This document shows positions 1 through 64,000 of a DNA stretch of 64,000 nucleotides, piece after piece. The notes under the pieces were generated by a model. That model was not told where the DNA came from. It saw nothing but the letters and a program-made list of their open reading frames with translations, and searched no databases. The DNA comes from Sphingopyxis jiangsuensis. GTDB lineage: Bacteria > Pseudomonadota > Alphaproteobacteria > Sphingomonadales > Sphingomonadaceae. Position 1 is the first letter of the stretch. Each line of letters begins with the position of its first letter. The DNA lies in assembly GCF_016734905.1 (NCBI RefSeq), contig NZ_JAERPO010000002.1, positions 310,001 to 374,000 of the forward strand, read 5' to 3'. The position numbers and the translations under genes were made by a program.

Positions 1-1
1 C

Positions 2-937
2 GATCGCGGGCATAATTACCGTTTCTTTGGGCGCAGCCTCGTCAACGCGGCCGGCCCTGCGGTGCTCGACGTGCTGGGGCGCGCATCGGCGCCGCCCGAT
101 TATGCGATGCGGCTGGTGCGCGGGTCGCATATCGTCGTGCGCAAGCTGTTCGACCATGATTACGCCTATTTCTTCCAGCTCCCCGACGGGCGGATCTTTT
201 TTGCCATTCCCTATGAGCGCGACTTCACGCTGATCGGAACGACCGACCAGGATCATGACGGCCCGCTTGGCGATGTGCGCGCGAGCGAGGAGGAAATCGC
301 CTATCTGTGCGAGGGGGCGAACCAATATTTCCAAGCCGCCATTCACCCCGGCGACGTGCTGTGGACCTATTCGGGGGTGCGCCCGCTGATCGACGACGGG
401 TCGGGCAAGCCCGAGGCGGCGACGCGCGGCTATCGGCTCGACCTCGACAGCGACGAGGGCGCGCCGCTGATGACCGTCTATGGCGGCAAGATCACCAGCT
501 ATCGCCATGTCGCCGAACATGCGGTCGACATGCTCGCAGAGGTGGTGCCCGCGCTGACGGGCAAGCATTGGACGGGCAAAGCGCCGCTTCCGGGCGGCGA
601 TTTCCGGACGGACGGCGCCGCGACGCTGAAGGCCGCCATCCGCCTCGCCCACCCCTTCCTGCCCGCCGCGACGGTCGACCGGATCGTCAAGGCCTATGGC
701 ACCGATGCACGAAGCTGGCTGGGCAAGGCCGATTGCTGGGACGATCTGGGCGGCGAGATCGCGCACGGGCTGAGCGCCGCCGAGGTGCGCTGGCTCGTCG
801 CGCAGGAATGGGCGCGCACCGCGGACGATATATTGTGGCGGCGGACGAAGCTGGGGCTTCATTTCACCGCTGACGATGTAGCGCGGCTCGAGGCTTTTCT
901 CGAAACGATCCCGGCGAAACCGCCGCTGCCCGCGTAA
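2..937 (+). CDS. glpD: Glycerol-3-phosphate dehydrogenase, C-terminal part (5' end outside window)
   Basis: The reading frame is open from the first bases of the window, so the N-terminal FAD-binding part lies upstream. The visible 311 residues begin with a RSLVNAAGP segment typical of GlpD, followed by the substrate-domain SGVRPL and YGGKITSYR motifs and the C-terminal helical domain. GlpD oxidises sn-glycerol-3-phosphate to dihydroxyacetone phosphate at the inner membrane and passes electrons to quinone. The gene converges on ahpF, with a shared hairpin at the stop codon. The family assignment is firm; the start cannot be seen. Confidence 0.93.
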   Translation, partial: DRGHNYRFFGRSLVNAAGPAVLDVLGRASAPPDYAMRLVRGSHIVVRKLFDHDYAYFFQLPDGRIFFAIPYERDFTLIGTTDQDHDGPLGDVRASEEEIAYLCEGANQYFQAAIHPGDVLWTYSGVRPLIDDGSGKPEAATRGYRLDLDSDEGAPLMTVYGGKITSYRHVAEHAVDMLAEVVPALTGKHWTGKAPLPGGDFRTDGAATLKAAIRLAHPFLPAATVDRIVKAYGTDARSWLGKADCWDDLGGEIAHGLSAAEVRWLVAQEWARTADDILWRRTKLGLHFTADDVARLEAFLETIPAKPPLPA

Positions 938-962
938 TCCGCCCTGTGCGCAGGGAGGATTA
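935..962. terminator. Bidirectional terminator hairpin between glpD and ahpF
   Basis: A palindrome pairs TAATCCGCCCTG with CAGGGAGGATTA around a TGCG loop, with one mismatch in a 12-base stem. It starts on the glpD stop codon and ends just before the ahpF stop, so it can serve both convergent genes. There is no clear T-tract on either side, so termination is inferred from the stem and its position. Confidence 0.6.
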
Positions 963-966
963 GCGG

Positions 967-2547
967 TTACGCCGCCTCGGCGACCTCCGCGGGCAGGCGG
1001 ATCATATAGTCGAACGCCGACAGCGCCGCCTTTGACCCCTCGCCCATCGCGATGACGATCTGCTTGTAGGGCACGGTGGTGCAGTCGCCCGCGGCGAATA
1101 TGCCCGGCTGGCTCGTTTCGCCGCGATGATCGACCTCGATCTCGCCGCGTTGAGACAGCGCGACCGTGCCCGCGAGCCATTCGGTGTTCGGGACGAGGCC
1201 GATCTGGACAAAAATGCCTTCGAGTTCGATCTGGTGATCGACGTCCTTGCCCCGGTCCTTGTAGCTGAGCCCTGTAACCTTTTCACCGTCGCCGAGCACT
1301 TCGGTGGTCAGCGCCGAGGTGATGACCTTGACGTTGGGCAGGCTGGCAAGCTTGCGCTGGAGCACCGCGTCGGCGCGAAGCTGGCTGTCATATTCGATCA
1401 AGGTGACATGCGCGACGAGGCCCGCAAGGTCGATCGCCGCCTCGACGCCGCTGTTGCCGCCGCCGATCACCGCGACGCGCTTGCCCTTGTAGAGCGGGCC
1501 GTCGCAGTGCGGGCAGTAAGCCACGCCCTTGTTGCGATATTCCTCTTCGCCGGGAACGCCCATCTGGCGCCAGCGCGCGCCGGTCGACAGGATGACGGTG
1601 CGCGCCTTCAGCGACGCGCCATTGGCGAGCTGCACCTCGTGCAGGCCGCCCTCATCCTTGGCGGGGACCAGCTTTTCGGCGCGCTGGAGGTTCATGACGT
1701 CGACGTCATAATCGTTCACATGGCTCTCGAGCTGGGCGACGAGTTTCGGGCCTTCGGTGTGCTGGACGGAGATAAAGTTTTCGATTGCCATCGTGTCGAG
1801 CACCTGCCCGCCGAAGCGTTCGGCCGCAATGCCCGTGCGGATGCCCTTGCGCGCGGCATAGATGGCCGCGGCGGCGCCCGCCGGGCCGCCGCCGACAACG
1901 AGCACGTCGAACCCGTCCTTCGCGGCGATCTTCTCGGCCGCCTTCGCTTCGGCACCGCTGTCGAGCTTCGCGAGTATCTGTTCGAGTTCCATCCGGCCCT
2001 GGCCGAAATTCTCGCCGTTCAAAAAGATCGTCGGCACCGCCATCACCTTGCGCTGCTCGACCTCGGCCTGGAACAGCCCGCCATCGATCGCGGTGTGGGT
2101 GATGCGCGGATTGACGACGCTCATCAGGTTGAGCGCCTGAACGATGTCGGGGCAATTCTGGCACGAGAGCGAGAAATAGGTCTCAAAATGATAATCGCCA
2201 TCGAGCGCCGCGACCTGCTCCAGCACCTCGGGCGCGACCTTCGGCGGGTGGCCGCCAGCCTGCAGCAGCGCGAGGACGAGCGAGGTGAATTCATGGCCGA
2301 GCGGGATGCCGGCAAAGCGGACCGCGACATCATGGTCGCTCGCGCGGCGGATCAGGAAGCTGGGGCGGCGCACGTCGTCGTCGGTGCGCGCCACGCTGAC
2401 CTTGTCCGACAGCGCGGCGATTTCGTCGAGCAGGGTCGCGAGCTCGGCCGACTTCGGCCCGTCGTCGAGCGACGAGAGCAGTTCGATCGGCTGGCGGATG
2501 TTCGCGAGATAGGATGAAAGCTGCTGCTTCAGATTGGCGTCGAGCAT
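967..2547 (-). CDS. ahpF: Alkyl hydroperoxide reductase subunit F
   Basis: A 526-residue NADH-dependent flavoprotein that re-reduces AhpC. The N-terminal half is a tandem thioredoxin-like domain with a CQNCPD redox pair near residue 130. The C-terminal half is thioredoxin-reductase-like, with an FAD motif [10 protein letters not shown] near residue 218, a CPHC pair near 345, and a C-terminal [10 protein letters not shown] segment that closes the FAD site. The length matches the family. The ATG is preceded by AGGAG at good spacing. It lies downstream of ahpC on the same strand, separated by about 140 bases holding two REP-like hairpins that may damp read-through. The pair forms the peroxide-scavenging AhpCF system. 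Confidence 0.97.
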
Positions 2548-2587
2548 GGGGAGAGCTCCTGCGAGAGGGAGGAGAAAAGAGCCGCGT

Positions 2588-2667
2588 GTCCCCGCGAAGG
2601 CGGGGACCCGGAGCTGGATTGCGCATTGTTGCGCTTGGGCGCTCTGGGCTCCCGCCTTCGCGGGAGC
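2588..2667. repeat. Pair of REP-like palindromes between ahpC and ahpF
   Basis: Two 20-base hairpins sit 40 bases apart: GTCCCCGCGAAGGCGGGGAC at 2588-2607 and GCTCCCGCCTTCGCGGGAGC at 2648-2667. They are inverted copies of the same CCCGCGAAGGCGGG core that recurs elsewhere in the window. Such elements usually lie in transcribed gaps and may stabilise the upstream ahpC message. Confidence 0.7.
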
Positions 2668-2688
2668 ACGCTGGCATTTTCCGATGTC

Positions 2689-3252
2689 TTAAATCTTGCC
2701 GACGAGGTCGAGCGAGGGAGCAAGCGTTTCGGCGCCCTCTTCCCACTTCGCGGGGCAGACTTCACCCGGATGGCTGACCCAGTATTGCAGCGCCTTGATC
2801 TTGCGGAGCAGTTCGGCAGCGTTGCGGCCCACACCCTCGGGGGTGATTTCCAGGAGCTGGATTTCGCCCTGCGGATCGAGGACGAACGTGCCGCGGTCGG
2901 CAAGGCCGACGCCCTGACGGAGCACTTCGAAATTGTTCGAGAGCGTGTGGTTCTGGTCGCCGACCATGAAATAGTCGATCTTGCCGATCGCCGGCGAGGT
3001 GTCGTGCCACGCCTTGTGGCAGAAATGCGTGTCGGTCGACACGGCGAACACCTCGACGTCCATCTTCTGGAGCGTCGGATAGATGTCGGCCAGATCCTCA
3101 AGCTCGGTCGGGCAGACGAAGGTGAAATCGGCGGGGTAGAAGAAGAACACCGCCCACTTGCCCTTCACATCCTCTTCGGTGATGTCGACGAATTTGCCCT
3201 GCTTGTAAGCGGTCGCCTTGAACGGCTGGATGGTCGTGTTGAGAACGGACAT
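2689..3252 (-). CDS. ahpC: Alkyl hydroperoxide reductase subunit C (typical 2-Cys peroxiredoxin)
   Basis: A 187-residue AhpC that reduces H2O2 and organic hydroperoxides in the cytosol and is recycled by AhpF. The peroxidatic cysteine lies in [12 protein letters not shown] near residue 47. The resolving cysteine lies in [11 protein letters not shown] near residue 166. The length is canonical. The ATG follows AAGGAGA about 8 bases upstream. It is divergent from fdhD. I looked for an OxyR-type site in the gap and could not identify one convincingly, so its regulation remains open. Confidence 0.97.
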
Positions 3253-3418
3253 GGGAGAGTCTCCTTTATCGTTGAGTTGGGTCCGGAAACGCTCCCCTAG
3301 CCAGCAATGTTGCGCCGCGACAATTGAAAAATCCTGCGCGACTAATCGAAAAACTCAATCAAGGGCGCCGACAATCGCGGCGGCTTGCTTCGCCGGGTCG
3401 AAAGCAGGACAAGGGCAT

Positions 3419-4252
3419 ATGGAAACTCGCGAATTTTGCAGCGCCGACACGCACGCCAGCGCAGATGCCCGCCATCTACGGCGCATCGGCCTCGCCGAGC
3501 CCGGCGATGCGCTGCTCGCGCGCGAGCTTGCCGTCGAAACGCCGGTTTCGATCGAGGTCGACGGGCTCGGCTATGCGGTGATGATGGCGACGCCGGCAGA
3601 CCTTGAGGATTATGCGATCGGCTTTGCCGCGAGCGAGGGGCTCATCAACCAGCCCGCCGATGTGACGCGAATTGCCGTCCATGCCATCGAGGGCGGCGTC
3701 GCGCTGCGGCTATGGCTTGGCGCCGGACGGTCGCAGCGCGCACTCGACCGGGCGCGCAGGCGGGTGAACGAAAGCAGCTGCGGACTGTGCGGGATCGAGA
3801 ATATCGAGGAGGTTCTGCGACCGCTGCCAAGCGTCACCGCGTGCATAACGACCGATCGCGCCGCGATTGCTGTCGCGCTGGCGGCGCTCGACAGCCATCA
3901 GCCGCTCGGTCGCGCGACGGGCGCCGCGCACGCCGCGGCATTTTGCACGCCCGACGGCGCCATCTGCCTCGCGCGCGAGGATGTCGGGCGTCACAACGCA
4001 CTCGACAAGCTGGTCGGGGCAATGATGCGCGCGGGCGTCGACGCGGGGCAAGGCTTCATCCTGCTGTCGGCGCGTTGCAGTTACGAGCTGGTCGACAAGA
4101 CGGTGCGCGCGGGGTGCCCGATGCTCGTCACCATCTCGGCACCGACAAGCCTTGCCGCCGACCGCGCCGCGGCGGCGGGGCTGACGCTCGTTTCGCTGGC
4201 GCGGCGCGATTCGGCGCTTGTCGTGTGCGATCCGCAAGGGATAATTGCATGA
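3419..4252 (+). CDS. fdhD: Formate dehydrogenase accessory sulfurtransferase FdhD
   Basis: A 277-residue FdhD. In this family the protein transfers sulfur from a cysteine desulfurase to the bis-MGD cofactor to activate formate-dehydrogenase-type enzymes. The conserved CGLCG loop places cysteines at 121 and 124, as in E. coli FdhD. The frame is open for 67 codons further upstream, but that part is not FdhD-like and would run into the ahpC promoter, so the ATG at 3419 is chosen. The stop overlaps the mobA start as ATGA, implying translational coupling. Its likely client is the molybdoenzyme at 4783-7059. Confidence 0.95.
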   Translation: METREFCSADTHASADARHLRRIGLAEPGDALLARELAVETPVSIEVDGLGYAVMMATPADLEDYAIGFAASEGLINQPADVTRIAVHAIEGGVALRLWLGAGRSQRALDRARRRVNESSCGLCGIENIEEVLRPLPSVTACITTDRAAIAVALAALDSHQPLGRATGAAHAAAFCTPDGAICLAREDVGRHNALDKLVGAMMRAGVDAGQGFILLSARCSYELVDKTVRAGCPMLVTISAPTSLAADRAAAAGLTLVSLARRDSALVVCDPQGIIA

Positions 4253-4788
4253 GAACATTGGGCGCAATCCTCGCGGGGGGCAGTTCGACGCGCTTCGGAT
4301 CGGACAAGGCCGAGGCGCTGCTGGACGGGCGGCGGCTGATCGACCTGTCGATTGCGGCGCTCGCACCGCACTGCGACGCGATCATCGTCATCGGCCGCGC
4401 GCATCCGGACTTCGGCAGCGTCGCCGACCGCCCGCGCGGCGGGATGGGTCCGCTCGGCGGGATCGCGGGCGCGCTGGCGGCCGCGGCAGAGGGCGGCTTC
4501 GGCCAATCGCTGACCGCGCCGGTCGATTGCGTGCGGTTGCCGCCCGATTTGCGCGCCGTGCTGGAACCCGCGCCAGCCTATCTGGCGGCGCAGCCGGTGA
4601 TCGGGCTTTGGCCAGTGGAGGCGCTCGAAGCGCTCGACGCCCTGCTGGCCGAGGGTACGAAGCTGGCGGTGCGTGCGTTCGGCGACCGTGTCGGTGCGCG
4701 CGCGGTCGAGACGGGCTTTGCCCCGCCGAACATCAACAGCGCCGCCGATCTTGCGCGGCTCGCGGACGGCAATCTCCCGGCGTCATGA
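4249..4788 (+). CDS. mobA: Molybdenum cofactor guanylyltransferase MobA
   Basis: A 179-residue nucleotidyltransferase that attaches GMP to molybdopterin to form the MGD cofactor. The N-terminal LAGGSSTRFGSDK signature is at residues 8-20. PLGGIAG and the TAPVDCVRLP segment correspond to the nucleotide-binding and metal-site regions. It is slightly shorter than the E. coli protein. It starts inside the fdhD stop (ATGA), and its last 6 bases overlap the 3' end of the convergent molybdoenzyme gene. The three genes form a cofactor-plus-client locus. Confidence 0.9.
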   Translation: MRTLGAILAGGSSTRFGSDKAEALLDGRRLIDLSIAALAPHCDAIIVIGRAHPDFGSVADRPRGGMGPLGGIAGALAAAAEGGFGQSLTAPVDCVRLPPDLRAVLEPAPAYLAAQPVIGLWPVEALEALDALLAEGTKLAVRAFGDRVGARAVETGFAPPNINSAADLARLADGNLPAS

Positions 4789-7059
4789 CGCTGAAGGCGT
4801 GACGATGCGGACGGGAATCGCCTTGGCAGCGGGACACCCGCTCGCCCGGTCGTAATTGCCGAGCGGAAGCAAGGGGTTGAGCTCGGGATAATAGCCTGCG
4901 ACCGACCCCGGCGACATCGGATAGTCCACCAGCGTCAACGGCCCGACGCGCCGCGCGATGCCGTCGTCGCTGATCGTCTCCAGCGTCACGCGTGTTTCGG
5001 CCGCCAGCCCGCGCGCCTCGCGGTCGGCGGCGTTGATGAACAGCACCATGCGGTCGCCGCGAACGCCGCGGTAGCGGTCGTTATAGCTGTAGATTGTCGT
5101 GTTGAACTGGTCGTGCGAGCGCACCGTCGCGAGCCGCAGCATCGCTGGGTCGTCGATCTGCGGATCGACATCGAGCCCCGGAAGCAGCAGGAAATTCGCC
5201 TTGCCGTTCGGCGTCAACCACACGCGGCGGCGCGGCGCGACGTCGAGGTGGAAACCCGCGGGGTCCTGAATACGCGCCGAGAATTCGGAATAGAGCGCGG
5301 GATAGACCGCCGCGATGGCGTCGCGGATGCGGTCATAATCGTCGATGTAGGATGCCCAGTCGACGCGGCTTTCGGGGAGGGTCGCCATCGCCATGCGGCA
5401 CACGATCTCGACCTCGGTAAGGAGGTACGGGCTTGCGGGTTCGAGCACGCCGCGCGATGCGGTGACGTTCGACATCGAATCCTCGATGGTCACAAATTGC
5501 TCGCCGCGCGCGGTTTCGATGCGCTCGGACCGCGCGATCACCGGAAGGATCAGCGCCTCGCGGCCGTGGATCAAATGACCACGGTTGAGCTTTGTCGCGA
5601 TCCCGACCGTCAGGTCGAGCCCGCGCATCGCGGCATAGGCGCGGTCGGTATCGGGGACCGCGCGAACGAAATTGCCGCCAAGGCCGATGAAGACCTTGGC
5701 GGTACCCGCCAGCATCGCCTCGACCGCTTCGACCGTATGGTGGCCGTGCGCGCGCGGCGGGTCGAAGCCGAACACCGCTGACAGCCGGTCGAGATAGGCG
5801 GCGGTCGGCCGCTCGTCGATGCCGACGGTGCGGTCGCCCTGGACGTTCGAATGGCCGCGGATCGGCGAAATGCCGGCGCCGGGCCGTCCGAAATTGCCCT
5901 TGAGCAACAGAAGGTTGGCGATCTGCTGGACCAGTTCCGACCCGCGCTCGTGCTGGGTGATTCCCATGCCGTAACAGATGATCGTCGCATCGGACGCCAT
6001 ATAGATGTCGGCGCAGCGACGGATCTGCGCCTCGTCCACCCCCGATTTGGCGACGATATCGCGCCAGTCCTGCGCAAGGATGTCGTCGCGCAGCGCCGCG
6101 AAACCCTCGGTATGTTCGGCGATGAACTGATGGTCGAACACGATCTCGCCCGCCGCCTCGCGCTCGAACATCGCGCGCATCATCCCCTTGAGCAGCGCAA
6201 GGTCGCCGCCGATACGGATGTGGACGAACTCGCTGGCGATCGGCGTCGAGCCGAAGGTCGCCATCTGCACCGGGTCCTGCGGTTCGGTGAAGCGGATCAG
6301 CGCGCGTTCGGGCATCGGATTGACCGCGACAATCGGCACGCCGCGTTTGCGCGCATCGACCAGCTGCGTCATCATCCGCGGCGCATTGGTGCCGGGGTTT
6401 TGCCCGATGACGAAGATCGCGTCGGCATGTTCGAAATCGTCGAGCACCACCGTGCCCTTGCCGACGCCGATCGCGGGCGGCAGGCCGCGGCTCGTCGGTT
6501 CGTGGCACATGTTCGAACAATCGGGGAAATTGTTGGTGCCATATTCGCGGACGAAGACCGAATAGAGAAAAGCCGCCTCGTTCGGCGTCCGCCCCGAGGT
6601 ATAAAAGTCGGCCTCGTTCGGATCGGCGAGCGCGCGCAGATGGCGGCCGATGAGCGCGAACGCGTCGTCCCATGCGACAGGAACATAGTGGTCGCTCGCC
6701 GGATCGTAGCGCATCGGCTCGGTCAACCGTCCCTGCATCTCGAGCCAATAGTCCGACTGCTCGCGCAGCGCAGTCACGCTGTGCTGTGCGAAAAATTCGC
6801 GCGTCGCGCGGAATTTCGTCGCTTCGTGCGCGAGCGCCTTTGCACCATTTTCGCAGAATTCGAGTTTCCTGGTGCAGGTGGCGTCTGGAAAGGCGCAGCT
6901 CGGACATTTGAAGCCGCCCGGCTGGTTCATCGTGAGCAGCGCGCGCGACCCCTTGCTCACAACGCTCTGTTCGAGCAGCACCTTTGCGGTGGCGGCGGCC
7001 GAACCCCAGCCCCCGGCCGGACGGGCATAGGGTTTGTACCGGGGCCTGCCGTCGGCCAT
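4783..7059 (-). CDS. FdhF/YdeP-family molybdopterin oxidoreductase
   Basis: A 758-residue bis-MGD enzyme of the DMSO-reductase superfamily. Cysteines in KCPSCAFPDATC, with another a few residues later, form an N-terminal Fe-S-type cluster site. The central part has MGITQHERGSE and GHSNVQGDRTVG, which are characteristic of the YdeP branch, and the C-terminal cofactor-binding domain includes NDRYRGVRGDRM. No signal peptide is seen, so it should act in the cytosol. The ATG has GAGAGGATGG upstream. YdeP-like proteins resemble formate dehydrogenases, but their substrate is often unknown, so I do not assign formate as the substrate. It converges on fdhD-mobA, which should supply its sulfurated cofactor. 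Confidence 0.9.
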   Translation of the reverse strand: MADGRPRYKPYARPAGGWGSAAATAKVLLEQSVVSKGSRALLTMNQPGGFKCPSCAFPDATCTRKLEFCENGAKALAHEATKFRATREFFAQHSVTALREQSDYWLEMQGRLTEPMRYDPASDHYVPVAWDDAFALIGRHLRALADPNEADFYTSGRTPNEAAFLYSVFVREYGTNNFPDCSNMCHEPTSRGLPPAIGVGKGTVVLDDFEHADAIFVIGQNPGTNAPRMMTQLVDARKRGVPIVAVNPMPERALIRFTEPQDPVQMATFGSTPIASEFVHIRIGGDLALLKGMMRAMFEREAAGEIVFDHQFIAEHTEGFAALRDDILAQDWRDIVAKSGVDEAQIRRCADIYMASDATIICYGMGITQHERGSELVQQIANLLLLKGNFGRPGAGISPIRGHSNVQGDRTVGIDERPTAAYLDRLSAVFGFDPPRAHGHHTVEAVEAMLAGTAKVFIGLGGNFVRAVPDTDRAYAAMRGLDLTVGIATKLNRGHLIHGREALILPVIARSERIETARGEQFVTIEDSMSNVTASRGVLEPASPYLLTEVEIVCRMAMATLPESRVDWASYIDDYDRIRDAIAAVYPALYSEFSARIQDPAGFHLDVAPRRRVWLTPNGKANFLLLPGLDVDPQIDDPAMLRLATVRSHDQFNTTIYSYNDRYRGVRGDRMVLFINAADREARGLAAETRVTLETISDDGIARRVGPLTLVDYPMSPGSVAGYYPELNPLLPLGNYDRASGCPAAKAIPVRIVTPSAS

Positions 7060-7519
7060 CGCGCCATCCTCTCAACGAAACGCTGCTTCTCGATCGGAGC
7101 ATAGGCGCAAACGCTGCGCCGGAACAGGTCGCCGAGCGATCGGCGAGCGCGAGCAGGGGTGGCGTCGGCGCTCTGCACGGCTGCCGGGTCCGGGAGTCCC
7201 GCGCTCGTCGCCCGGGCGCCGCCACTGCCGCGGACGCAGCGGGCGCGGCGCACACCATCGACAATAGAACAAGACGCGCCATAGGCGCCGTCCGTACCGA
7301 TATTGCGGGCCCCTCCCTGCCCTGCACGCCATCACGGCGCGATTGGATGGGAGTGACACGGGACCGCGCTGAAAAAGATGAATCTGCTGACCGGCGATTA
7401 TGAAAATTGTGAAAGGCGCGCCGAACCGGGGCGCAATATCCGCCAGCCGCAAAAACGCCGAAGGCGGGAGCAGCCGAAGCTGCCCCCGCCCCGGGAGCGA
7501 ATGTCGCCGCGACCTGCGT
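7060..7519. other. Intergenic gap between molybdoenzyme and glycosyltransferase genes
   Basis: A 460-base gap with no convincing gene. The minus strand near 7290 reads like a short secretory leader (MARLVLLSMVCAAPAASA), but the frame then turns into arginine-rich nonsense. The left part must contain the promoter of the minus-strand molybdoenzyme gene. The right part holds the terminator of the glycosyltransferase operon. Confidence 0.4.
7451..7487 (-). terminator. Rho-independent terminator of the TetR-glycosyltransferase operon
   Basis: Read on the minus strand, GGGGGCAGC pairs with GCTGCTCCC (one G-U pair) around a TTCG tetraloop. A small GCCTTCGGC hairpin and a run of five T follow. It lies 33 bases downstream of the glycosyltransferase stop codon. 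Confidence 0.75.
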
Positions 7520-8827
7520 TCAGGCGGCGCGGAGGCCGTTTCCGGGCATTTCCGCCGCAATTGTTTCGAGTTCGGCGACGACCGGCGAGTTGCGCGCATC
7601 GTCGGCCATCACCCGGCCAAGCCGCGCTGCCGCGGCCGTATATGCGGGTTCCGACAGGATCGATTCGATCGCGGCGCGGAAGGCATCGGGCCCTGCGTCG
7701 GCAGCGAGCTGGATGCCCGCGCCGCGCGCGGTGACGCGCACCGCATTGTCGTTCTGGTCGCGGCCGTGCGGAACGACGACCATTGGACGCAGGTGCGACA
7801 GCGCACGCGCCACGGTGCCGTGCCCGCCGTGGGTGACGACCAGCGCCGCCTGCTTCATGACGCTGTTGTGCGGTGCGCTGCGCACGAGCTGGCAATTGGC
7901 CGCCGGCGTCAGTTCTTCGGGCGCGATCGTGCTGCCGAGCGTGACAAGCAGCCGGACATCAAGCGAGGCCGCACCGTCGATGATGTCCTGAAGCACACCG
8001 ATATGCCCCTGGAATGTCGTGCTGAACCCGACGAGCACGAGCGGGCGCGCATCGTTGGCGGCCCACGGCGACGTCCAGGGCTTTGCCCATGAGGGATCGT
8101 CGAGCTGGGGTCCGACATAGCGAATCCGGTCTGGAAGCTGTTCGGGGGCGAAATCGAACGCGCGGCTGGTGCCGAGCAGAACCGCATGCGCGGCGTCATG
8201 CTGGTCGGCGAGCGCAGCGAGCGGGGGAAGCCCATAGCTTGCACGCGCCGTATTGAGCGCGGGGAGCCGGCTGTCGAACATCTGGCCGTTCGCCTGCATA
8301 ATCTCCGCATGCAGTGCGCGCTCGGCATCGTTCGTCGCGGGCAGCAAACCCGGGCCGAGCGGCGGTACGCCCTCCATCGGAAAGAGGCTGACGTTGCAGG
8401 TGAGCAGGACGAAACGCTGGCCGATCGCCTCGCACCCCATCGCGACGCCGAGCAGCATTTCGTTCGAAACGACGAGGTCGGCAGGCTCGGCCTTCAATTG
8501 TTCGATCAGGTCCTCGGCATAGGCGTGCGCGGGGCCGACCATGATGCGGTCGAGGACGCGACCGATCTGTTCCTCGGGCGTGTCGACTTCCCAATCGCGA
8601 AAAATGTCGCTGTCGCGGGTACGGTCGGTGCGGCTCGGTGCGCGCGTCCATGGAATGAAGCGGGCGCCGACCGCCTCGGCCTCGCTGCGGTTGCAGGCAT
8701 CGCTCATCACACGCACGCGGTGCCCGCGCTCGGCAAGCTTTCGCGCCACGGTGATGATCGGCATCACCGATCCGCCACCCTCCCAGGTAGCGAAAAGAAA
8801 ATTCAAGGGGGAAGAGACTTGGGTCAC
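7520..8827 (-). CDS. GT1-family (MGT-like) glycosyltransferase
   Basis: A 435-residue cytosolic GT-B glycosyltransferase. The N-terminal acceptor half opens with FLFATWEGGGSVMP. The C-terminal donor half carries GFSTTFQGH near 267, THGGHGT at 332-338 and PHGRDQNDNA at 353-362, the plant-UGT/macrolide-glycosyltransferase signature. It should transfer a sugar from a nucleotide sugar to a small hydrophobic acceptor. The start is a GTG overlapping the TetR stop codon as GTGA, so the two are translationally coupled. The acceptor is unknown. Pairing with a TetR repressor suggests inactivation of a compound that induces the operon. Confidence 0.87.
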   Translation of the reverse strand: MTQVSSPLNFLFATWEGGGSVMPIITVARKLAERGHRVRVMSDACNRSEAEAVGARFIPWTRAPSRTDRTRDSDIFRDWEVDTPEEQIGRVLDRIMVGPAHAYAEDLIEQLKAEPADLVVSNEMLLGVAMGCEAIGQRFVLLTCNVSLFPMEGVPPLGPGLLPATNDAERALHAEIMQANGQMFDSRLPALNTARASYGLPPLAALADQHDAAHAVLLGTSRAFDFAPEQLPDRIRYVGPQLDDPSWAKPWTSPWAANDARPLVLVGFSTTFQGHIGVLQDIIDGAASLDVRLLVTLGSTIAPEELTPAANCQLVRSAPHNSVMKQAALVVTHGGHGTVARALSHLRPMVVVPHGRDQNDNAVRVTARGAGIQLAADAGPDAFRAAIESILSEPAYTAAAARLGRVMADDARNSPVVAELETIAAEMPGNGLRAA

Positions 8828-9462
8828 CGGTTTACTCCGATTGGTTCGTGGTTGAAAATTTCTGCGGGATCGGCCCCGATCGCATCGGCGAACATCCGCA
8901 TCATCAGCTGCCGATAGTCGGCGACGCTGCGCTGCATGTCGCGGCGGACGAGCTTCCAGACATAGAGGTCGCCGGCGACGACGAGCGCGTCGATCCGGCG
9001 CTGCCGCGCCTCGGCATCGAGGCCGTCGAGCCATGGAACGAACGCCTGCGTGATCCAGGCGCGATGCTGGGCGCGGCCGCGATCGGTCATCGCGCGCACC
9101 GCCGGATAGCGGTCCTCCTGTGCGAGCAAGCGGAGGATCAGGTCGCCGACCTCTTCATAATCCTCGACGATCGAATTGACCGCACGCGTCACATCGCCCG
9201 GCCGCACTTCGCGGCGAAGTGTAACCTCTATCGCGAGCCGTTCCTGCATCGCGGCGATCAATCCCTCCTTGCCGCCAAAGCGGCGGATCACCGTCTGGAC
9301 CGTGACCCCGGAATCCTGCGCCACATCTTCAAGGCGAATCTCGTCGAACCAGCTGTCGCGGATGCGCGTGGCAAAGGCATCGAGGATGCGTTCACCGCGC
9401 GCCTGCGCAGCCTCTGCGCGCGCCGATTGGCGGTAGGGACGCGTGGGAGAATCGCTATTCAT
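8824..9462 (-). CDS. TetR-family transcriptional regulator
   Basis: A 212-residue regulator. The N-terminal helix-turn-helix segment contains IRLEDVAQDSGVTVQTVIRRFGGKEGL near residues 40-66, followed by an all-helical ligand-binding domain. The chosen ATG at 9462 precedes the HTH with the usual short arm. The open frame extends 58 codons upstream but without regulator-like sequence. The stop overlaps the GTG of the downstream glycosyltransferase by 4 bases. It probably represses its own operon, with a hydrophobic ligand as inducer. Confidence 0.9.
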   Translation of the reverse strand: MNSDSPTRPYRQSARAEAAQARGERILDAFATRIRDSWFDEIRLEDVAQDSGVTVQTVIRRFGGKEGLIAAMQERLAIEVTLRREVRPGDVTRAVNSIVEDYEEVGDLILRLLAQEDRYPAVRAMTDRGRAQHRAWITQAFVPWLDGLDAEARQRRIDALVVAGDLYVWKLVRRDMQRSVADYRQLMMRMFADAIGADPAEIFNHEPIGVNR

Positions 9463-9658
9463 GTGATGCCAATTAACATCAAAATTGGGGTGCGCAAGTT
9501 TTATCTTAATTGCGCTAACATGAAACTCCTCCTTGGCTTGCAGCGGCAGCCGGTGCGCTCGCAGTTGGGGGACATATCGCGCGGGAATTGTACCTGCCGC
9601 CCCCTTAATCGAGCGCGCGAACAAGGAATGGGGCATCGGCTATCGGATGATATTGGCT

Positions 9659-10285
9659 CTAATGCGTACGCCCTTTGCCGCGCACCAACGCCAAAGCATT
9701 GCGGTCGAGCGGGATCGAAAACCACAGGCCTCCGCGATCGCCCTTCGACCATCGGATGACGGCCGTTCGCCTCACATCGTCACCGGGAAGCAAGAGTTCG
9801 ACAATTTGCCCGGCTTCGAGACTATGGGTTGTCCGAAAGCCTGCTCCGTTCGCCGAGATGTCGACGAGATCGATCGGATAGGCCTGGCTTGAAGTAGCAA
9901 GGATCGCCTCGGCATCGACCGGCAGGCGCTGCGCGCGATAGCTCTCCGCCTTTTGCTCGTGCATCAGGGCCGCAACAATTTCCTCGGCATCCTGGGTCTC
10001 AAGGAATGCGACGCCGTAACGCCCGCGCTCGGACCAGACGATTCTCCCTGCCATCAGCATGTTGGCCGACAGCATGATTTCGACTTTTTCATCCGGTGCC
10101 AGCGCCATGTCGGTATGCACCATCATGCCGCCGTCGGAGACATTGCGGACATGCGCCAGCCCGACGTCGCTTCCGCGTTTCAAGCGCGCGATGCGGTAGG
10201 CGGCAGGATATCGGTTGGTGTCGCGTCGATCCTCGGCGCCCGCGAAACGGTTCGAGCGGGCGAGATCATGTCGATCATCTGCCAT
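9659..10285 (-). CDS. Tandem PilZ-domain protein
   Basis: A 208-residue soluble protein with two PilZ-like halves. The first runs from about residue 18 and contains an RR-x(3)-R-type start (EDRRDTNRYP) with VRNVSDGGMMV near 47-57. The second, from about residue 118, contains VDISANGAGFRT. PilZ domains bind cyclic di-GMP through an RxxxR plus [DN]xSxxG signature. The first half keeps both parts; the second keeps the DISANG part but its arginine motif is less clear. The ATG has AGGAG upstream. It lies alone between the TetR gene and a long gap. Its output is unknown. Confidence 0.82.
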   Translation of the reverse strand: MADDRHDLARSNRFAGAEDRRDTNRYPAAYRIARLKRGSDVGLAHVRNVSDGGMMVHTDMALAPDEKVEIMLSANMLMAGRIVWSERGRYGVAFLETQDAEEIVAALMHEQKAESYRAQRLPVDAEAILATSSQAYPIDLVDISANGAGFRTTHSLEAGQIVELLLPGDDVRRTAVIRWSKGDRGGLWFSIPLDRNALALVRGKGRTH

Positions 10286-10443
10286 TCCCTGCTCCTATCC
10301 CAGGCGCGGAATCTCACGCTCCGCACGCCTTTTGAAACGGTGTTTCCAAGCTTTCGTTCCAAATTTGGCGCGCCCACACAGGATCGCGCGCGGCGCCAAT
10401 CTCTTGCCGCGTGTCACTAATCTGAAATGTATCTGGAGCAATA

Positions 10444-10481
10444 TCTCTTAAGAAAAGAGATTCTTTTTGAAATTAAAGAAT
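10444..10481. other. Two abutting AT-rich hairpins
   Basis: TCTCTT/AAGAGA at 10444-10460 (5-base loop) abuts ATTCTTT/AAAGAAT at 10460-10481 (8-base loop), sharing one base. The two perfect stems lie back to back in an AT-rich island upstream of the PilZ gene on its 5' side. They could be an operator, a terminator or a recombination remnant. No function is assigned. Confidence 0.4.
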
Positions 10482-10609
10482 ATCTTTAATGTCGCTTGCA
10501 AAACGATATTATCAAGAAACCTACAGCTTTGTAAATAGAGAAACTGCGCAAGCATGTATGTCGCCCGGCACGACCGTCCTTATACGCATTGCGATTGGGT
10601 TCGGCCGCA

Positions 10610-10945
10610 TCACTTCACGGTGAGCAGACGATCCACGGCCTGATCATTGCTTTCACGATCCTCGTTGGGCCGGATCAAATACATGGGTTGCCCGCTTCCT
10701 GTTTCAAGCAACTCTGGCCGATTGCGGACTGACGGTTCTGAAGAAAGCGGAACGCAAAAAATTGCCGTTCGCTCTGCATATCGGTGCGACCCGAAGCGTC
10801 GATTCTCGAACGCTTGCAGCGAGAGCGCCGGGCGAATGCCGTTTTCGTCGCGCGTTTGGCCCTCTTCGTCGCTGCGGCGCCAATTGAGCGGCTCATCGAC
10901 CCGGTTGGCAGAGCAGGAGGTGAACTCACAGCCGGTCCGCGACAC
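10610..10945 (-). CDS. Possible hypothetical protein (weak)
   Basis: A 111-codon frame with a GTG start. The C-terminal part reads like a plausible soluble protein (QPMYLIRPNEDRESNDQAV), but third-position GC is only about 60 percent by eye, lower than neighbouring genes. An overlapping plus-strand frame of similar length exists. I do not recognise it. It may be a decayed or foreign gene, or chance. Confidence 0.22.
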   Translation of the reverse strand: MSRTGCEFTSCSANRVDEPLNWRRSDEEGQTRDENGIRPALSLQAFENRRFGSHRYAERTAIFCVPLSSEPSVRNRPELLETGSGQPMYLIRPNEDRESNDQAVDRLLTVK

Positions 10946-10985
10946 AAGGCCCGTCGATATTCAGCCATAACGACGGAGAATTCGC

Positions 10986-11774
10986 ATGATCAACCTGCGC
11001 GCGCCAAGTCGACAGAGTCGGTTCACGCTTTTGTGTGTGAGCACATTTATCGCGGCCGTCGGTTCCATCCCTGCTGCCGCCAACGCGCAAGAAAATTGCC
11101 CGGGGGCTTCCGCGCCTAACGGGAAGGTGTTCGGAAAGCGCTTCGGAAAGCTCATGGGAGCGGCCGGCGTGGCGGCCATCACGGGGCGCAAAGCCGCCGC
11201 CAGGGCCGCGGCCGACGCGGCAGCGCGCGATACGGCCGACAGCGCGCGCGAAAATGCGGTCGCGGCGGCAGCCGCAAGCGGTTGCCGGGACGATGAAACC
11301 CCGCCCCCTGTCGATAGTGACGCGTCGACACCGGCCCAAAACAATGCGCGCGCGCGCAAGAGCGCATCGGCAGCAAGCTATAGCCGCCCCAGCGAGATGC
11401 CGATTTCGGCAGAGATCAAGGCGCAGAAATCGGCGTTCGTCGAATTCAGCAAGGTTCGCTGCTCCGATTGCGAAGGCGGCCATGATTATGAGGCGTGGGC
11501 CAGTCGCTATTTTTATTCCGAGCTGCTCGGCGATGCGAAGGCGTGGACGGCCAAGCTCGCGAAGATGGAGCCGGGCGAGAAGTTGAACTGGCAAGGGACA
11601 GAAAACTACGGCACGATCACCATGCGCGAGCAAGCGAAGGTCGGCGGGTTCGACTGCAAAATCTACGATTGGCTGCTGGAAAAGGGCAAAGCGAGCGCCC
11701 GCCGCGAAGGCCTTATCTGTTGGGGCAAAGCAAGTAGCTTCTCCGCAAGCGACAGCTGGGTCGAAGTCTATTGA
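10986..11774 (+). CDS. Secreted hypothetical protein with CxxC motif
   Basis: A 262-residue protein of unknown function. The first 35 residues are a signal peptide (charged start, hydrophobic stretch LLCVSTFIAAVGSIPAA, likely cleavage after ANA). An alanine-rich helical segment of about residues 55-100 follows, then a low-complexity linker. The C-terminal domain from about residue 135 contains CSDCEGG and further cysteines in FDCKIYDW and LICWGK, suggesting disulfides in the periplasm. GGAG lies 7 bases before the ATG. A strong hairpin follows the stop. Confidence 0.7.
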   Translation: MINLRAPSRQSRFTLLCVSTFIAAVGSIPAAANAQENCPGASAPNGKVFGKRFGKLMGAAGVAAITGRKAAARAAADAAARDTADSARENAVAAAAASGCRDDETPPPVDSDASTPAQNNARARKSASAASYSRPSEMPISAEIKAQKSAFVEFSKVRCSDCEGGHDYEAWASRYFYSELLGDAKAWTAKLAKMEPGEKLNWQGTENYGTITMREQAKVGGFDCKIYDWLLEKGKASARREGLICWGKASSFSASDSWVEVY

Positions 11775-11811
11775 ACTTCGCTACCCCTCAGGAATCAAAA
11801 TTCGAGCACCG

Positions 11812-11845
11812 CAGCCTCCCCTACTCCTAGGGGAGGCTGTTTGCG
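11812..11845 (+). terminator. Terminator hairpin after the secreted CxxC protein
   Basis: A perfect 11-base stem, CAGCCTCCCCT against AGGGGAGGCTG, with a 6-base loop, followed by a short T-containing tail (TTTGCGTTT). It lies 38 bases after the stop of the plus-strand gene and 60 bases past the end of the convergent lipase gene, so it may act in both directions. Confidence 0.65.
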
Positions 11846-11905
11846 TTTGGGCCATATTTATGCGGACCGAAGCCGGCGTTCGCGCAGCAGCCAGCGAACG
11901 CCAAT

Positions 11906-14122
11906 CTATTTGGCGTTCGACCACCCGGATACGACCACTTCGCGCTCTTCTTCATCCTCATTTTCGAGCATGAGCGTCCACTTGGCCTTGCTGATCGGGT
12001 TGCCGACGAAGATCGAGCGGAAGATCTGTTGTGCGCTGGGGGTGCCGGGCGGGTTGGTCCCCTGGACAGCCCCTCCCTCGTCCACCACGGTCGCTCCGAC
12101 TTTGGGTGGCGCAACATAGGTCAGACCGAAATTGTCCGCGTCGGGAACATCGAACGGAATCTCGATGGTCTGACCCGGTGACAGCTTTACGATCTTCGTG
12201 AAATCGAGCTTCGGCGGCTCTGACGACGTCGAATCCTTGGCAGGCGTCCGGGTGGAGGGCGATCCCCCTTTGCTCGCCAATGCCTCCAGTGCGGCGAGTT
12301 GCCCCTCGGGCGACTGCTTTCCCGGGCCGAGCGCGACGCGCGACTTCACAAAGGACTTGAACCCCGCCTCATTCGCCATGTCCGTGTGGAGGAGCGATTG
12401 TTGCGCGCGGTCCGCGATCGCCCAGAAAGCAGAGGGAACAGTGACCACGCCGTCATTGGGGCTGTACATATAGCAGATTGCCGGCAGCGGATTGCCCGCA
12501 AGGATCGAGAACTCGACGCCCTTGCGGTTCGTATGAGCCGCGTTGAATTGCGCGACCACGCTTGGGCGCAGTTCGCGCAGCGCCTCCATCGAGCGGCCCG
12601 CCGCTTCCAGCGGCAAGCTGATGAGGTCGGCGCAGCGGCTGCCCATATTGGGGGTGCCGAGCATGACCAGATGCTGCACCTGCGGCTTGCCGTCGGGATA
12701 GGTCGGCATCGCCGCATGGATGTAGCGGCGGCTGATCAGGCCGCCCATCGAATGGGCGACAAGGTCGATATGCCAGGCGTTGCGTTCGCGCTGCGCATAT
12801 TTGATATAGCGTTCGAGCTCCCCGGCATTTTGGGCGATCGTATTGGTCGGCCCCAGATTTCCTACTTCGTCGCCGGTCCTCATACGTCCGAATTGCGCAT
12901 GCTGGCCTACGGGAAACGCCTTCCAGTTGCTCGAATGCGCGCCCGAGAGAATTCCCTGCCAGCTTTCCCAGGCCTTCCAGTTCGACCAGAGGCCGTGCAC
13001 GAGCACGAGCGGCTTGGGCGCGACCTTGAGGTTGCGGGTCTCCTCGCCGGCCTTCTTTCCACCGTCGGTAAGTTCGGCGCGGATGCGCTGGGTGATCCGG
13101 GGACGGCCATCGTCGTACCAGGCATAGCCCGAACTATCCCATTTGAACGTCACCTCGCGCTCTTCGCCCGGCGGGACATCGACGGTGATCTCGTCGAGCA
13201 CGGCTTCCGAGGTGCCTCCCGCCTTTTGATCGGCATCCAGATCCTTGAACTTGACTGTCGCGGGCTTCTCCTCGCCGCTGTCATTGGCGACGACCGCGGT
13301 GAACCGCACGATGTTCCCATCGGTCGTGCCGGTCTGTTCCTTGATTTCCTGCCAGTCTTCCCAGTTCGGAAAGCGCATGTCCTCAAGCTTGAACTTGACC
13401 AGCCGCAGCGCGCCGCCGCAGCGTCGCAGGCTCCAGCTCAGCGTTTCGGTCACACCACCATAGCTTTCGGAGTAGCTGCCCGACAGTTGATCGGGCTTGT
13501 CCGGCGAAACGCGATCCGCGCCGCCGGTCGAAAATTTGACGCCGTCGAACCGCGTGGGCATCTCGGCCAGACTGTGGTTCACACCCTTTCGGGGCGTGCA
13601 TTGTCCGCTAAAGCTCGACGATGTCGACCCCGAAGCCGTTCCCGCAACGTCGGGCAACCGCACTCCCACGCGATAAGCGCCATCCGAATCCATTGACACG
13701 GTGACGTCCGCATCCAATCCGCTGCCGCCCCCCTTGCTCTGGCTGCGCGACGCGAAACTTCCCGACATGGCGCGCGGAGTGCGCTCGTGCGGGCAAATAT
13801 GGCGATCGTTGGCGGTTTTGGTTTCGGTCGAGACCGAGCTGACCCCAATGTTGGCCTTCGCAATACTGCTCATTCGATCCGGCCCCTCGCGAACCGAGAC
13901 TTGCGCCGTATATTTGAAGGTCGTCGACCAATTGGTCGTTTCGGTACCCTTTCCGGAAATGCGGTCTTCCGTCTTGGAACTGCTGTTCGCGTGCGAGCGT
14001 GAATATTGTACCGAACCGGTCCAGGCGCGCGTGCATTGGGCGGCCGCAGCCGCGACCGGAAAGGCAGCACCGGACAATAGCATTCCGATCCCCACAGCGG
14101 GCAGGGCGCGTACGATTGTCAT
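11906..14122 (-). CDS. Secreted PGAP1-like alpha/beta-hydrolase (lipase/esterase)
   Basis: A 738-residue exported protein. A signal peptide covers residues 1-28. Residues 30-260 form a cysteine-containing region I cannot assign. An Ig-like (CARDB-type) segment, VRFTAVVANDSGEE, spans about 272-368. The hydrolase domain opens with PLVLVHGLWSNW at 371-382. The nucleophile is Ser458 in AHSMGG, with likely acid Asp557 (SPNDGVV) and base His579 (LLHTDM). It should cleave an ester or lipid substrate in the periplasm or outside. AGGAG precedes the ATG. It is monocistronic, with 880 bases of gene-free DNA upstream. Confidence 0.83.
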   Translation of the reverse strand: MTIVRALPAVGIGMLLSGAAFPVAAAAAQCTRAWTGSVQYSRSHANSSSKTEDRISGKGTETTNWSTTFKYTAQVSVREGPDRMSSIAKANIGVSSVSTETKTANDRHICPHERTPRAMSGSFASRSQSKGGGSGLDADVTVSMDSDGAYRVGVRLPDVAGTASGSTSSSFSGQCTPRKGVNHSLAEMPTRFDGVKFSTGGADRVSPDKPDQLSGSYSESYGGVTETLSWSLRRCGGALRLVKFKLEDMRFPNWEDWQEIKEQTGTTDGNIVRFTAVVANDSGEEKPATVKFKDLDADQKAGGTSEAVLDEITVDVPPGEEREVTFKWDSSGYAWYDDGRPRITQRIRAELTDGGKKAGEETRNLKVAPKPLVLVHGLWSNWKAWESWQGILSGAHSSNWKAFPVGQHAQFGRMRTGDEVGNLGPTNTIAQNAGELERYIKYAQRERNAWHIDLVAHSMGGLISRRYIHAAMPTYPDGKPQVQHLVMLGTPNMGSRCADLISLPLEAAGRSMEALRELRPSVVAQFNAAHTNRKGVEFSILAGNPLPAICYMYSPNDGVVTVPSAFWAIADRAQQSLLHTDMANEAGFKSFVKSRVALGPGKQSPEGQLAALEALASKGGSPSTRTPAKDSTSSEPPKLDFTKIVKLSPGQTIEIPFDVPDADNFGLTYVAPPKVGATVVDEGGAVQGTNPPGTPSAQQIFRSIFVGNPISKAKWTLMLENEDEEEREVVVSGWSNAK

Positions 14123-15006
14123 TGATTACTCCTGTTCCTTGATGCGCGCCGTTCGGCGAACCTTGGCCGCAGACGGCGCGGCGCTATCTGATCGACCGGG
14201 ACCGGCTTCGTTTCGCGAAAACCAGCGCGAACTAGATGTCGAGATGTCCTGACCGGTATCGTCTCGATGCATCGAAGGCCTGGTTTGCCGACCCCGGAAT
14301 GATCAGGACAGGGCGCGGCGACGAAGTTGGATATGAAAGCGACCAAGTTGCCGGCCGACGCTGCGGCAGATGGTTTGCGGCAGAGACGAGACGCTGATTG
14401 CTCGCCTGCCTGATGCGCCCCATCCCTCGCAAGCCCGTGCAGTCAGGGGCGACCTCGAGCGGCATTTCCGTCGCTTCATAGGCGACGCTCATCGCCGTCG
14501 AACCGCATTGGGCGATTTTTTTGCGGTTTTAAGCGCAGCGCAATGTCGCCTGCACGGATGCTGCACAATAACATCCCAACGCCCTTCCGACCGATCCGGA
14601 AATCCCGAAGCCGGGGTGATGCGGCAGGACGGATGCACAACATGCCTGATTTGGAAGGGCCAGACGTTGAAGTACGCCTTTTTTCGCTTGGTTGAGATTG
14701 GCGTTTTCATCGGCGAGCTTACTGGACGCGCCGCAGATGCCCCCCGCCACGCCAGCACACGGCCGCACGAGAGCAGGTACAGTCTCCATGCCCAGCGTGG
14801 GCCCAGGCGCCCAATGACCCGCCGTGTAGCGACGATGTGCATCGCCCGCTGGGCGGCAATCCGTCGTCGCATCACGGCCGTCAAATGAGTCAGGCCGCTT
14901 TCCAAATACAATGCCGGGCCTTCCCCAAGGCGGTTCGCCAGCAGGTTGATGCAGTCAACCGCGCCGATCGGTTGTCTCTTGCCCTTTTTGATGGTTAGGC
15001 TGATCA
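14123..15006. other. Gene-free 0.9 kb upstream of the lipase and the histidine kinase
   Basis: Frames are open on both strands but none has a recognisable domain, good start context or convincing amino-acid composition. The DNA is less GC-rich than the core part of the window. It contains the divergent promoters for the lipase and the LytS-type kinase. It may be decayed coding sequence. Confidence 0.4.
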
Positions 15007-16167
15007 GTGAAACAGATGACCAGGGCGTTTGCAGCGAGTGACGGGGAGCATAGGGCAACTGCCGAAGGAAGGCCGTTCGTCCAATCGCTTTTCGGCGAAA
15101 GGCGCAAGTTTCTCATACTCACCGGTGCGATTTGGCTCTGCTGGATTTGCCTGTACGCCGCCCCTTATGTACTGATTGTATCCCGCATCTCCCTTTATGG
15201 ACTGCTCGGCTTTGTTCTCTCCGGGATCAGCGGATTCATTCTTTCGCTCCTGATTCTTGGCGGCGTCATCCGGACATTGGCCACGCAGGGCCGGCATGCA
15301 ATTCTGATCGTTTCCGCCGGAACCTTGACCCTCGGCGTGATTCAAAGCTTTCTCGACATTGCCATATTCGATTTCGTGAGTGCCTTGGGCAATCTGACGA
15401 TATGGACGTCATTTCCCTATGCTTCGCGCTGGGCCGACAATTTTGCGGCATTCGCGTTTCAATTTTCCCTGCTTGCCGTGACGTTCTGGACGCTTGAGCG
15501 AGCGGAGATGCATCGCGCACGGGACCTTGAACTGCAGCGAGCCAAAATCGCGGCGACCGAGGCCAATCACGCGGCCACCGTCGCGCGCCTTGCCGCACTG
15601 CGCTATCAGCTCAATCCCCACTTTCTCTTCAATACGCTCAATTCGATTTCGTCGCTGGTCATCACGGGGCGGAACGATCAGGCAGAAGAAATGCTATCCC
15701 GTCTCGCCGATTTCTTGCGGGTGACGCTGGAATCGGAATCCTGCGGCCAGACGCTGGAACATGAACTTGAGACAGTCGCCGCCTATCTGGCGATCGAGCA
15801 AACCCGCATCGGAGACAGGTTGGCGATCGACATCACATGCCCGCCCGACCTGCGCGATTGCGAGATGCCGAATTTCATCCTGCAGCCGCTTGTTGAAAAT
15901 GCGATCAAACATGGAGTAGCCGATCAGAGTCGGGTGGTGACGATCCGGATCGAAGCTGCCCGCAATGGCGAGGATATTGTCATTGTAATCGAAGACGACG
16001 GCAGTCCTGGCGCGGTCTCACGCGGCGGGACCGGAATCGGCCTGCGCAACGTTCGCGAACGGCTCAACGCGCTCTATGGCGAACGCGGCCAGCTTGAGGC
16101 CGTCCGGCGCGATGCCGGCTTTCTGTCGATCGTACGACTCCCCTACAAACACCATATGGTCTCGTAA
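15007..16167 (+). CDS. LytS/AlgZ-type sensor histidine kinase
   Basis: A 386-residue membrane kinase of the His_kinase (PF06580) class. About five transmembrane helices span residues 35-165, with no large extracellular sensor domain. A short coiled segment leads to LRYQLNPHFLFNTLNS, where His205 is the phosphorylation site. The C-terminal ATPase has PLVENAIKHGV and GGTGIGLRNVRERL. The frame opens at GTG 15007; an ATG at 15016 is the alternative. The stop overlaps the next gene by one base (TAATG), so kinase and regulator are a coupled pair. Confidence 0.93.
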   Translation: MKQMTRAFAASDGEHRATAEGRPFVQSLFGERRKFLILTGAIWLCWICLYAAPYVLIVSRISLYGLLGFVLSGISGFILSLLILGGVIRTLATQGRHAILIVSAGTLTLGVIQSFLDIAIFDFVSALGNLTIWTSFPYASRWADNFAAFAFQFSLLAVTFWTLERAEMHRARDLELQRAKIAATEANHAATVARLAALRYQLNPHFLFNTLNSISSLVITGRNDQAEEMLSRLADFLRVTLESESCGQTLEHELETVAAYLAIEQTRIGDRLAIDITCPPDLRDCEMPNFILQPLVENAIKHGVADQSRVVTIRIEAARNGEDIVIVIEDDGSPGAVSRGGTGIGLRNVRERLNALYGERGQLEAVRRDAGFLSIVRLPYKHHMVS

Positions 16168-16895
16168 TGACAATTCGCGTCCTGCTCGTTGACGACGAAC
16201 AGCTGGCCATTGACAGGCTCAATGACTTGCTACGCAACCTTGAAGATGTCTCGGTAGTGGGGAGTGCCTCGTCTGCGGCGGACGCACATGAGCGAATTGC
16301 AGAATTGGCACCGGACCTTGTCTTTCTCGACATTCAGATGCCCGGCGGCAACGGGATGGCGCTCGCTGCAGATTTGCCGCGCGATCGGCGTCCGGAAATT
16401 ATCTTTGTGACCGCCTTCGAACATTTTGCGCCAGACGCCTTCGAAGTCGATGCGACGGACTATCTCTTGAAGCCGGTACGCTTCGATCGTTTGCGATCGT
16501 CAATAGCGCGCGCCAAACGGCGGATCGCACTCTCGCGGCCTCCTGAGGACGGCCAGCCCCAATATGCCGATGCAATTTGGGTGGCCGTGCGCGGCGGACA
16601 GATACGCCTGAGCGTCAGTGAAATCGATTGGATCGAGGCGGCAAAAGATTATGTCATGCTCCACACCGGCACCCGAAGTTATCTTCATCGGGCGCAGATG
16701 AGTGCATTGGAATTGCAACTCGATCCGTCCGAACTGATGCGCGTGCACCGATCGAGCTTCGTACGGCTTTCGCTCGTGGATGGAGTCGAGCGACCGGGGC
16801 GCGGGAGTCTGAGCCTCTTGCTTCGCGACGGCGCGGTGATCCAGGTCGGTCCGAGCTATGTCAAACAGGTTATGGATCGGCTCGGCCTGTCGTAA
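16167..16895 (+). CDS. LytTR-family response regulator (cognate partner of the kinase)
   Basis: A 242-residue regulator. The receiver domain (1-120) has acidic residues DD at 9-10, phospho-acceptor Asp55 in VFLDIQMPG, the conserved threonine in FVTAF and lysine in LLKPV. The LytTR DNA-binding domain spans about 140-240 (IDWIEAAKDYV, MRVHRSSFVRLS). All receiver residues needed for phosphotransfer are present, in contrast to the third regulator at 18336. It is translated immediately after the kinase. Confidence 0.94.
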   Translation: MTIRVLLVDDEQLAIDRLNDLLRNLEDVSVVGSASSAADAHERIAELAPDLVFLDIQMPGGNGMALAADLPRDRRPEIIFVTAFEHFAPDAFEVDATDYLLKPVRFDRLRSSIARAKRRIALSRPPEDGQPQYADAIWVAVRGGQIRLSVSEIDWIEAAKDYVMLHTGTRSYLHRAQMSALELQLDPSELMRVHRSSFVRLSLVDGVERPGRGSLSLLLRDGAVIQVGPSYVKQVMDRLGLS

Positions 16896-17374
16896 CTCGT
16901 CGCCTCAGCAAACGTAGCTGCTTCCGTTCCATCGCGGGAAGCCGCCCGCTCTCATGTGCGAAGCGCCACTTCCCATATGCATCTCGGTCGCTAAATCGCG
17001 CCGTGGGACCCCAGAGCGCGCAGCGTTGATTGTATCCGGAAAGTCGGGCGACCCACCGTGGTGGGCCGCCCGTCCAAGCTGGATCAGGGACGATCGAGCT
17101 TTGGATCTTGTTCGCGATGCTTGCCGGAAGCACCCGAAACCGTCGGCTGATCAGATGATCCAACGCGACCGCTCTGTCCTTCTTGAGACAGGGTTTCGCC
17201 CATCCGGAGCGCGCTTGCAGCGCAAATGCGATAAAGATGGCCGCCGCAGGACGACATCGACCAAAGGCGATTCTGGCGTGACGAAAAGCGGTCGCCGAGT
17301 TCGAACTGCTGGCCGAGATGTGCCTTGAACGCGGAACGTGCCGTCAAAGCGGCGCTGTACGTCCAAAACCCCGT
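16896..17374. other. Intergenic gap between convergent LytTR regulators
   Basis: A 479-base gap between two convergent genes. It holds a GC-rich hairpin at 17045-17072 (CGGGCG-ACCCACC, then GT, then GGTGGGC-CGCCCG, with one mismatch), probably a structural terminator without a T-tract. No gene is supported here; the open frames are short and arginine-rich. Confidence 0.45.
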
Positions 17375-18160
17375 CTAAAGTCGGAGCGCGGCGAGGACCT
17401 GATCGTGGAATGCGGGACCGACGGGAACCTTGGCACCGTCCGACAGCAAGAGTCGAAGCGCGCCCTTACCTGGCTTTTCGACCGCGACGACCGATTTGAG
17501 GCGCACCATATGCGATCGATGTACCCGCATGATCACACGCGGGTCGATTCTGCGTTCGAGATCGCTGATCTTCGCCCGATAGATGTGGGTCTTCGTTGAC
17601 GTGTTCAGAAGCACATAGTCGCGGGCGGCTTCGATCCAGTCGATGGTGTCGACATCGATCCGAATGGCGCCCTGCCGATAAGGAACCCAAACGCCGCTAT
17701 CATAGGCATTGTCAGGTGGCGGCTCCGATTTGACGGCGTCCTCGCGCAAGGCCGCGATCACGGTCGACAGTTCGACCGCATGGCTTTCCGCCCGGAGCAA
17801 CGCGATGCGTCGCCGCGCTCGTTCGATGGCAACTCGAAATCGATCGAAACTGACGGGTTTGAGCAGGTAATCTATCGCTTCGACGTGAAAGGCCTCGATT
17901 GCGAAACGGTTGAACGCAGTCACAAAAATGATTTCGGGCCGCCAATCGTTCGCACCGAGTGACTCGGCAAGCTCTATTCCTGACAGGCCCGGCATCTGGA
18001 TGTCGAGGACGACGACATCCGGGCGGAGGGAGGCAATCAATCTGGCGGCCTCAAGCCCTTCGACAGCACTACCCACAAGTTCGATGTCCGGTGTTTCGGC
18101 GAGTGCAGCCTCCAGTCGCGCGAGTGCGAGCGGTTCGTCATCGACAAGCATGACCCGCAT
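17375..18160 (-). CDS. LytTR-family response regulator (second)
   Basis: A receiver plus LytTR protein, about 261 residues from the ATG at 18160, where the conserved MRVMLVDDE begins. Upstream in-frame starts at 18223 (ATG) and 18232 (TTG) would add a poorly conserved 21-24-residue leader. The phospho-acceptor is in VVVLDIQMPGLSG. The threonine in FVTAF and lysine in LLKPV are kept. The C-terminal DNA-binding half (IDWIEAARDYV, MRVHRSHMVRLK) closely resembles the regulator at 16167. No kinase is adjacent on its strand, so it may share the LytS-type kinase. It is divergent from the pseudo-receiver gene. Confidence 0.92.
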   Translation of the reverse strand: MRVMLVDDEPLALARLEAALAETPDIELVGSAVEGLEAARLIASLRPDVVVLDIQMPGLSGIELAESLGANDWRPEIIFVTAFNRFAIEAFHVEAIDYLLKPVSFDRFRVAIERARRRIALLRAESHAVELSTVIAALREDAVKSEPPPDNAYDSGVWVPYRQGAIRIDVDTIDWIEAARDYVLLNTSTKTHIYRAKISDLERRIDPRVIMRVHRSHMVRLKSVVAVEKPGKGALRLLLSDGAKVPVGPAFHDQVLAALRL

Positions 18161-18335
18161 CGCCGGCTGAACGCCGTGCTGCGAAAAACTGTTATAGAAC
18201 AATGGTTGCGCCGGGATATTCATGATCTGCAAGTAACAGAAATCGCGCGGAGCGCCGATCCAGTTGGTCGCATCGGATCTCGTCTTCGTCGATTATCGGG
18301 ACTGATACAGGCGCGCGGAGCGCAGTACGCAATCT

Positions 18336-19127
18336 ATGACAACGACCGCATTTCGCTCAACGGCGAGCGACAGCACCGTAGGAACGGCCGAACAACAACT
18401 AAAAGTCCTTTTGGTCGACGACCCCGCCGGCCTCGACCAACTTTGCGCGATCGCGTCGCCCCTCCCCTACGCGCAAATCGTGGCAGCGGCATCGTCGAAA
18501 GCCGATGCCCGCGCCGCGATCGCGCTCGCAAACCCCGATCTGATCATCGTCAATGTGGAGCTGGGTGACGACAGCGGCTTTGATGTTGCGGCAGCCGCGG
18601 GAACCGCCGAAGTCGTATTCCTGGCATCGTCAGGCGAATTTGCGGCTGACGCATTCAAATTCAATGCGGTCGACTATCTTGTGAAACCGGTACGGTCGGA
18701 ATCGCTGCTCCCCGTCATCCTGCGCGCGCGCGAACGAATGCTGGCCAAGCGAGCCCTGGAAGCCGCGCGGAGGCATCCCGCTATCCCGTCGACGATGCAC
18801 GGCGAAGGATTCTGGGTCAAATATCTAGGGCGCACCTTTTTTGTCCCGATCAGCTCGATAAGCTGGGTCGAAGCGCATGGAGAATATGTCCGGCTTCATG
18901 CGGACGGCCGGGCGCATTTGGCGCGATTAAGAATGAACGATCTGGAAGAACTATTGCAATCGCGTCAGCTGATACGGGTTCACAGGTCCGCCTTTGTGCG
19001 GCTCGACAGCGTGAAGGAAGTCAAGCGCGACGGAAATCGTATCGCTGCCGTCCGTTCGAGCTGCGGCCAATGGGTCGCTGTCGGTGCACGATATGAAAAG
19101 GCGGTTCGAAATTATCTGAGGGCGTAA
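18336..19127 (+). CDS. LytTR regulator with degenerate receiver domain
   Basis: A 263-residue protein with the same receiver-LytTR layout as its two neighbours. The acidic pair (LLVDD) and lysine (YLVKPV) are kept, but the phospho-acceptor position is Asn73 (LIIVNVELGDDSG aligned to VVVLDIQMPGLSG) and the switch threonine is alanine (VVFLASS aligned to IIFVTAF). It is therefore unlikely to be phosphorylated by the usual route. The LytTR domain (ISWVEAHGEYV, IRVHRSAFVRLD) is intact, so it should still bind DNA. It is divergent from the regulator at 17375, and its 3' end meets the TonB receptor gene across a shared terminator. Confidence 0.9.
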   Translation: MTTTAFRSTASDSTVGTAEQQLKVLLVDDPAGLDQLCAIASPLPYAQIVAAASSKADARAAIALANPDLIIVNVELGDDSGFDVAAAAGTAEVVFLASSGEFAADAFKFNAVDYLVKPVRSESLLPVILRARERMLAKRALEAARRHPAIPSTMHGEGFWVKYLGRTFFVPISSISWVEAHGEYVRLHADGRAHLARLRMNDLEELLQSRQLIRVHRSAFVRLDSVKEVKRDGNRIAAVRSSCGQWVAVGARYEKAVRNYLRA

Positions 19128-19135
19128 AAAAGCAA

Positions 19136-19165
19136 AAGGGGAGCAGCGCGAACGCTACCCCCCTT
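19136..19165. terminator. Bidirectional hairpin between LytTR regulator and TonB receptor
   Basis: AAGGGG-AGC-AGCG pairs imperfectly with CGCT-ACC-CCCCTT around CGAA. A-runs upstream and pyrimidines downstream fit a terminator used from both sides. It lies in the 56-base gap between convergent stop codons. Confidence 0.55.
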
Positions 19166-19183
19166 CCCTTCGGATTCAGGCGA

Positions 19184-22100
19184 TCAGAAGTTCACTTTCG
19201 CACCCAACCGGAAGTATCGGCCGACGATATTCGGACCTGCCCACGCCGGGTTGTAGCCATAGATGCCGTAAGCCGCGTTCGGATCGAACGGTGCCTTGGT
19301 ATCGAACAGGTTCAGGACATTGGCATACAGGGTGAAGTTCTTCGACACCTTCTGCGACGCCGTCAGATCGACGTTCCAGATCGCCTTCGACCGGCACATC
19401 ACCGGCGTACCGTCCGGATAGGTCGCGGCACCGGCTGCAACCGCGCTTTCGCAATCACCCGGCGTGGCTCCGAAGTCCACCTGCGCGACATGGTAGCCGC
19501 TGGTGAAATAGGTCGTCGCCGAAATCGTGGTGTCACCAAAGGCGATCGTGTTCTGCCAGCTTGCGCGCCACTTGGGCGAACCCGAACAGGATGTGGTGTT
19601 GCACGGGCTCAGCGTTCCCTCATAGCGCTCGGGCGGCTGAGCTTCGCCGGTGACCGGGTCGACAAGTGTCAGATGGTTCTTGTCGAGATACGATGCTTCG
19701 AACGACGTCGTGAACCGGACATCGTCGCTGACGTCGAACCGGCCATTGACGCCAAAATCGACGCCCTGGACAAGCTGCCTGTTGGCGTTGGCAAAGGAAG
19801 CCTGGATCGATCCGATATGTGGCAGGGCATTGGGATTGGCCTGATCGGGGATACCGGGCGTCACGACGAAGCCGGGAATGTTCACGACCCCGTTGTTCTT
19901 GTAATAAGCCGCGAGCACGGGACCGATATTGCTGACGCCGACAATCTGGTCGCGAATTTTGATCCGCCACAGGTCGATCGTGAAGCTGACGTTCGGAATC
20001 GGTTCGAAAATCGCCCCCAGCGTATAATTCTGGGACCGCTCCGGCGAGAGTTCGGGGTTGCCGACGTTGGTCAGCCCGACCGAGAAGGGGCTGGATGCAT
20101 ACGCGTTGTTGCCATGCGCGGCGCAGAAGGCTGCATAGGTGGTGCAAAAGGTTCCGCCGCCCTGCGTCACGAACCCGGTCGTGGGCAATCCGAATGCTTC
20201 GTTGAAGCTCGGAATGCGGAAGCCCTTCGACCATGTGCCGCGAAGCGCGAGTTGCCGCACCGGCGTCACTTTCACGCCGACCTTTGGCGAGAAGTTCTTT
20301 TGCCCGGTGGAATAGCTGTCGTACCGGCCGGACAGGTTGACTTCGAGCTCGTCCAAAATGGGCGCGCTCAGTTCTCCGAACGACGAGAAGACGTTGCGGC
20401 TGCCCGAGGTGCCGACCGCGTTGATCACATAATAGCGATCATAGGGATGGGCATCATTCTGCGGGTTGGCGCTCGGCGCGTCGATCGATTCCTGGCGGTA
20501 GGCCACGCCGAGGGCCGCTTCCAGCGTTCCGCCGGGAAGTTCGGCCAGCGAACGGGTGACGTTTGCGGTTGCCTGCCACAGGTTGGAGTTCGACCGCGTG
20601 ACATTGGTCGGCATGACATAGTCCCAGACCGACTGGGGCGTCGCATCGGGGTTGGCAAAGTTGAACGTGCCGCGAGCGACCACGTCCATGATACGCTGCG
20701 GGATGGCATAGCCGCGCTGCACCCTGGTGAGCTGCACATTCGACGCCGTGAAATCCGCCGAATAACGCCAGCTGTCGCCGAAGGAACCCGTCAGGCCGAT
20801 TGCGCCGCGAAGCGACCGCGATGAGGTTTCATCGGTGGTCGGACGGTCGGGCATGAAGAATAGCTGAGCCGTCTGATCCGAACTCGCGTAGGGATTGTAC
20901 GGGTTGAGGACGCCATTCGTGGCGTCGCAACCGGTACCGACGCCGTTGAGCGTTCCTTTGCCGGCAGCACATACGTAAACCGGCGCGATCACATTGTAGA
21001 CCACGGCACCGCTGCGCGGTGCGGTCGGACGGTCGTGCCAGCGACGAGGTGCAGACGAGGAGAATGTCTGGGTCTTGTAGAAGTTGCCCTGCGCATAGAG
21101 TTGGTGATTGTCGCCAAGATTGGCTGTGAACCGCGCCGAGACGCCAAATCGTTCGATCTCGGGCTGCAGCATCGAATATTCGCCGACCGCATTATAGGTA
21201 CAGACGCGGCCGTCGGCAGGCGCCGTGGCCGATCCGCCTTGCGCGGGATCGATTTGCGCGGCGGTGAGCTGTATGGTGTCCCAGCGTCCGCACCCTAAGG
21301 CCGGGTTCAGGAAAGCATAGCGACCGCTGCCAATTGCACCGCCGGCATCGGTCACGGGGCGAACCATCGTAACACCGGGAACGGGCGCGAACCCGTTAAA
21401 ATACCCGTCGGGGCTCACGCCATTGGGGTTGAGATTGTGCATGCAGGAGTTGGCGGCATTGCAAATACGGCTCCAGTCCGCCGTGTTGAACGGATAGCCG
21501 CGATCGCGTGCCCATAGGGCGTCCTGCTTCTGATATTCGCCGCTCACATAGAAGTTGAAGCCCTGATCGGCGAGGTCGCCATACCCGTAGGTCAGATCGG
21601 CCCGGCGTTCACCGGTGTCGCCACGCTGTGAAATGCCGACCGAAGCGTTGGCAAACAGACCTTCGACCTGCTTCTTCGTGATGACGTTGATCACGCCGGC
21701 GACGGCGTCGGCCCCATAGGTCGACGAGGCGCCATCGCGAAGAATTTCGATGCGTTCGATGATTGCGCTGGGGATCGTGTTGAGATCGACGAAATTGCGC
21801 TGGCCGTCGTCCGCGAGCGGATAGGGCGCCATGCGCAGGCCGTCAAAAATGCTCAGCGTCGACTGCACCGTCAAACCGCGCAACGACACGGCGTTCGCTC
21901 CGGACGCAAAATTGTGGCCTGCGTTCCAACCCTGCGAAATGGTTCCGGCATTGCCGGCGGAGACGCGCTGCAGCGCTTCGGCCGCAGTATTAAGGCCGCG
22001 CTCTTCGAGGGTGGCCGCCGACAGAACGGTGACTGGCGAAGGCGTTTCCACATTGGTGCGCCGGAAAAGCGAGCCAGTCACGACGATCTCTGCCTGAACG

Positions 22101-22234
22101 CCTTCCGTAGTTGCGGCGTCGTCATCGGCCGAGGCGGTCGGCGCATTCTGGGCGCTGGCCGGCATTTGCGCCATCAGACCGAGCGCAGCCGATCCGCACA
22201 AAAGCTTGGCAAAAAGCTTCGTTCTATTCGTCAT
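19184..22234 (-). CDS. TonB-dependent outer-membrane receptor (large)
   Basis: A 1016-residue receptor with a signal peptide (cleavage after PASAQ near residue 29). A TonB-box-like EIVVTGS follows near residue 50, then a plug domain (LEERGLNTAAEALQRV to ASSTYGADAVAGVINV) and a long beta-barrel ending in phenylalanine (GAKVNF). It is longer than classical siderophore receptors and has cysteine pairs in predicted loops, typical of receptors for sugars, peptides or aromatics in sphingomonads. The substrate is unknown. It lies next to three LytTR regulators, which may control it. Confidence 0.93.
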   Translation of the reverse strand: MTNRTKLFAKLLCGSAALGLMAQMPASAQNAPTASADDDAATTEGVQAEIVVTGSLFRRTNVETPSPVTVLSAATLEERGLNTAAEALQRVSAGNAGTISQGWNAGHNFASGANAVSLRGLTVQSTLSIFDGLRMAPYPLADDGQRNFVDLNTIPSAIIERIEILRDGASSTYGADAVAGVINVITKKQVEGLFANASVGISQRGDTGERRADLTYGYGDLADQGFNFYVSGEYQKQDALWARDRGYPFNTADWSRICNAANSCMHNLNPNGVSPDGYFNGFAPVPGVTMVRPVTDAGGAIGSGRYAFLNPALGCGRWDTIQLTAAQIDPAQGGSATAPADGRVCTYNAVGEYSMLQPEIERFGVSARFTANLGDNHQLYAQGNFYKTQTFSSSAPRRWHDRPTAPRSGAVVYNVIAPVYVCAAGKGTLNGVGTGCDATNGVLNPYNPYASSDQTAQLFFMPDRPTTDETSSRSLRGAIGLTGSFGDSWRYSADFTASNVQLTRVQRGYAIPQRIMDVVARGTFNFANPDATPQSVWDYVMPTNVTRSNSNLWQATANVTRSLAELPGGTLEAALGVAYRQESIDAPSANPQNDAHPYDRYYVINAVGTSGSRNVFSSFGELSAPILDELEVNLSGRYDSYSTGQKNFSPKVGVKVTPVRQLALRGTWSKGFRIPSFNEAFGLPTTGFVTQGGGTFCTTYAAFCAAHGNNAYASSPFSVGLTNVGNPELSPERSQNYTLGAIFEPIPNVSFTIDLWRIKIRDQIVGVSNIGPVLAAYYKNNGVVNIPGFVVTPGIPDQANPNALPHIGSIQASFANANRQLVQGVDFGVNGRFDVSDDVRFTTSFEASYLDKNHLTLVDPVTGEAQPPERYEGTLSPCNTTSCSGSPKWRASWQNTIAFGDTTISATTYFTSGYHVAQVDFGATPGDCESAVAAGAATYPDGTPVMCRSKAIWNVDLTASQKVSKNFTLYANVLNLFDTKAPFDPNAAYGIYGYNPAWAGPNIVGRYFRLGAKVNF

Positions 22235-22530
22235 TGACTATCCCTTTTTTCATATTTCTGGTTGGCAACGCGCCGTCACGGGCACGACTCTCCCGCAGCA
22301 AAGGCCCGCACGGCCCGCGCAGCATCGCGGTCGGCCTTCAGACGCGGTTTGCCGACGGCCTTCTGGGGAAAATCGGGTCGATCGAAGACAGAGAAGTCGC
22401 CAACTGTCCGATCTTTGCTTTAAAGCGGCGAAATCGGAGTTACGGCCGACGAATGCGGCGCGGCACAAATGGCTGGCCCATGCCCGCTCGAAGGCGACGT
22501 TCGCCCCAGGCCGATCGTCAGGGCAAGCGG

Positions 22531-23340
22531 CTAGTCCGGGCAGTGCCCGTCGATGTTGACAGCGATATGACAAGCGCCGGCGCCGCGCACTGCCTGGTCT
22601 GCCGCGCTAACACGCGCCCAATCACCGGACCGCCGCGCATCTTGACCATTTGCGTGCCCGACCGACCGGGCCTCTGCCATCGCATCGCAGATGCTTGCGT
22701 GTGCGGATCGATTGTATGCCACACCACACCCGATATCTCGTTCGAACCTCTCGACTGCCTCCAAATCGACCGTCACATCGCCTTCGATCCAGATCGATGC
22801 ATGCGCAAGCATTGCGACCATGGATCGGCGGCGACGGACGAGCGACGCAGTTCCGCCGATCTTGCGACCGGCGACAGTCAGGTTGAAGCGCCCGTCGCAA
22901 TGGCTGAAGGGCACCCATCCCACGTCCGCATCGACACCCGCCGATCGCAGCACAGCGACAAGCCGACCGCAAAATCGCTCGAACGCCGTGGTCACATCGC
23001 GGCTGTCGTCGATCCACGCGTCGAACGCGCTGACGTTGAGCATGCCCGGGCGATGGACGACCGTCGTTCCGCCGCTCGTTCGCACATGGACCGGCCAGCC
23101 GCGCGCCGCGCTCTCCGCGGCGGCGCGCGCAAAGGTGGGTAACGCCGCAAAGCGACGGGTTGTGACGAGGCATTTGGTGTTGGTCCACAGCCGCAGCCCG
23201 CGTGCGGCCGCATCGCCATTCAGCAAAGCCGCCAACCGCTCGGCATCCGCATCTATGGCTTCGCGGCCCCGCCCGGCTTCGATTGCCGCTCCGGACGAAA
23301 AACCTGCAGCAAGCGTTTCGACGGTAGGTATCGGGCGCAC
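22531..23340 (-). CDS. Lipoate-protein ligase A-like protein
   Basis: A 269-residue protein of the BPL/LplA/LipB fold. RTSGGTTVVHRPGMLNVS at 87-104 matches the RRxGGGxVxHDxGNLNxS ligase motif. GRKIGGTAS around Lys160 matches the catalytic-lysine segment KxSGxA. It starts with GTG, 3 bases after the stop of the lipoyl-domain gene. LplA attaches lipoate (via lipoyl-AMP) to a lysine of a carrier domain, so its neighbour is the obvious client. The last 45 residues do not look like the usual LplA C-terminal domain. It could also be an octanoyl- or lipoyl-transferase variant. Confidence 0.78.
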   Translation of the reverse strand: MRPIPTVETLAAGFSSGAAIEAGRGREAIDADAERLAALLNGDAAARGLRLWTNTKCLVTTRRFAALPTFARAAAESAARGWPVHVRTSGGTTVVHRPGMLNVSAFDAWIDDSRDVTTAFERFCGRLVAVLRSAGVDADVGWVPFSHCDGRFNLTVAGRKIGGTASLVRRRRSMVAMLAHASIWIEGDVTVDLEAVERFERDIGCGVAYNRSAHASICDAMAEARSVGHANGQDARRSGDWARVSAADQAVRGAGACHIAVNIDGHCPD

Positions 23341-23343
23341 GCG

Positions 23344-23574
23344 TCAGCCGATGCGTGCGGCCACTTGCCCAGGGCGCACCGCTTCTTCGGCCGGAACCAA
23401 AATCGTCAAGCTACCTGCAGCCGGAGCGACAAGCTCAAAGCTCGATTTTTCCACCATGATCTCGGCAACAATGGCGCCCTGGGCAACGATATCGCCGTCC
23501 GAATAGAGCCAGGCCGAGATTGCGGCTTCGTCGCCATCGTTCCAGAGGCCGGTCGGAATGGTCACGTCAGTCAT
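23344..23574 (-). CDS. Free-standing lipoyl-domain carrier protein
   Basis: A 76-residue protein that is only a biotinyl/lipoyl domain. The modified lysine is Lys43 in MVEKSSFE at the hairpin turn, with the symmetrical SDGDIVAQGAIVAEI strand before it and APAAGSL after it. It has no peripheral-subunit-binding or acyltransferase part, unlike a normal E2. Its ATG overlaps the E1-beta stop by 8 bases. It should carry the acyl or reducing equivalents formed by the adjacent E1. No E2 acyltransferase or dihydrolipoyl dehydrogenase is encoded in the window. Confidence 0.88.
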   Translation of the reverse strand: MTDVTIPTGLWNDGDEAAISAWLYSDGDIVAQGAIVAEIMVEKSSFELVAPAAGSLTILVPAEEAVRPGQVAARIG

Positions 23575-24616
23575 TGGCGGAAGGCTCCATCATATGCTGT
23601 GCGGCCGCGACGATCTTGTCGGCGTTGGGCAGCACGAAATGCTCCATCACGGGGGTGAAGGGCACGGGGATGTCGGGAAAGGCGATCCGCTGCGGCGCCG
23701 AGCGCAGCGTGATGCCAGCCTCGCAGACGCTCGCGATGATTTCGGCGCCGACGCCATAGCTCAGATAATCGTCGTCGACGGCGAGCAGGCGCCCGGTCTT
23801 GCACACCGACGCGCGCACCGTTTCGCGGTCGAGCGGCGCGATGCTGACGAGATCGATGACTTCGGCGGAGACATCGTCGCCGGCGAGCTTTTCCGCGGCA
23901 TCGAGCGCCTGGTGGACCGACAGGCCCAGCCCGACCAAGGTGAGGTCGCTCCCTTCGCGCACGATCTTTGCCTTGTCGAGCGGGACGACATAGTCGGTGC
24001 CGGGCACTTCGGTGATCGACCGCTGCACCGTGCCGAGCCAGCCCATCCCCTGCAGCGCCTTGTGATACATGAAAACGACCGGATTGGGGTCGCGGATCGC
24101 CGCGAGCATCAGGCCCTTGGCATCATGCGCGTTCGACGGGATGACGACCCTGAGCCCCGGCAGGTGGCCGAAGGTCGCATAGAGCGTCTGGCTGTGCTGC
24201 CCGGCATCGCCATATCCGCCGCCGACGCTCGTCATCAGCACCATTGGGCAGGTCACCTGCCCGCCCGAGAAATAGCATTGCTTCGCCGCGAGATTGTAGA
24301 TGGCGTCCATGCAGACGCCGAAGAAGTCGACGAACATCAGCTCGACGATCGGGCGCATCCCGGCCGCGGCAAGCCCGGTCGCGGCACCGATGAAGGCGGT
24401 CTCCGAAATCGGCGTGTCGCGCACGCGCTCGGGTCCGAACTTGTCGAGCAACCCGGTGGTCGTGCCGAACACGCCGCCCAGCTTGGCAATGTCTTCGCCC
24501 ATCACGAGGACATTTGCATCGCGCTCCATCTCCTGGCCGATCGCTTCGGAAATCGCACGCGCGATGGTCAAGCGGCGCGCGGGAGCGGTGGTGGTCGGGG
24601 CGTCAGGCGAAGACAT
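23567..24616 (-). CDS. Thiamine-diphosphate-dependent dehydrogenase E1 beta subunit
   Basis: A 349-residue transketolase-fold beta subunit of the branched-chain oxoacid/acetoin/pyruvate dehydrogenase type. Typical segments are ALVMGEDI-like VLVMGEDIAKLGGVFGTT near 38, DTPISETAFIGAATGLAAAG near 68-87, and a C-terminal domain with LAVDDDYLSYGVG. It pairs with the alpha subunit to form an alpha2beta2 E1. The ATG at 24616 overlaps the E1-alpha 3' end by 14 bases. Sequence alone does not separate acetoin, pyruvate and 2-oxoacid substrates. Confidence 0.9.
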   Translation of the reverse strand: MSSPDAPTTTAPARRLTIARAISEAIGQEMERDANVLVMGEDIAKLGGVFGTTTGLLDKFGPERVRDTPISETAFIGAATGLAAAGMRPIVELMFVDFFGVCMDAIYNLAAKQCYFSGGQVTCPMVLMTSVGGGYGDAGQHSQTLYATFGHLPGLRVVIPSNAHDAKGLMLAAIRDPNPVVFMYHKALQGMGWLGTVQRSITEVPGTDYVVPLDKAKIVREGSDLTLVGLGLSVHQALDAAEKLAGDDVSAEVIDLVSIAPLDRETVRASVCKTGRLLAVDDDYLSYGVGAEIIASVCEAGITLRSAPQRIAFPDIPVPFTPVMEHFVLPNADKIVAAAQHMMEPSAND

Positions 24617-25595
24617 GGGCAAAAGCCTCCTCGGGCTGCGGATAGGCGGCGGCGCGCGCGGCGGCGAATGCCGCGTCGACCGCGGCGCGCGCTTCGCATT
24701 CGGCCTTGTCGAGCTCGGCGCCCTCGAAGCCCTCGGACAAGAGGCGGGCGCGATAGGCGGGGATCGGGTCTTCCGCCTTCAACCGATCGACCTCGCCTTC
24801 GGGGCGATAGCCCTCGGCATCACCCATGAAATGCCCTTCGAGTCGGCAGGTTTCGATCTCGATCAGCGACGGCCCCTCGCCGCGCCGCGCGCGCGCGATG
24901 GCTTCGCCCGCCACGCGGTGCACCGCATCGGCATCATTGCCCGGCACGAAATGGCCGGGCATCGCATAGGCGGCGGCGCGGTCCGAATTGCGTTCGACCG
25001 CGGTGCAATCGCGCTTCGCGACCGAAATGCCATAGCTATTGTCCTCGATGACGAAGATCGCCGGGACTTTCCACACCGATGCAAGGTTGAGCGCCTCGTG
25101 GAACGCCCCCTGATTGGCGGCGCCCTCGCCCAGAAAGGCGACGGCGACATGGTCCTCGCCGCGCAGCTTGCTCGCCAATGCCGCGCCGACGGCGGGGCCA
25201 AGGCCTTGCGCGATAATGCCCGAACAGGCGAAATTCACCCGCGCGTCGAACAGGTGCATATGTCCGCCGCGCCCGCCCGACAGGCCCGAGGCCTTGCCGA
25301 ATATCTCTGCCGCCATGGCGTCGAGGTCGACACCCTTGGCGATTGCGACATGGTGCGGGCGGTGCGTCGCGGTGACCGTGTCGCCGGGACGCAAATGCGC
25401 GCACACGCCGACCGCGCAGGGCTCCTGCCCGTCAGACAGGTGCATCTCGCCCGGCAGCGGCCCCTTCGCCATGTTGAACACCGGCGTTTTCCCTTCGAAA
25501 TAGGCGGGCTTGATCAGCGCCTCGAAATGCCGGCTCTTGACCATCGTGGCGTACATCCACAGCCGGTCGCTGCGATTGCTCGGTGTACCGCTCAT
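24603..25595 (-). CDS. Thiamine-diphosphate-dependent dehydrogenase E1 alpha subunit
   Basis: A 330-residue alpha subunit. The ThDP motif reads GEGAANQG...IEDNSYG near 142-174, with Glu where most family members have Asp (GDG). Phosphorylation-loop-like RPHHVAIAKG and GGRGGHMHLFD are typical of acetoin/pyruvate E1-alpha. The start chosen is the ATG at 25595, which overlaps the SDR stop as ATGA. The E1 alpha-beta pair decarboxylates or cleaves a 2-oxo compound and acylates a lipoyl group. The only lipoyl carrier nearby is the 76-residue protein two genes downstream. Confidence 0.9.
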   Translation of the reverse strand: MSGTPSNRSDRLWMYATMVKSRHFEALIKPAYFEGKTPVFNMAKGPLPGEMHLSDGQEPCAVGVCAHLRPGDTVTATHRPHHVAIAKGVDLDAMAAEIFGKASGLSGGRGGHMHLFDARVNFACSGIIAQGLGPAVGAALASKLRGEDHVAVAFLGEGAANQGAFHEALNLASVWKVPAIFVIEDNSYGISVAKRDCTAVERNSDRAAAYAMPGHFVPGNDADAVHRVAGEAIARARRGEGPSLIEIETCRLEGHFMGDAEGYRPEGEVDRLKAEDPIPAYRARLLSEGFEGAELDKAECEARAAVDAAFAAARAAAYPQPEEAFAHVFA

Positions 25596-26368
25596 CGAGC
25601 GACCCACCCGCCGTCGATCACCAGCTCGATTCCGGTAACGAACCGCGCCTCGTCGCTGGCCAGATAGACCGCCCCCATGGCGATATCCTCCGGCGCACCG
25701 ACCGCATTGAGCGGACAGAGCGCTGCGACCGCGCCCCAGGGATCATCCTCGGGGATCGAGCCTTCGCGCACCCAGCCTTCGACGGCGAGTTCGAGCATCG
25801 GGGTGCGGATGCAGCCGGGATGGATCGAGTTGCACCGGATCGGCAGCGCGTGCGCCGCCCATTCAATCGCAAGGCTCTTGGTCATGTGCCGGACCGCGCC
25901 TTTCGACGTGTTGTATGCAAGCTGGTCGGGATATCCGACGAGCCCCGCGATCGACGAGATGTTGACGACGCTTGCCGGCGCCCCCGCCGTGCCGCCGCTC
26001 GCCAGCAAGGGTTGCAGCGTGCGGCAACCGAGAAACAGGCCGTCGACATTGACCGCCATCACCGACCGCCAGTCGGACAGGCTGTGGTCGGTCATCGGCT
26101 TGACGAGCTCGACGCCGGCATTGTTGACGAGGATCGACAGCGCAGACCCGATGCGGTCGGCGGCAGCTTTCCAGGCTTCTTCGCGCGTCACGTCGAGCGC
26201 AAGCGGCTCGGCGCCGATTTCGGCGGCCAGCGCTTCGACGCCGGCGACGTTGATATCGGCGGCGAATATCGTTGCGCCCTCGGCCGCCATGGCGCGGGCA
26301 ATGCCTGCCCCAATTCCCTGCGCCGCGCCGGTCACCAGCGCAATCTTGCCTTTCAGCCTGTCGGCCAT
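25592..26368 (-). CDS. Short-chain dehydrogenase/reductase
   Basis: A 258-residue classical SDR. It has the cofactor motif TGAAQGIG at 14-21, NNAG near 88, a catalytic serine in VVNISSIAG and YNTSK for the Tyr-Lys pair. ADIN at the end of beta-2 favours NAD(H). Enzymes of this type interconvert secondary alcohols and ketones, including acetoin/diacetyl. It is the first structural gene after the AraC regulator and overlaps E1-alpha, so it probably prepares the E1 substrate. Confidence 0.9.
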   Translation of the reverse strand: MADRLKGKIALVTGAAQGIGAGIARAMAAEGATIFAADINVAGVEALAAEIGAEPLALDVTREEAWKAAADRIGSALSILVNNAGVELVKPMTDHSLSDWRSVMAVNVDGLFLGCRTLQPLLASGGTAGAPASVVNISSIAGLVGYPDQLAYNTSKGAVRHMTKSLAIEWAAHALPIRCNSIHPGCIRTPMLELAVEGWVREGSIPEDDPWGAVAALCPLNAVGAPEDIAMGAVYLASDEARFVTGIELVIDGGWVAR

Positions 26369-26440
26369 CGTCCATCTCCCACGGTCTTTCGATCGGACCT
26401 AGGGGAGCGGAGCCGCGGTGACTTGCGTCAGAATGGCGGC

Positions 26441-27424
26441 TTATTTGGGTTGGAGGGAACTCGCCGCCGAACGCGCCGCCTCGGTGCGCCAGGCGCGCGG
26501 CGACATGCCGAACGCGCCGCGAAAGGCGTGGCTGAAATGTGAAGCATCGGCAAAGCCATGCCGCATCGCGATTTCGGTGATGTTCAAATGCGCCGACGCA
26601 TGATCGGCAAGGTCGGCGCGCGCCGATTGCAGACGGCGCTCGCGGATCCAGGTGCCCACGGTCACCCCGAACTCCTCGAACAGTCGATGGAGATAACGCG
26701 GACTGAAGCGAAAGGCCTGCGCGATGGTCGCGGCCGAAAGCGACGGATCGCCCAGATGCGCAACGATATGATCCTGCACCCGGTTAAGCAGCGCGCGGCG
26801 AAAGCTGGTTCCGGCAAGCCGTTCGGGCGCGGGCCGAAAAGCGGCCGCGACCAGTTCGACCGTCGCGCGCAGCACCGCCGCGCGGTCCTGCGGCGCGACC
26901 GTGTCGACCGTCCGGTGGATCTGGCGCAGGTGCGACAGGAGGATCGCGCCGAGGCCCGCGCTGCCATCGACGGTCAGGCCGCACATGTCCTCGATGCCCG
27001 GAACGATGGTTTTGGCCATGCGGTGCGGGATCATGATCGACAGTTGGTGCAACTGGTCGCTGTTCTGGAACATCGCCGGACGCGTGCTGTCCCACACGGC
27101 TATCGTATCGCGGCGGACGACCGATTCATTGCGTCCCTGACGGAGCAGGCAATTGCCCTCGTCGAAATAGAGCAGGCAGAAATAATCGTCGGCGCCGCGC
27201 CGGACATCGTCGTGGGTGCGGTATCCCGTCACCGGATCGCAGACGATGTCGGTAAAGACGAAATCGTCGATCGCGCGGCGGCGCAGCTCGGCATGATAGG
27301 CGTCCGAGCCGGCGCGGCTCAGGCCCCAGTGAAAATGGGTCCGGTCGAACACTTCCTGAAACCCCGGCAATTGGCGCGGCGGCGGCAGGGAAGCGGACGT
27401 CCAGCGCTCTTCGCTTAGCAGCAT
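26441..27424 (-). CDS. AraC-family transcriptional regulator
   Basis: A 327-residue regulator with an N-terminal sensing domain of the AraC-binding-like type (residues about 30-200) and a C-terminal double HTH. The second HTH is marked by ITEIAMRHGFADASHFSHAFRGAFGMSP with the arginine-rich end. The start at 27424 is supported by GAGAGGGG upstream. It is the first gene of the minus-strand operon and divergent from the TonB receptor, with 277 bases between them. It is the likely activator of both arms of the cluster. Confidence 0.92.
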   Translation of the reverse strand: MLLSEERWTSASLPPPRQLPGFQEVFDRTHFHWGLSRAGSDAYHAELRRRAIDDFVFTDIVCDPVTGYRTHDDVRRGADDYFCLLYFDEGNCLLRQGRNESVVRRDTIAVWDSTRPAMFQNSDQLHQLSIMIPHRMAKTIVPGIEDMCGLTVDGSAGLGAILLSHLRQIHRTVDTVAPQDRAAVLRATVELVAAAFRPAPERLAGTSFRRALLNRVQDHIVAHLGDPSLSAATIAQAFRFSPRYLHRLFEEFGVTVGTWIRERRLQSARADLADHASAHLNITEIAMRHGFADASHFSHAFRGAFGMSPRAWRTEAARSAASSLQPK

Positions 27425-27701
27425 GGCACTGCCCCTCTCTCCGACTCCGCAGGCTAGGGCGTTCGGGCCGCCGATGCAATCGGCGCGCCGCAAGGGTTCG
27501 CGCCCATACAAAAACCTGTGCGCCCCCATACAATTTTCGCCGGAAAACCAGTCGGTTTGGCGTGACAAGGCGCCCGACGCCCGGTTCGCCCTCAGTCAAA
27601 TTTTGCGCCGCTCCGACACATGCAGTTGCCGCCGCCGCGCCTAGAAGGAGGGAGAAGAGGCCGATCCAACGCAGGTGGGCCGAGACCATGGAGGGGAATA
27701 T

Positions 27702-29918
27702 ATGTCGAACCAGTTCCGGATCGGGCTGTATATGGCGGCGGCTACCACGGCCCTTGCCGTCAGCGCGCCCGCCTTTGCCCAAGAGACAACCGCGCCCGAG
27801 CAGGGCGGCGTAGGCGATATCGTCGTGACGGCACAGAAACGCGCCCAGAATCTGCAGGACGTGCCGATTTCGGTCACAGCCTTCGACGACACGGCGATCA
27901 AGGAAGCGGGCTTCACCAACAGCCTGTCGATCGGCGATCAGGTCCCCAATCTGGAGATCAAGACGTTCGGCGGCGTCCCCAACATCTTCATCCGCGGCGT
28001 CGGCAACAACGACTTCAACGCCTCGTCGATCGGCCCGATCAGCATCTATCGCGACGATGTGGTCGTCGCATCGACCGGCAGCCAGATCTTCTCGCTGTTC
28101 GACCTCGAGCGGATTGAGGTCGTGCGCGGTCCGCAAGGCACCTTGTTCGGCAAGAACACCACCGGCGGCGCGATCCAGTTCTTCTCCAAGCTCCCCGACG
28201 ATATCTTCGAGGGCAACGCCCGCGTCGGCTATGGCCGGTTCGACCTGTTCGAGGCCGAGGCGGCGGCCAGCCTGCCGCTCGCCGAGGGCCTGTCGATGCG
28301 CGTCGCCGGGATCGTCCGTCGGCGCGACGGCGAAAAGACCAATCTTTTTAACGGAGAAGACGTCATCAACGTCGATGAGGCCGCGGCGCGGGCCATCATT
28401 CGCTGGCAGCCGTCGAGCGACACCGACATTCGCTTGTCGGTCGGCGGCGGACGCGACCGCAGCGACTATCTGGAAAACAAGCCCGTCGGGACGATCAACG
28501 GCGCCGACCTGTTCGGCTATACCGATCCCTTCCCCGACAAGGCGAACCTGCTCAACTTCAACGGGCCGTCGCGCAACTACAGCGACAATGTCTTCGTCAA
28601 TCTCAGCGTCGCGCAGGATTTCGGCGACTTTTCCTTCCGGTCGCTGACCGGGTACGACAAGAGCGAGGTCGACAACCGCGTCGACGTCGACGGCGGACCG
28701 TTCCGCATCGACGAGATCGTGTTCCTGACCGACGCCGAACAGGTCACGCAGGAGTTCCAGCTCTCCTATGACCGCGGCCCGCTCAATGCGATCGTCGGCC
28801 TCTATTATTTTCAGGAGGATCTCGACGCCGACAGCGACGCCGACCTGCTCGGCGAGCTCACCTTCGCCCAGGGCGCGCTGCCGCTGATCACGCGCGCGAC
28901 GCGCAAGAACAAGGCCTATGCCATCTATGGCCAGGCAAGCTATGCGGTCATCCCCACGCTGCGGCTGACGCTCGGCGGACGCTACACGATCGACAAGGTA
29001 CGCGCGACGCACCGCGCCGACCTGATCGAAGGCTATTTCGACGCCGACATCCCCAACGGCACGCCGGTGCCGCTCGTCCCGTTCGCATCGCTGAAGGACA
29101 CGTTCAAATCCTTCTCGTGGCGCGTGTCGGCCGATCTCGACGTCACCGACGATATCCTCGCCTATGCGAGCATCGACCGCGGCTTCAAGGCGGGCGGGTT
29201 CAACATCGGGATCATCACCAGCGTCGCCGAACGCACGCAGGTCGATCCCGAATATCTGACTTCCTATGAGATTGGGCTGAAGACCACCCTCTTCGACCGC
29301 CGCCTGCGGCTGAACCTGTCGGCCTTCTATTATGACTATACCGATCTGCAGGTGCTGTCGGTCAACCGCCAGGCGGGAAGCGCGGTGCCGACGCTCGGGC
29401 TCGACAATGCGGCCGACGCGACGATCAAGGGGATCGAGGTCGAAGCGACCGCGGTGCCGACCGACTGGCTCGACCTCGGGCTCAATATGGGCATCCTCGA
29501 CGCCACATATAAAAACTACCTCTCGGGCGCGATCGACCCGGTGACCGGCGATCCGCGCGACTTTTCGGGCAACCGCATGCCGGGCGCGCCGAAATTCACC
29601 GCCTCGACCTTTGCACAGGTGACGATCCCCGTCGGCGATTTCGAAACGCGCTGGCGCGTCGAATATAACTATACGGGCAAGAAATATTACAACAACGCCG
29701 AGGACGAGCTGATCAGCTCGGGCGAAGGCTATGGGCTGCTCAACCTGCGCTTTGCCTTCGCCAACCCCGACCAGGGGTGGGAACTTGCCGCCTGGGCAAA
29801 GAATGTCACCGGCAAGGCCTATATCGTCGACGCCACCGACACGAGCGGCTTCGGGTTCGTGCCCCGCTATTATGGCGAACGCGCGACCTATGGCGCCGAA
29901 CTTTCCTTCCGTTTCTGA
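27702..29918 (+). CDS. TonB-dependent receptor of the catabolic cluster
   Basis: A 738-residue outer-membrane receptor. A signal peptide ends near residue 28 (SAPAFAQ), followed by a TonB-box-like DIVVTAQKR and a plug with LQDVPISVTAF, RGVGNNDFNAS and VVRGPQGTLFGKNTTGGAI. The barrel ends in phenylalanine (ELSFRF). The VTAQKRxQxLQDVPISV pattern is typical of the large sphingomonad family of receptors for aromatic and other small organic compounds. GAGGGGAA lies 8 bases before the ATG. The cupin and acyl-CoA synthetase genes follow at 17 and 4 bases, so import and catabolism are co-transcribed. Confidence 0.93.
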   Translation: MSNQFRIGLYMAAATTALAVSAPAFAQETTAPEQGGVGDIVVTAQKRAQNLQDVPISVTAFDDTAIKEAGFTNSLSIGDQVPNLEIKTFGGVPNIFIRGVGNNDFNASSIGPISIYRDDVVVASTGSQIFSLFDLERIEVVRGPQGTLFGKNTTGGAIQFFSKLPDDIFEGNARVGYGRFDLFEAEAAASLPLAEGLSMRVAGIVRRRDGEKTNLFNGEDVINVDEAAARAIIRWQPSSDTDIRLSVGGGRDRSDYLENKPVGTINGADLFGYTDPFPDKANLLNFNGPSRNYSDNVFVNLSVAQDFGDFSFRSLTGYDKSEVDNRVDVDGGPFRIDEIVFLTDAEQVTQEFQLSYDRGPLNAIVGLYYFQEDLDADSDADLLGELTFAQGALPLITRATRKNKAYAIYGQASYAVIPTLRLTLGGRYTIDKVRATHRADLIEGYFDADIPNGTPVPLVPFASLKDTFKSFSWRVSADLDVTDDILAYASIDRGFKAGGFNIGIITSVAERTQVDPEYLTSYEIGLKTTLFDRRLRLNLSAFYYDYTDLQVLSVNRQAGSAVPTLGLDNAADATIKGIEVEATAVPTDWLDLGLNMGILDATYKNYLSGAIDPVTGDPRDFSGNRMPGAPKFTASTFAQVTIPVGDFETRWRVEYNYTGKKYYNNAEDELISSGEGYGLLNLRFAFANPDQGWELAAWAKNVTGKAYIVDATDTSGFGFVPRYYGERATYGAELSFRF

Positions 29919-29935
29919 CCAAGGACGCACGAACG

Positions 29936-30328
29936 ATGCTGGATGAACGCCTGACGACCGCCGAAATGATGAAATGGGCGCCGCTTGCCGAGGGGATCGA
30001 ATTCACCCTGCTCTATTCGAGCGCCGAGACCGGCCGCTGGACCGTGTTGTTCCGTGCGCAGCCGGGCAGCTTCTTCGGCCCGCATCTCCACCTCGGCGCG
30101 GGCGAATATTATGTGCTGAAGGGGCGGATGACCTATCGCATGGGCGAGGCGCCGGCGGGGGCCTATGGTTATGAACCGCTCGACGTCATCCACGAGCACA
30201 CGGCCTTTCCCGAATATACGGAATTGCTTTTCACCAATTACGGACCGGTTGCCTTTCTCGACGAAAAGGGCGAGATTTCATCGATCCTGGACCATAAATT
30301 GCTCGAGGAGCTGATGGCGGCGGCGTGA
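29936..30328 (+). CDS. Cupin dioxygenase of the acetylacetone-cleaving (Dke1) type
   Basis: A 130-residue single-domain cupin. From memory of Acinetobacter Dke1, the sequence aligns through LLYSSAETGRWTVLF, GPHLHLGAGEYYVLKGRM, IHEHTAFPEYTE and GPVAFLDEKG. The Dke1 three-histidine Fe(II) site corresponds to His50, His52 and His86 here. Dke1 splits 2,4-pentanedione with O2 into acetate and methylglyoxal. The related 2,4'-dihydroxyacetophenone dioxygenase is another possibility. The start at 29936 gives a compact protein slightly shorter than Dke1. It is co-directional between the receptor and an acyl-CoA synthetase. The substrate is inferred, not shown. Confidence 0.78.
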   Translation: MLDERLTTAEMMKWAPLAEGIEFTLLYSSAETGRWTVLFRAQPGSFFGPHLHLGAGEYYVLKGRMTYRMGEAPAGAYGYEPLDVIHEHTAFPEYTELLFTNYGPVAFLDEKGEISSILDHKLLEELMAAA

Positions 30329-30332
30329 TCCG

Positions 30333-32201
30333 ATGAGTGCAAGCTATGACGAAGTCCGTGCCGCCAGCCTTGCCGACCCCGACGCCTTCTGGCTGGGCGC
30401 GGCGGCGGCGATCGACTGGGACACCCCGCCCGATAGGGGATGGGTCGAAGGCGAAGGATGGTTCGCCGGTGCGCGGCTCAACACATGCCGCAACGCCGTC
30501 GATCGCCATGTCGAGGCGGGGCGCGGCGGCGACACCGCCGTCATTTACGAAAGCCCCGTAACCGGGACGCGCCGCCTGATCAGCTTTTCCGAACTGCGCG
30601 ATGAGGTCGCGCGCACGGCAGGAATGCTGGCCGCGCTCGGCGTCACCAAGGGCGACCGCGTCGTCATCTATATGCCGATGATCCCCGAAACACTGTTCGC
30701 CATGCTCGCGTGCGCGCGGCTCGGGGCGGTTCATTCGGTGGTGTTCGGTGGCTTCGCGCCGCCCGAACTTGCCAAGCGCGTCGACGATGCGACGCCGAAA
30801 ATCCTCCTCACGGCGTCGTGCGGGATCGAAGGCAGCCGCATTGTCCCCTACAAACCGCTCGTCGACGAAGCGCTCGAACTCGCGCGGCACCCGATCGACC
30901 ATGTCGTCCTGCTCCAGCGCGACGCCTGCGAGGCGTCGATGACCGCAGCACGCGACCTCGATTGGGCCGAAGCCTTTGCGGGCGCCGCGCCCGCGCCGTG
31001 CGTGCCGGTTGCGGCGACCGATCCGCTCTACATCCTCTACACCTCGGGCACCACGGGGACGCCCAAGGGCGTGGTCCGCCAGAATGGCGGCCATGCCGTC
31101 GCACTCGCGTGGAGCATGGCCAATATTTATGGCGTGCACCCCGGCGACACCTTCTGGGCGGCGTCGGATGTCGGCTGGGTCGTCGGCCACAGCTATATCG
31201 TCTATGGTCCGCTGCTCGCCGGGTGCACGACGCTGCTTTTCGAGGGAAAGCCGGTCGGGACGCCCGACGCCGGAACCTTCTGGCGCACCATTGTCGACCA
31301 TGACGTCGACGTGTTTTTCACCGCCCCCACCGCGATCCGCGCGATCCGCAAGGAAGACCCCGACGGCGGCTTCATCGATGCGACCGGAACCGGACGTCTT
31401 AAGGCGATGTTCCTTGCGGGCGAGCGCGCCGACCCGAGCACGATCGAATGGGCGGAACGGCATTTGAAACTGCCGGTGATCGACCATTGGTGGCAAACCG
31501 AACTCGGATGGCCCGCGATTGCCACCTGTTTCGGACTTGGCGACACGCGCCGCCGCGCCGGAAGTGCGGGCTTTCCCGTACCCGGCTTTCGCTTTGCTCT
31601 GTTCGACGAAGCGGGATGCGGCGCAGGCAGCGCCAGCGACGGGCGTCTCGCCATCAAGGCGCCGCTACCTCCGGGATGCTTTTCAACCCTGTGGAACAAC
31701 GAAGCCGGATACGCGCGATCCTTTGAAAGCTTCCCTGGCTTTTATGAAACGGGTGATGCGGGCCATATCGACGGCGACGGCTTCCTGCACATCATGGGGC
31801 GCACCGACGACATCATCAACGTCGCGGGGCACCGGCTGTCCACAGGACAGATCGAGGAGATCATCGCCGGCCATCCCGCCATCGCCGAATGCGCCGTCGT
31901 CGGCGCCGACGACAGAATCAAGGGCATGGTGCCTTGCGCATTTGCCGTGGTAAAGTCGGGCGCTCCCCGAAACGATGAACTCGCGAGCGAGATTATTGCG
32001 CGCGTCCGCGGCAAACTCGGGCCCGTTGCGGCGTTGAAGCGCGTGTGCATCGTCGACGTGCTTCCGAAAACCCGATCGGGCAAGATCTTGCGTGCGGTGA
32101 TACGCCGTCTGGTCAACGGCGAGGATGTGGACGCGCCGCCCACGATCGAAAATCCGGATGCCTTGATAGCGATCAGAGCCAGCTTGAGGGGAACATCATA
32201 G
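30333..32201 (+). CDS. Propionyl/acetyl-CoA synthetase-like AMP-forming ligase
   Basis: A 622-residue adenylate-forming ligase of the PrpE/Acs branch. It has YTSGTTGTPKGVVRQNGGH near 236-254, SDVGWVVGHSYIVYGPLLAG, a WWQTELGWP motif, GRTDDIINVAGHRLST and a catalytic lysine in TRSGKILR near 585. The RQNGGH and HSYIVY segments favour propionyl-CoA synthetase. It activates a short carboxylic acid to its CoA ester, a natural fate for the acid released by the cupin. The stop overlaps the end of an integrase remnant on the opposite strand. Confidence 0.9.
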   Translation: MSASYDEVRAASLADPDAFWLGAAAAIDWDTPPDRGWVEGEGWFAGARLNTCRNAVDRHVEAGRGGDTAVIYESPVTGTRRLISFSELRDEVARTAGMLAALGVTKGDRVVIYMPMIPETLFAMLACARLGAVHSVVFGGFAPPELAKRVDDATPKILLTASCGIEGSRIVPYKPLVDEALELARHPIDHVVLLQRDACEASMTAARDLDWAEAFAGAAPAPCVPVAATDPLYILYTSGTTGTPKGVVRQNGGHAVALAWSMANIYGVHPGDTFWAASDVGWVVGHSYIVYGPLLAGCTTLLFEGKPVGTPDAGTFWRTIVDHDVDVFFTAPTAIRAIRKEDPDGGFIDATGTGRLKAMFLAGERADPSTIEWAERHLKLPVIDHWWQTELGWPAIATCFGLGDTRRRAGSAGFPVPGFRFALFDEAGCGAGSASDGRLAIKAPLPPGCFSTLWNNEAGYARSFESFPGFYETGDAGHIDGDGFLHIMGRTDDIINVAGHRLSTGQIEEIIAGHPAIAECAVVGADDRIKGMVPCAFAVVKSGAPRNDELASEIIARVRGKLGPVAALKRVCIVDVLPKTRSGKILRAVIRRLVNGEDVDAPPTIENPDALIAIRASLRGTS

Positions 32202-32499
32202 CCCAGGTGCAACGCAATTTGGCTGATGGGGACTATCCGCCTTTAGGATCAACGCATCTTCAACATCGACGCCAAAGTGCCGCACAGCATTTTCAATCTT
32301 GGTGTGACCAATCAGAATCGGCGCGGCACGCAAATTCCCGGTCGCCTTGCAGATGCGCGATGCCTTCGTTCGGCGTAACGAATGGGCGTAATCTTCGCTT
32401 CGTATACCAACCGACGAGACGCGCATGATGACGCGTGCTCAACTGCGCCGGCAAGAGCGCCAGATCCGCTTGCAGGGGACCCGCGGAACTACGCCACAA
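32196..32499 (-). pseudogene. Frameshifted C-terminal remnant of a tyrosine recombinase (integrase)
   Basis: Two overlapping minus-strand frames together read like the C-terminal end of a XerC-type integrase. The first frame gives LSTRHHARLV near 32442-32413. The second frame continues VSSVGIRSEDYAHSLRRTKAS, then GNLRAAPILIGHTKIE and VRHFGVDVEDAL down to 32198. The frame change is near 32414. In intact relatives the last block reads VRYLGV and supplies the catalytic tyrosine; here it is histidine. The N-terminal part is absent. It lies between the acyl-CoA synthetase and tRNA-Arg, facing away from the tRNA 3' end, as expected for an integrase beside its attachment site. Confidence 0.75.
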
Positions 32500-32550
32500 T
32501 GCGCTATCCGGCGATAGTTTACTGAAATATCTGAATTGTTTGCATGTGCA

Positions 32551-32627
32551 TGGTGCGCCCGGCAGGATTCGAACCTGCGACCACCCGCTTAGAAGGCGGG
32601 TGCTCTATCCAGCTGAGCTACGGGCGC
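32551..32627 (-). tRNA. tRNA-Arg (anticodon UCU)
   Basis: A complete 77-base cloverleaf on the minus strand with encoded CCA. The acceptor stem is GCGCCCG/CGGGCGC with discriminator A. The D-arm contains AGCTCAGCTGGAT. The anticodon stem is CCCGC/GCGGG with loop CTTCTAA (anticodon TCT). The T-arm contains GGTTCGAATCC. It reads AGA codons, which are rare in this GC-rich genome. Its 3' end points at the integrase remnant and the catabolic cluster. Confidence 0.97.
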
Positions 32628-32685
32628 CCCGGGGTGGCGAATAGCGTGGTTTGCGTCCGGCGCAAAGCGCGTTAAGCAGCGCGGC

Positions 32686-33441
32686 ATGGAAACGCCCCCC
32701 TCCCCTGCGGCCGAAGCTGCGCCCGCGCGCGTCGCCGCCGCGAGCGTGCGGCATTTCCGCTATTACGACCTGGTGATGGCGGCGTTCGTCGCGATCCTGC
32801 TGCTCTCGAACATCATCGGCGCGTCGAAGCCGAGCTTCGTCGCACTGCCCGACGGCAGCCAATGGGCATTCGGCGCCGGGGTGCTCTTCTTCCCGATCAG
32901 CTACATCATCGGCGACATATTGACCGAGGTCTACGGCTATGCGCGCGCGCGGCGGGTGATCTGGACGGGTTTCGCCGCACTTGCCTTCATGGCGCTGATG
33001 GCGTGGGTCGTCGTCGCGTTGCCGCCCGCCGACGGCTGGCCGGGGCAGGACGCCTATGAGTTCGTGTTCGGCAACAGCTGGCGCATCGTGCTCGCGTCGA
33101 TGGCCGCCTTTTGGGTCGGCGAATTCGCCAACTCCTATGTTCTCGCGCGCATGAAGATATGGACCGGCGGACGCTTCCTCTGGGCGCGAACGATCGGCTC
33201 GACTGTCGTCGGCCAGGGTCTCGACAGCCTGATATTCTACCCGCTCGCCTTTTACGGGCTTGCCGGATGGCCGGTCGAGCAGCTTTATCAGGTCGTGCTG
33301 TCGCAATGGCTGATCAAGACAGCGTGGGAAGCCGCGCTGACGCCGGTAACCTATTGGGCGGTCGGTGCGTTGAAGCGGCGCGAGGGTGTCGACGTCTTTG
33401 ACGAGGGCACCGATTTCACGCCTTTTGGAGCCAAGGTTTGA
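32686..33441 (+). CDS. yhhQ: Queuosine precursor transporter (YhhQ/QPTR family)
   Basis: A 251-residue inner-membrane protein with about six transmembrane helices. Typical segments are LLLSNIIGASKPS near the N-terminus, FFPISYIIGDILTEVYGYARAR near 65-86, and RTIGSTVVGQGLDSLIFY near 166-183. This family (formerly DUF165) imports the queuosine precursors preQ0/preQ1. The first 30 residues are a proline/alanine-rich extension. A small membrane-protein gene follows 4 bases later. Confidence 0.92.
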   Translation: METPPSPAAEAAPARVAAASVRHFRYYDLVMAAFVAILLLSNIIGASKPSFVALPDGSQWAFGAGVLFFPISYIIGDILTEVYGYARARRVIWTGFAALAFMALMAWVVVALPPADGWPGQDAYEFVFGNSWRIVLASMAAFWVGEFANSYVLARMKIWTGGRFLWARTIGSTVVGQGLDSLIFYPLAFYGLAGWPVEQLYQVVLSQWLIKTAWEAALTPVTYWAVGALKRREGVDVFDEGTDFTPFGAKV

Positions 33442-33445
33442 CACG

Positions 33446-33832
33446 ATGACGCTGGTGCAACTGGCCGCCCTGTTTCAGGAGCAGAAGCTGTGGATCGTAT
33501 CCGCGAGCGACCTCAGCAAGGATGCGCTCCACATCTATTTCGGGCTGGGTCTGTTTCTGGCGGTCCGCCTGCTGTGGCGCTGGCGCGGTGGCTGGATTGC
33601 AGCATGGATCGCGACCTTTGCGATGGCCTGCGCCGGCGAATGGCTCGACATCGTCGCGGAAATCACGCGATCGACGCTACAGCCCGACACGGCACACTTG
33701 CACGACATCTGGAATACGATGTTCTGGCCGACGGTGCTTATGCTCGTCGGCCGATGGCTGCAACCGCAGCTGTCCCGCGCGACTGCGACGCCGTCAGGCG
33801 AGGACGCCGAGCGCCGCCTCAAACAGGCGTAG
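33446..33832 (+). CDS. Small membrane protein of unknown function
   Basis: A 128-residue protein with three predicted helices (about 28-45, 49-68 and 90-107). It has a conserved-looking [10 protein letters not shown] segment between the second and third. It begins 4 bases after the transporter stop, so the two are probably co-transcribed. The last 39 bases overlap the 3' end of purQ on the other strand. It resembles VanZ-like small proteins only in size and topology; no function is assigned. Confidence 0.75.
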
Positions 33833-34459
33833 CCCGTCGGTGCCGCCGTGCGCGCGGTCGATCGCGCGCTCGGGGTGCGGCATCATGCCGAGCACGTTGC
33901 CCGCGTCGCCCAGAACGCCCGCGATGTCGCGCGCCGATCCGTTGACCCCGTCGAGATAACGGAACGCCACGCGCCCCTCGCCCTCGATCCGGTCGAGCGT
34001 CGCCGCATCGGCGAAATAATTGCCGTCATGATGCGCAACCGGAATGTCGATCGTCTCGCCCGCCTGATAGGCGGCGGTGAACAGCGACTGGCTGTTCTCG
34101 ACCTTCAGCGACACGGTGCGGCATACGAAGTTCAGCCCCGCGTTGCGCATCAGCGCGCCGGGAAGCAGCCCCGCCTCGGTCAGAACCTGAAAACCGTTGC
34201 ACACGCCGAGGACGGGCACGCCGCGCGCCGCCGCGTCAGCAACCGCGCGCAGGATCGGCGAACGCGCCGCCATCGCGCCCGAGCGGAGATAATCGCCATA
34301 GGAGAAGCCGCCGGGCAACGCGATGAAGTCGGTGCCATCGGGAAGCGCCGTCTCGCGGTGCCACACCATCGCGGGCGCGCGGCCGGTGACGGTTTCGAGC
34401 GCGACCGCCATGTCGCGGTCGCAATTGGAGCCGGGAAAGACGATGACGGCGGTCTTCAT
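33794..34459 (-). CDS. purQ: Phosphoribosylformylglycinamidine synthase subunit PurQ
   Basis: A 221-residue class I glutamine amidotransferase subunit of the three-part FGAM synthase (PurS-PurQ-PurL). It opens with [13 protein letters not shown]. The nucleophile is in GVCNGFQ, with the oxyanion segment [12 protein letters not shown]. The catalytic His-Glu pair is in PHPERA near the C-terminus. It supplies ammonia for the fourth step of purine synthesis. It follows purS by 22 bases. The purL gene is not in this window. Confidence 0.97.
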
Positions 34460-34481
34460 GGCGCGGGTTCCTTCGTACCGG

Positions 34482-34712
34482 TCAGGGACGTTCGATGCGG
34501 TAGTTTTCGATCACTGTGTTCGCGAGCAGCTTCGCGCACATCGCGTCGAGATCGGCGTCGGTTACGTCGTCGGCAACCTCCAGTTCGATGAAGCGCCCCG
34601 CGCGCACATCGCTGACGCCGGCAAATCCCAGTCCTTCGAGCGCATGATGGATCGCCTTGCCCTGCGGGTCGAGGACCCCGGTCTTGAGCGTCACATAGAC
34701 ATTCACTTTCAT
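34482..34712 (-). CDS. purS: Phosphoribosylformylglycinamidine synthase subunit PurS
   Basis: A 76-residue PurS, the small bridging subunit that lets PurQ and PurL associate. It has [21 protein letters not shown] at the start and a C-terminal [13 protein letters not shown], both typical. It is upstream of purQ in the same operon, and its start is divergent from bfd. Confidence 0.96.
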
Positions 34713-34815
34713 CGGGGCAGACCTTTGTTCGAGCGGGCGGGAATCTGGCCGCGCCTATGCCCGCGAATCACCCGAACGGCAAGGGGCGTGCGAGGGTAAA
34801 AAGCGCCTCTTCGGA

Positions 34816-34857
34816 TTGCGAACCAGTCGCAACTTTCTTGTTGCGAATCGGTCGCAC
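34816..34857 (+). promoter_or_regulatory. Tandem palindromic operators upstream of bfd
   Basis: Two near-identical 17-base elements start 25 bases apart: TTGCGA-ACCAG-TCGCAA (perfect 6-base arms) and TTGCGA-ATCGG-TCGCAC (one mismatch). They lie 37-78 bases before the bfd start. The TGCGA arms resemble alphaproteobacterial iron-regulator (Fur/Irr) boxes. Since bfd and bfr are classic iron-responsive genes, an iron regulator is the natural candidate. The regulator itself is inferred. Confidence 0.6.
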
Positions 34858-34893
34858 TAGCCGTAAAGAGGAGTTGCTGAGAAGGATTCGCAC

Positions 34894-35067
34894 ATGGTCG
34901 TCTGTGTCTGCAACGCAATAAAGGAAAGCCAGCTGCGCGATGTCGCGCGGAGCGGCCAGTTGCGCTGCGCGAAGGCGGCCTACGCGCAAATGGGTCGCAA
35001 ACCCAAATGCGGACAGTGCCTGAATTTCGCTCGCAATATCATCAGCGACGTCGCCGCGACCGCCTGA
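34894..35067 (+). CDS. bfd: Bacterioferritin-associated ferredoxin
   Basis: A 57-residue [2Fe-2S] protein. Cysteines at 4 and 6 (CVC) and 39 and 42 (CGQC) give the C-x-C...C-x2-C spacing of Bfd, within a BFD-like helix-turn-helix fold. It donates electrons to the haem of bacterioferritin so that stored iron is released. AAGAGGAG lies in the leader. The bfr gene follows 101 bases downstream on the same strand with its own promoter. A double palindrome lies just upstream. Confidence 0.93.
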   Translation: MVVCVCNAIKESQLRDVARSGQLRCAKAAYAQMGRKPKCGQCLNFARNIISDVAATA

Positions 35068-35096
35068 TTTTTCTAGGAAAACCGTCACTTTCACCC

Positions 35097-35126
35097 TTGG
35101 CCTGACGGGTCCGGGAGGCGTATAAT
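35097..35126 (+). promoter_or_regulatory. Candidate sigma-70 promoter of bfr
   Basis: A perfect TATAAT at 35121-35126 follows a TTGGCC at 35097-35102 with an 18-base spacer. The bfr ATG is 43 bases downstream of the -10. This would let bfr be transcribed independently of bfd. Confidence 0.55.
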
Positions 35127-35168
35127 GCGCCTATTATCCCATCCCCGGACACAGAACAGGACAAGACA

Positions 35169-35651
35169 ATGAAGGGCGACGAAAAGGTCATCGATTTCCT
35201 CAACGAGGCGCTCAAGAACGAATTGACCGCGATCAACCAATATTGGCTGCATTACCGCATGCTCGACAATTGGGGCATCGCGCGGCTCGCGCATTTCGAG
35301 CGCGAGGAATCGATCGACGAGATGAAGCATGCCGACAAGCTGGCGGATCGCATCCTCTTCCTCGGCGGCCTCCCCAATTTCCAGTTGCTCGGGCGGCTGC
35401 GCGTCGGAGAGACGGTTGAGGAGATTCTGAAGGCCGACCTCGCGCTCGAGGAAGAGGCCATCCCGCTGCTCAAGGATGCGATCGCGCATTGCGAGGGGGT
35501 GCGCGACTATGTGAGCCGCGACCTGTTCACGGACATCCTCGAGAGCGAGGAGCATCATGTCGACGAGCTCGAAAAGCAGTTCGACCTTATCGAACGCATG
35601 GGCATCGAAAATTATATCCAGCTCCAGTCGAAACCGGTGAGCGACGACTGA
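35169..35651 (+). CDS. bfr: Bacterioferritin
   Basis: A 160-residue four-helix iron-storage protein. The ferroxidase ligands Glu18, Glu51, His54, Glu94, Glu127 and His130 are all present, and Met52 is the inter-subunit haem ligand. This is therefore the catalytically complete, haem-binding type that forms 24-mers. The length is canonical. It sits downstream of its redox partner bfd. A REP-like pair and a terminator follow. Confidence 0.97.
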   Translation: MKGDEKVIDFLNEALKNELTAINQYWLHYRMLDNWGIARLAHFEREESIDEMKHADKLADRILFLGGLPNFQLLGRLRVGETVEEILKADLALEEEAIPLLKDAIAHCEGVRDYVSRDLFTDILESEEHHVDELEKQFDLIERMGIENYIQLQSKPVSDD

Positions 35652-35660
35652 GAATTAGAA

Positions 35661-35762
35661 CGTCGCCCCCGCGAAAGCGGGGGCCGTCATCAGCCTTTTC
35701 CGGGATCGCTACCCTGCATCGTGACGCAAACCGAGAGCGGCCCCCACTTTCGCGGGGCGACG
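35661..35762. repeat. REP-like inverted pair after bfr
   Basis: GCCCCCGCGAAAGCGGGGGC, flanked by CGTC and CGTCATC, lies at the left. CGGCCCCCACTTTCGCGGGG followed by CGACG lies at the right, with the whole arranged as an inverted pair about 50 bases apart. The core matches the CCCGCGAAGGCGGG repeat between ahpC and ahpF. Confidence 0.7.
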
Positions 35763-35790
35763 AAAGCGTGCAAAACCCAGGCTTTCCCAG

Positions 35791-35815
35791 GGCGCCTTCG
35801 GGCGCCATTCTTTTC
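35791..35815 (+). terminator. Terminator downstream of bfr
   Basis: GGCGCC-TTCG-GGCGCC forms a 6-base stem with a TTCG tetraloop, followed by ATTCTTTTCCCTT. It ends the bfr transcript before the next gene's leader. Confidence 0.65.
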
Positions 35816-35823
35816 CCTTGTAT

Positions 35824-35843
35824 TTGCGATTAATTCTCATTAG
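35824..35843 (+). promoter_or_regulatory. Fur-box-like element
   Basis: TTGCGATTAATTCTCATTAG has a right half, ATTCTCATT, identical to the classic Fur-box half-site and a TGCGA-type left half. It lies 117 bases upstream of the unknown gene at 35960, next to the iron-storage genes. Its identity rests on resemblance to the consensus only. Confidence 0.4.
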
Positions 35844-35865
35844 CACAATCGAGCAGTCCCCTCCT

Positions 35866-35929
35866 GCCGGCCGCTGCAACTTTCAGCTGCACCCATGCGG
35901 CCGGCATCTTTCTCGGCCTGGAAGCCGAG
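35866..35929 (+). other. Structured leader: two consecutive hairpins
   Basis: GCCGGCCGC (35866-35874) pairs perfectly with GCGGCCGGC (35897-35905). CTCGGC (35912-35917) pairs with GCCGAG (35924-35929). A possible third stem (GGCTG/CAGCC, about 35935-35957) would place the GGGAG ribosome-binding site in its loop, just before the ATG at 35960. The arrangement could regulate translation or termination. It does not match a riboswitch class I know. Confidence 0.35.
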
Positions 35930-35959
35930 TGACGGGCTGCGACGGGAGACACCAGCCGC

Positions 35960-36379
35960 ATGCCAATCCGCGATACCTTGCGCCGCCTGACCGAACAGCC
36001 GCTGCTACGCGCGCTTCCCGTCGATGCCGCGCAGGTGGTGCTTGCGCTGCGCTATTGCATCCTCTGTCGTCGCGGTGGGCGAGATCCGATGCCCGAGCTT
36101 GAGCGCCGCTGGGGCAAAATCCTCGCCGCGCGGCGCTTCCGCCTCGTCGTCGAGGCGATCGGCCATGTCTGGCCGGACCCCTTTGCCGTCGCGCCGCCCT
36201 GCTGTCCGCACCTGAGCTTCGACGAAGCGCTGCTCGCTTCGGTAACGGTCGCGGCGGCGCACCAGGATCGCGCGCATTTCGACTGGCTGACAAACGAAAT
36301 GCTGGGATGCGATGCGCGCGAAATGCTGTTCGTCGCGCTCGGCAATTTCGTGCGGGCAAAGGCGCCGGGGCGGGTTTAG
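35960..36379 (+). CDS. Conserved-looking hypothetical protein with cysteine pairs
   Basis: A 139-residue soluble protein I do not recognise. It has LRYCILCRRGG (cysteines 33 and 36) and PPCCPHLSFDEALL (80, 81), an arginine-rich middle and a helical C-terminal half (NEMLGCDAREMLFVALGNF). The cysteine pairs could bind metal or form a disulfide. The leader carries a Fur-box-like site and hairpins, and the neighbours are bfd-bfr, so a link to iron is possible but unproven. The last 4 bases overlap the truncated VOC gene on the other strand. Confidence 0.7.
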   Translation: MPIRDTLRRLTEQPLLRALPVDAAQVVLALRYCILCRRGGRDPMPELERRWGKILAARRFRLVVEAIGHVWPDPFAVAPPCCPHLSFDEALLASVTVAAAHQDRAHFDWLTNEMLGCDAREMLFVALGNFVRAKAPGRV

Positions 36380-36513
36380 CACCGACGGGGTGCGATCAAA
36401 TCCCACTTGTCGTCGGTGGCAAGCGTGAAGCCGAGCTTTCCAACGCAGAAGGCGATGGCCTCGTCATAATCGCGCACGACGAGCGCGACATGCGCAAGCG
36501 ACCGACGCGTCAT
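36376..36513 (-). pseudogene. Truncated VOC/glyoxalase-family protein (45 residues)
   Basis: The frame begins with RRSLAHVALVVRDYDEAIAF, a typical start of a vicinal-oxygen-chelate (glyoxalase/bleomycin-resistance) protein, including the first metal-ligand His. It then stops after KWDLIAPRRC, only 45 residues in, while family members need about 120. The LATDDKWDLIAP segment suggests an internal deletion and loss of the C-terminal half. The ATG overlaps the ccmB stop (ATGA). It is probably a pseudogene at the tail of the ccm operon. Confidence 0.6.
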
Positions 36514-37157
36514 TCGCGCAGCCCCCGCAGCGCCGCGCCCGCCGCAAAGGGGCCGATAACCGTCAACAGCAGACTCGCCGCGCCGAGCAGCTTCACCGCG
36601 CCGCGCCCCGACGGGTCGAGCATTCCTGCACCAAAGATCAGCAGCGGCACCGCGAGCGGCAACACGAGCAATCCGCCGATCGCGCTCCCGCCCTTGAGGT
36701 TTGCCGTGAGCGCCGCGCTCAAAACGGCAAGCGATGCGAGCGCGGGGATGGCGATTGCAAGACCGGTCGCCAGCATTTCGACACGCGCGGCGTCTTGCGC
36801 GAGCAATGCCGCCGCCGGAAGCAGCGCGACGAGCAGCGGCAAGCCAAACCCGAACGCGTGTGCGGCGATCTTGACCGCCGCGACCACCTCGTCGGCAAAG
36901 CCGCGCACGGCAAGCTGGTCGAGCACGCCCGTTTCCTTGTCGGGTCGCACCAGCCGGTCGATCGGCAGCAGCGCCGCAAGCAGCGCCGCGACCCAGACCA
37001 TCCCGCCGCCCGTCCGCGACAGCAGCGGCGCGTCGGGGCCGACCGCAAAGGGAAAGGCGGTGGCGACGAGCAGGAAGAAGACAATGGGCAGCCATAGCGC
37101 CCCGCTGCCCCACGCGCGGCGCAGGTCGCGCCAGAAAAGCGCGATAAGCGCCGTCAC
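36510..37157 (-). CDS. ccmB: Heme exporter protein CcmB
   Basis: A 215-residue membrane protein with six predicted helices, the permease of the CcmABCD system for cytochrome c maturation. It has FWRDLRRAW at the N-terminus and RPDKETGVLDQLAVRG near 68-83, both typical of CcmB. It starts with GTG overlapping the ccmA stop (GTGA). With CcmA it powers release of haem-loaded CcmE. Confidence 0.93.
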   Translation of the reverse strand: MTALIALFWRDLRRAWGSGALWLPIVFFLLVATAFPFAVGPDAPLLSRTGGGMVWVAALLAALLPIDRLVRPDKETGVLDQLAVRGFADEVVAAVKIAAHAFGFGLPLLVALLPAAALLAQDAARVEMLATGLAIAIPALASLAVLSAALTANLKGGSAIGGLLVLPLAVPLLIFGAGMLDPSGRGAVKLLGAASLLLTVIGPFAAGAALRGLRE

Positions 37158-37747
37158 GCCAACGCCCCGATATCGAGCTCGGCCAATTCCGCTATGTCCA
37201 GCGCAAAATGGGAGGCCAGCAGCACCGCACCGCCGTTGCCGCGATGCTTGGCAATCGCCGCGACCAGCCGCGCCTTCGCCGCTTCGTCCATACCATTTGC
37301 AGGCTCGTCGAGCAGCCAGATCGGCGCGCCGCTCGCGATGACGCGCGCCATCGCGGCGCGCTTTCGCTGGCCCGTCGAGAGCATCGCCACCGGAACCTCG
37401 GCGAGCGGTGCCAGTCCCATCGCGCCCATCGCTTCTGTGACGCGGGGGCCATCGATCGTGTCGATGCGCGCCCAGAAATCGAGCGCACGGCGCAGCGGCA
37501 GTTCGGGGTCGAGCGCCGCGCCCTCGTCGATCAAGGCGATGCGCTCGCGGCGTTCGACCGTCCCTGCCGCCGCGCGCAGCAATCCCGCCGCGAGCCGGAT
37601 CAGGCTCGACTTGCCCGCGCCATTGGGGCCGCGCAGCCACAGCGCGCCGCCGCGCGCCAGCGCGAGCGAGACCCCCTCGAACACCAGCCGGTCGCCGCGC
37701 ACGCACGCCACACAATCGAGCCGCAGCAACAGGTCGGCTTCGCTCAC
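37154..37747 (-). CDS. ccmA: Heme exporter ATP-binding protein CcmA
   Basis: A 197-residue ABC ATPase. Walker A is GPNGAGKSS near 36-44, the signature is LSTGQRKRAAMAR near 120-132, and Walker B is IWLLDEPANGMD near 141-152. The GTG at 37747 is chosen because it overlaps the upstream stop codon (GTGA) and gives the usual length. It forms the CcmAB transporter with the next gene. Confidence 0.94.
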   Translation of the reverse strand: MSEADLLLRLDCVACVRGDRLVFEGVSLALARGGALWLRGPNGAGKSSLIRLAAGLLRAAAGTVERRERIALIDEGAALDPELPLRRALDFWARIDTIDGPRVTEAMGAMGLAPLAEVPVAMLSTGQRKRAAMARVIASGAPIWLLDEPANGMDEAAKARLVAAIAKHRGNGGAVLLASHFALDIAELAELDIGALA

Positions 37748-38163
37748 GCCATATCCTCTAGCGCGTGCATATCGTCGTCGGAAAAGCCGAAATGGTGGCC
37801 GATCTCGTGGATCAGTACGTGGCGCACCAGCCAGTCGAGCCGCTCTCCGCCCTCGATCCATTCGACGAGTATCGGGATGCGATAGAGCGTCACGCGGTCG
37901 GGCATGCCGCCGCTCGCGTCGATGCTGCGTTCGGTGAGCGGGCGACCTTCATAAAGACCGGTGAGGTCATAGGGATGTTCGATCCCAAGCGAGGCAAGTA
38001 TCTCGTCGTCGGCGAATTCCTCGACCGAAATCACGAGCCCGCGAATGTGCGGCGCAAAGACGTCGGGGAGCGTCGCGAGCGCCGCCTCGGCCATCGCGAA
38101 CAGCGCGTCGGCGTCGGGCGCTGCGCCGGTCCAGCCGGCAGGAAGGGCAGACTTGTCGCTCAT
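37744..38163 (-). CDS. Metallopeptidase family protein (MMP/zincin-like, DUF1025 type)
   Basis: A 139-residue minizincin. The C-terminal HEIGHHFGFSDDDMHALE contains the HExxHH zinc motif, and the preceding YRIPILVEW segment is typical of this conserved family. The start at 38163 precedes the conserved part; the frame is open further upstream without homology. Its stop overlaps the ccmA start. The substrate is unknown. Coupling to ccm genes is common and may be only genomic. Confidence 0.85.
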   Translation of the reverse strand: MSDKSALPAGWTGAAPDADALFAMAEAALATLPDVFAPHIRGLVISVEEFADDEILASLGIEHPYDLTGLYEGRPLTERSIDASGGMPDRVTLYRIPILVEWIEGGERLDWLVRHVLIHEIGHHFGFSDDDMHALEDMA

Positions 38164-38215
38164 CGCGCCCTTCCTTATGGCGGGCGTAACGGCTTGACCA
38201 GCGGGAGAAACGAAG

Positions 38216-38503
38216 ATGGTCCAGAAACTCGACGATGCGGCGCGCGCCGCGCTGCTCAATCGCTTTCCCGACTGGACGCACGAGCCGGAGCGCGACGCGA
38301 TCGTGCGCCGCTTCCAGTTCGCCGATTTCGCGCAAGCGTTCGGCTTCATGGCGAGCGTCGCGATCATTGCCGAAAAGATGGACCATCATCCCGAATGGTC
38401 AAACGTCTATAACCGCGTCGACGTCCTTCTGACGACGCACGACGCGAACGGCCTGTCCGAACGCGACGCCCGGCTGGCGGAGGCGATCGAAGGGCTGCTC
38501 TGA
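38216..38503 (+). CDS. phhB: Pterin-4a-carbinolamine dehydratase
   Basis: A 95-residue PCD/DCoH protein that dehydrates 4a-hydroxytetrahydrobiopterin, recycling the cofactor of aromatic amino-acid hydroxylases. [20 protein letters not shown] near 60-79 supplies the active-site histidines. GLSERD near the C-terminus is typical. It is divergent from the metallopeptidase gene with a 52-base gap. No phenylalanine hydroxylase gene is in the window. Confidence 0.93.
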
Positions 38504-38523
38504 CGCACTTCTTCGCGCAGGAT

Positions 38524-39459
38524 CTAACGCGCGAACAGCCTTTTCAGCCAAGCATCGACGGCTCCCGTCGGCGCATAGCCGGGGTCGCCGAGGCTGCGGT
38601 TGATCTCGGCATGGCCTTTCAACCCCTCGCCGGGGAAGCTGCCATGCTCGACGCGCGAACCGCCCTTTTCGAGCGCAGCCCCCAATGCCTTCGCCTGCCG
38701 CACGCCGTCGGGCCGCTGGACATACAGGAGCAGGAACGCGGGCGCATTTGGCGCGACTGCCTGCGTGGTCGGCGACAGCGCCTTTTGCCGCACCGGATCG
38801 GTCCCGAACGCCTGCGCATATGTCTTCTGCATGATCGGCGGCCCATCGCTCATCTGCGCGGGCACGTCATAGGCGGCGCCGTCGATCGGGATCACCCCCG
38901 CGATGTCGGCGAAGGACAGTCCCGCGCCTTTCAGATAGCGTTCGTCGGTGCCGACCAGCGCGACGAGATGCGCGCCCGCGCTGTGCCCCATCAGCACGAT
39001 GCGCCGCCGGTCGATGCCGAGCGCCGCCGCCCGGTCGACGAGCGCGCGCACCGCGCCCGCGACGTCGGCGGCCTGCTGCTCGACTTTCGCCGCAGGGACG
39101 AGGCGATAGTTGATCGACGCAAAGGCATAGCCCTGCCCGGGATAATGCACCGCCTTGAACCGGCCCGTCGCATTGTCCTTGTCGCCGCGCTTCCAGCCGC
39201 CGCCGTGAACAAAGACGATCAGCGGCGCCGGTCCCTTTGCGCCCTTGGCGCGCCAGATATCGAGCGCCTGCAGCGGGTCGGCGCCATAGGATATCGTCTC
39301 GCTTCCCGGAACCTTGGGCGCGTTGTCGGCCCCCATCCGCTCCATGATCCGGTCGCGCAGCCGCTCGCGGCCGTCGGCAAAGGGAGCCGGCACGGCGATG
39401 CTCGCCACGGCAAAGGCCGTGACGGCGACAAATCCGACGAACGGGCGCGGGCAGCGCAT
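38524..39459 (-). CDS. Secreted alpha/beta-hydrolase (carboxylesterase-like)
   Basis: A 311-residue hydrolase of the hormone-sensitive-lipase/BD-FAE type. A signal peptide covers residues 1-28. The oxyanion motif is HGGGWKRGD at 85-93 and the nucleophile is Ser160 in GHSAGAH. A C-terminal His in LKGHAEINR completes the triad. GGAAAGGA lies 6 bases before the ATG at 39459, which favours that start over the ATG two codons upstream. The substrate is an ester of unknown identity. It is monocistronic. Confidence 0.87.
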
Positions 39460-39637
39460 GGGCATTCCTTTCCAGGACGAAAGCGTCGCCCCGACGGGGA
39501 CGCGAGAAAAACAATCCTCCCGAAGAGAATATCTGCGCGGCAAATGTCGCATTTTCATGCCAGCCGCGCTTGCCTCTGCGGCCAAATCCGCTAAGGCCGC
39601 GCGGGCTCTTGCGGGCCGCACACAGCAGGACAGCAAC

Positions 39638-40927
<1,290 letters not shown>

Positions 40928-40976
40928 GGCGCGGGCGGCCCTTCCGTTTTGGCGTCCCCCGTGGCACCAAGACGGC

Positions 40977-41567
40977 ATGACCCGCCACATCCTCGTCTTC
41001 TACGGAAGCTACCGCCGCGACCGACAGGGCATCGCGCTTGCCCGTTGGCTCGTCGACGCCATCGCCGCGCGCGGCGACAGCGCCGAGTTGATCGATGCCA
41101 AGACCGTCGATCTTCCGATGCTCGACCGCATGTACAAGGAATATCCGAAGGGCGAGGCGCCCGCCGCAATGGAAGAGCTGGCGGGCAAGATCCGCGCCGC
41201 CGACGGTTTCCTGTTCGTCACCGGCGAATATAATTGGGGGCCGCAGCCGGGGCTCAAGAACCTGACCGACCATTTCCTCGAGGAGTGGTTCTGGCGTCCC
41301 GCGGCGATCGCCTGTTACTCGGCGGGTCCGCAAGCCGGCGTACGCGCAATGATGGGCTGGCGCGACATATTGGGCGAGATGGGGATGGCGGTGATCTCCT
41401 CGATCCTCCCCGTCGCGCGTATCGGCCATGCCTTCGATGCCGACGGACAGCCAACGGGCGACGACGGCGCGCGGTTGCAGAAGTCCTTTCCCCGTTTTGC
41501 CGACGACCTCAACTGGTGGATCGACGCGGCGAAGGCGCAGCGGGCCAGGCAAGCGCCGCCCTACTAG
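40977..41567 (+). CDS. NADPH-dependent FMN reductase family protein
   Basis: A 196-residue flavodoxin-like reductase. The N-terminal phosphate loop is GSYRRDRQG, and FVTGEYNWGPQPGLKN near 80-95 is the flavin/tetramer-interface motif (usually PEYNxxxxxxLKN). Such enzymes reduce FMN, quinones or azo compounds with NAD(P)H. It lies 49 bases after purA. The physiological electron acceptor is unknown. Confidence 0.87.
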   Translation: MTRHILVFYGSYRRDRQGIALARWLVDAIAARGDSAELIDAKTVDLPMLDRMYKEYPKGEAPAAMEELAGKIRAADGFLFVTGEYNWGPQPGLKNLTDHFLEEWFWRPAAIACYSAGPQAGVRAMMGWRDILGEMGMAVISSILPVARIGHAFDADGQPTGDDGARLQKSFPRFADDLNWWIDAAKAQRARQAPPY

Positions 41568-41571
41568 CCTG

Positions 41572-41669
41572 CGTCATCGCGAGGAGCCGGAGGCGACGCG
41601 GCGATCTCCAGCTATCAGCTTTGCGCAAGTCCGGTGGCTGGAGATTGCTTCGCTTCGCTCGCGATGACG
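41572..41669. repeat. REP/BIME-like palindromic element
   Basis: CGTCATCGCGAG at the left and CTCGCGATGACG at the right are perfect inverted ends of a 98-base element. CGATCTCCAG and CTGGAGATTG form an inner arm. It occupies the gap between the convergent FMN reductase and MFS genes. The core differs from the CCCGCGAAAGCGGG family, so it is a second repeat type. Confidence 0.75.
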
Positions 41670-41677
41670 ACAAACGC

Positions 41678-42991
41678 TTAACCCGATTTGAGCTCGGCCT
41701 TGAGCCGCAGGCTTGCGCGCCAGAAGAAGAAGGCGGGAATCAGCCCCAGCCACGCTGCGCCATATAGCACCCAGCGTACGCTCTCTTCGCCCGCGACGGG
41801 TGCGAAGAGGTCGGAGAGGGCGCCGAAAAGGAAGGGTCCGAGGCCGAGGCCAATCAAATTCTGGCCGAACAGCATGATCGACGCCGCGACGGCGCGCGCG
41901 CGCGGCTGAACCAACCCCTGCACGCAGCCATAGGCAGGACCATAATAGGCGGCGTTGAAGATTGTCGGCACGACGAGCAAAGCCACTGCGATCCGCCAAT
42001 CCTCCATATAATAACCCAGAAACAGCAATGGCGCCGCCACCGCCATCCCGTAAGCGGGGAACGTCAGGATATGGCGCTTGTCGCGCTTGCCGAGGACATC
42101 GGCCGCCTTCCCGCCGAGCCAGGTCCCCACCGCGCCCGCAAGCCCCAGCACGACTGCCATCGACAGCCCAGCCTCGGTCGTCGACAGGCCGTGGCTGCGG
42201 ATAAAGAAGCTGATTGTCCACAGCGCCTTGCCATAGCCCAGAAAGGCCGTGACCGACGCTGCGATGAGAATATAGACGAAGGCGCGCGAGCCGAAAATTT
42301 CCGCAAGCGCCTTTTTCGTCGACAAGGGGGCGGGCTTGGTCGCTTCCGCGGCATCGAGCGGGCGGTGGTGGCGCGGCTCGCGCATGAAAAAGAGCACCGC
42401 GAGCGCGAGCAGCAGCCCCGGCGCGCCAACGAGCATCAGCGCGATCCGCCAGCCATACAGATCGTTTACGACGCCCCCGATGATAAGCCCGAGCAGCGAT
42501 CCCACCGGTACGCCCAACCCGTAAAAGGCGATCGCCGACGAACGCTTCTCCGCCGGTACGCAGTCGGTGATCAGCGAATGGGCGGCGGGCGTGCAGCCCG
42601 CTTCCCCCACCCCCACGCCGATGCGTGCCAGCAGGAGCTGGACGAAATTCTGCGCAAGCCCGCACACCGCCGTCATCGCCGACCAGACGGCGACGGCCAA
42701 GGCGATGAGCCGAACGCGGTTGGTGCCCTCCTTGTCGGCATAGCGCGCGATGGGAATGCCAAGCAGCGCATAGAAAACTGCAAAGGCCGGGCCCGCGAGC
42801 AATCCCAGTTGCGTATCGCTGAGCCCGAGCTCGCCCTTTATCGGCTCGGCAAGGATGTTGACGATCTGCCGGTCGAGGAAATTGAATATATAGACGATCA
42901 GCAGGATCCACAGCGTCGTGCGGACATTGGCGGACGCGGCATCGCCGCTCGGCGCCGCAGCGCCCGGCGCAAGGGCGGCTTTTTCGGTCAT
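41678..42991 (-). CDS. MFS transporter (spinster-like)
   Basis: A 437-residue major-facilitator protein with 12 predicted helices. FNFLDRQIVNILAEPIK near the start, GEAGCTPAAHSLI near 134-146, and the cytosolic loop between helices 6 and 7 resemble the spinster-like group common in sphingomonads. These often export or import lipophilic compounds. The start at 42991 is chosen because the upstream extension is not MFS-like. It is divergent from the amidase gene with a 111-base gap. Confidence 0.88.
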   Translation of the reverse strand: MTEKAALAPGAAAPSGDAASANVRTTLWILLIVYIFNFLDRQIVNILAEPIKGELGLSDTQLGLLAGPAFAVFYALLGIPIARYADKEGTNRVRLIALAVAVWSAMTAVCGLAQNFVQLLLARIGVGVGEAGCTPAAHSLITDCVPAEKRSSAIAFYGLGVPVGSLLGLIIGGVVNDLYGWRIALMLVGAPGLLLALAVLFFMREPRHHRPLDAAEATKPAPLSTKKALAEIFGSRAFVYILIAASVTAFLGYGKALWTISFFIRSHGLSTTEAGLSMAVVLGLAGAVGTWLGGKAADVLGKRDKRHILTFPAYGMAVAAPLLFLGYYMEDWRIAVALLVVPTIFNAAYYGPAYGCVQGLVQPRARAVAASIMLFGQNLIGLGLGPFLFGALSDLFAPVAGEESVRWVLYGAAWLGLIPAFFFWRASLRLKAELKSG

Positions 42992-43102
42992 CGCATTCTC
43001 CCGCGACGATGGGTGCAGACGGCAAGGGCGCGAGTCAACGCCGCATCGACGGTCCGAAAATGGCGACTTGCAATTGCCGCTACGGCTGGCAGCTTGTGGG
43101 CC

Positions 43103-44677
43103 ATGCAAAAATTTTCGCTGCTCGCCGCCTCCGCGCTCTTCCTCATCGCTCCGGCGATGGCGTTACCGCCGCCGCTGCCCGAAGTCGCAGGCAAGGACGC
43201 CGCAACCTTGCAGGCGGAGATGAGCGAGGGGCGGATCAATAGCGACGTTGCGACCGCCGCCTATCTCGAGCGTATCCGCAGGGTCGACGATGCGGGTCCG
43301 ACGCTCAACGCGGTCATCGCGACATTTCCCGACGCGACGGTCGAGGCACACCGGCTCGACCGCGAGCGCGCCGCGGGCGCGATCCGCGGCCCGCTTCACG
43401 GCATTCCCATCCTGCTCAAGGACAATATCGAAGCAAAGGGTCCGGTCCCGACGACCGCGGGCTCGCTCGCGCTCAAGGACAATGTCACGGGCCGCGACGC
43501 CCCGCTCGTCGCGCGGATGCGCGAGGCGGGGGCAGTCATCCTCGGCAAGACCAACCTCAGCGAATGGGCGAATATCCGCTCGAACGATTCGACGAGCGGG
43601 TGGAGCGCGGTCGGCGGGCTCACGCGGAACCCGCATGCACTCGACCGCAACGCTTGCGGTTCGTCCTCGGGAAGCGGCGCCGCGGTGGCCGCGGGCCTCG
43701 CGCCCGTCGCGATCGGCACCGAAACCGACGGATCGATCACCTGCCCCGCCGGCGTCAACGGCATCGTCGGCTTCAAGCCGACGGTCGGCCTCGTCAGCCG
43801 CACCCATATCGTGCCGATCAGCCACAGCCAGGACACTGCCGGCCCGATGGCGCTCACGGTGCGCGACGCCGCCGCGGTTTTGACGGCCATCGCGGGCAGC
43901 GACCCCGCCGACCCCGCGACCGCCGAGGGCGATGCGCGCAAGACCGACTATGTCGCCGCGCTCGCCGACCGCGCGCTGTCGGGCAAGCGCATCGGCGTGC
44001 TGCGCGACCGGATCGGCGGCCGCGCCGACATTGCCACGCTGTTCGACGCAGCGCTGCGCGACATGGAGGCGGCGGGGGCGACGATCGTTGAAATCGCCGA
44101 CAGCAAGTCGGGGCTTGAGGAACTGGGCGATGCCGAGTTCGAGATATTGATGACCGAGCTCAAGGCCGACATGGCCGCCTATCTCGCCTCGCTCCCCAAC
44201 CCCGAGGGACCGAAGACGCTCGCCGACTTGATCGCCTTCAACAAGGCGCATCCGGAGGAATTGCGCTGGTTCGACCAGTCACTGTTCGAACTTGCCGAGA
44301 GCAAGGGCAGCCTCGACAGCGCGGCCTATAGGGAGGCGAAGGCGAAGGCGGCGCGGCTGGCCGGGCCGGACGGCATCGACCGCTTGCTCGCGGCGCACCG
44401 CGTCGACCTGCTCGTCGGCGTGACCAATGGTCCAGCATGGACCACCGACCTCGTCAACGGCGACCATTATACGGGGCCGAGCGCGAGCCAGTTGCCCGCC
44501 GTCGCGGGCTATCCGCATCTGACGGTGCCGATGGGTGCGATCGAGGGGCTTCCCGTCGGCGTTTCCTTCATCGGCGGCAAGTGGAAAGATGCCGAGGTTC
44601 TGGCGGCGGGCTTTGCCTATGAGCAGGTGAGCCGCAAGCGTGTCGCGCCGACCTATCGCGCGGCGATTACGCCCTGA
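43103..44677 (+). CDS. Secreted amidase-signature enzyme
   Basis: A 524-residue amidase with a signal peptide (MQKFSLLAASALFLIAPAMA). The Ser-Ser-Lys triad is Lys106 (ILLKDN), Ser187 (CGSSSGSG) and Ser211 (DGSITCPA). It should hydrolyse an amide or C-terminal amide bond in the periplasm. The long open frame upstream is antisense to the MFS gene and is not used. The preceding Gly/Val codons give no strong ribosome site, but ATG 43103 begins the signal peptide. Confidence 0.9.
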   Translation: MQKFSLLAASALFLIAPAMALPPPLPEVAGKDAATLQAEMSEGRINSDVATAAYLERIRRVDDAGPTLNAVIATFPDATVEAHRLDRERAAGAIRGPLHGIPILLKDNIEAKGPVPTTAGSLALKDNVTGRDAPLVARMREAGAVILGKTNLSEWANIRSNDSTSGWSAVGGLTRNPHALDRNACGSSSGSGAAVAAGLAPVAIGTETDGSITCPAGVNGIVGFKPTVGLVSRTHIVPISHSQDTAGPMALTVRDAAAVLTAIAGSDPADPATAEGDARKTDYVAALADRALSGKRIGVLRDRIGGRADIATLFDAALRDMEAAGATIVEIADSKSGLEELGDAEFEILMTELKADMAAYLASLPNPEGPKTLADLIAFNKAHPEELRWFDQSLFELAESKGSLDSAAYREAKAKAARLAGPDGIDRLLAAHRVDLLVGVTNGPAWTTDLVNGDHYTGPSASQLPAVAGYPHLTVPMGAIEGLPVGVSFIGGKWKDAEVLAAGFAYEQVSRKRVAPTYRAAITP

Positions 44678-44689
44678 TCGACGCTGCGC

Positions 44690-45175
44690 TCAGCGCCGGT
44701 CGCGTCGCCGCCGCCAGCCCATTTCCTCGAGTTCGAGCAACTCCATCGGTACATGGATGGTGCGGATCGCCATGCGGACCTCGACAAGGAACAGGGTCAG
44801 CGAGACGAGCAGCAGCAGCATGGCGGCCGCAAAGGCCCACGAGGCCGCGAGCCCCAGGTTGAACCCGGCAATCGCCTGCGCGAACAAGAGCGCGACGAGC
44901 AGGCAGACGACGATACCGCACAGAACCGCGGCCAGGATCGAATTGTTGATGATATCCATCCGCCGGTCGGCGGCACGCAGTTCGTCGACGACGCGGTCAT
45001 GCTCGGCCCCCTCGGTCTCCGCCCACCGCTCCATCAGGGTCCGCGAGCGGTCAACGACGCGCGCGAGCCGCCCGGTAAGGACGTTGAGCAACGCGCCCGT
45101 CGCGACGAGCAGGAATACCGGCGTCACCGACAGCTGGATCGTCTCGGCGACCAGCGCCGAGCTGCCCGCGCTCAC
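44690..45175 (-). CDS. DUF2721 membrane protein
   Basis: A 161-residue inner-membrane protein. One helix lies at the N-terminus (TIQLSVTPVFLLVATGALLNVLTGRLARVVDR), and two lie in the middle and end around a charged linker. This layout matches DUF2721, whose function is unknown. The start is GTG overlapping the stop of the aminotransferase gene (GTGA). Confidence 0.85.
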   Translation of the reverse strand: MSAGSSALVAETIQLSVTPVFLLVATGALLNVLTGRLARVVDRSRTLMERWAETEGAEHDRVVDELRAADRRMDIINNSILAAVLCGIVVCLLVALLFAQAIAGFNLGLAASWAFAAAMLLLLVSLTLFLVEVRMAIRTIHVPMELLELEEMGWRRRRDRR

Positions 45176-46389
45176 CCGCCGCCTGCCGCCACGGTCGGGG
45201 TGTTCACGCCGTGCATCTGAAGGAATTTTCGAACGTTGCGCGCGGCTTGCCGGATGCGCTGTTCATTCTCGACCATCGCGATGCGGACATAGCCCTCACC
45301 GTCCTCGCCATAGCCGACGCCCGGCGCGACCGCGACCTTGGCATGGGTGAGCAGTTGCTTCGAGAATTCGAGGCTGCCCATTTCCTTGAGCGCGGGCGGC
45401 AGCGGCGCCCAGGCGAACATCGACGCCTTGGGGCTCGGGACGTCCCAGCCGGCGCGTGCAAAGCTTTCGACCATCACGTCGCGGCGCTTCTGATAGAGCT
45501 CGCGATTCTTCTCGACGATGTCCTGCGGGCCGTTGAGCGCCGCGCATGCGGCCGCCTGGATCGGCGTGAAGGCGCCGTAGTCGAGATAGGATTTGACGCG
45601 CGTCATCGCCGCGATCAGCCTTTTGTTGCCGACCGCAAAGCCCATGCGCCAACCCGCCATCGAATAGGTTTTCGACATCGAGGTAAACTCGATCGCGACA
45701 TCCTTCGCGCCCGGCACCTGCAGGATCGAGGGCGTCGGATTGCCGTCGTAATACAGCTCCGAATAGGCAAGGTCCGAAAGCACCCATACCTTGTTTTCCT
45801 TCGCCCAGGCGACGAGCCGCTCGTAAAAGGCAAGGTCGACCGTGTCCGCCGTCGGGTTCGACGGGAAGTTGACGACGAGGATCGACGGACGCGGAACGGT
45901 GAACGCCATCGCGCGGTCGAGCGCGCGCCAATAATTCTCGTCGGGAGTCGTCGGCACGCTGCGGATCGCCGCGCCGGCAATGATGAAGCCGAAGGTGTGG
46001 ATCGGATAGCTGGGGTTCGGCGCGAGCACGACGTCGCCGGGGCCGGTGATCGCGGTCGCAAGGCTTGCGAGCCCTTCCTTCGACCCCATCGTCACGACGA
46101 TCTCGCTTTCGGGGTCGAGTTCCACGTTGAAGCGGCGCGCGTAATAATTGGCCTGCGCGCGGCGAAGCCCCGGAATCCCTTTCGACTGCGAATAGCCGTG
46201 GGCGTCGGGCTTTTGCGCTACCTCGCACAGCTTGTCGATCACATGCTGCGGCGGCGGCAGGTCGGGGTTGCCCATCCCCAGGTCGATGATGTCCTCCCCC
46301 GCGGCTCGCGCGGCCGCTCGCATCGCATTGACTTCGGCGATGACATAGGGCGGCAGGCGCTTGATGCGGTAGAATTCATCGTCGGACAT
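45172..46389 (-). CDS. alaC: AlaC-like aminotransferase (class I, PLP)
   Basis: A 405-residue pyridoxal-phosphate aminotransferase. MSDDEFYRIKRLPPYVIAEV at the N-terminus and SMSKTYSMAGWRMGFAVG, with Lys240 as Schiff base, match the YfdZ/AlaC group that makes alanine from pyruvate and glutamate. PNPSYPIHTFGF and FPSNPTADTV are further class I motifs. LL-diaminopimelate aminotransferase is a related alternative. It is translated just ahead of a DUF2721 protein. Confidence 0.9.
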   Translation of the reverse strand: MSDDEFYRIKRLPPYVIAEVNAMRAAARAAGEDIIDLGMGNPDLPPPQHVIDKLCEVAQKPDAHGYSQSKGIPGLRRAQANYYARRFNVELDPESEIVVTMGSKEGLASLATAITGPGDVVLAPNPSYPIHTFGFIIAGAAIRSVPTTPDENYWRALDRAMAFTVPRPSILVVNFPSNPTADTVDLAFYERLVAWAKENKVWVLSDLAYSELYYDGNPTPSILQVPGAKDVAIEFTSMSKTYSMAGWRMGFAVGNKRLIAAMTRVKSYLDYGAFTPIQAAACAALNGPQDIVEKNRELYQKRRDVMVESFARAGWDVPSPKASMFAWAPLPPALKEMGSLEFSKQLLTHAKVAVAPGVGYGEDGEGYVRIAMVENEQRIRQAARNVRKFLQMHGVNTPTVAAGGG

Positions 46390-46509
46390 GGGAAACTAGA
46401 ACAACTCCTTTTCGTTTCGGACATTCTCCATCGGCCCGAACGGCGCCTCGCCAGCCGTGCCGCGGCTTGTTATAGGCATGGCAGCAGAGGCTGACCAGCG
46501 GGAACCATA

Positions 46510-48285
46510 ATGAGCGAAACCGGCAACGACGATAGCGGCACGGCACCCAATCCCTTCCTGCCCTCCCCCGACGATCTCCAGCATTGGACGAGCGTCATGA
46601 CGCGCGCGCAGCAGATGATGCTCGAATATGCGCTCGGTCAGGCCCAGGACGATGCCGATGCCCGGCCGCTCTTCGATCCGGCAAAATGGCTGGACACGCC
46701 GGCGACCGAAGTCTGGGCCGCCCAGACCTCGAAGATGTGGGAGCAAGGCGTCGCCTTCTGGTCGTCGCTCGCCACGCTCCAGCCCCCCTTCGCACCGTCG
46801 CCTGCCGAGGATGCGCCAAGGGACCGGCGCTTCAGCGATCCCGAATGGACGGCCAACCCGGTGTTCGCGCTGATCCGACAGACCTATGGCCTCTTGTCCG
46901 AGCAATTGCTGGCGACGACGCGGCAGGTTGCCGGGCTCGACGATGCCGCGCGCGCCAAGCTCGAATTCGCCGCAAAGAATATGGCCGAGGCGCTGTCGCC
47001 CACCAATCTTGCGCTCACCAATCCCGAGGTCATCAAACGGGCGGTGGAAACGCGCGGCGAAAGCCTGCTCAAGGGGCTGAGGCATATGCTGTCCGACCTG
47101 TCGCGCGGGCAGCTCAGCCACGTCGATCCCGACGCGTTCGAGGTCGGGGTCAATATCGCGACCACGCCGGGCAAGGTTATCCACGAAACCGACCTTTATC
47201 AGCTCATCCACTATGCGCCGACGACGAAGGAGATCTTCACGGTCCCGCTCGTCATCTTCCCGCCGTGGATCAACCGTTTCTATATCCTCGACCTCAACCC
47301 CGCCAAAAGCTTTGTCAAATGGGCGACCGAGCAGGGCCTTTCGGTGTTCATGGTGTCGTGGAAATCGGCCGACGAAACGATGAAGGACGTCGTGTGGGAC
47401 GATTATGTCGCGGCGCAGGTCGATGCGATCGACACGATCCGCGACCTGCTCGACGTACCGCATGTCCATGCGATCGGCTATTGCGTGGCGGGGACGACGC
47501 TCGCCGCGACGCTGGCGATGCTCGCGGCGAAGGGCGAAGCCGACAAGGTCAAGTCAGCGACCTTTTTCACCGCGCAGGTCGATTTCGAGTTCGCGGGCGA
47601 GCTCAAGCTGTTCGTCGACGACAATTATCTCGCGCTGCTCCAGCAGCTATCGGCGCCGGGCTATCTCGACGGGCGCTATATGGCGGCGACGTTCAACAGC
47701 CTGCGCGGACGCGACCTCATCTGGAATTATGTTGTCAGCAATTATCTGCTCGGCAACGACTATCCGCCGTTCGACCTGCTCTATTGGAACGGCGACACGA
47801 CGAACCTGCCGGCGAAGTGGCACCGCCAATATCTGGTCGACCTGTATCGCGACAACCGGCTGGTCATCCCGAACAGCCTGTCGGTCTGCGGCACGCCGAT
47901 CGACCTGCGCAAGATCAAGACCCCGACCTATATCCAGGCGGGGCGCGAAGATCATATAGCGCCGCTCGCGAGCGTTTGGCGGCTGATGGATCATCTGGCG
48001 GGGCCAAAGACATTTCTGCTCGCGGGCTCGGGGCATATCGCCGGGGTCGTCAACCCGCCGGCTGCGGGAAAATATCAATATTGGACGGGCGACAATAGCG
48101 CCCCGACGCTCGCCGAGTTCGAAGCCAGCGCGACCGAGACAAAGGGCAGCTGGTGGCCGCACTGGATCGGCTGGATCGCCGAACAGGACGCCGGGAAAAT
48201 TCCCGCCAAAGGCACGCGCATCCCCGGAAAGGGCAAGAAAAAGGCCATCGAAGACGCCCCCGGCCGCTATGTCAAGCAGCGGTAA
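46510..48285 (+). CDS. phaC: Class I poly(3-hydroxyalkanoate) synthase
   Basis: A 591-residue PhaC that polymerises (R)-3-hydroxyacyl-CoA into storage granules. The lipase-like box is GYCVAG with catalytic Cys325. Asp481 (REDHIAP) and His509 (GSGHIAG) complete the triad. PPWINRFYILDLNPAKS near 251-267 is a hallmark. The length fits class I. It has an intergenic gap before the phasin gene, which carries its own promoter. Confidence 0.96.
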   Translation: MSETGNDDSGTAPNPFLPSPDDLQHWTSVMTRAQQMMLEYALGQAQDDADARPLFDPAKWLDTPATEVWAAQTSKMWEQGVAFWSSLATLQPPFAPSPAEDAPRDRRFSDPEWTANPVFALIRQTYGLLSEQLLATTRQVAGLDDAARAKLEFAAKNMAEALSPTNLALTNPEVIKRAVETRGESLLKGLRHMLSDLSRGQLSHVDPDAFEVGVNIATTPGKVIHETDLYQLIHYAPTTKEIFTVPLVIFPPWINRFYILDLNPAKSFVKWATEQGLSVFMVSWKSADETMKDVVWDDYVAAQVDAIDTIRDLLDVPHVHAIGYCVAGTTLAATLAMLAAKGEADKVKSATFFTAQVDFEFAGELKLFVDDNYLALLQQLSAPGYLDGRYMAATFNSLRGRDLIWNYVVSNYLLGNDYPPFDLLYWNGDTTNLPAKWHRQYLVDLYRDNRLVIPNSLSVCGTPIDLRKIKTPTYIQAGREDHIAPLASVWRLMDHLAGPKTFLLAGSGHIAGVVNPPAAGKYQYWTGDNSAPTLAEFEASATETKGSWWPHWIGWIAEQDAGKIPAKGTRIPGKGKKKAIEDAPGRYVKQR

Positions 48286-48330
48286 TATCGCGTAAATATA
48301 CTCGGCCCCGGACCGGCATTCGAAGATTCA

Positions 48331-48393
48331 TTGTGCGCTGCACAAAAAATCCTTGAAATCGCCGTTCCACTCCTATATTGTGCAGTGCAACAA
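48331..48393 (+). promoter_or_regulatory. Phasin promoter with two PhaR-like operators
   Basis: TTGTGC-GCT-GCACAA (48331-48345) is a perfect inverted repeat. TTGTGC-AGT-GCAACAA (48378-48393) is a near copy. Between them are TTGAAA (48353-48358) and TATATT (48374-48379), promoter-like with a short 15-base spacer. The second operator overlaps the -10 end. The pair would let a repressor such as PhaR block phasin synthesis until granules form. TGC-rich PhaR sites are known in other alphaproteobacteria; the identity here is inferred. Confidence 0.6.
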
Positions 48394-48408
48394 AAAGGAG
48401 TTGTCCCG

Positions 48409-49146
48409 ATGGCTACCAAGATGGATAGTGCCGAAAAGGCTTTCGAAGCCGCGACGCTGGAAACTGCCGCCAAGCCGGTGGCCGCTCCGGCAGTTGCCGC
48501 CACCCCGGCGGCTGCAAAGCCCGTTGCGGCTCCCGTGAAAACCAAGACGGTGAAGGCAAAAGCCAAGCCGACTGCGAAAAAGGCTGCTGCCCCCAAAGCC
48601 GCAGCCAAGAAGGTCGCCCCCAAGAAGGCGACCGTGAAGAAAATTGCCCCCAAGGCCGCGCCGAAGCCCGTCGCTGCCACCAGCAAAGGATTCAAGACCA
48701 TGAACGATACCGTCAAGAAGTTCGCCGACGAAGCCAAGACCCGCGTCGAAGCCCTGACCGCCGATTTCAACGATCGCGCCAAGGAAGCGATGTCGAAGTC
48801 GAGCAAGCTCGCCGAAGAAGCCGTCGAATTCAACAAGGCCAATGTCGAAGCGCTCGTCGAATCGGGCAAGATCGCTGCCAAGGGCATGGAAACGCTCGGC
48901 CAGGAAGGCGTCGCCTTCGCTCGCAAGAGCTTTGAAGACACGACCGCCGCGCTGAAGGGCTACACCGCCGTCAAGTCGCCGACCGAATTCTTCAAACTCT
49001 ATGCCGAAAACAGCAAGAAGGCGTTCGACGCCGCTGTCGCGCAGACCTCGAAGACCAGCGAACTCGTCGTCAAGCTGACGAACGACAGCTTCGCGCCGAT
49101 CTCGAACCGCGTGTCGGTCATCACTTCGAAGATGAAGGCCGCCTAA
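48409..49146 (+). CDS. Phasin (PHA granule-associated protein)
   Basis: A 245-residue phasin. Residues 20-100 are an Ala/Lys/Pro-rich low-complexity stretch of AKPVAAP and KKVAPKK repeats that resembles histone-H1-like tails. Residues 110-245 form the amphipathic helical phasin domain (KFADEAKTRVEALTADFND, TEFFKLYAENSKKAFD). It coats PHA granules made by the upstream PhaC. The start at 48409 has AAAAGGAG at 8 bases. A strong terminator follows. Confidence 0.92.
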   Translation: MATKMDSAEKAFEAATLETAAKPVAAPAVAATPAAAKPVAAPVKTKTVKAKAKPTAKKAAAPKAAAKKVAPKKATVKKIAPKAAPKPVAATSKGFKTMNDTVKKFADEAKTRVEALTADFNDRAKEAMSKSSKLAEEAVEFNKANVEALVESGKIAAKGMETLGQEGVAFARKSFEDTTAALKGYTAVKSPTEFFKLYAENSKKAFDAAVAQTSKTSELVVKLTNDSFAPISNRVSVITSKMKAA

Positions 49147-49212
49147 GCGACTTCACCTTCGCGTCGGCGCGGGCACTTCCCCCTCCCCCCGCCTGCGCTG
49201 ACCATAGAAAGG

Positions 49213-49249
49213 CCGCCCGCTTCCCCGTGAAGCGGGCGGTTCTTTTTTG
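49213..49249 (+). terminator. Rho-independent terminator of the phasin gene
   Basis: CCGCCCGCTT pairs perfectly with AAGCGGGCGG around a 7-base loop, followed by TTCTTTTTTG. It starts 67 bases after the phasin stop. Confidence 0.9.
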
Positions 49250-49335
49250 CGCATCGGGTCCCGTGCAAGAACAAAAGGCGGTTAACATCGCCCCCGCCCC
49301 CTTGCGAATCCGTCCGCGCGTGCGATATTCCGTCG

Positions 49336-49701
49336 ATGATGTTTCCCGATCCCGAATTTCTGCCGGTCCGCGCGATGGCGGACAAGGACGACGACGCTGG
49401 CGGCGCGCCCGGTGTCGGCATTGCGACGCGCACGCGCGCAAAGCCCAAAAAGCCATCGATGTACAAGGTGCTGCTGCTCAACGACGACTATACCCCGATG
49501 GAATTCGTCGTGATGGTCCTTCAGCGCTTCTTCAACATGGATATCGAACAGGCGACGCAGGTCATGCTCCACGTCCATCAACAGGGTGTCGGCGTGTGCG
49601 GCGTGTTCAGCTACGAGGTCGCCGAAACCAAGGTGAACCAGGTGATGGACGCCGCGCGGCAGAACCAGCACCCGCTGCAATGCACGCTGGAAAAGGCGTA
49701 A
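49336..49701 (+). CDS. clpS: ATP-dependent Clp protease adaptor ClpS
   Basis: A 121-residue (or 108-residue, from the ATG at 49375) adaptor that delivers N-degron substrates to ClpAP. It has [22 protein letters not shown] near 46-67 and [24 protein letters not shown] near 77-100; [10 protein letters not shown] forms the N-degron pocket. No strong ribosome site distinguishes the two starts. The disordered N-terminal tail is typical. clpA is not in the window. Confidence 0.93.
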
Positions 49702-49831
49702 TAGCAGGTACCCGTGCACGCGGGAGGGTATCAGGACCCGGCCTGCGCAATCCCTGCCCGCGCCGGAGCGGCGGCATTCTCTTTTGGTGCAGAAAGCAAC
49801 CGGTTACGGCCAATTGCCGACGTTCATATAT

Positions 49832-49909
49832 CGTCATCCCGGCGCAGGCCGGGATCTCGCCGGTGCGTGAAACCGCTGGGGTGAGATCCCGGCCTTCGCC
49901 GGGATGACG
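49832..49909. repeat. REP-like inverted element after clpS
   Basis: CGTCATCCCGGCGCAGGCCG and its inverted partner CGGCCTTCGCCGGGATGACG bound a 78-base stem-loop with inner GGGATCTC/GAGATCCC arms. The CGTCATCCCGG end is shared with the element at 56263, so these form a third repeat type. It lies between convergent genes. Confidence 0.75.
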
Positions 49910-49959
49910 AAGGTCTGGGATCGACCCAAAGCCGACGTCCCGCCGAAATCGAGACCCCG

Positions 49960-50955
49960 TCAGCTGAAATCGAGCTGGACGATCTGCGTCGGCGTCGCCC
50001 GGCAATAGATCTCCATCGTCCGCGCACCCTCGGGATAGGTTGCGGTCATCGCGGCGCGAATGCGCCAGCCGCCATTGCCCTGCTCGAGGTGGATCAGCCG
50101 GTCGTAGGACAGGCGCGTCCCGCCCGTGACGCCAATCTGGCGCGCGGCGTCGTTCATGCAGTTCTGGACCGATGGCCGCGCCGCGGCAGGCAACTGGCCG
50201 AGATCGGCGCTGAGCGCCGCGGGACCGCTGCCCGGCTGGGACACGACCTCTTCGGGCGCCACATCCTCGTTCGATCCCGCTTTCTTCTTGCCACTGGCCA
50301 GCAGCGCGAGCAGCCCGCCTGCAACGACAATTCCGCCGATGATCAATCCGGTGCTTGGCCCTTTCTTCTTTTCGGGCTCGGGTCCGGGCAGCGGCACAAG
50401 ATTATTGTAGCCATAGCGGAAATCGGCACGGCAGCCGTTGTTTACCCAGATATAATTGGCAGTATATCCCCACTGGCGACCGGCATTGCATGTTCCGCCG
50501 AGGCGCCGGGCCAATTCGACGCGACCGTGCGTCGTAACGCTACACTGCTGATAGCGTCCACTGCGCGACTCGCATCGAACCGTACCGGCGAAATCATTGC
50601 CGGGCTGGACGGGAACCGCCCCCGCATAGCCATAATGAAATTCGGCACGGCAATTGCCCGACACCCAGATCTGGCGTGCCGAATAACCCCATGTCCGATT
50701 CGCCGTGCAGCGTCCGCCGAGCACCCGCTTGATCGCAACGCGATTGTCGGTGCGCACATTGCACCGCTGCATCTGGTTGTTGCGCGATTCGCAGCGGATC
50801 GAGCCCTTGTAGCCATCCGACGGACGGGGCGGCTGGATCTGCGGTCTACCGGGATTGGCGGGAACAGGTAAAGTCGTCTGTGCAAAGGCGGGAACGCCTG
50901 CGGGACCTATCACCAGTGAAGTTGACACAATCGCGGATACAATATGATTTCTCAT
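49960..50955 (-). CDS. DUF3011 protein with two tandem repeats and a membrane anchor
   Basis: A 331-residue exported protein. A signal peptide covers residues 1-27. Two about 75-residue DUF3011 units follow (IRCESRNNQMQRC...WVSGNCRAEFHYGY and VRCESRSGRYQQC...WVNNGCRADFRYGY), each with four cysteines. A lysine-rich segment and a single transmembrane helix (GLIIGGIVVAGGLLALLAS) come next. A C-terminal domain of about 95 residues with its own cysteines follows. The function of DUF3011 is unknown; its repeats look lectin-like. GAGGGGAGGGG lies upstream of the ATG. Confidence 0.8.
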   Translation of the reverse strand: MRNHIVSAIVSTSLVIGPAGVPAFAQTTLPVPANPGRPQIQPPRPSDGYKGSIRCESRNNQMQRCNVRTDNRVAIKRVLGGRCTANRTWGYSARQIWVSGNCRAEFHYGYAGAVPVQPGNDFAGTVRCESRSGRYQQCSVTTHGRVELARRLGGTCNAGRQWGYTANYIWVNNGCRADFRYGYNNLVPLPGPEPEKKKGPSTGLIIGGIVVAGGLLALLASGKKKAGSNEDVAPEEVVSQPGSGPAALSADLGQLPAAARPSVQNCMNDAARQIGVTGGTRLSYDRLIHLEQGNGGWRIRAAMTATYPEGARTMEIYCRATPTQIVQLDFS

Positions 50956-51176
50956 AACCCCTCCCCTCGATGCATGATGTCGTCGTTCGATATTTCCTGT
51001 TACTGCCCGTGAACGCGCATCATGCTTCCACATCTTCCGCCAGATTGCCATCATATTGTGACGACAGGATGAATCCGCGCCGACAGCCCCGCGCGCCGCT
51101 CGACGGAAGACGAGACCCCGGCGCGCGAAGACGGCCCGCAGCTTGCGCCCCGACGTGCATCCGCTAAGGACGGCGG

Positions 51177-52460
51177 ATGGATCAGATCGTCATTCGCGGC
51201 GGCCAGCGACTCAAGGGCCGTATTCCCATTTCCGGTGCCAAGAATGCCGCGCTCACGCTGCTTCCCTGCGCGCTGCTCACCGACGAGCCGCTGACCTTGC
51301 GCAACCTGCCGCGGCTCGCCGACGTCGACGGCTTCGGCCACCTGCTCAACCAGCTCGGATGTTCGACGACGATCGAAGGTTCGCGGCCCGAAGATTTCGG
51401 CCGCGTGATGACCGCGCGCACCACGACGCTGACCTCGACCGTCGCGCCCTATGACATCGTCCGCAAGATGCGCGCGTCGATCCTCGTGCTCGGGCCGCTG
51501 CTCGCGCGCGCGGGCGAGGCGACGGTGTCGTTGCCCGGCGGCTGCGCGATCGGCAACCGCCCGATCGACCTGCACCTCAAAGCGCTGGAAGCCTTTGGCG
51601 CCGAAATCGAACTCGCCTCGGGCTATGTGAAGGCCGTCGCGCCCGGCGGACGCCTCGCAGGCGGCAAATTCACCTTTCCCGTCGTGTCGGTCGGCGCGAC
51701 CGAAAACGCCGTCATGGCGGCGGTGCTGGCCAAAGGCACCTGCGTGCTCGAAAATGCGGCGCGCGAGCCCGAAATTGTCGACCTCTGCAACTGCCTCGTC
51801 GCGATGGGCGCACATATCGATGGGATCGGGACCGAGACGCTGACGATCGAAGGCGTCGACCGGCTCCACGGCGCGACCTATCGCGTCATGGCCGACCGCA
51901 TCGAGGCGGGCAGCTATGCCTGCGCCGCGGTGATTACCGAAGGCGATGTCGAACTCGTCGGCGCGAAAGCCGGCGAGATGGAAGCGACGCTCGCCGCGCT
52001 GCGCGAAGCAGGGGCGACCGTGGAAGGCACGAAATCGGGCATCCGCGTCGCCATGTCGGGCCGCGCACAGCCGGTCACGCTGTCGACCGCGCCCTACCCC
52101 GGCTTCGCGACCGACATGCAGGCGCAGTTCATGGCGATGGCCACGCTCGGCACCGGCGCGTCACTGTTTACCGAGACGATCTTCGAGAACCGCTACATGC
52201 ACGTTCCTGAACTGGCGCGCATGGGCTGCGACATTCAGGTCAAGGGCCGCACCGCGGTGGTGCGCGGCGTCGATCACCTTGTCGGCGCACCGGTGATGGC
52301 GACCGACCTTCGCGCGTCGATGAGCCTGATCATCGCGGGCCTGGCGGCGCAGGGGCAGACCGAGGTCAACCGCGTCTATCACCTCGATCGCGGATACGAG
52401 CGGCTCGAGGAGAAACTCCAGGCCGTCGGCGCCGACATCGAACGGATCAGCGCGGGCTGA
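51177..52460 (+). CDS. murA: UDP-N-acetylglucosamine 1-carboxyvinyltransferase
   Basis: A 427-residue MurA that transfers enolpyruvate from PEP to UDP-GlcNAc, the first step of peptidoglycan synthesis. Lys22-Asn23 (SGAKNAAL) and the catalytic loop [13 protein letters not shown] with Cys123 are conserved. That cysteine is the one modified by fosfomycin in sensitive enzymes. RDRI-like ADRIEAGSY and [12 protein letters not shown] are also typical. The length is canonical. It is monocistronic in this view. Confidence 0.97.
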
Positions 52461-52514
52461 TTTTTCCGCCTTTTCCCGTTCGCATCGAGCGAAACGGAAC
52501 TAGGGTCAGGCCCC

Positions 52515-53480
52515 TTAGGTATTTGGGTCGTTTTCCACCGGCACCGCGACCATGTTGCCGCTGACCGTCGGACGCTCGGGGCGCTTGGCGACGGCGATTA
52601 CCAACCCGACGAGCGCGACCGCGCCGCCCGCGATCGACAGCGGCGCCCAGCGATAGCCCTCGAACAGTGTCGACATGCCCATCGCGACGATCGGGATCAG
52701 CACGCTCGACCAGGCCGCCTGCCCCGGCCCGACGGCGCGGATGATGTTGAAATAGAGCGGAAAGGTCACCGCACTGGCGATCACGCCCAGATAGACGATG
52801 CCGCCCAGATAGACGAAGCTCTGTTCGATACGCGGCGCGCCGGTCGTCGCAAAGGCGAACAGGCCGTTGGCGCACGCGCCGATCAGCATCGCCCACGCGA
52901 GCATCACGATCATCGATTGCGAACGGGCAAAGCCGGTGCCCTGCATGATGTTGGCGCTCGACGCGCTGAGCACGCCGGCAAGCGTGAAGAGCGTGCCGAT
53001 AACGACCGCTTCGGGTCCGATCGCGGCGGCGCGATATTCCTGCAGGATCATCATCGCGACCCCGACGATGGCAATCCCCGCGCCGACCAGAAAGCGCCGC
53101 TCGAGCGGGGTGCGCAGGAACAGGCGGCCAAGCAGCGTGTTGGGCACGATCAGCAGCGCGAACAGCACCGCGACAAGGCCCGAGGCGATATATTCCTCGG
53201 CGCGATAGACGAAGTTGAAATTGAAGACGAACTGCGAAGCGCCGAGCAAGGCGGCGAACCCGAGGCCGCGACCGTCAAGGAACAGCCGCTCGCGGCGCAG
53301 CGCCGCAAAGGCGAACATTGCGCCGCCTGCGACGAAAAAACGATAGCTGACGGACCAGCTCGGCGGAACGACGCCAAGCTGTCCCTTGATGACGATCCAC
53401 GTCGATCCCCAGATCAGCGTGACGAGCAGGAAAGGGACAAGGACGCGCGGGGTCAGCAGCGTCGGCTGCGCCTCGCTCAT
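52515..53480 (-). CDS. EamA/DMT-superfamily transporter
   Basis: A 321-residue protein with ten predicted helices, a duplicated five-helix EamA unit. WGSTWIVIKGQLG near 24-36 and GVIASAVTFPLYFNIIRAVGPGQAA in the second half are typical of RhaT/YedA-type exporters. The substrate is unknown; relatives export amino acids and metabolites. Its ATG overlaps the stop of the threonine aldolase (ATGA), suggesting coupling. Confidence 0.87.
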   Translation of the reverse strand: MSEAQPTLLTPRVLVPFLLVTLIWGSTWIVIKGQLGVVPPSWSVSYRFFVAGGAMFAFAALRRERLFLDGRGLGFAALLGASQFVFNFNFVYRAEEYIASGLVAVLFALLIVPNTLLGRLFLRTPLERRFLVGAGIAIVGVAMMILQEYRAAAIGPEAVVIGTLFTLAGVLSASSANIMQGTGFARSQSMIVMLAWAMLIGACANGLFAFATTGAPRIEQSFVYLGGIVYLGVIASAVTFPLYFNIIRAVGPGQAAWSSVLIPIVAMGMSTLFEGYRWAPLSIAGGAVALVGLVIAVAKRPERPTVSGNMVAVPVENDPNT

Positions 53481-54487
53481 AGCGCGGCGATCGCCGCTGC
53501 GAGCGGCGCCACGGTCGCCGCATCCTGGTCCCAGCTCACAACGAGCCGCGCTGCGCCCTCGCCCCAATCGTAAAAGTCGAAACCGGCGGCGCGCAATTGC
53601 GCCGCCTCAGCAGCGGTCAGCCGGACGAACAGCTCATTCGCCTCGACCGGGTGCATCAGCCGGTCGCCGCACGCTTCGGCAAGCGCCGCGGCGCCGGCAT
53701 TGGCCGCGCGCGCATTGGCCAGCCAGAGGTCGTCCTTCAGCATCGCGCAAATCTGCGCCGCGACAAAGCGGCCCTTGCTCAGCAGGTGCCCGCCGCGCTT
53801 CTTCAATTCGCGCACACCCGCGCCGCCGCTGCCGCCGAAAAAGACGATCGCCTCGGCCATCATCGCGCCATTTTTGGTGAAGCCGAACGACAGTGCATCG
53901 ACCCCCGCGCGCCACGTGACATCGGCGGGCGAACCGCCGCGATAGGCGACGGCATTGGCAAAGCGCGCGCCGTCCATGTGCAGCTTCAGCCCCTCGGCCT
54001 TCGCTACCTCGCCGATCGCCCCGACCTCGCCCGGCTCCCACGACAGGCCATATTCGGTCGCGTTGGTGATGCTGATCGCTGCGGGCTGGACCTGGTGCAC
54101 ATCCTTGCGGATGCCGGCAAGCCGCGTCTTGAGCGCCTCGAGGTCGATCTTCGCGCCGCGCCCCGGCAGCGGCATCAGCTTGGCGCCGCCCGAGTAAAAG
54201 GTCGGCGCGCCGCATTCGTCGACCTCGATATGCGCTTCTTCGTGACAGAGAATGCCCTGCCACGGCCGCACGAAATGCGCGAGGATGATGCTGTTCGCCG
54301 CGGTCCCCGTCGACACCCAGACGACTTCGCACGACGTCTCGAAAAGGTCCGAAAAGGCGCGGTCGAGCGACTGGCTGAGCGCGTCGCCGTCATAGGCGGT
54401 GTCGACAGGGTTGGCGGCCGCCAGGGCCTCCATCACCGCGGGATGCACCGTCGCGGCGTTGTCGGAGAAGAAGCGCATGGCTGTCAT
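53477..54487 (-). CDS. Low-specificity threonine aldolase
   Basis: A 336-residue PLP enzyme that cleaves L-threonine or L-allo-threonine to glycine and acetaldehyde. The Schiff-base lysine is Lys205 in SFGFTKNGAMMAEA. TGTAANSI near 60 and HMDGARFANA near 170 bind cofactor and substrate. The length fits the family. It is upstream of a DMT transporter in the same operon. Confidence 0.92.
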   Translation of the reverse strand: MTAMRFFSDNAATVHPAVMEALAAANPVDTAYDGDALSQSLDRAFSDLFETSCEVVWVSTGTAANSIILAHFVRPWQGILCHEEAHIEVDECGAPTFYSGGAKLMPLPGRGAKIDLEALKTRLAGIRKDVHQVQPAAISITNATEYGLSWEPGEVGAIGEVAKAEGLKLHMDGARFANAVAYRGGSPADVTWRAGVDALSFGFTKNGAMMAEAIVFFGGSGGAGVRELKKRGGHLLSKGRFVAAQICAMLKDDLWLANARAANAGAAALAEACGDRLMHPVEANELFVRLTAAEAAQLRAAGFDFYDWGEGAARLVVSWDQDAATVAPLAAAIAAL

Positions 54488-54527
54488 GCCGCCGCCCTTA
54501 GCGCAGCGCAGCGCGGCTGCTAAGCCC

Positions 54528-55745
54528 TCATTTCGACTGGCGCGCGAGCAGCTTCAAACGCAGCGCGTTGAGCTTGATGAAACCCGCCGCATCCTTCTGG
54601 TCATAGGCGCCGGCATCGTCCTCGAAGGTCACATGGCGCTCGCTGTACAGGCTGTGCGGCGATTTGCGGCCGACGACGCTCGCATTGCCCTTGTAGAGCT
54701 TGAGCCGCACCGTGCCGGTCACCTTCTGCTGGCTGTGGTCGATCGCCGCCTGCAGCATCTCGCGCTCGGGCGCGAACCAGAAGCCGTTATAGATGAGCTC
54801 GGCATATTTCGGCATCAGCTCGTCTTTCAGATGCGCCGCGCCGCGGTCGAGCGTGATGCTTTCGATGCCGCGATGCGCGCGGGCATAAATCTCGCCGCCG
54901 GGCGTTTCGTACATGCCGCGCGACTTCATCCCGACGAAGCGGTTCTCGACAAGGTCGAGGCGGCCGATGCCATGCTTGCGGCCAAGGTCGTTCAATGCCG
55001 CGAGCAGCGTCGCGGGCGACATCGCCTGCCCGTTGAGCGCGACGCCATCGCCGCGCTCGAAATCGATCGTGATATATTCGGGCGCGTCGGGCGCGTCCTC
55101 GGGATTGACCGTGCGCGAATAGACATAGTCGGGAGTCTCTTCCCACGGGTCCTCGAGCACCTTGCCTTCGGACGAAGTGTGGAGGAGGTTCGCGTCGGTC
55201 GAGAAGGGACTTTCGCCGCGCTTGTCCTTGGGAACCGGAATCTGATGCTTTTCGGCCCAGGCGATCAATGCGGTGCGACTGGTGAGGTCCCAGTCGCGCC
55301 ACGGCGCGATCACCTTGATGTCGGGGTTGAGCGCATAGGCGCTCAGTTCGAAACGCACCTGGTCATTGCCCTTGCCCGTCGCACCGTGCGCCACCGCGTC
55401 GGCGCCGGTTTCCTTCGCAATCTCGACCAGCCGTTTCGAGATCAGCGGGCGCGCGATCGAGGTGCCGAGCAGATAATCGCCCTCGTAGCGCGCATTGGCG
55501 CGCATCATCGGGAAGACGAAGTCGCGGACGAATTCCTCTTTCAGGTCGTCGATATAGATATGCTCGGGCTTGATCCCCATCAGCTCGGCCTTGGCGCGCG
55601 CGGGCTCCAGCTCTTCGCCCTGCCCCAGATCGGCGGTGAAGGTCACGACCTCGCAGCCATAGGTAACCTGAAGCCATTTCAGGATGACGCTCGTGTCGAG
55701 GCCGCCCGAATAGGCAAGGACAACGCGCTTGATGGAATCGGTCAT
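54528..55745 (-). CDS. argG: Argininosuccinate synthase
   Basis: A 405-residue ArgG that joins citrulline and aspartate with ATP. It has the PP-loop AYSGGLDTS at 10-18, [15 protein letters not shown] near 87-101, and [13 protein letters not shown] near 117-129. The start at 55745 begins [15 protein letters not shown] as in homologues; the frame is open further upstream without homology. It is monocistronic between divergent DUF1801 and co-directional threonine aldolase genes. Confidence 0.97.
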
Positions 55746-55821
55746 GGCTGTACCTTTGGCTGGAAAGACGCGGGCGCGGCTAGCAGGCTGCCGGTTGCGG
55801 CGCAAGCGGCGGGGAGGCCTT

Positions 55822-56259
55822 ATGGGCAAGGCGGAAATCAAGACCAAGGCCACCGACGTCGCGGTCGATGACTTTATCGCAGCGGTTCCGCACGACAGGC
55901 GGCGCGAGGAAGCGCGCATCGTCGACGCCATCCACCGCCGCGTCACCGGCTTCGAGCCCAAAATGTGGGGGCCGTCGATTATCGGCTATGGCAGCTATGA
56001 CTATGTCTATGACAGCGGCCATTCGGGAACGATGTGCCGCGCGGGATTCAGCCCGCGCAAGGCGGCGATGACCGTCTATCTGATGGGCAATTACTGCGAC
56101 CGGCAGGCCGAGGCCGACGCGCTGTTCGCGCGGCTCGGCAAGCACAAGACCGGGAAATCCTGTCTTTACATCAACAAGCTCGCCGACGTCGACCTCGACG
56201 CGTTCGAAGGGCTGGTGGCGCTGAGCTGGGACGTGATGAACCGGCTTTATCCCGCCTGA
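55822..56259 (+). CDS. DUF1801 domain protein
   Basis: A 145-residue cytosolic protein. [22 protein letters not shown] near 51-72 and [15 protein letters not shown] near 77-91 are characteristic of DUF1801 (YdhG-like). A C-terminal [17 protein letters not shown] completes the domain. The function is unknown; the fold is SCP2/heat-shock-like. The start is placed at the ATG 55822 after GGGGAGG. Confidence 0.85.
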
Positions 56260-56262
56260 CCT

Positions 56263-56290
56263 CGTCATCCCGGCTTTCGCCGGGATGACG
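56263..56290. repeat. REP-like hairpin between DUF1801 and cfa genes
   Basis: CGTCATCCCGGC and GCCGGGATGACG are perfect inverted arms around TTTC. It ends one base before the cfa stop codon region and shares arms with the element at 49832. It may serve as a terminator for both convergent genes. Confidence 0.75.
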
Positions 56291-56291
56291 A

Positions 56292-57539
56292 TTACGTTGC
56301 AACGCGCGTGTGGCCCGCCTCCGCCGCCGCCATATAGTCGCGCGTCAGCGGCAGCGCGTGGCGGCTGCGCGCGAACTGGATCTGGTAATTGCCCATTCCG
56401 CCGCTTTCGAACGCCGCGGTCGCACCCGCGAGGTAAAAGGTCCACATTCGATAGAAGCGCTCGTCCTTGAGTCCGGTGATCTCGTCCCTGTGCGCGAGCG
56501 TGTTGGCATACCAATGGCGTAGCGTCTTGGCATAATGGAGCCGCAGCGTTTCGACGTCGGTGACGATCAACCGGCTCTTTTCACTGGCCGCAAGCGTCTC
56601 GCTGAGCGCGGGGATATAGCCGCCGGGGAAGATATATTTGCGCGTGAAGGCGTCGGTCGAGCCGGGCTTTCCGAACCGCCCGATCGTGTGGAGCAGCATC
56701 ACCCCGTCGGCGGTCATCAGGTTGGCGCAGGCGCGGAAGAAAATATCGAAATTGCGCGCGCCGACATGTTCGAACATGCCCACCGAGACGATGCGGTCGA
56801 AGCGCCCCGCCTCGCGCGCGGCAAGGTCGCGATAGTCGATCAGCTCGAACCGCACGCGGTCGGCCACGCCCGCCGCTGCCGCGCGCTCCTGCGCAAGCGC
56901 GAGCTGTTCGTGCGAGAGGGTGATGCCAAGCACCTCGACGTCGGCGAGCTTCGCGAGCGTGATCGCCATCCCGCCCCAGCCGCAACCGATGTCGAGCACC
57001 CGCTGCCCCGGCGCAAGCGCAAGCTTTGCCGCGATATGCACCTTCTTCGCTTCCTGCGCTTCGTCGAGCGTCATGTCCTCGCGCGGCCAGTAGGCGCAGC
57101 TATATTGCATGTCGGCATCGAGGAAGAGGCGGTAGAGATTGTTGCCGATGTCGTAATGATGCGCGACGTTCGACCGTGAACGGCTGCGGCGATTGATCGA
57201 ATCGATGCGCGTCTTGACCCAATCGACCGCTTCGCCGACCGGCCCCTTGTCCTTGAGTTTGGCGCCGCGATCCCACGGCGTGTTCATGCGCAGCAGCGCG
57301 ACCAGCTCCATGATGTCGCCCTGCTCGATCAGCATCTCGCCGTCCATGAAGGCTTCGGCGGCGCCGAGCCGCGGGTCGAGGATGATGCGGCGCATCCCCT
57401 TGCGGCTGGTGAAACGGATCGCGACCTCGGGAAAGCCCGGCGCCGGCGTGCCATAGGTTTCGACCGTCCCGTCGGGACCGGTGACGGTCAGGCGCCCCTT
57501 GTGGATGACGCGCGAGAGAAAGGGGGAGAGTATCGACAT
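56292..57539 (-). CDS. cfa: Cyclopropane-fatty-acyl-phospholipid synthase
   Basis: A 415-residue SAM-dependent enzyme that methylenates cis double bonds of membrane phospholipids. SAM motif I is VLDIGCGWGGMA near 195-206. YSCAYWP near 164, GMFEHVGARN near 276 and FPGGYIP near 318 are CFA-synthase motifs. The start at 57539 is the first ATG before the conserved part. It lies in a gene order cytochrome b - molybdoprotein - cfa on the minus strand. Confidence 0.92.
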   Translation of the reverse strand: MSILSPFLSRVIHKGRLTVTGPDGTVETYGTPAPGFPEVAIRFTSRKGMRRIILDPRLGAAEAFMDGEMLIEQGDIMELVALLRMNTPWDRGAKLKDKGPVGEAVDWVKTRIDSINRRSRSRSNVAHHYDIGNNLYRLFLDADMQYSCAYWPREDMTLDEAQEAKKVHIAAKLALAPGQRVLDIGCGWGGMAITLAKLADVEVLGITLSHEQLALAQERAAAAGVADRVRFELIDYRDLAAREAGRFDRIVSVGMFEHVGARNFDIFFRACANLMTADGVMLLHTIGRFGKPGSTDAFTRKYIFPGGYIPALSETLAASEKSRLIVTDVETLRLHYAKTLRHWYANTLAHRDEITGLKDERFYRMWTFYLAGATAAFESGGMGNYQIQFARSRHALPLTRDYMAAAEAGHTRVAT

Positions 57540-57580
57540 GGCGGTCACTCGTCTGCGACTTCGAATCGCTTTTCCTTCAA

Positions 57581-58360
57581 TCAGATACCGGCATACCATT
57601 CATAATCGACGCGGTCTTCCCAATAGCCGCCCTTGCCCCGGCCGATGCCGTCGAGGCTGGCGACCGCCTCGATGCCGGTCAGATATTTGGCGTGCTTGTA
57701 CCCCAATTGCCGCTCGAGCCGCAGGCGCAGCGGCGCGCCATTGGCGATCGGCAGCACCGCGCCGTTGAGCGCCCAGGCAAGGATCGTCTGCGGGTGGCGT
57801 GCGTCGATCATGTCGCAGCTTTCATAATAGAGCGCGTCGCCGAGCCGGTCGGCGCAGCGGAAGACGATATAGCGCGCGGCATCGCGCACCCCCGCCGCCT
57901 TCAGGATCGTCGCAAGCTGCGGCCCCGTCCATTCGCCGATCGCGCTCCACCCCTCGACGCAATCGTGGCGCGTGATCTGCGAGCGCTGGGGCATCGCGCG
58001 AATGTCGGCCATCGACAGCGACAGCGGCCGCGCGACAAGTCCCGTCACCGCGACGCGCCAGTCGGCGAAGCCCCGCGCCGCGTGCGCGGCATAGTCTGCA
58101 CCCGGCGGCAGGCGGGTTCCGTTCGCGCGAAAGACGGGCGACAGGTCGGCGCGGGAAAATTCGCGCGCCAGCGCATTGCGGTCCATCAGCGCGCGCTGGC
58201 TCGCGCGGTTCATCTCCTCGCCCATCGACAATATCTTGCGGACCGCGGGCGCATCGTTGATCGCGTCGCACCCGGCGAGCAGCGGTAGCGCCCCGGCGGT
58301 CGCAACAAGGCCGCCCGCGCGCGTGAGCAGGCGGCGGCGCGGGATGACGACGCCGCTCAT
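57581..58360 (-). CDS. Tat-exported molybdopterin oxidoreductase, MsrP/YedY-like
   Basis: A 259-residue protein of the sulfite-oxidase fold. The N-terminus has a twin-arginine-type RRRLLTRAGG followed by a lipobox LLAGC with Cys31, so it is probably a Tat-exported lipoprotein. The Mo ligand is Cys134 in TRHDCVEGW. RLRLERQLGYKHAKYL near the C-terminus is typical. Its start overlaps the stop of the cytochrome b gene (ATGA). It probably receives electrons from that cytochrome to reduce a periplasmic substrate, such as methionine sulfoxide in the best-known relatives. Confidence 0.88.
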   Translation of the reverse strand: MSGVVIPRRRLLTRAGGLVATAGALPLLAGCDAINDAPAVRKILSMGEEMNRASQRALMDRNALAREFSRADLSPVFRANGTRLPPGADYAAHAARGFADWRVAVTGLVARPLSLSMADIRAMPQRSQITRHDCVEGWSAIGEWTGPQLATILKAAGVRDAARYIVFRCADRLGDALYYESCDMIDARHPQTILAWALNGAVLPIANGAPLRLRLERQLGYKHAKYLTGIEAVASLDGIGRGKGGYWEDRVDYEWYAGI

Positions 58361-59223
58361 GCGCCCATGTCCTTCACATCCTTCGGCTCGGGCAGCCGGA
58401 ACCAGCCCGTCACCATCGACCGGATCTCGTTCACCGGACCGGCGAGCAGCACCATCGCGATGTGGACGAGAAAGAAAGCAACGAGCGCCCATGCCGCGAT
58501 GAAGTGGATCGACCGCGCGCTCTGCCGCCCTCCGAACAGGTCGAGCATCCACGGCGCCGCTGCATTCATTCCGGGCGACATCGTCAGCCCCGTCGCGATC
58601 ATCAGCGGCAACAGCACGAAAATTACCCCGATATAGCTCAGCTTCTGGAGGATATTGTAACGCGCCGCCGCCTCGCCGGTCGGGAAGCGCAGCCGCGCAT
58701 GCTCCTTGATGTCGTGCCAGATATGGCGCGGCGACCATTCGGCGCGGCGGACGTGCAAATCCTTGCGCAAATGACCTCCGAACACCGTCCACAGCATGTA
58801 AAGCGTCAGGCTGATCGCGAGCACCCAGGCGAAGAAGAGGTGCCAGCGCCGCCCGTCGGCAAGGCTGTAGCGCGTCGGGATCGTCGCCCAGCCCGGAAAC
58901 GCCCAGGTCTTTTCGACGCCCGCGCTGTCGGTCCAGCGCCCGAGCACGCCCGTCGTCTCGACGCGCAGCGATCCGACGCGCAGAAAACCGCTGTCCTCGG
59001 TCGCGCCGATCACCAGCCACGCCGGATCGTGGTTCGCGCCATATTGCCCCCAATAGAGACGCGGGTGCGCGTTGAAGATCATCAGCCCGCTCATCAGCAG
59101 GACGAGCAGGGTCACGGCATTGGTCCAGTGCCAGATGCGCGCTGGAAGCCGGTGACGATAAACGCGCTTCGGCGGCGGTGCGGCGGGAGCGGCAGGAGCG
59201 GCAGGAGGCGTAGCGTCGGCCAT
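58357..59223 (-). CDS. Membrane cytochrome b (b561/hydrogenase-type)
   Basis: A 288-residue protein with an Ala/Pro-rich cytosolic N-terminus and four predicted helices carrying histidines for two b-type haems (RIWHWTNAV, RRWHLFFAW, RSIHFIAAW, FFLVHIAMV). A long second-loop insertion between helices 1 and 2 is exported. Together with the overlapping molybdoprotein gene it forms a quinol-oxidising pair that feeds electrons to the periplasm. It replaces the MsrQ-type partner seen in enterobacteria. Confidence 0.88.
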   Translation of the reverse strand: MADATPPAAPAAPAAPPPKRVYRHRLPARIWHWTNAVTLLVLLMSGLMIFNAHPRLYWGQYGANHDPAWLVIGATEDSGFLRVGSLRVETTGVLGRWTDSAGVEKTWAFPGWATIPTRYSLADGRRWHLFFAWVLAISLTLYMLWTVFGGHLRKDLHVRRAEWSPRHIWHDIKEHARLRFPTGEAAARYNILQKLSYIGVIFVLLPLMIATGLTMSPGMNAAAPWMLDLFGGRQSARSIHFIAAWALVAFFLVHIAMVLLAGPVNEIRSMVTGWFRLPEPKDVKDMGA

Positions 59224-59253
59224 GTCTCCTGTTCGCTCCCTCCGCTTCGCCGG

Positions 59254-60966
<1,713 letters not shown>

Positions 60967-61041
60967 CGGGTACTCTCCTCTTGGTCTCGTCGCACTTACC
61001 CCTTATGGGGAAGCCTCTTCTGGGGAAGGTCCGAGATATTT

Positions 61042-61923
61042 ATGTTTCTTTTTGCAACCCTAGCGGACGCAACGCAATATGTGAACTTCCAAGAGATGAT
61101 GGGGGCGAACAGCGAGATTGCGTTCAGCGTCTTCGGCCTGCCGATCCGCTGGTATGCGCTTGCATATCTTGCCGGAATCTTCCTCGGCTATTGGTATCTG
61201 CTCAAGCTGATTGCACAGCCCGGCGCCCCGATGGCGCGGCGCCACGCCGACGACATGATCTTCTATGCCATGCTCGGGATCATCCTCGGCGGGCGGCTCG
61301 GTTATGTCCTTTTCTATAATCTCGAAGCCTATATCGCCGACCCGGTGGCGATCCTCCGGCTGTGGGACGGCGGCATGTCGCTCCACGGCGGCGTCCTCGG
61401 CGTGCTGGCCGCCATCTGGTATGTGACGCGCAAGGAAAAGCTGAGTTTCCTGCGCTTTTGCGACTATATTGCCTGCGTCGTCCCCTTCGGCCTGTTCCTC
61501 GGGCGCGTCGCCAATTTCGTCAACGGCGAACTGTGGGGCCGCGTAACGACGGTACCATGGGCGATCGTCTTCCCGGGCGGGGCAGGCGATCTGCCGCGCC
61601 ACCCGAGCCAGCTTTACGAAGCAGGGCTCGAGGGGCTGGTGATGATGGCGGTGCTCGCCTGGCTCTTCTGGCGCACCGACGCGCGTTACAAGCCCGGCTT
61701 TCTCGTCGGCATGGCGTCGATCATCTATGGCATCAGCCGCTTTGCGGTCGAGTTCGTACGCGAGCCCGATGTCCAGCGGCTATGGGTGGTCGAGGCGACG
61801 GGCCTGTCGATGGGCCAGTGGCTGACGGTCCCGATGATTGCGATCGGGCTATGGCTCGTCGCGACTGCCAAAGGCCGCCGCCAGCGCGTCGAACCGGTCG
61901 CGGGAACCGACAGCATTGCCTGA
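61042..61923 (+). CDS. lgt: Prolipoprotein diacylglyceryl transferase
   Basis: A 293-residue inner-membrane enzyme that moves diacylglycerol from phosphatidylglycerol to the lipobox cysteine. The conserved RWYALAYLAG, GGRLGYVLFYN, GGMSLHGGVLG and GRVANFVNGELWGR segments are present with about seven helices. The chosen ATG is 61042. The frame is open for about 860 codons upstream, but that is antisense to other genes. It is the first gene of a tight lgt-midA-GNAT-pgeF operon. Confidence 0.95.
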   Translation: MFLFATLADATQYVNFQEMMGANSEIAFSVFGLPIRWYALAYLAGIFLGYWYLLKLIAQPGAPMARRHADDMIFYAMLGIILGGRLGYVLFYNLEAYIADPVAILRLWDGGMSLHGGVLGVLAAIWYVTRKEKLSFLRFCDYIACVVPFGLFLGRVANFVNGELWGRVTTVPWAIVFPGGAGDLPRHPSQLYEAGLEGLVMMAVLAWLFWRTDARYKPGFLVGMASIIYGISRFAVEFVREPDVQRLWVVEATGLSMGQWLTVPMIAIGLWLVATAKGRRQRVEPVAGTDSIA

Positions 61924-62977
61924 CCGCCCGCCCTCACCGGCGCAGCTTTTGACCGAAATCGCGGCGGCGCGGGGGGTGAGCGTCGCCGACTATATGGCGG
62001 CCGCCAATGCGCACTATTATGCGACGCGCGACCCGCTCGGCGCCGCGGGCGATTTCACCACCGCGCCCGAGATCAGCCAGATGTTCGGCGAAATGGTCGG
62101 CATCTGGATCGCCGACCTGTGGACGCGCGCGGGGCGCCCCGCCTTTCGCTATGTCGAGCTCGGCCCCGGCCGCGGCACGCTCGCCGCCGATGCGCTGCGG
62201 GTGATGACGCGTTTCGGCTGCACGCCCGCCGGCGTCGAGCTTGTCGAGACGAGCGCGGCGCTGCGCTCGGCCCAACTGTCACGCATCGCGCAGGCCGAGC
62301 ATCATGACGAGGTCGCGGCGCTACCCTCCGACACGCCGCTCGTCATCGTCGCGAACGAATTTTTCGACGCGCTGCCCGTCCACCAATATGTCCGCACCGG
62401 CGACGGATGGCGCGAACGCATGGTCGTGCGCCGCGACGGACGGCTGCACGCGGTTCCCGGCGATGTGCCCGCCGACGATGCCGTCCCCGCCGCGCTGCGC
62501 GATGCCGACGAGGGCGCGATCGTCGAGACCGCCCCCGCCTCCGCCGCCGTCATGCAGGCCTGCGCCTTTCGCCTCGCACGGCAGGGCGGCGCGATGCTCG
62601 CGATCGACTATGGCCATGTCGGCCCGGCAGCGGGCGACACGCTTCAGGCGGTTAAGGCGCACAAATATGCCGACCCCTTCGCCGACCCCGGCGAGGTCGA
62701 CCTGACCGCGCACGTCGATTTTGCCCCGCTGGCAGAGGTCGCGCGGCGCGCGGGGGCAATCGTCCACGGCCCCGTGACGCAGGGCGCCTTGCTGCGCGCG
62801 ATGGGCATCGACGCGCGGCTCGCAGGCCTGTCCGCCGCCGCGCCCGACCGCGCAGAGGAGCTGACCGGCCAGCGCGACCGGCTCGTCGATCCCGATGCGA
62901 TGGGCGACTTGTTCAAGGCGATGGCGGTGACCGCGTCCGGCTGGCCGCGCCCCGAAGGCTTCGGGATGGCGGCATGA
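61916..62977 (+). CDS. SAM-dependent methyltransferase, MidA/NDUFAF7 family
   Basis: A 353-residue class I methyltransferase. YYATRDPLGAAGDFTTAPEISQMFGEM near 40-66 and YVELGPGRGTLAADALR near 85-101 (SAM site) are family hallmarks, with NEFFDALPVHQY near 148-159. The human homologue NDUFAF7 dimethylates an arginine of complex I. The best start is a TTG at 61916 that overlaps the lgt stop by 8 bases; no ATG or GTG fits. The stop overlaps the next gene (ATGA). Confidence 0.88.
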   Translation: MPDRPPSPAQLLTEIAAARGVSVADYMAAANAHYYATRDPLGAAGDFTTAPEISQMFGEMVGIWIADLWTRAGRPAFRYVELGPGRGTLAADALRVMTRFGCTPAGVELVETSAALRSAQLSRIAQAEHHDEVAALPSDTPLVIVANEFFDALPVHQYVRTGDGWRERMVVRRDGRLHAVPGDVPADDAVPAALRDADEGAIVETAPASAAVMQACAFRLARQGGAMLAIDYGHVGPAAGDTLQAVKAHKYADPFADPGEVDLTAHVDFAPLAEVARRAGAIVHGPVTQGALLRAMGIDARLAGLSAAAPDRAEELTGQRDRLVDPDAMGDLFKAMAVTASGWPRPEGFGMAA

Positions 62978-63492
62978 CCCAGATCGAACTCGCGACCGCG
63001 CGCGACGCCGAAGCGCTGTCGGCTTTTGCCGAGGCGTCTTTCGCCGCCACTTTCGGCCATATTTACGATCCCGCCGACCTTGCCGCCTTCCTTTCCGGCT
63101 GGAACCCGCCCGAACGGCTGCGCGCGCAGATCGCCGATCCCGACTGGACGATCGCGCTCGTGCGAAATGGGGACGGCACCATCGCCGGCTTCGCCAAGCT
63201 CGGCCCGGTCGATTTCGACCTCCCCGCCGGACAGCCTGCCGACAATGCAGTCGAGCTGCACCAGCTTTATGTCGCAGAGGAAGCCAAAGGCCGCGGCATC
63301 GCCGCCGCGCTGATGGACTGGGGCATCGTCTGGGCGCGGGCACGCGCTGCGATCCTCTATCTGTCGGTCTTCACCGAAAATCCGCGCGCGCAGGCTTTTT
63401 ATCGCCGCTATGGTTTCGTCGATGTCGGTCGCAACGCCTTTCGCGTCGGCAATCATGTCGACGAGGACCGCATCTGGAGGCTCGACCTTTGA
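62974..63492 (+). CDS. GNAT-family N-acetyltransferase
   Basis: A 172-residue acetyltransferase. The acetyl-CoA loop is VAEEAKGRGIAAALM near 107-121. A C-terminal NPRAQAFYRRYGFVDVG near 137-153 is typical. The acceptor is unknown. Its ATG overlaps the midA stop and its stop overlaps the pgeF TTG start, so all four genes are likely translated in series. Confidence 0.9.
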   Translation: MTQIELATARDAEALSAFAEASFAATFGHIYDPADLAAFLSGWNPPERLRAQIADPDWTIALVRNGDGTIAGFAKLGPVDFDLPAGQPADNAVELHQLYVAEEAKGRGIAAALMDWGIVWARARAAILYLSVFTENPRAQAFYRRYGFVDVGRNAFRVGNHVDEDRIWRLDL

Positions 63493-64000
63493 CCCCGCCC
63501 TTCGCCACCGCCGCTCCGCTGGCCGGAGTCCCGCACGGATTTTTCGGGCGTCAGGGCGGCGTGTCGACGGGCGAGCTCGCCTCGCTCAACTGCGGGCTCG
63601 GGTCGGGCGACGATCCCGCGCTGATCGCCGAAAACCGCCGCCGCGCCGCCGACGCGGTGCTGCCGGGCGCGGCGCTTACCGGGCTTTATCAGGTCCATGG
63701 CGCACGCTGCGTCATCGTCGATGCGGCCAGCGACCTTGCCGCACGGCCCGAGGCCGATGCGCTCGCGACGCGCACACCGGGCATCCTGCTCGCCATCCTC
63801 ACCGCCGACTGCGTGCCCGTGCTGTTCGCCGATGCCGAAGCGGGCGTCGTCGGCGCGGCGCATGCGGGGTGGAAGGGCGCGCTCGCGGGTGTCACCGACA
63901 GGACGCTCGCCACAATGGAAAGCCTCGGCGCGCGGCGCGACCATATCGCCGCCGCCATTGGCCCGTGCATTGGCCGCGGCTCCTATGAGGTCGACATGGT
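63489..64000 (+). CDS. pgeF: Peptidoglycan editing factor PgeF, N-terminal part (runs off window)
   Basis: An incomplete frame of 170 codons continuing past the window end. A TTG start overlaps the GNAT stop (TTGA). PHGFFGRQGGVSTG near 16-29, YQVHG near 71, TADCVPVLFAD near 102-112 and AHAGWKG near 120-126 match the Cu-oxidase_4/YfiH family. The His and Cys residues in these motifs bind zinc at the active site. Members remove L-serine-containing muropeptides or act on purine nucleosides. The 3' end cannot be seen. Confidence 0.92.
   Translation, partial: MTPPFATAAPLAGVPHGFFGRQGGVSTGELASLNCGLGSGDDPALIAENRRRAADAVLPGAALTGLYQVHGARCVIVDAASDLAARPEADALATRTPGILLAILTADCVPVLFADAEAGVVGAAHAGWKGALAGVTDRTLATMESLGARRDHIAAAIGPCIGRGSYEVDM

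Follow-up and report, generated by a model that had tools for sequence, protein, structure and literature searches.

The locus described here raises the question of how a DNA-binding regulator is controlled when its receiver domain has Asn in place of the phospho-acceptor Asp. Receivers without any one of the five active-site residues (DD, D, T and K) are termed pseudo-receivers and make up ∼6% of the bacterial receivers in a representative set, those without the Asp being called aspartate-less (PMC12632262). At the acceptor Asp, 16% of substitutions are to Asn (PMC4395418). The on/off switching of pseudo-receivers has been called an open question in a review whose text makes no mention of LytTR regulators (PMC12632262), and a literature search combining LytTR with Sphingomonadaceae found nothing. 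In the 64 000-nucleotide stretch of Sphingopyxis jiangsuensis DNA analysed here (the window), a first-pass annotation drew attention to a LytTR regulator of this kind, here named N3, next to a histidine kinase and two further LytTR regulators, RR1 and RR2.

Receiver domain and phosphorylation pocket

The gene for N3 lies at 18336..19127 on the forward strand, as first annotated, and encodes 263 residues in a frame that begins with ATG and contains no internal stops. Its receiver domain (residues 24–125; 18405..18710, forward strand) scores 34 bits against Pfam Response_reg, above the cut-off, with Asn and Ala standing for D and T, and a LytTR DNA-binding domain (residues 166–261; 18831..19118, forward strand) follows with 63 bits against Pfam LytTR. 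The AlphaFold2 model (mean pLDDT 81.8) displays good receiver and LytTR folds and has full-length ComE (4CBV) as its closest structural match; the top NCBIfam match is BtsR, with a score far under the BtsR cut-off.

In an alignment of N3 with RR1, RR2 and seven other homologues, the column of the acceptor Asp corresponds to Asn73 (codon AAT, 18552..18554, forward strand) and that of the switch Thr/Ser to Ala97 (codon GCA, 18624..18626, forward strand), which bears out both substitutions as the first-pass annotation had read them. In the model, β3 ends with residue 73 and β4 with residue 97, as is canonical for these two positions. No other Asp of N3 aligns with the acceptor; such an Asp would have spoken against the annotation. 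D28, D29 and K117 are retained, codon 98 at the T+1 position is TCG (Ser) and the Pro at D+4 is gone. With the phosphorylation-site Asp absent, N3 is by its sequence an aspartate-less pseudo-receiver under the published definitions, and its combination of a receiver with a LytTR domain carrying the RxHRS core places it in the LytTR family.

LytTR regulators gathered from relatives of the genome were aligned, giving 105 sequences. The acceptor column holds Asp in 104 of them, with N3 the sole exception among the genomes sampled, and the switch column holds Thr in 102, Ser in two and Ala in N3. Of 38 highly conserved positions in the receiver, N3 is off consensus at 16, and of 18 in the LytTR domain at two; the corresponding counts are 1/38 and 0/18 for RR1 and 2/38 and 2/18 for RR2. 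Ranked by how far the receiver has diverged in comparison with the LytTR domain, N3 is first of the 105. The β3–α3 loop has lost five of seven conserved positions and the α3–β4 segment four of six (together nine of 13), and in α4–β5–α5, the usual dimer face, just three of 14 are changed. Judged from these positions, the phosphorylation pocket of N3 is selectively lost, with the dimer face mostly kept and the LytTR core kept. The loss of phospho-control implied by the first-pass annotation is strongly supported, and N3 most likely cannot accept a phosphoryl group from the kinase.

Two explanations that would leave the receiver functional are weighed here. It is highly improbable that Asn73 is a sequencing or assembly error: AAT and GAT differ by one base, but many more pocket positions are altered too, and the alteration of several pocket segments together argues against such an error. 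Very unlikely, if somewhat less so, is a receiver that is still controlled, whether by a ligand, by conversion of Asn73 to Asp through deamidation or by phosphorylation of a different residue. The remaining DD and K could be read in this way, and an Asn-to-Asp reversion is on record for a receiver with Asn at this site (PMC4395418). However, with the switch Thr missing, Ser at T+1 and no Pro at D+4, regaining the Asp would not bring back the switch; another residue for phosphorylation is disfavoured by the alignment described above, and a ligand pocket was not identified. The suggestion of ligand binding made in the first-pass annotation has nothing in its favour.

DNA-binding domain

The RxHRS core is complete in N3 (R214, H216, R217 and S218). 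Residues 181–183 are His-Gly-Glu, where Ala-Arg/Lys-Asp is usual, and residues 250–252 are Gly-Ala-Arg, where Gly-Pro-Ser/Asn is usual; the usual residues show little or no variation among 45 RR1-like proteins and occur at both loops in RR1 and RR2 (with Ala for Ser at 252 in RR2). Alignment with AgrA, which contacts DNA through His169, Asn201 and Arg233, predicts that residues 181–183 lie at or beside a DNA-reading loop, and residues 250–252 are assigned to a predicted reading loop by analogy with the arginine pair of AlgR. The earlier description of the DNA-binding domain as intact therefore holds for the fold and the RxHRS core, but not for these two segments. N3 may read a different or degenerate DNA site, and its altered reading loops make simple competition with RR1 and RR2 for the same sites less likely.

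Kinase cluster and gene neighbourhood

A LytS-type membrane histidine kinase with His_kinase and HATPase_c domains (15007..16167, forward strand) adjoins RR1 (16167..16895, forward strand), and RR2 (17375..18232, reverse strand) is divergent from N3. Both regulators have complete receivers by Pfam and alignment, in agreement with the first-pass annotation, and both have counterparts at relatives' loci. Around them lie a TonB-dependent receptor (19184..22234, reverse strand; Pfam), a probable target; an esterase/lipase-like protein that is predicted to be exported (11906..14122, reverse strand; Pfam DUF676/DUF7379) and is linked to the kinase–RR1 pair in many relatives; and a protein predicted to be secreted that matched no family (10986..11774, forward strand), also linked to this pair in relatives.

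The genome contains five LytTR genes but only three kinases of the LytS type, and of the latter the two outside this cluster each adjoin a LytTR gene of their own. There is no further unpaired LytS kinase in the genome, so that RR1, RR2 and N3 share the kinase at 15007 or else none of the LytS type is theirs alone. Third-position GC is 0.64–0.67 for the kinase and the three LytTR genes (15007–19127) and higher, 0.70–0.86, for neighbouring genes. Beside the TonB receptor, a row of genes at 22531–26368 on the reverse strand (lipoate-ligase-like, dehydrogenase E1 β and α, SDR) resembles an α-keto acid or acetoin dehydrogenase cluster.

The grouping of all three regulator genes with one kinase is compatible with a model in which N3 acts mainly as a partner of RR1, RR2 or both in mixed dimers, whose formation damps or redirects the phosphorylation-dependent activity of the two regulators. 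The largely retained dimer face keeps heterodimers possible, and there are precedents elsewhere: CmrR–CmrT heterodimers have been detected in Clostridioides difficile, with unclear relevance there (PMC12548384), and genes in Streptomyces are regulated by WhiI–BldM heterodimers (PMC12632262). Against this, N3 is only 31–36% identical to RR1 and RR2 and, given this low identity and the different reading loops, a dimer of N3 with either would require a half-matched site. We regard mixed dimers as the main mode of action as a possible but less probable reading than the one developed below.

Origin of N3

No orthologue of N3 was found in samples of 80 genus, 397 family, 396 order and 385 class genomes (overlapping sets), nor in the genome contigs and plasmids that were also searched. 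The top matches are 35–41% identical and, among the loci for which DNA was fetched, are nearer to RR1 than to N3; they were rejected as orthologues on this account. In the tree, N3 stands next to RR1+RR2 at the end of a long branch (1.5 substitutions per site); support for this position is weak and no firm sister emerges. N3 is a relative of the RR1/RR2 group. Acquisition from elsewhere finds no support, the base composition of N3 being like that of RR1 and RR2.

In one relative (L143) the TonB receptor (82% identical) is contiguous with the kinase and RR1, and RR2 and N3 are absent; in two others (L132 and L136) a kinase, an RR2 homologue (56–57%) and a TonB receptor are about 10 kb apart. 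The arrangement in the window looks like the L143 type and the L132/L136 type combined, with N3 added. At another locus (L029, G043:C19:197769-198572), the match to a LytTR homologue runs through two in-frame TGA codons and the gene is apparently broken.

The long branch and the missing orthologues could also be taken to mark N3 as a redundant duplicate on which selection has relaxed and which is heading for loss. This is unlikely in our judgement: the 263-codon frame is intact, the base composition resembles that of RR1 and RR2, and it is mainly the pocket that has been lost while the LytTR core and dimer face are kept, which is not what uniform decay would produce.

Putative LytTR operators

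A direct repeat of 21-bp period is common to the TonB-receptor promoters of four species, which otherwise have little similarity; their full-length alignment gave nothing else that was informative. A typical LytTR operator consists of 9-bp direct repeats spaced by ∼12 bp (PMC6193735, PMC11347149), and the 21-bp-period repeat, present upstream of N3 and of three neighbouring genes, has this geometry. From sequence, the repeat is predicted to be the binding site of RR1 and RR2.

Promoter comparison located the putative operator of the TonB receptor (22426..22453, reverse strand), which is conserved in the three other species. A weight matrix built from the four TonB-receptor promoter sites alone was run over both strands of the 64-kb window. 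Its first-ranked match (10844) lies upstream of the secreted-protein gene, the second (22424) is the TonB-receptor training site, the third and fourth are elsewhere in the window outside the kinase cluster, the fifth (18264) is in the RR2/N3 intergenic region and directed towards N3, and the sixth (14317) is upstream of the lipase-like gene. Pattern searches mark the corresponding putative operators at 10844..10871 (forward strand; secreted-protein gene) and, together with the matrix, at 14319..14346 (reverse strand; lipase-like gene) and 18264..18291 (forward strand; N3). The last of these, TTGGTCG-N14-TTCGTCG, lies 44 bp before the start codon of N3, and ∼0.1 matches scoring as high would be expected per 64 kb. 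Its first half-site contains a G, the CT that flanks the best sites is absent, and this operator has been seen in one genome.

In the 3.13-Mb genome, the strict form of the repeat occurs twice, both times in this cluster, and its reversed control also occurs twice. The pattern TTSGTCG-N14-TTCGYCG has eight copies, four of them within 12 kb around the kinase, and its reversed control none, counts that are partly circular as the pattern was chosen after the four sites had been seen. Each of the four cluster copies faces its nearest downstream gene. As independent support, the best matrix scores at 15 RR1 loci of other species exceed those at 36 control loci (medians 17.7 versus 15.2; rank test, p = 1.4e-4), the control loci being somewhat shorter on average. 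The direct repeat is the top match at many RR1 loci of other species, and matches in relatives lie upstream of the secreted-protein and lipase-like homologues and near the kinase start.

In many relatives (L140–L151) the repeat is found near the kinase start and again a few bases past the RR1 stop. These positions suggest autoregulation; upstream of the window's own kinase no operator was found, the best score being 7.6 bits. A further copy in the genome, at G000:C2:917167-917194 on the reverse strand (L165), is ∼2.3 kb from a second kinase–LytTR pair (C2:919448-920868) and is possibly a cross-regulated site. The promoters of more distant TonB-receptor paralogues at three loci (L133, L134 and L135) are without the repeat but have a conserved TTGCAAATACGTCACAAT element in common, which suggests a different regulator.

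Functional implications

Of the options put forward by the first-pass annotation, namely constitutive action, ligand binding and heterodimerization, sequence alone cannot single one out, but the putative operator upstream of N3 yields a more specific version of the first. With the switch lost, the DNA-binding part kept and an apparent control site of its partners in front of the gene, N3 is probably switched by the amount that is made. Since the putative site 44 bp upstream is of the RR1/RR2 type, the kinase and the intact regulators could control this amount. We propose, with about an even chance of being right, that they do set the amount of N3 and that N3 works without phosphorylation as a second-tier regulator of the locus. 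The kinase would phosphorylate RR1 and probably also RR2, which are predicted to bind the repeat upstream of the TonB-receptor, lipase-like and secreted-protein genes and of N3, and N3 would then be produced in proportion to the signal. N3 itself would dimerize unphosphorylated and bind DNA through its somewhat changed reading loops, its activity would be set by its amount, and its role could be feed-forward or feedback. More speculatively, and with rather less confidence than in the proposal as a whole, the locus may form a two-tier circuit in which one kinase, acting through RR1~P and RR2~P, turns on a phosphorylation-blind paralogue with altered loops and partly different sites, converting a transient phospho-signal into a slower one encoded in protein amount.

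New here is the direct repeat TTSGTCG-N14-TTCGYCG upstream of the TonB-receptor, lipase-like and secreted-protein genes and of N3. Its conservation allows a first prediction of the regulon of a kinase–LytTR pair that is widespread in this bacterial family, with TonB receptor, lipase-like protein and secreted protein as members. With intact paralogues and a single kinase beside the pseudo-receiver, and a predicted operator in the promoter of the pseudo-receiver gene itself, the N3 locus makes the question of pseudo-receiver switching testable.

Comparison with known systems

N3 shares its domain order and fold, and its putative operator the direct-repeat geometry, with regulators of the AgrA, ComE and BtsR type, which, unlike N3, have a phosphorylatable Asp. 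AlgR from Pseudomonas aeruginosa is likewise a LytTR regulator, but its natural receiver is normal; its laboratory variant D54N, which mimics the natural Asn of N3, cannot be phosphorylated, abolishing phosphotransfer and functions dependent on phosphorylation (PMC4064291), and phosphorylation-independent activity of AlgR is also in the literature. RitR from Streptococcus pneumoniae (aspartate-less receiver, Asn53; PMC4395418) is, like N3, a DNA-binding regulator with Asn at the acceptor, but its pocket contains Glu9, Lys10 and Asp81, whereas N3 has DD and K, a LytTR domain and a place in a kinase/LytTR cluster.

The kind of protein that N3 represents is already known, and its nearest analogue is the CmrRST system of C. 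difficile, in which the pseudo-receiver CmrT, the kinase CmrS and the intact regulator CmrR are encoded together (PMC12548384, PMC12632262), as are the three corresponding parts here. CmrR, the intact one, binds in front of its gene cluster (PMC12548384), and the predicted operator would be the counterpart at the N3 locus. CmrR and CmrT belong to the OmpR family and are encoded in one operon, whereas N3 belongs to the LytTR family, is separately promoted and divergent from RR2, and has two intact regulators beside it. By analogy, the N3 locus would work like CmrRST while not being a member of that system, from which it differs in protein family and gene order.
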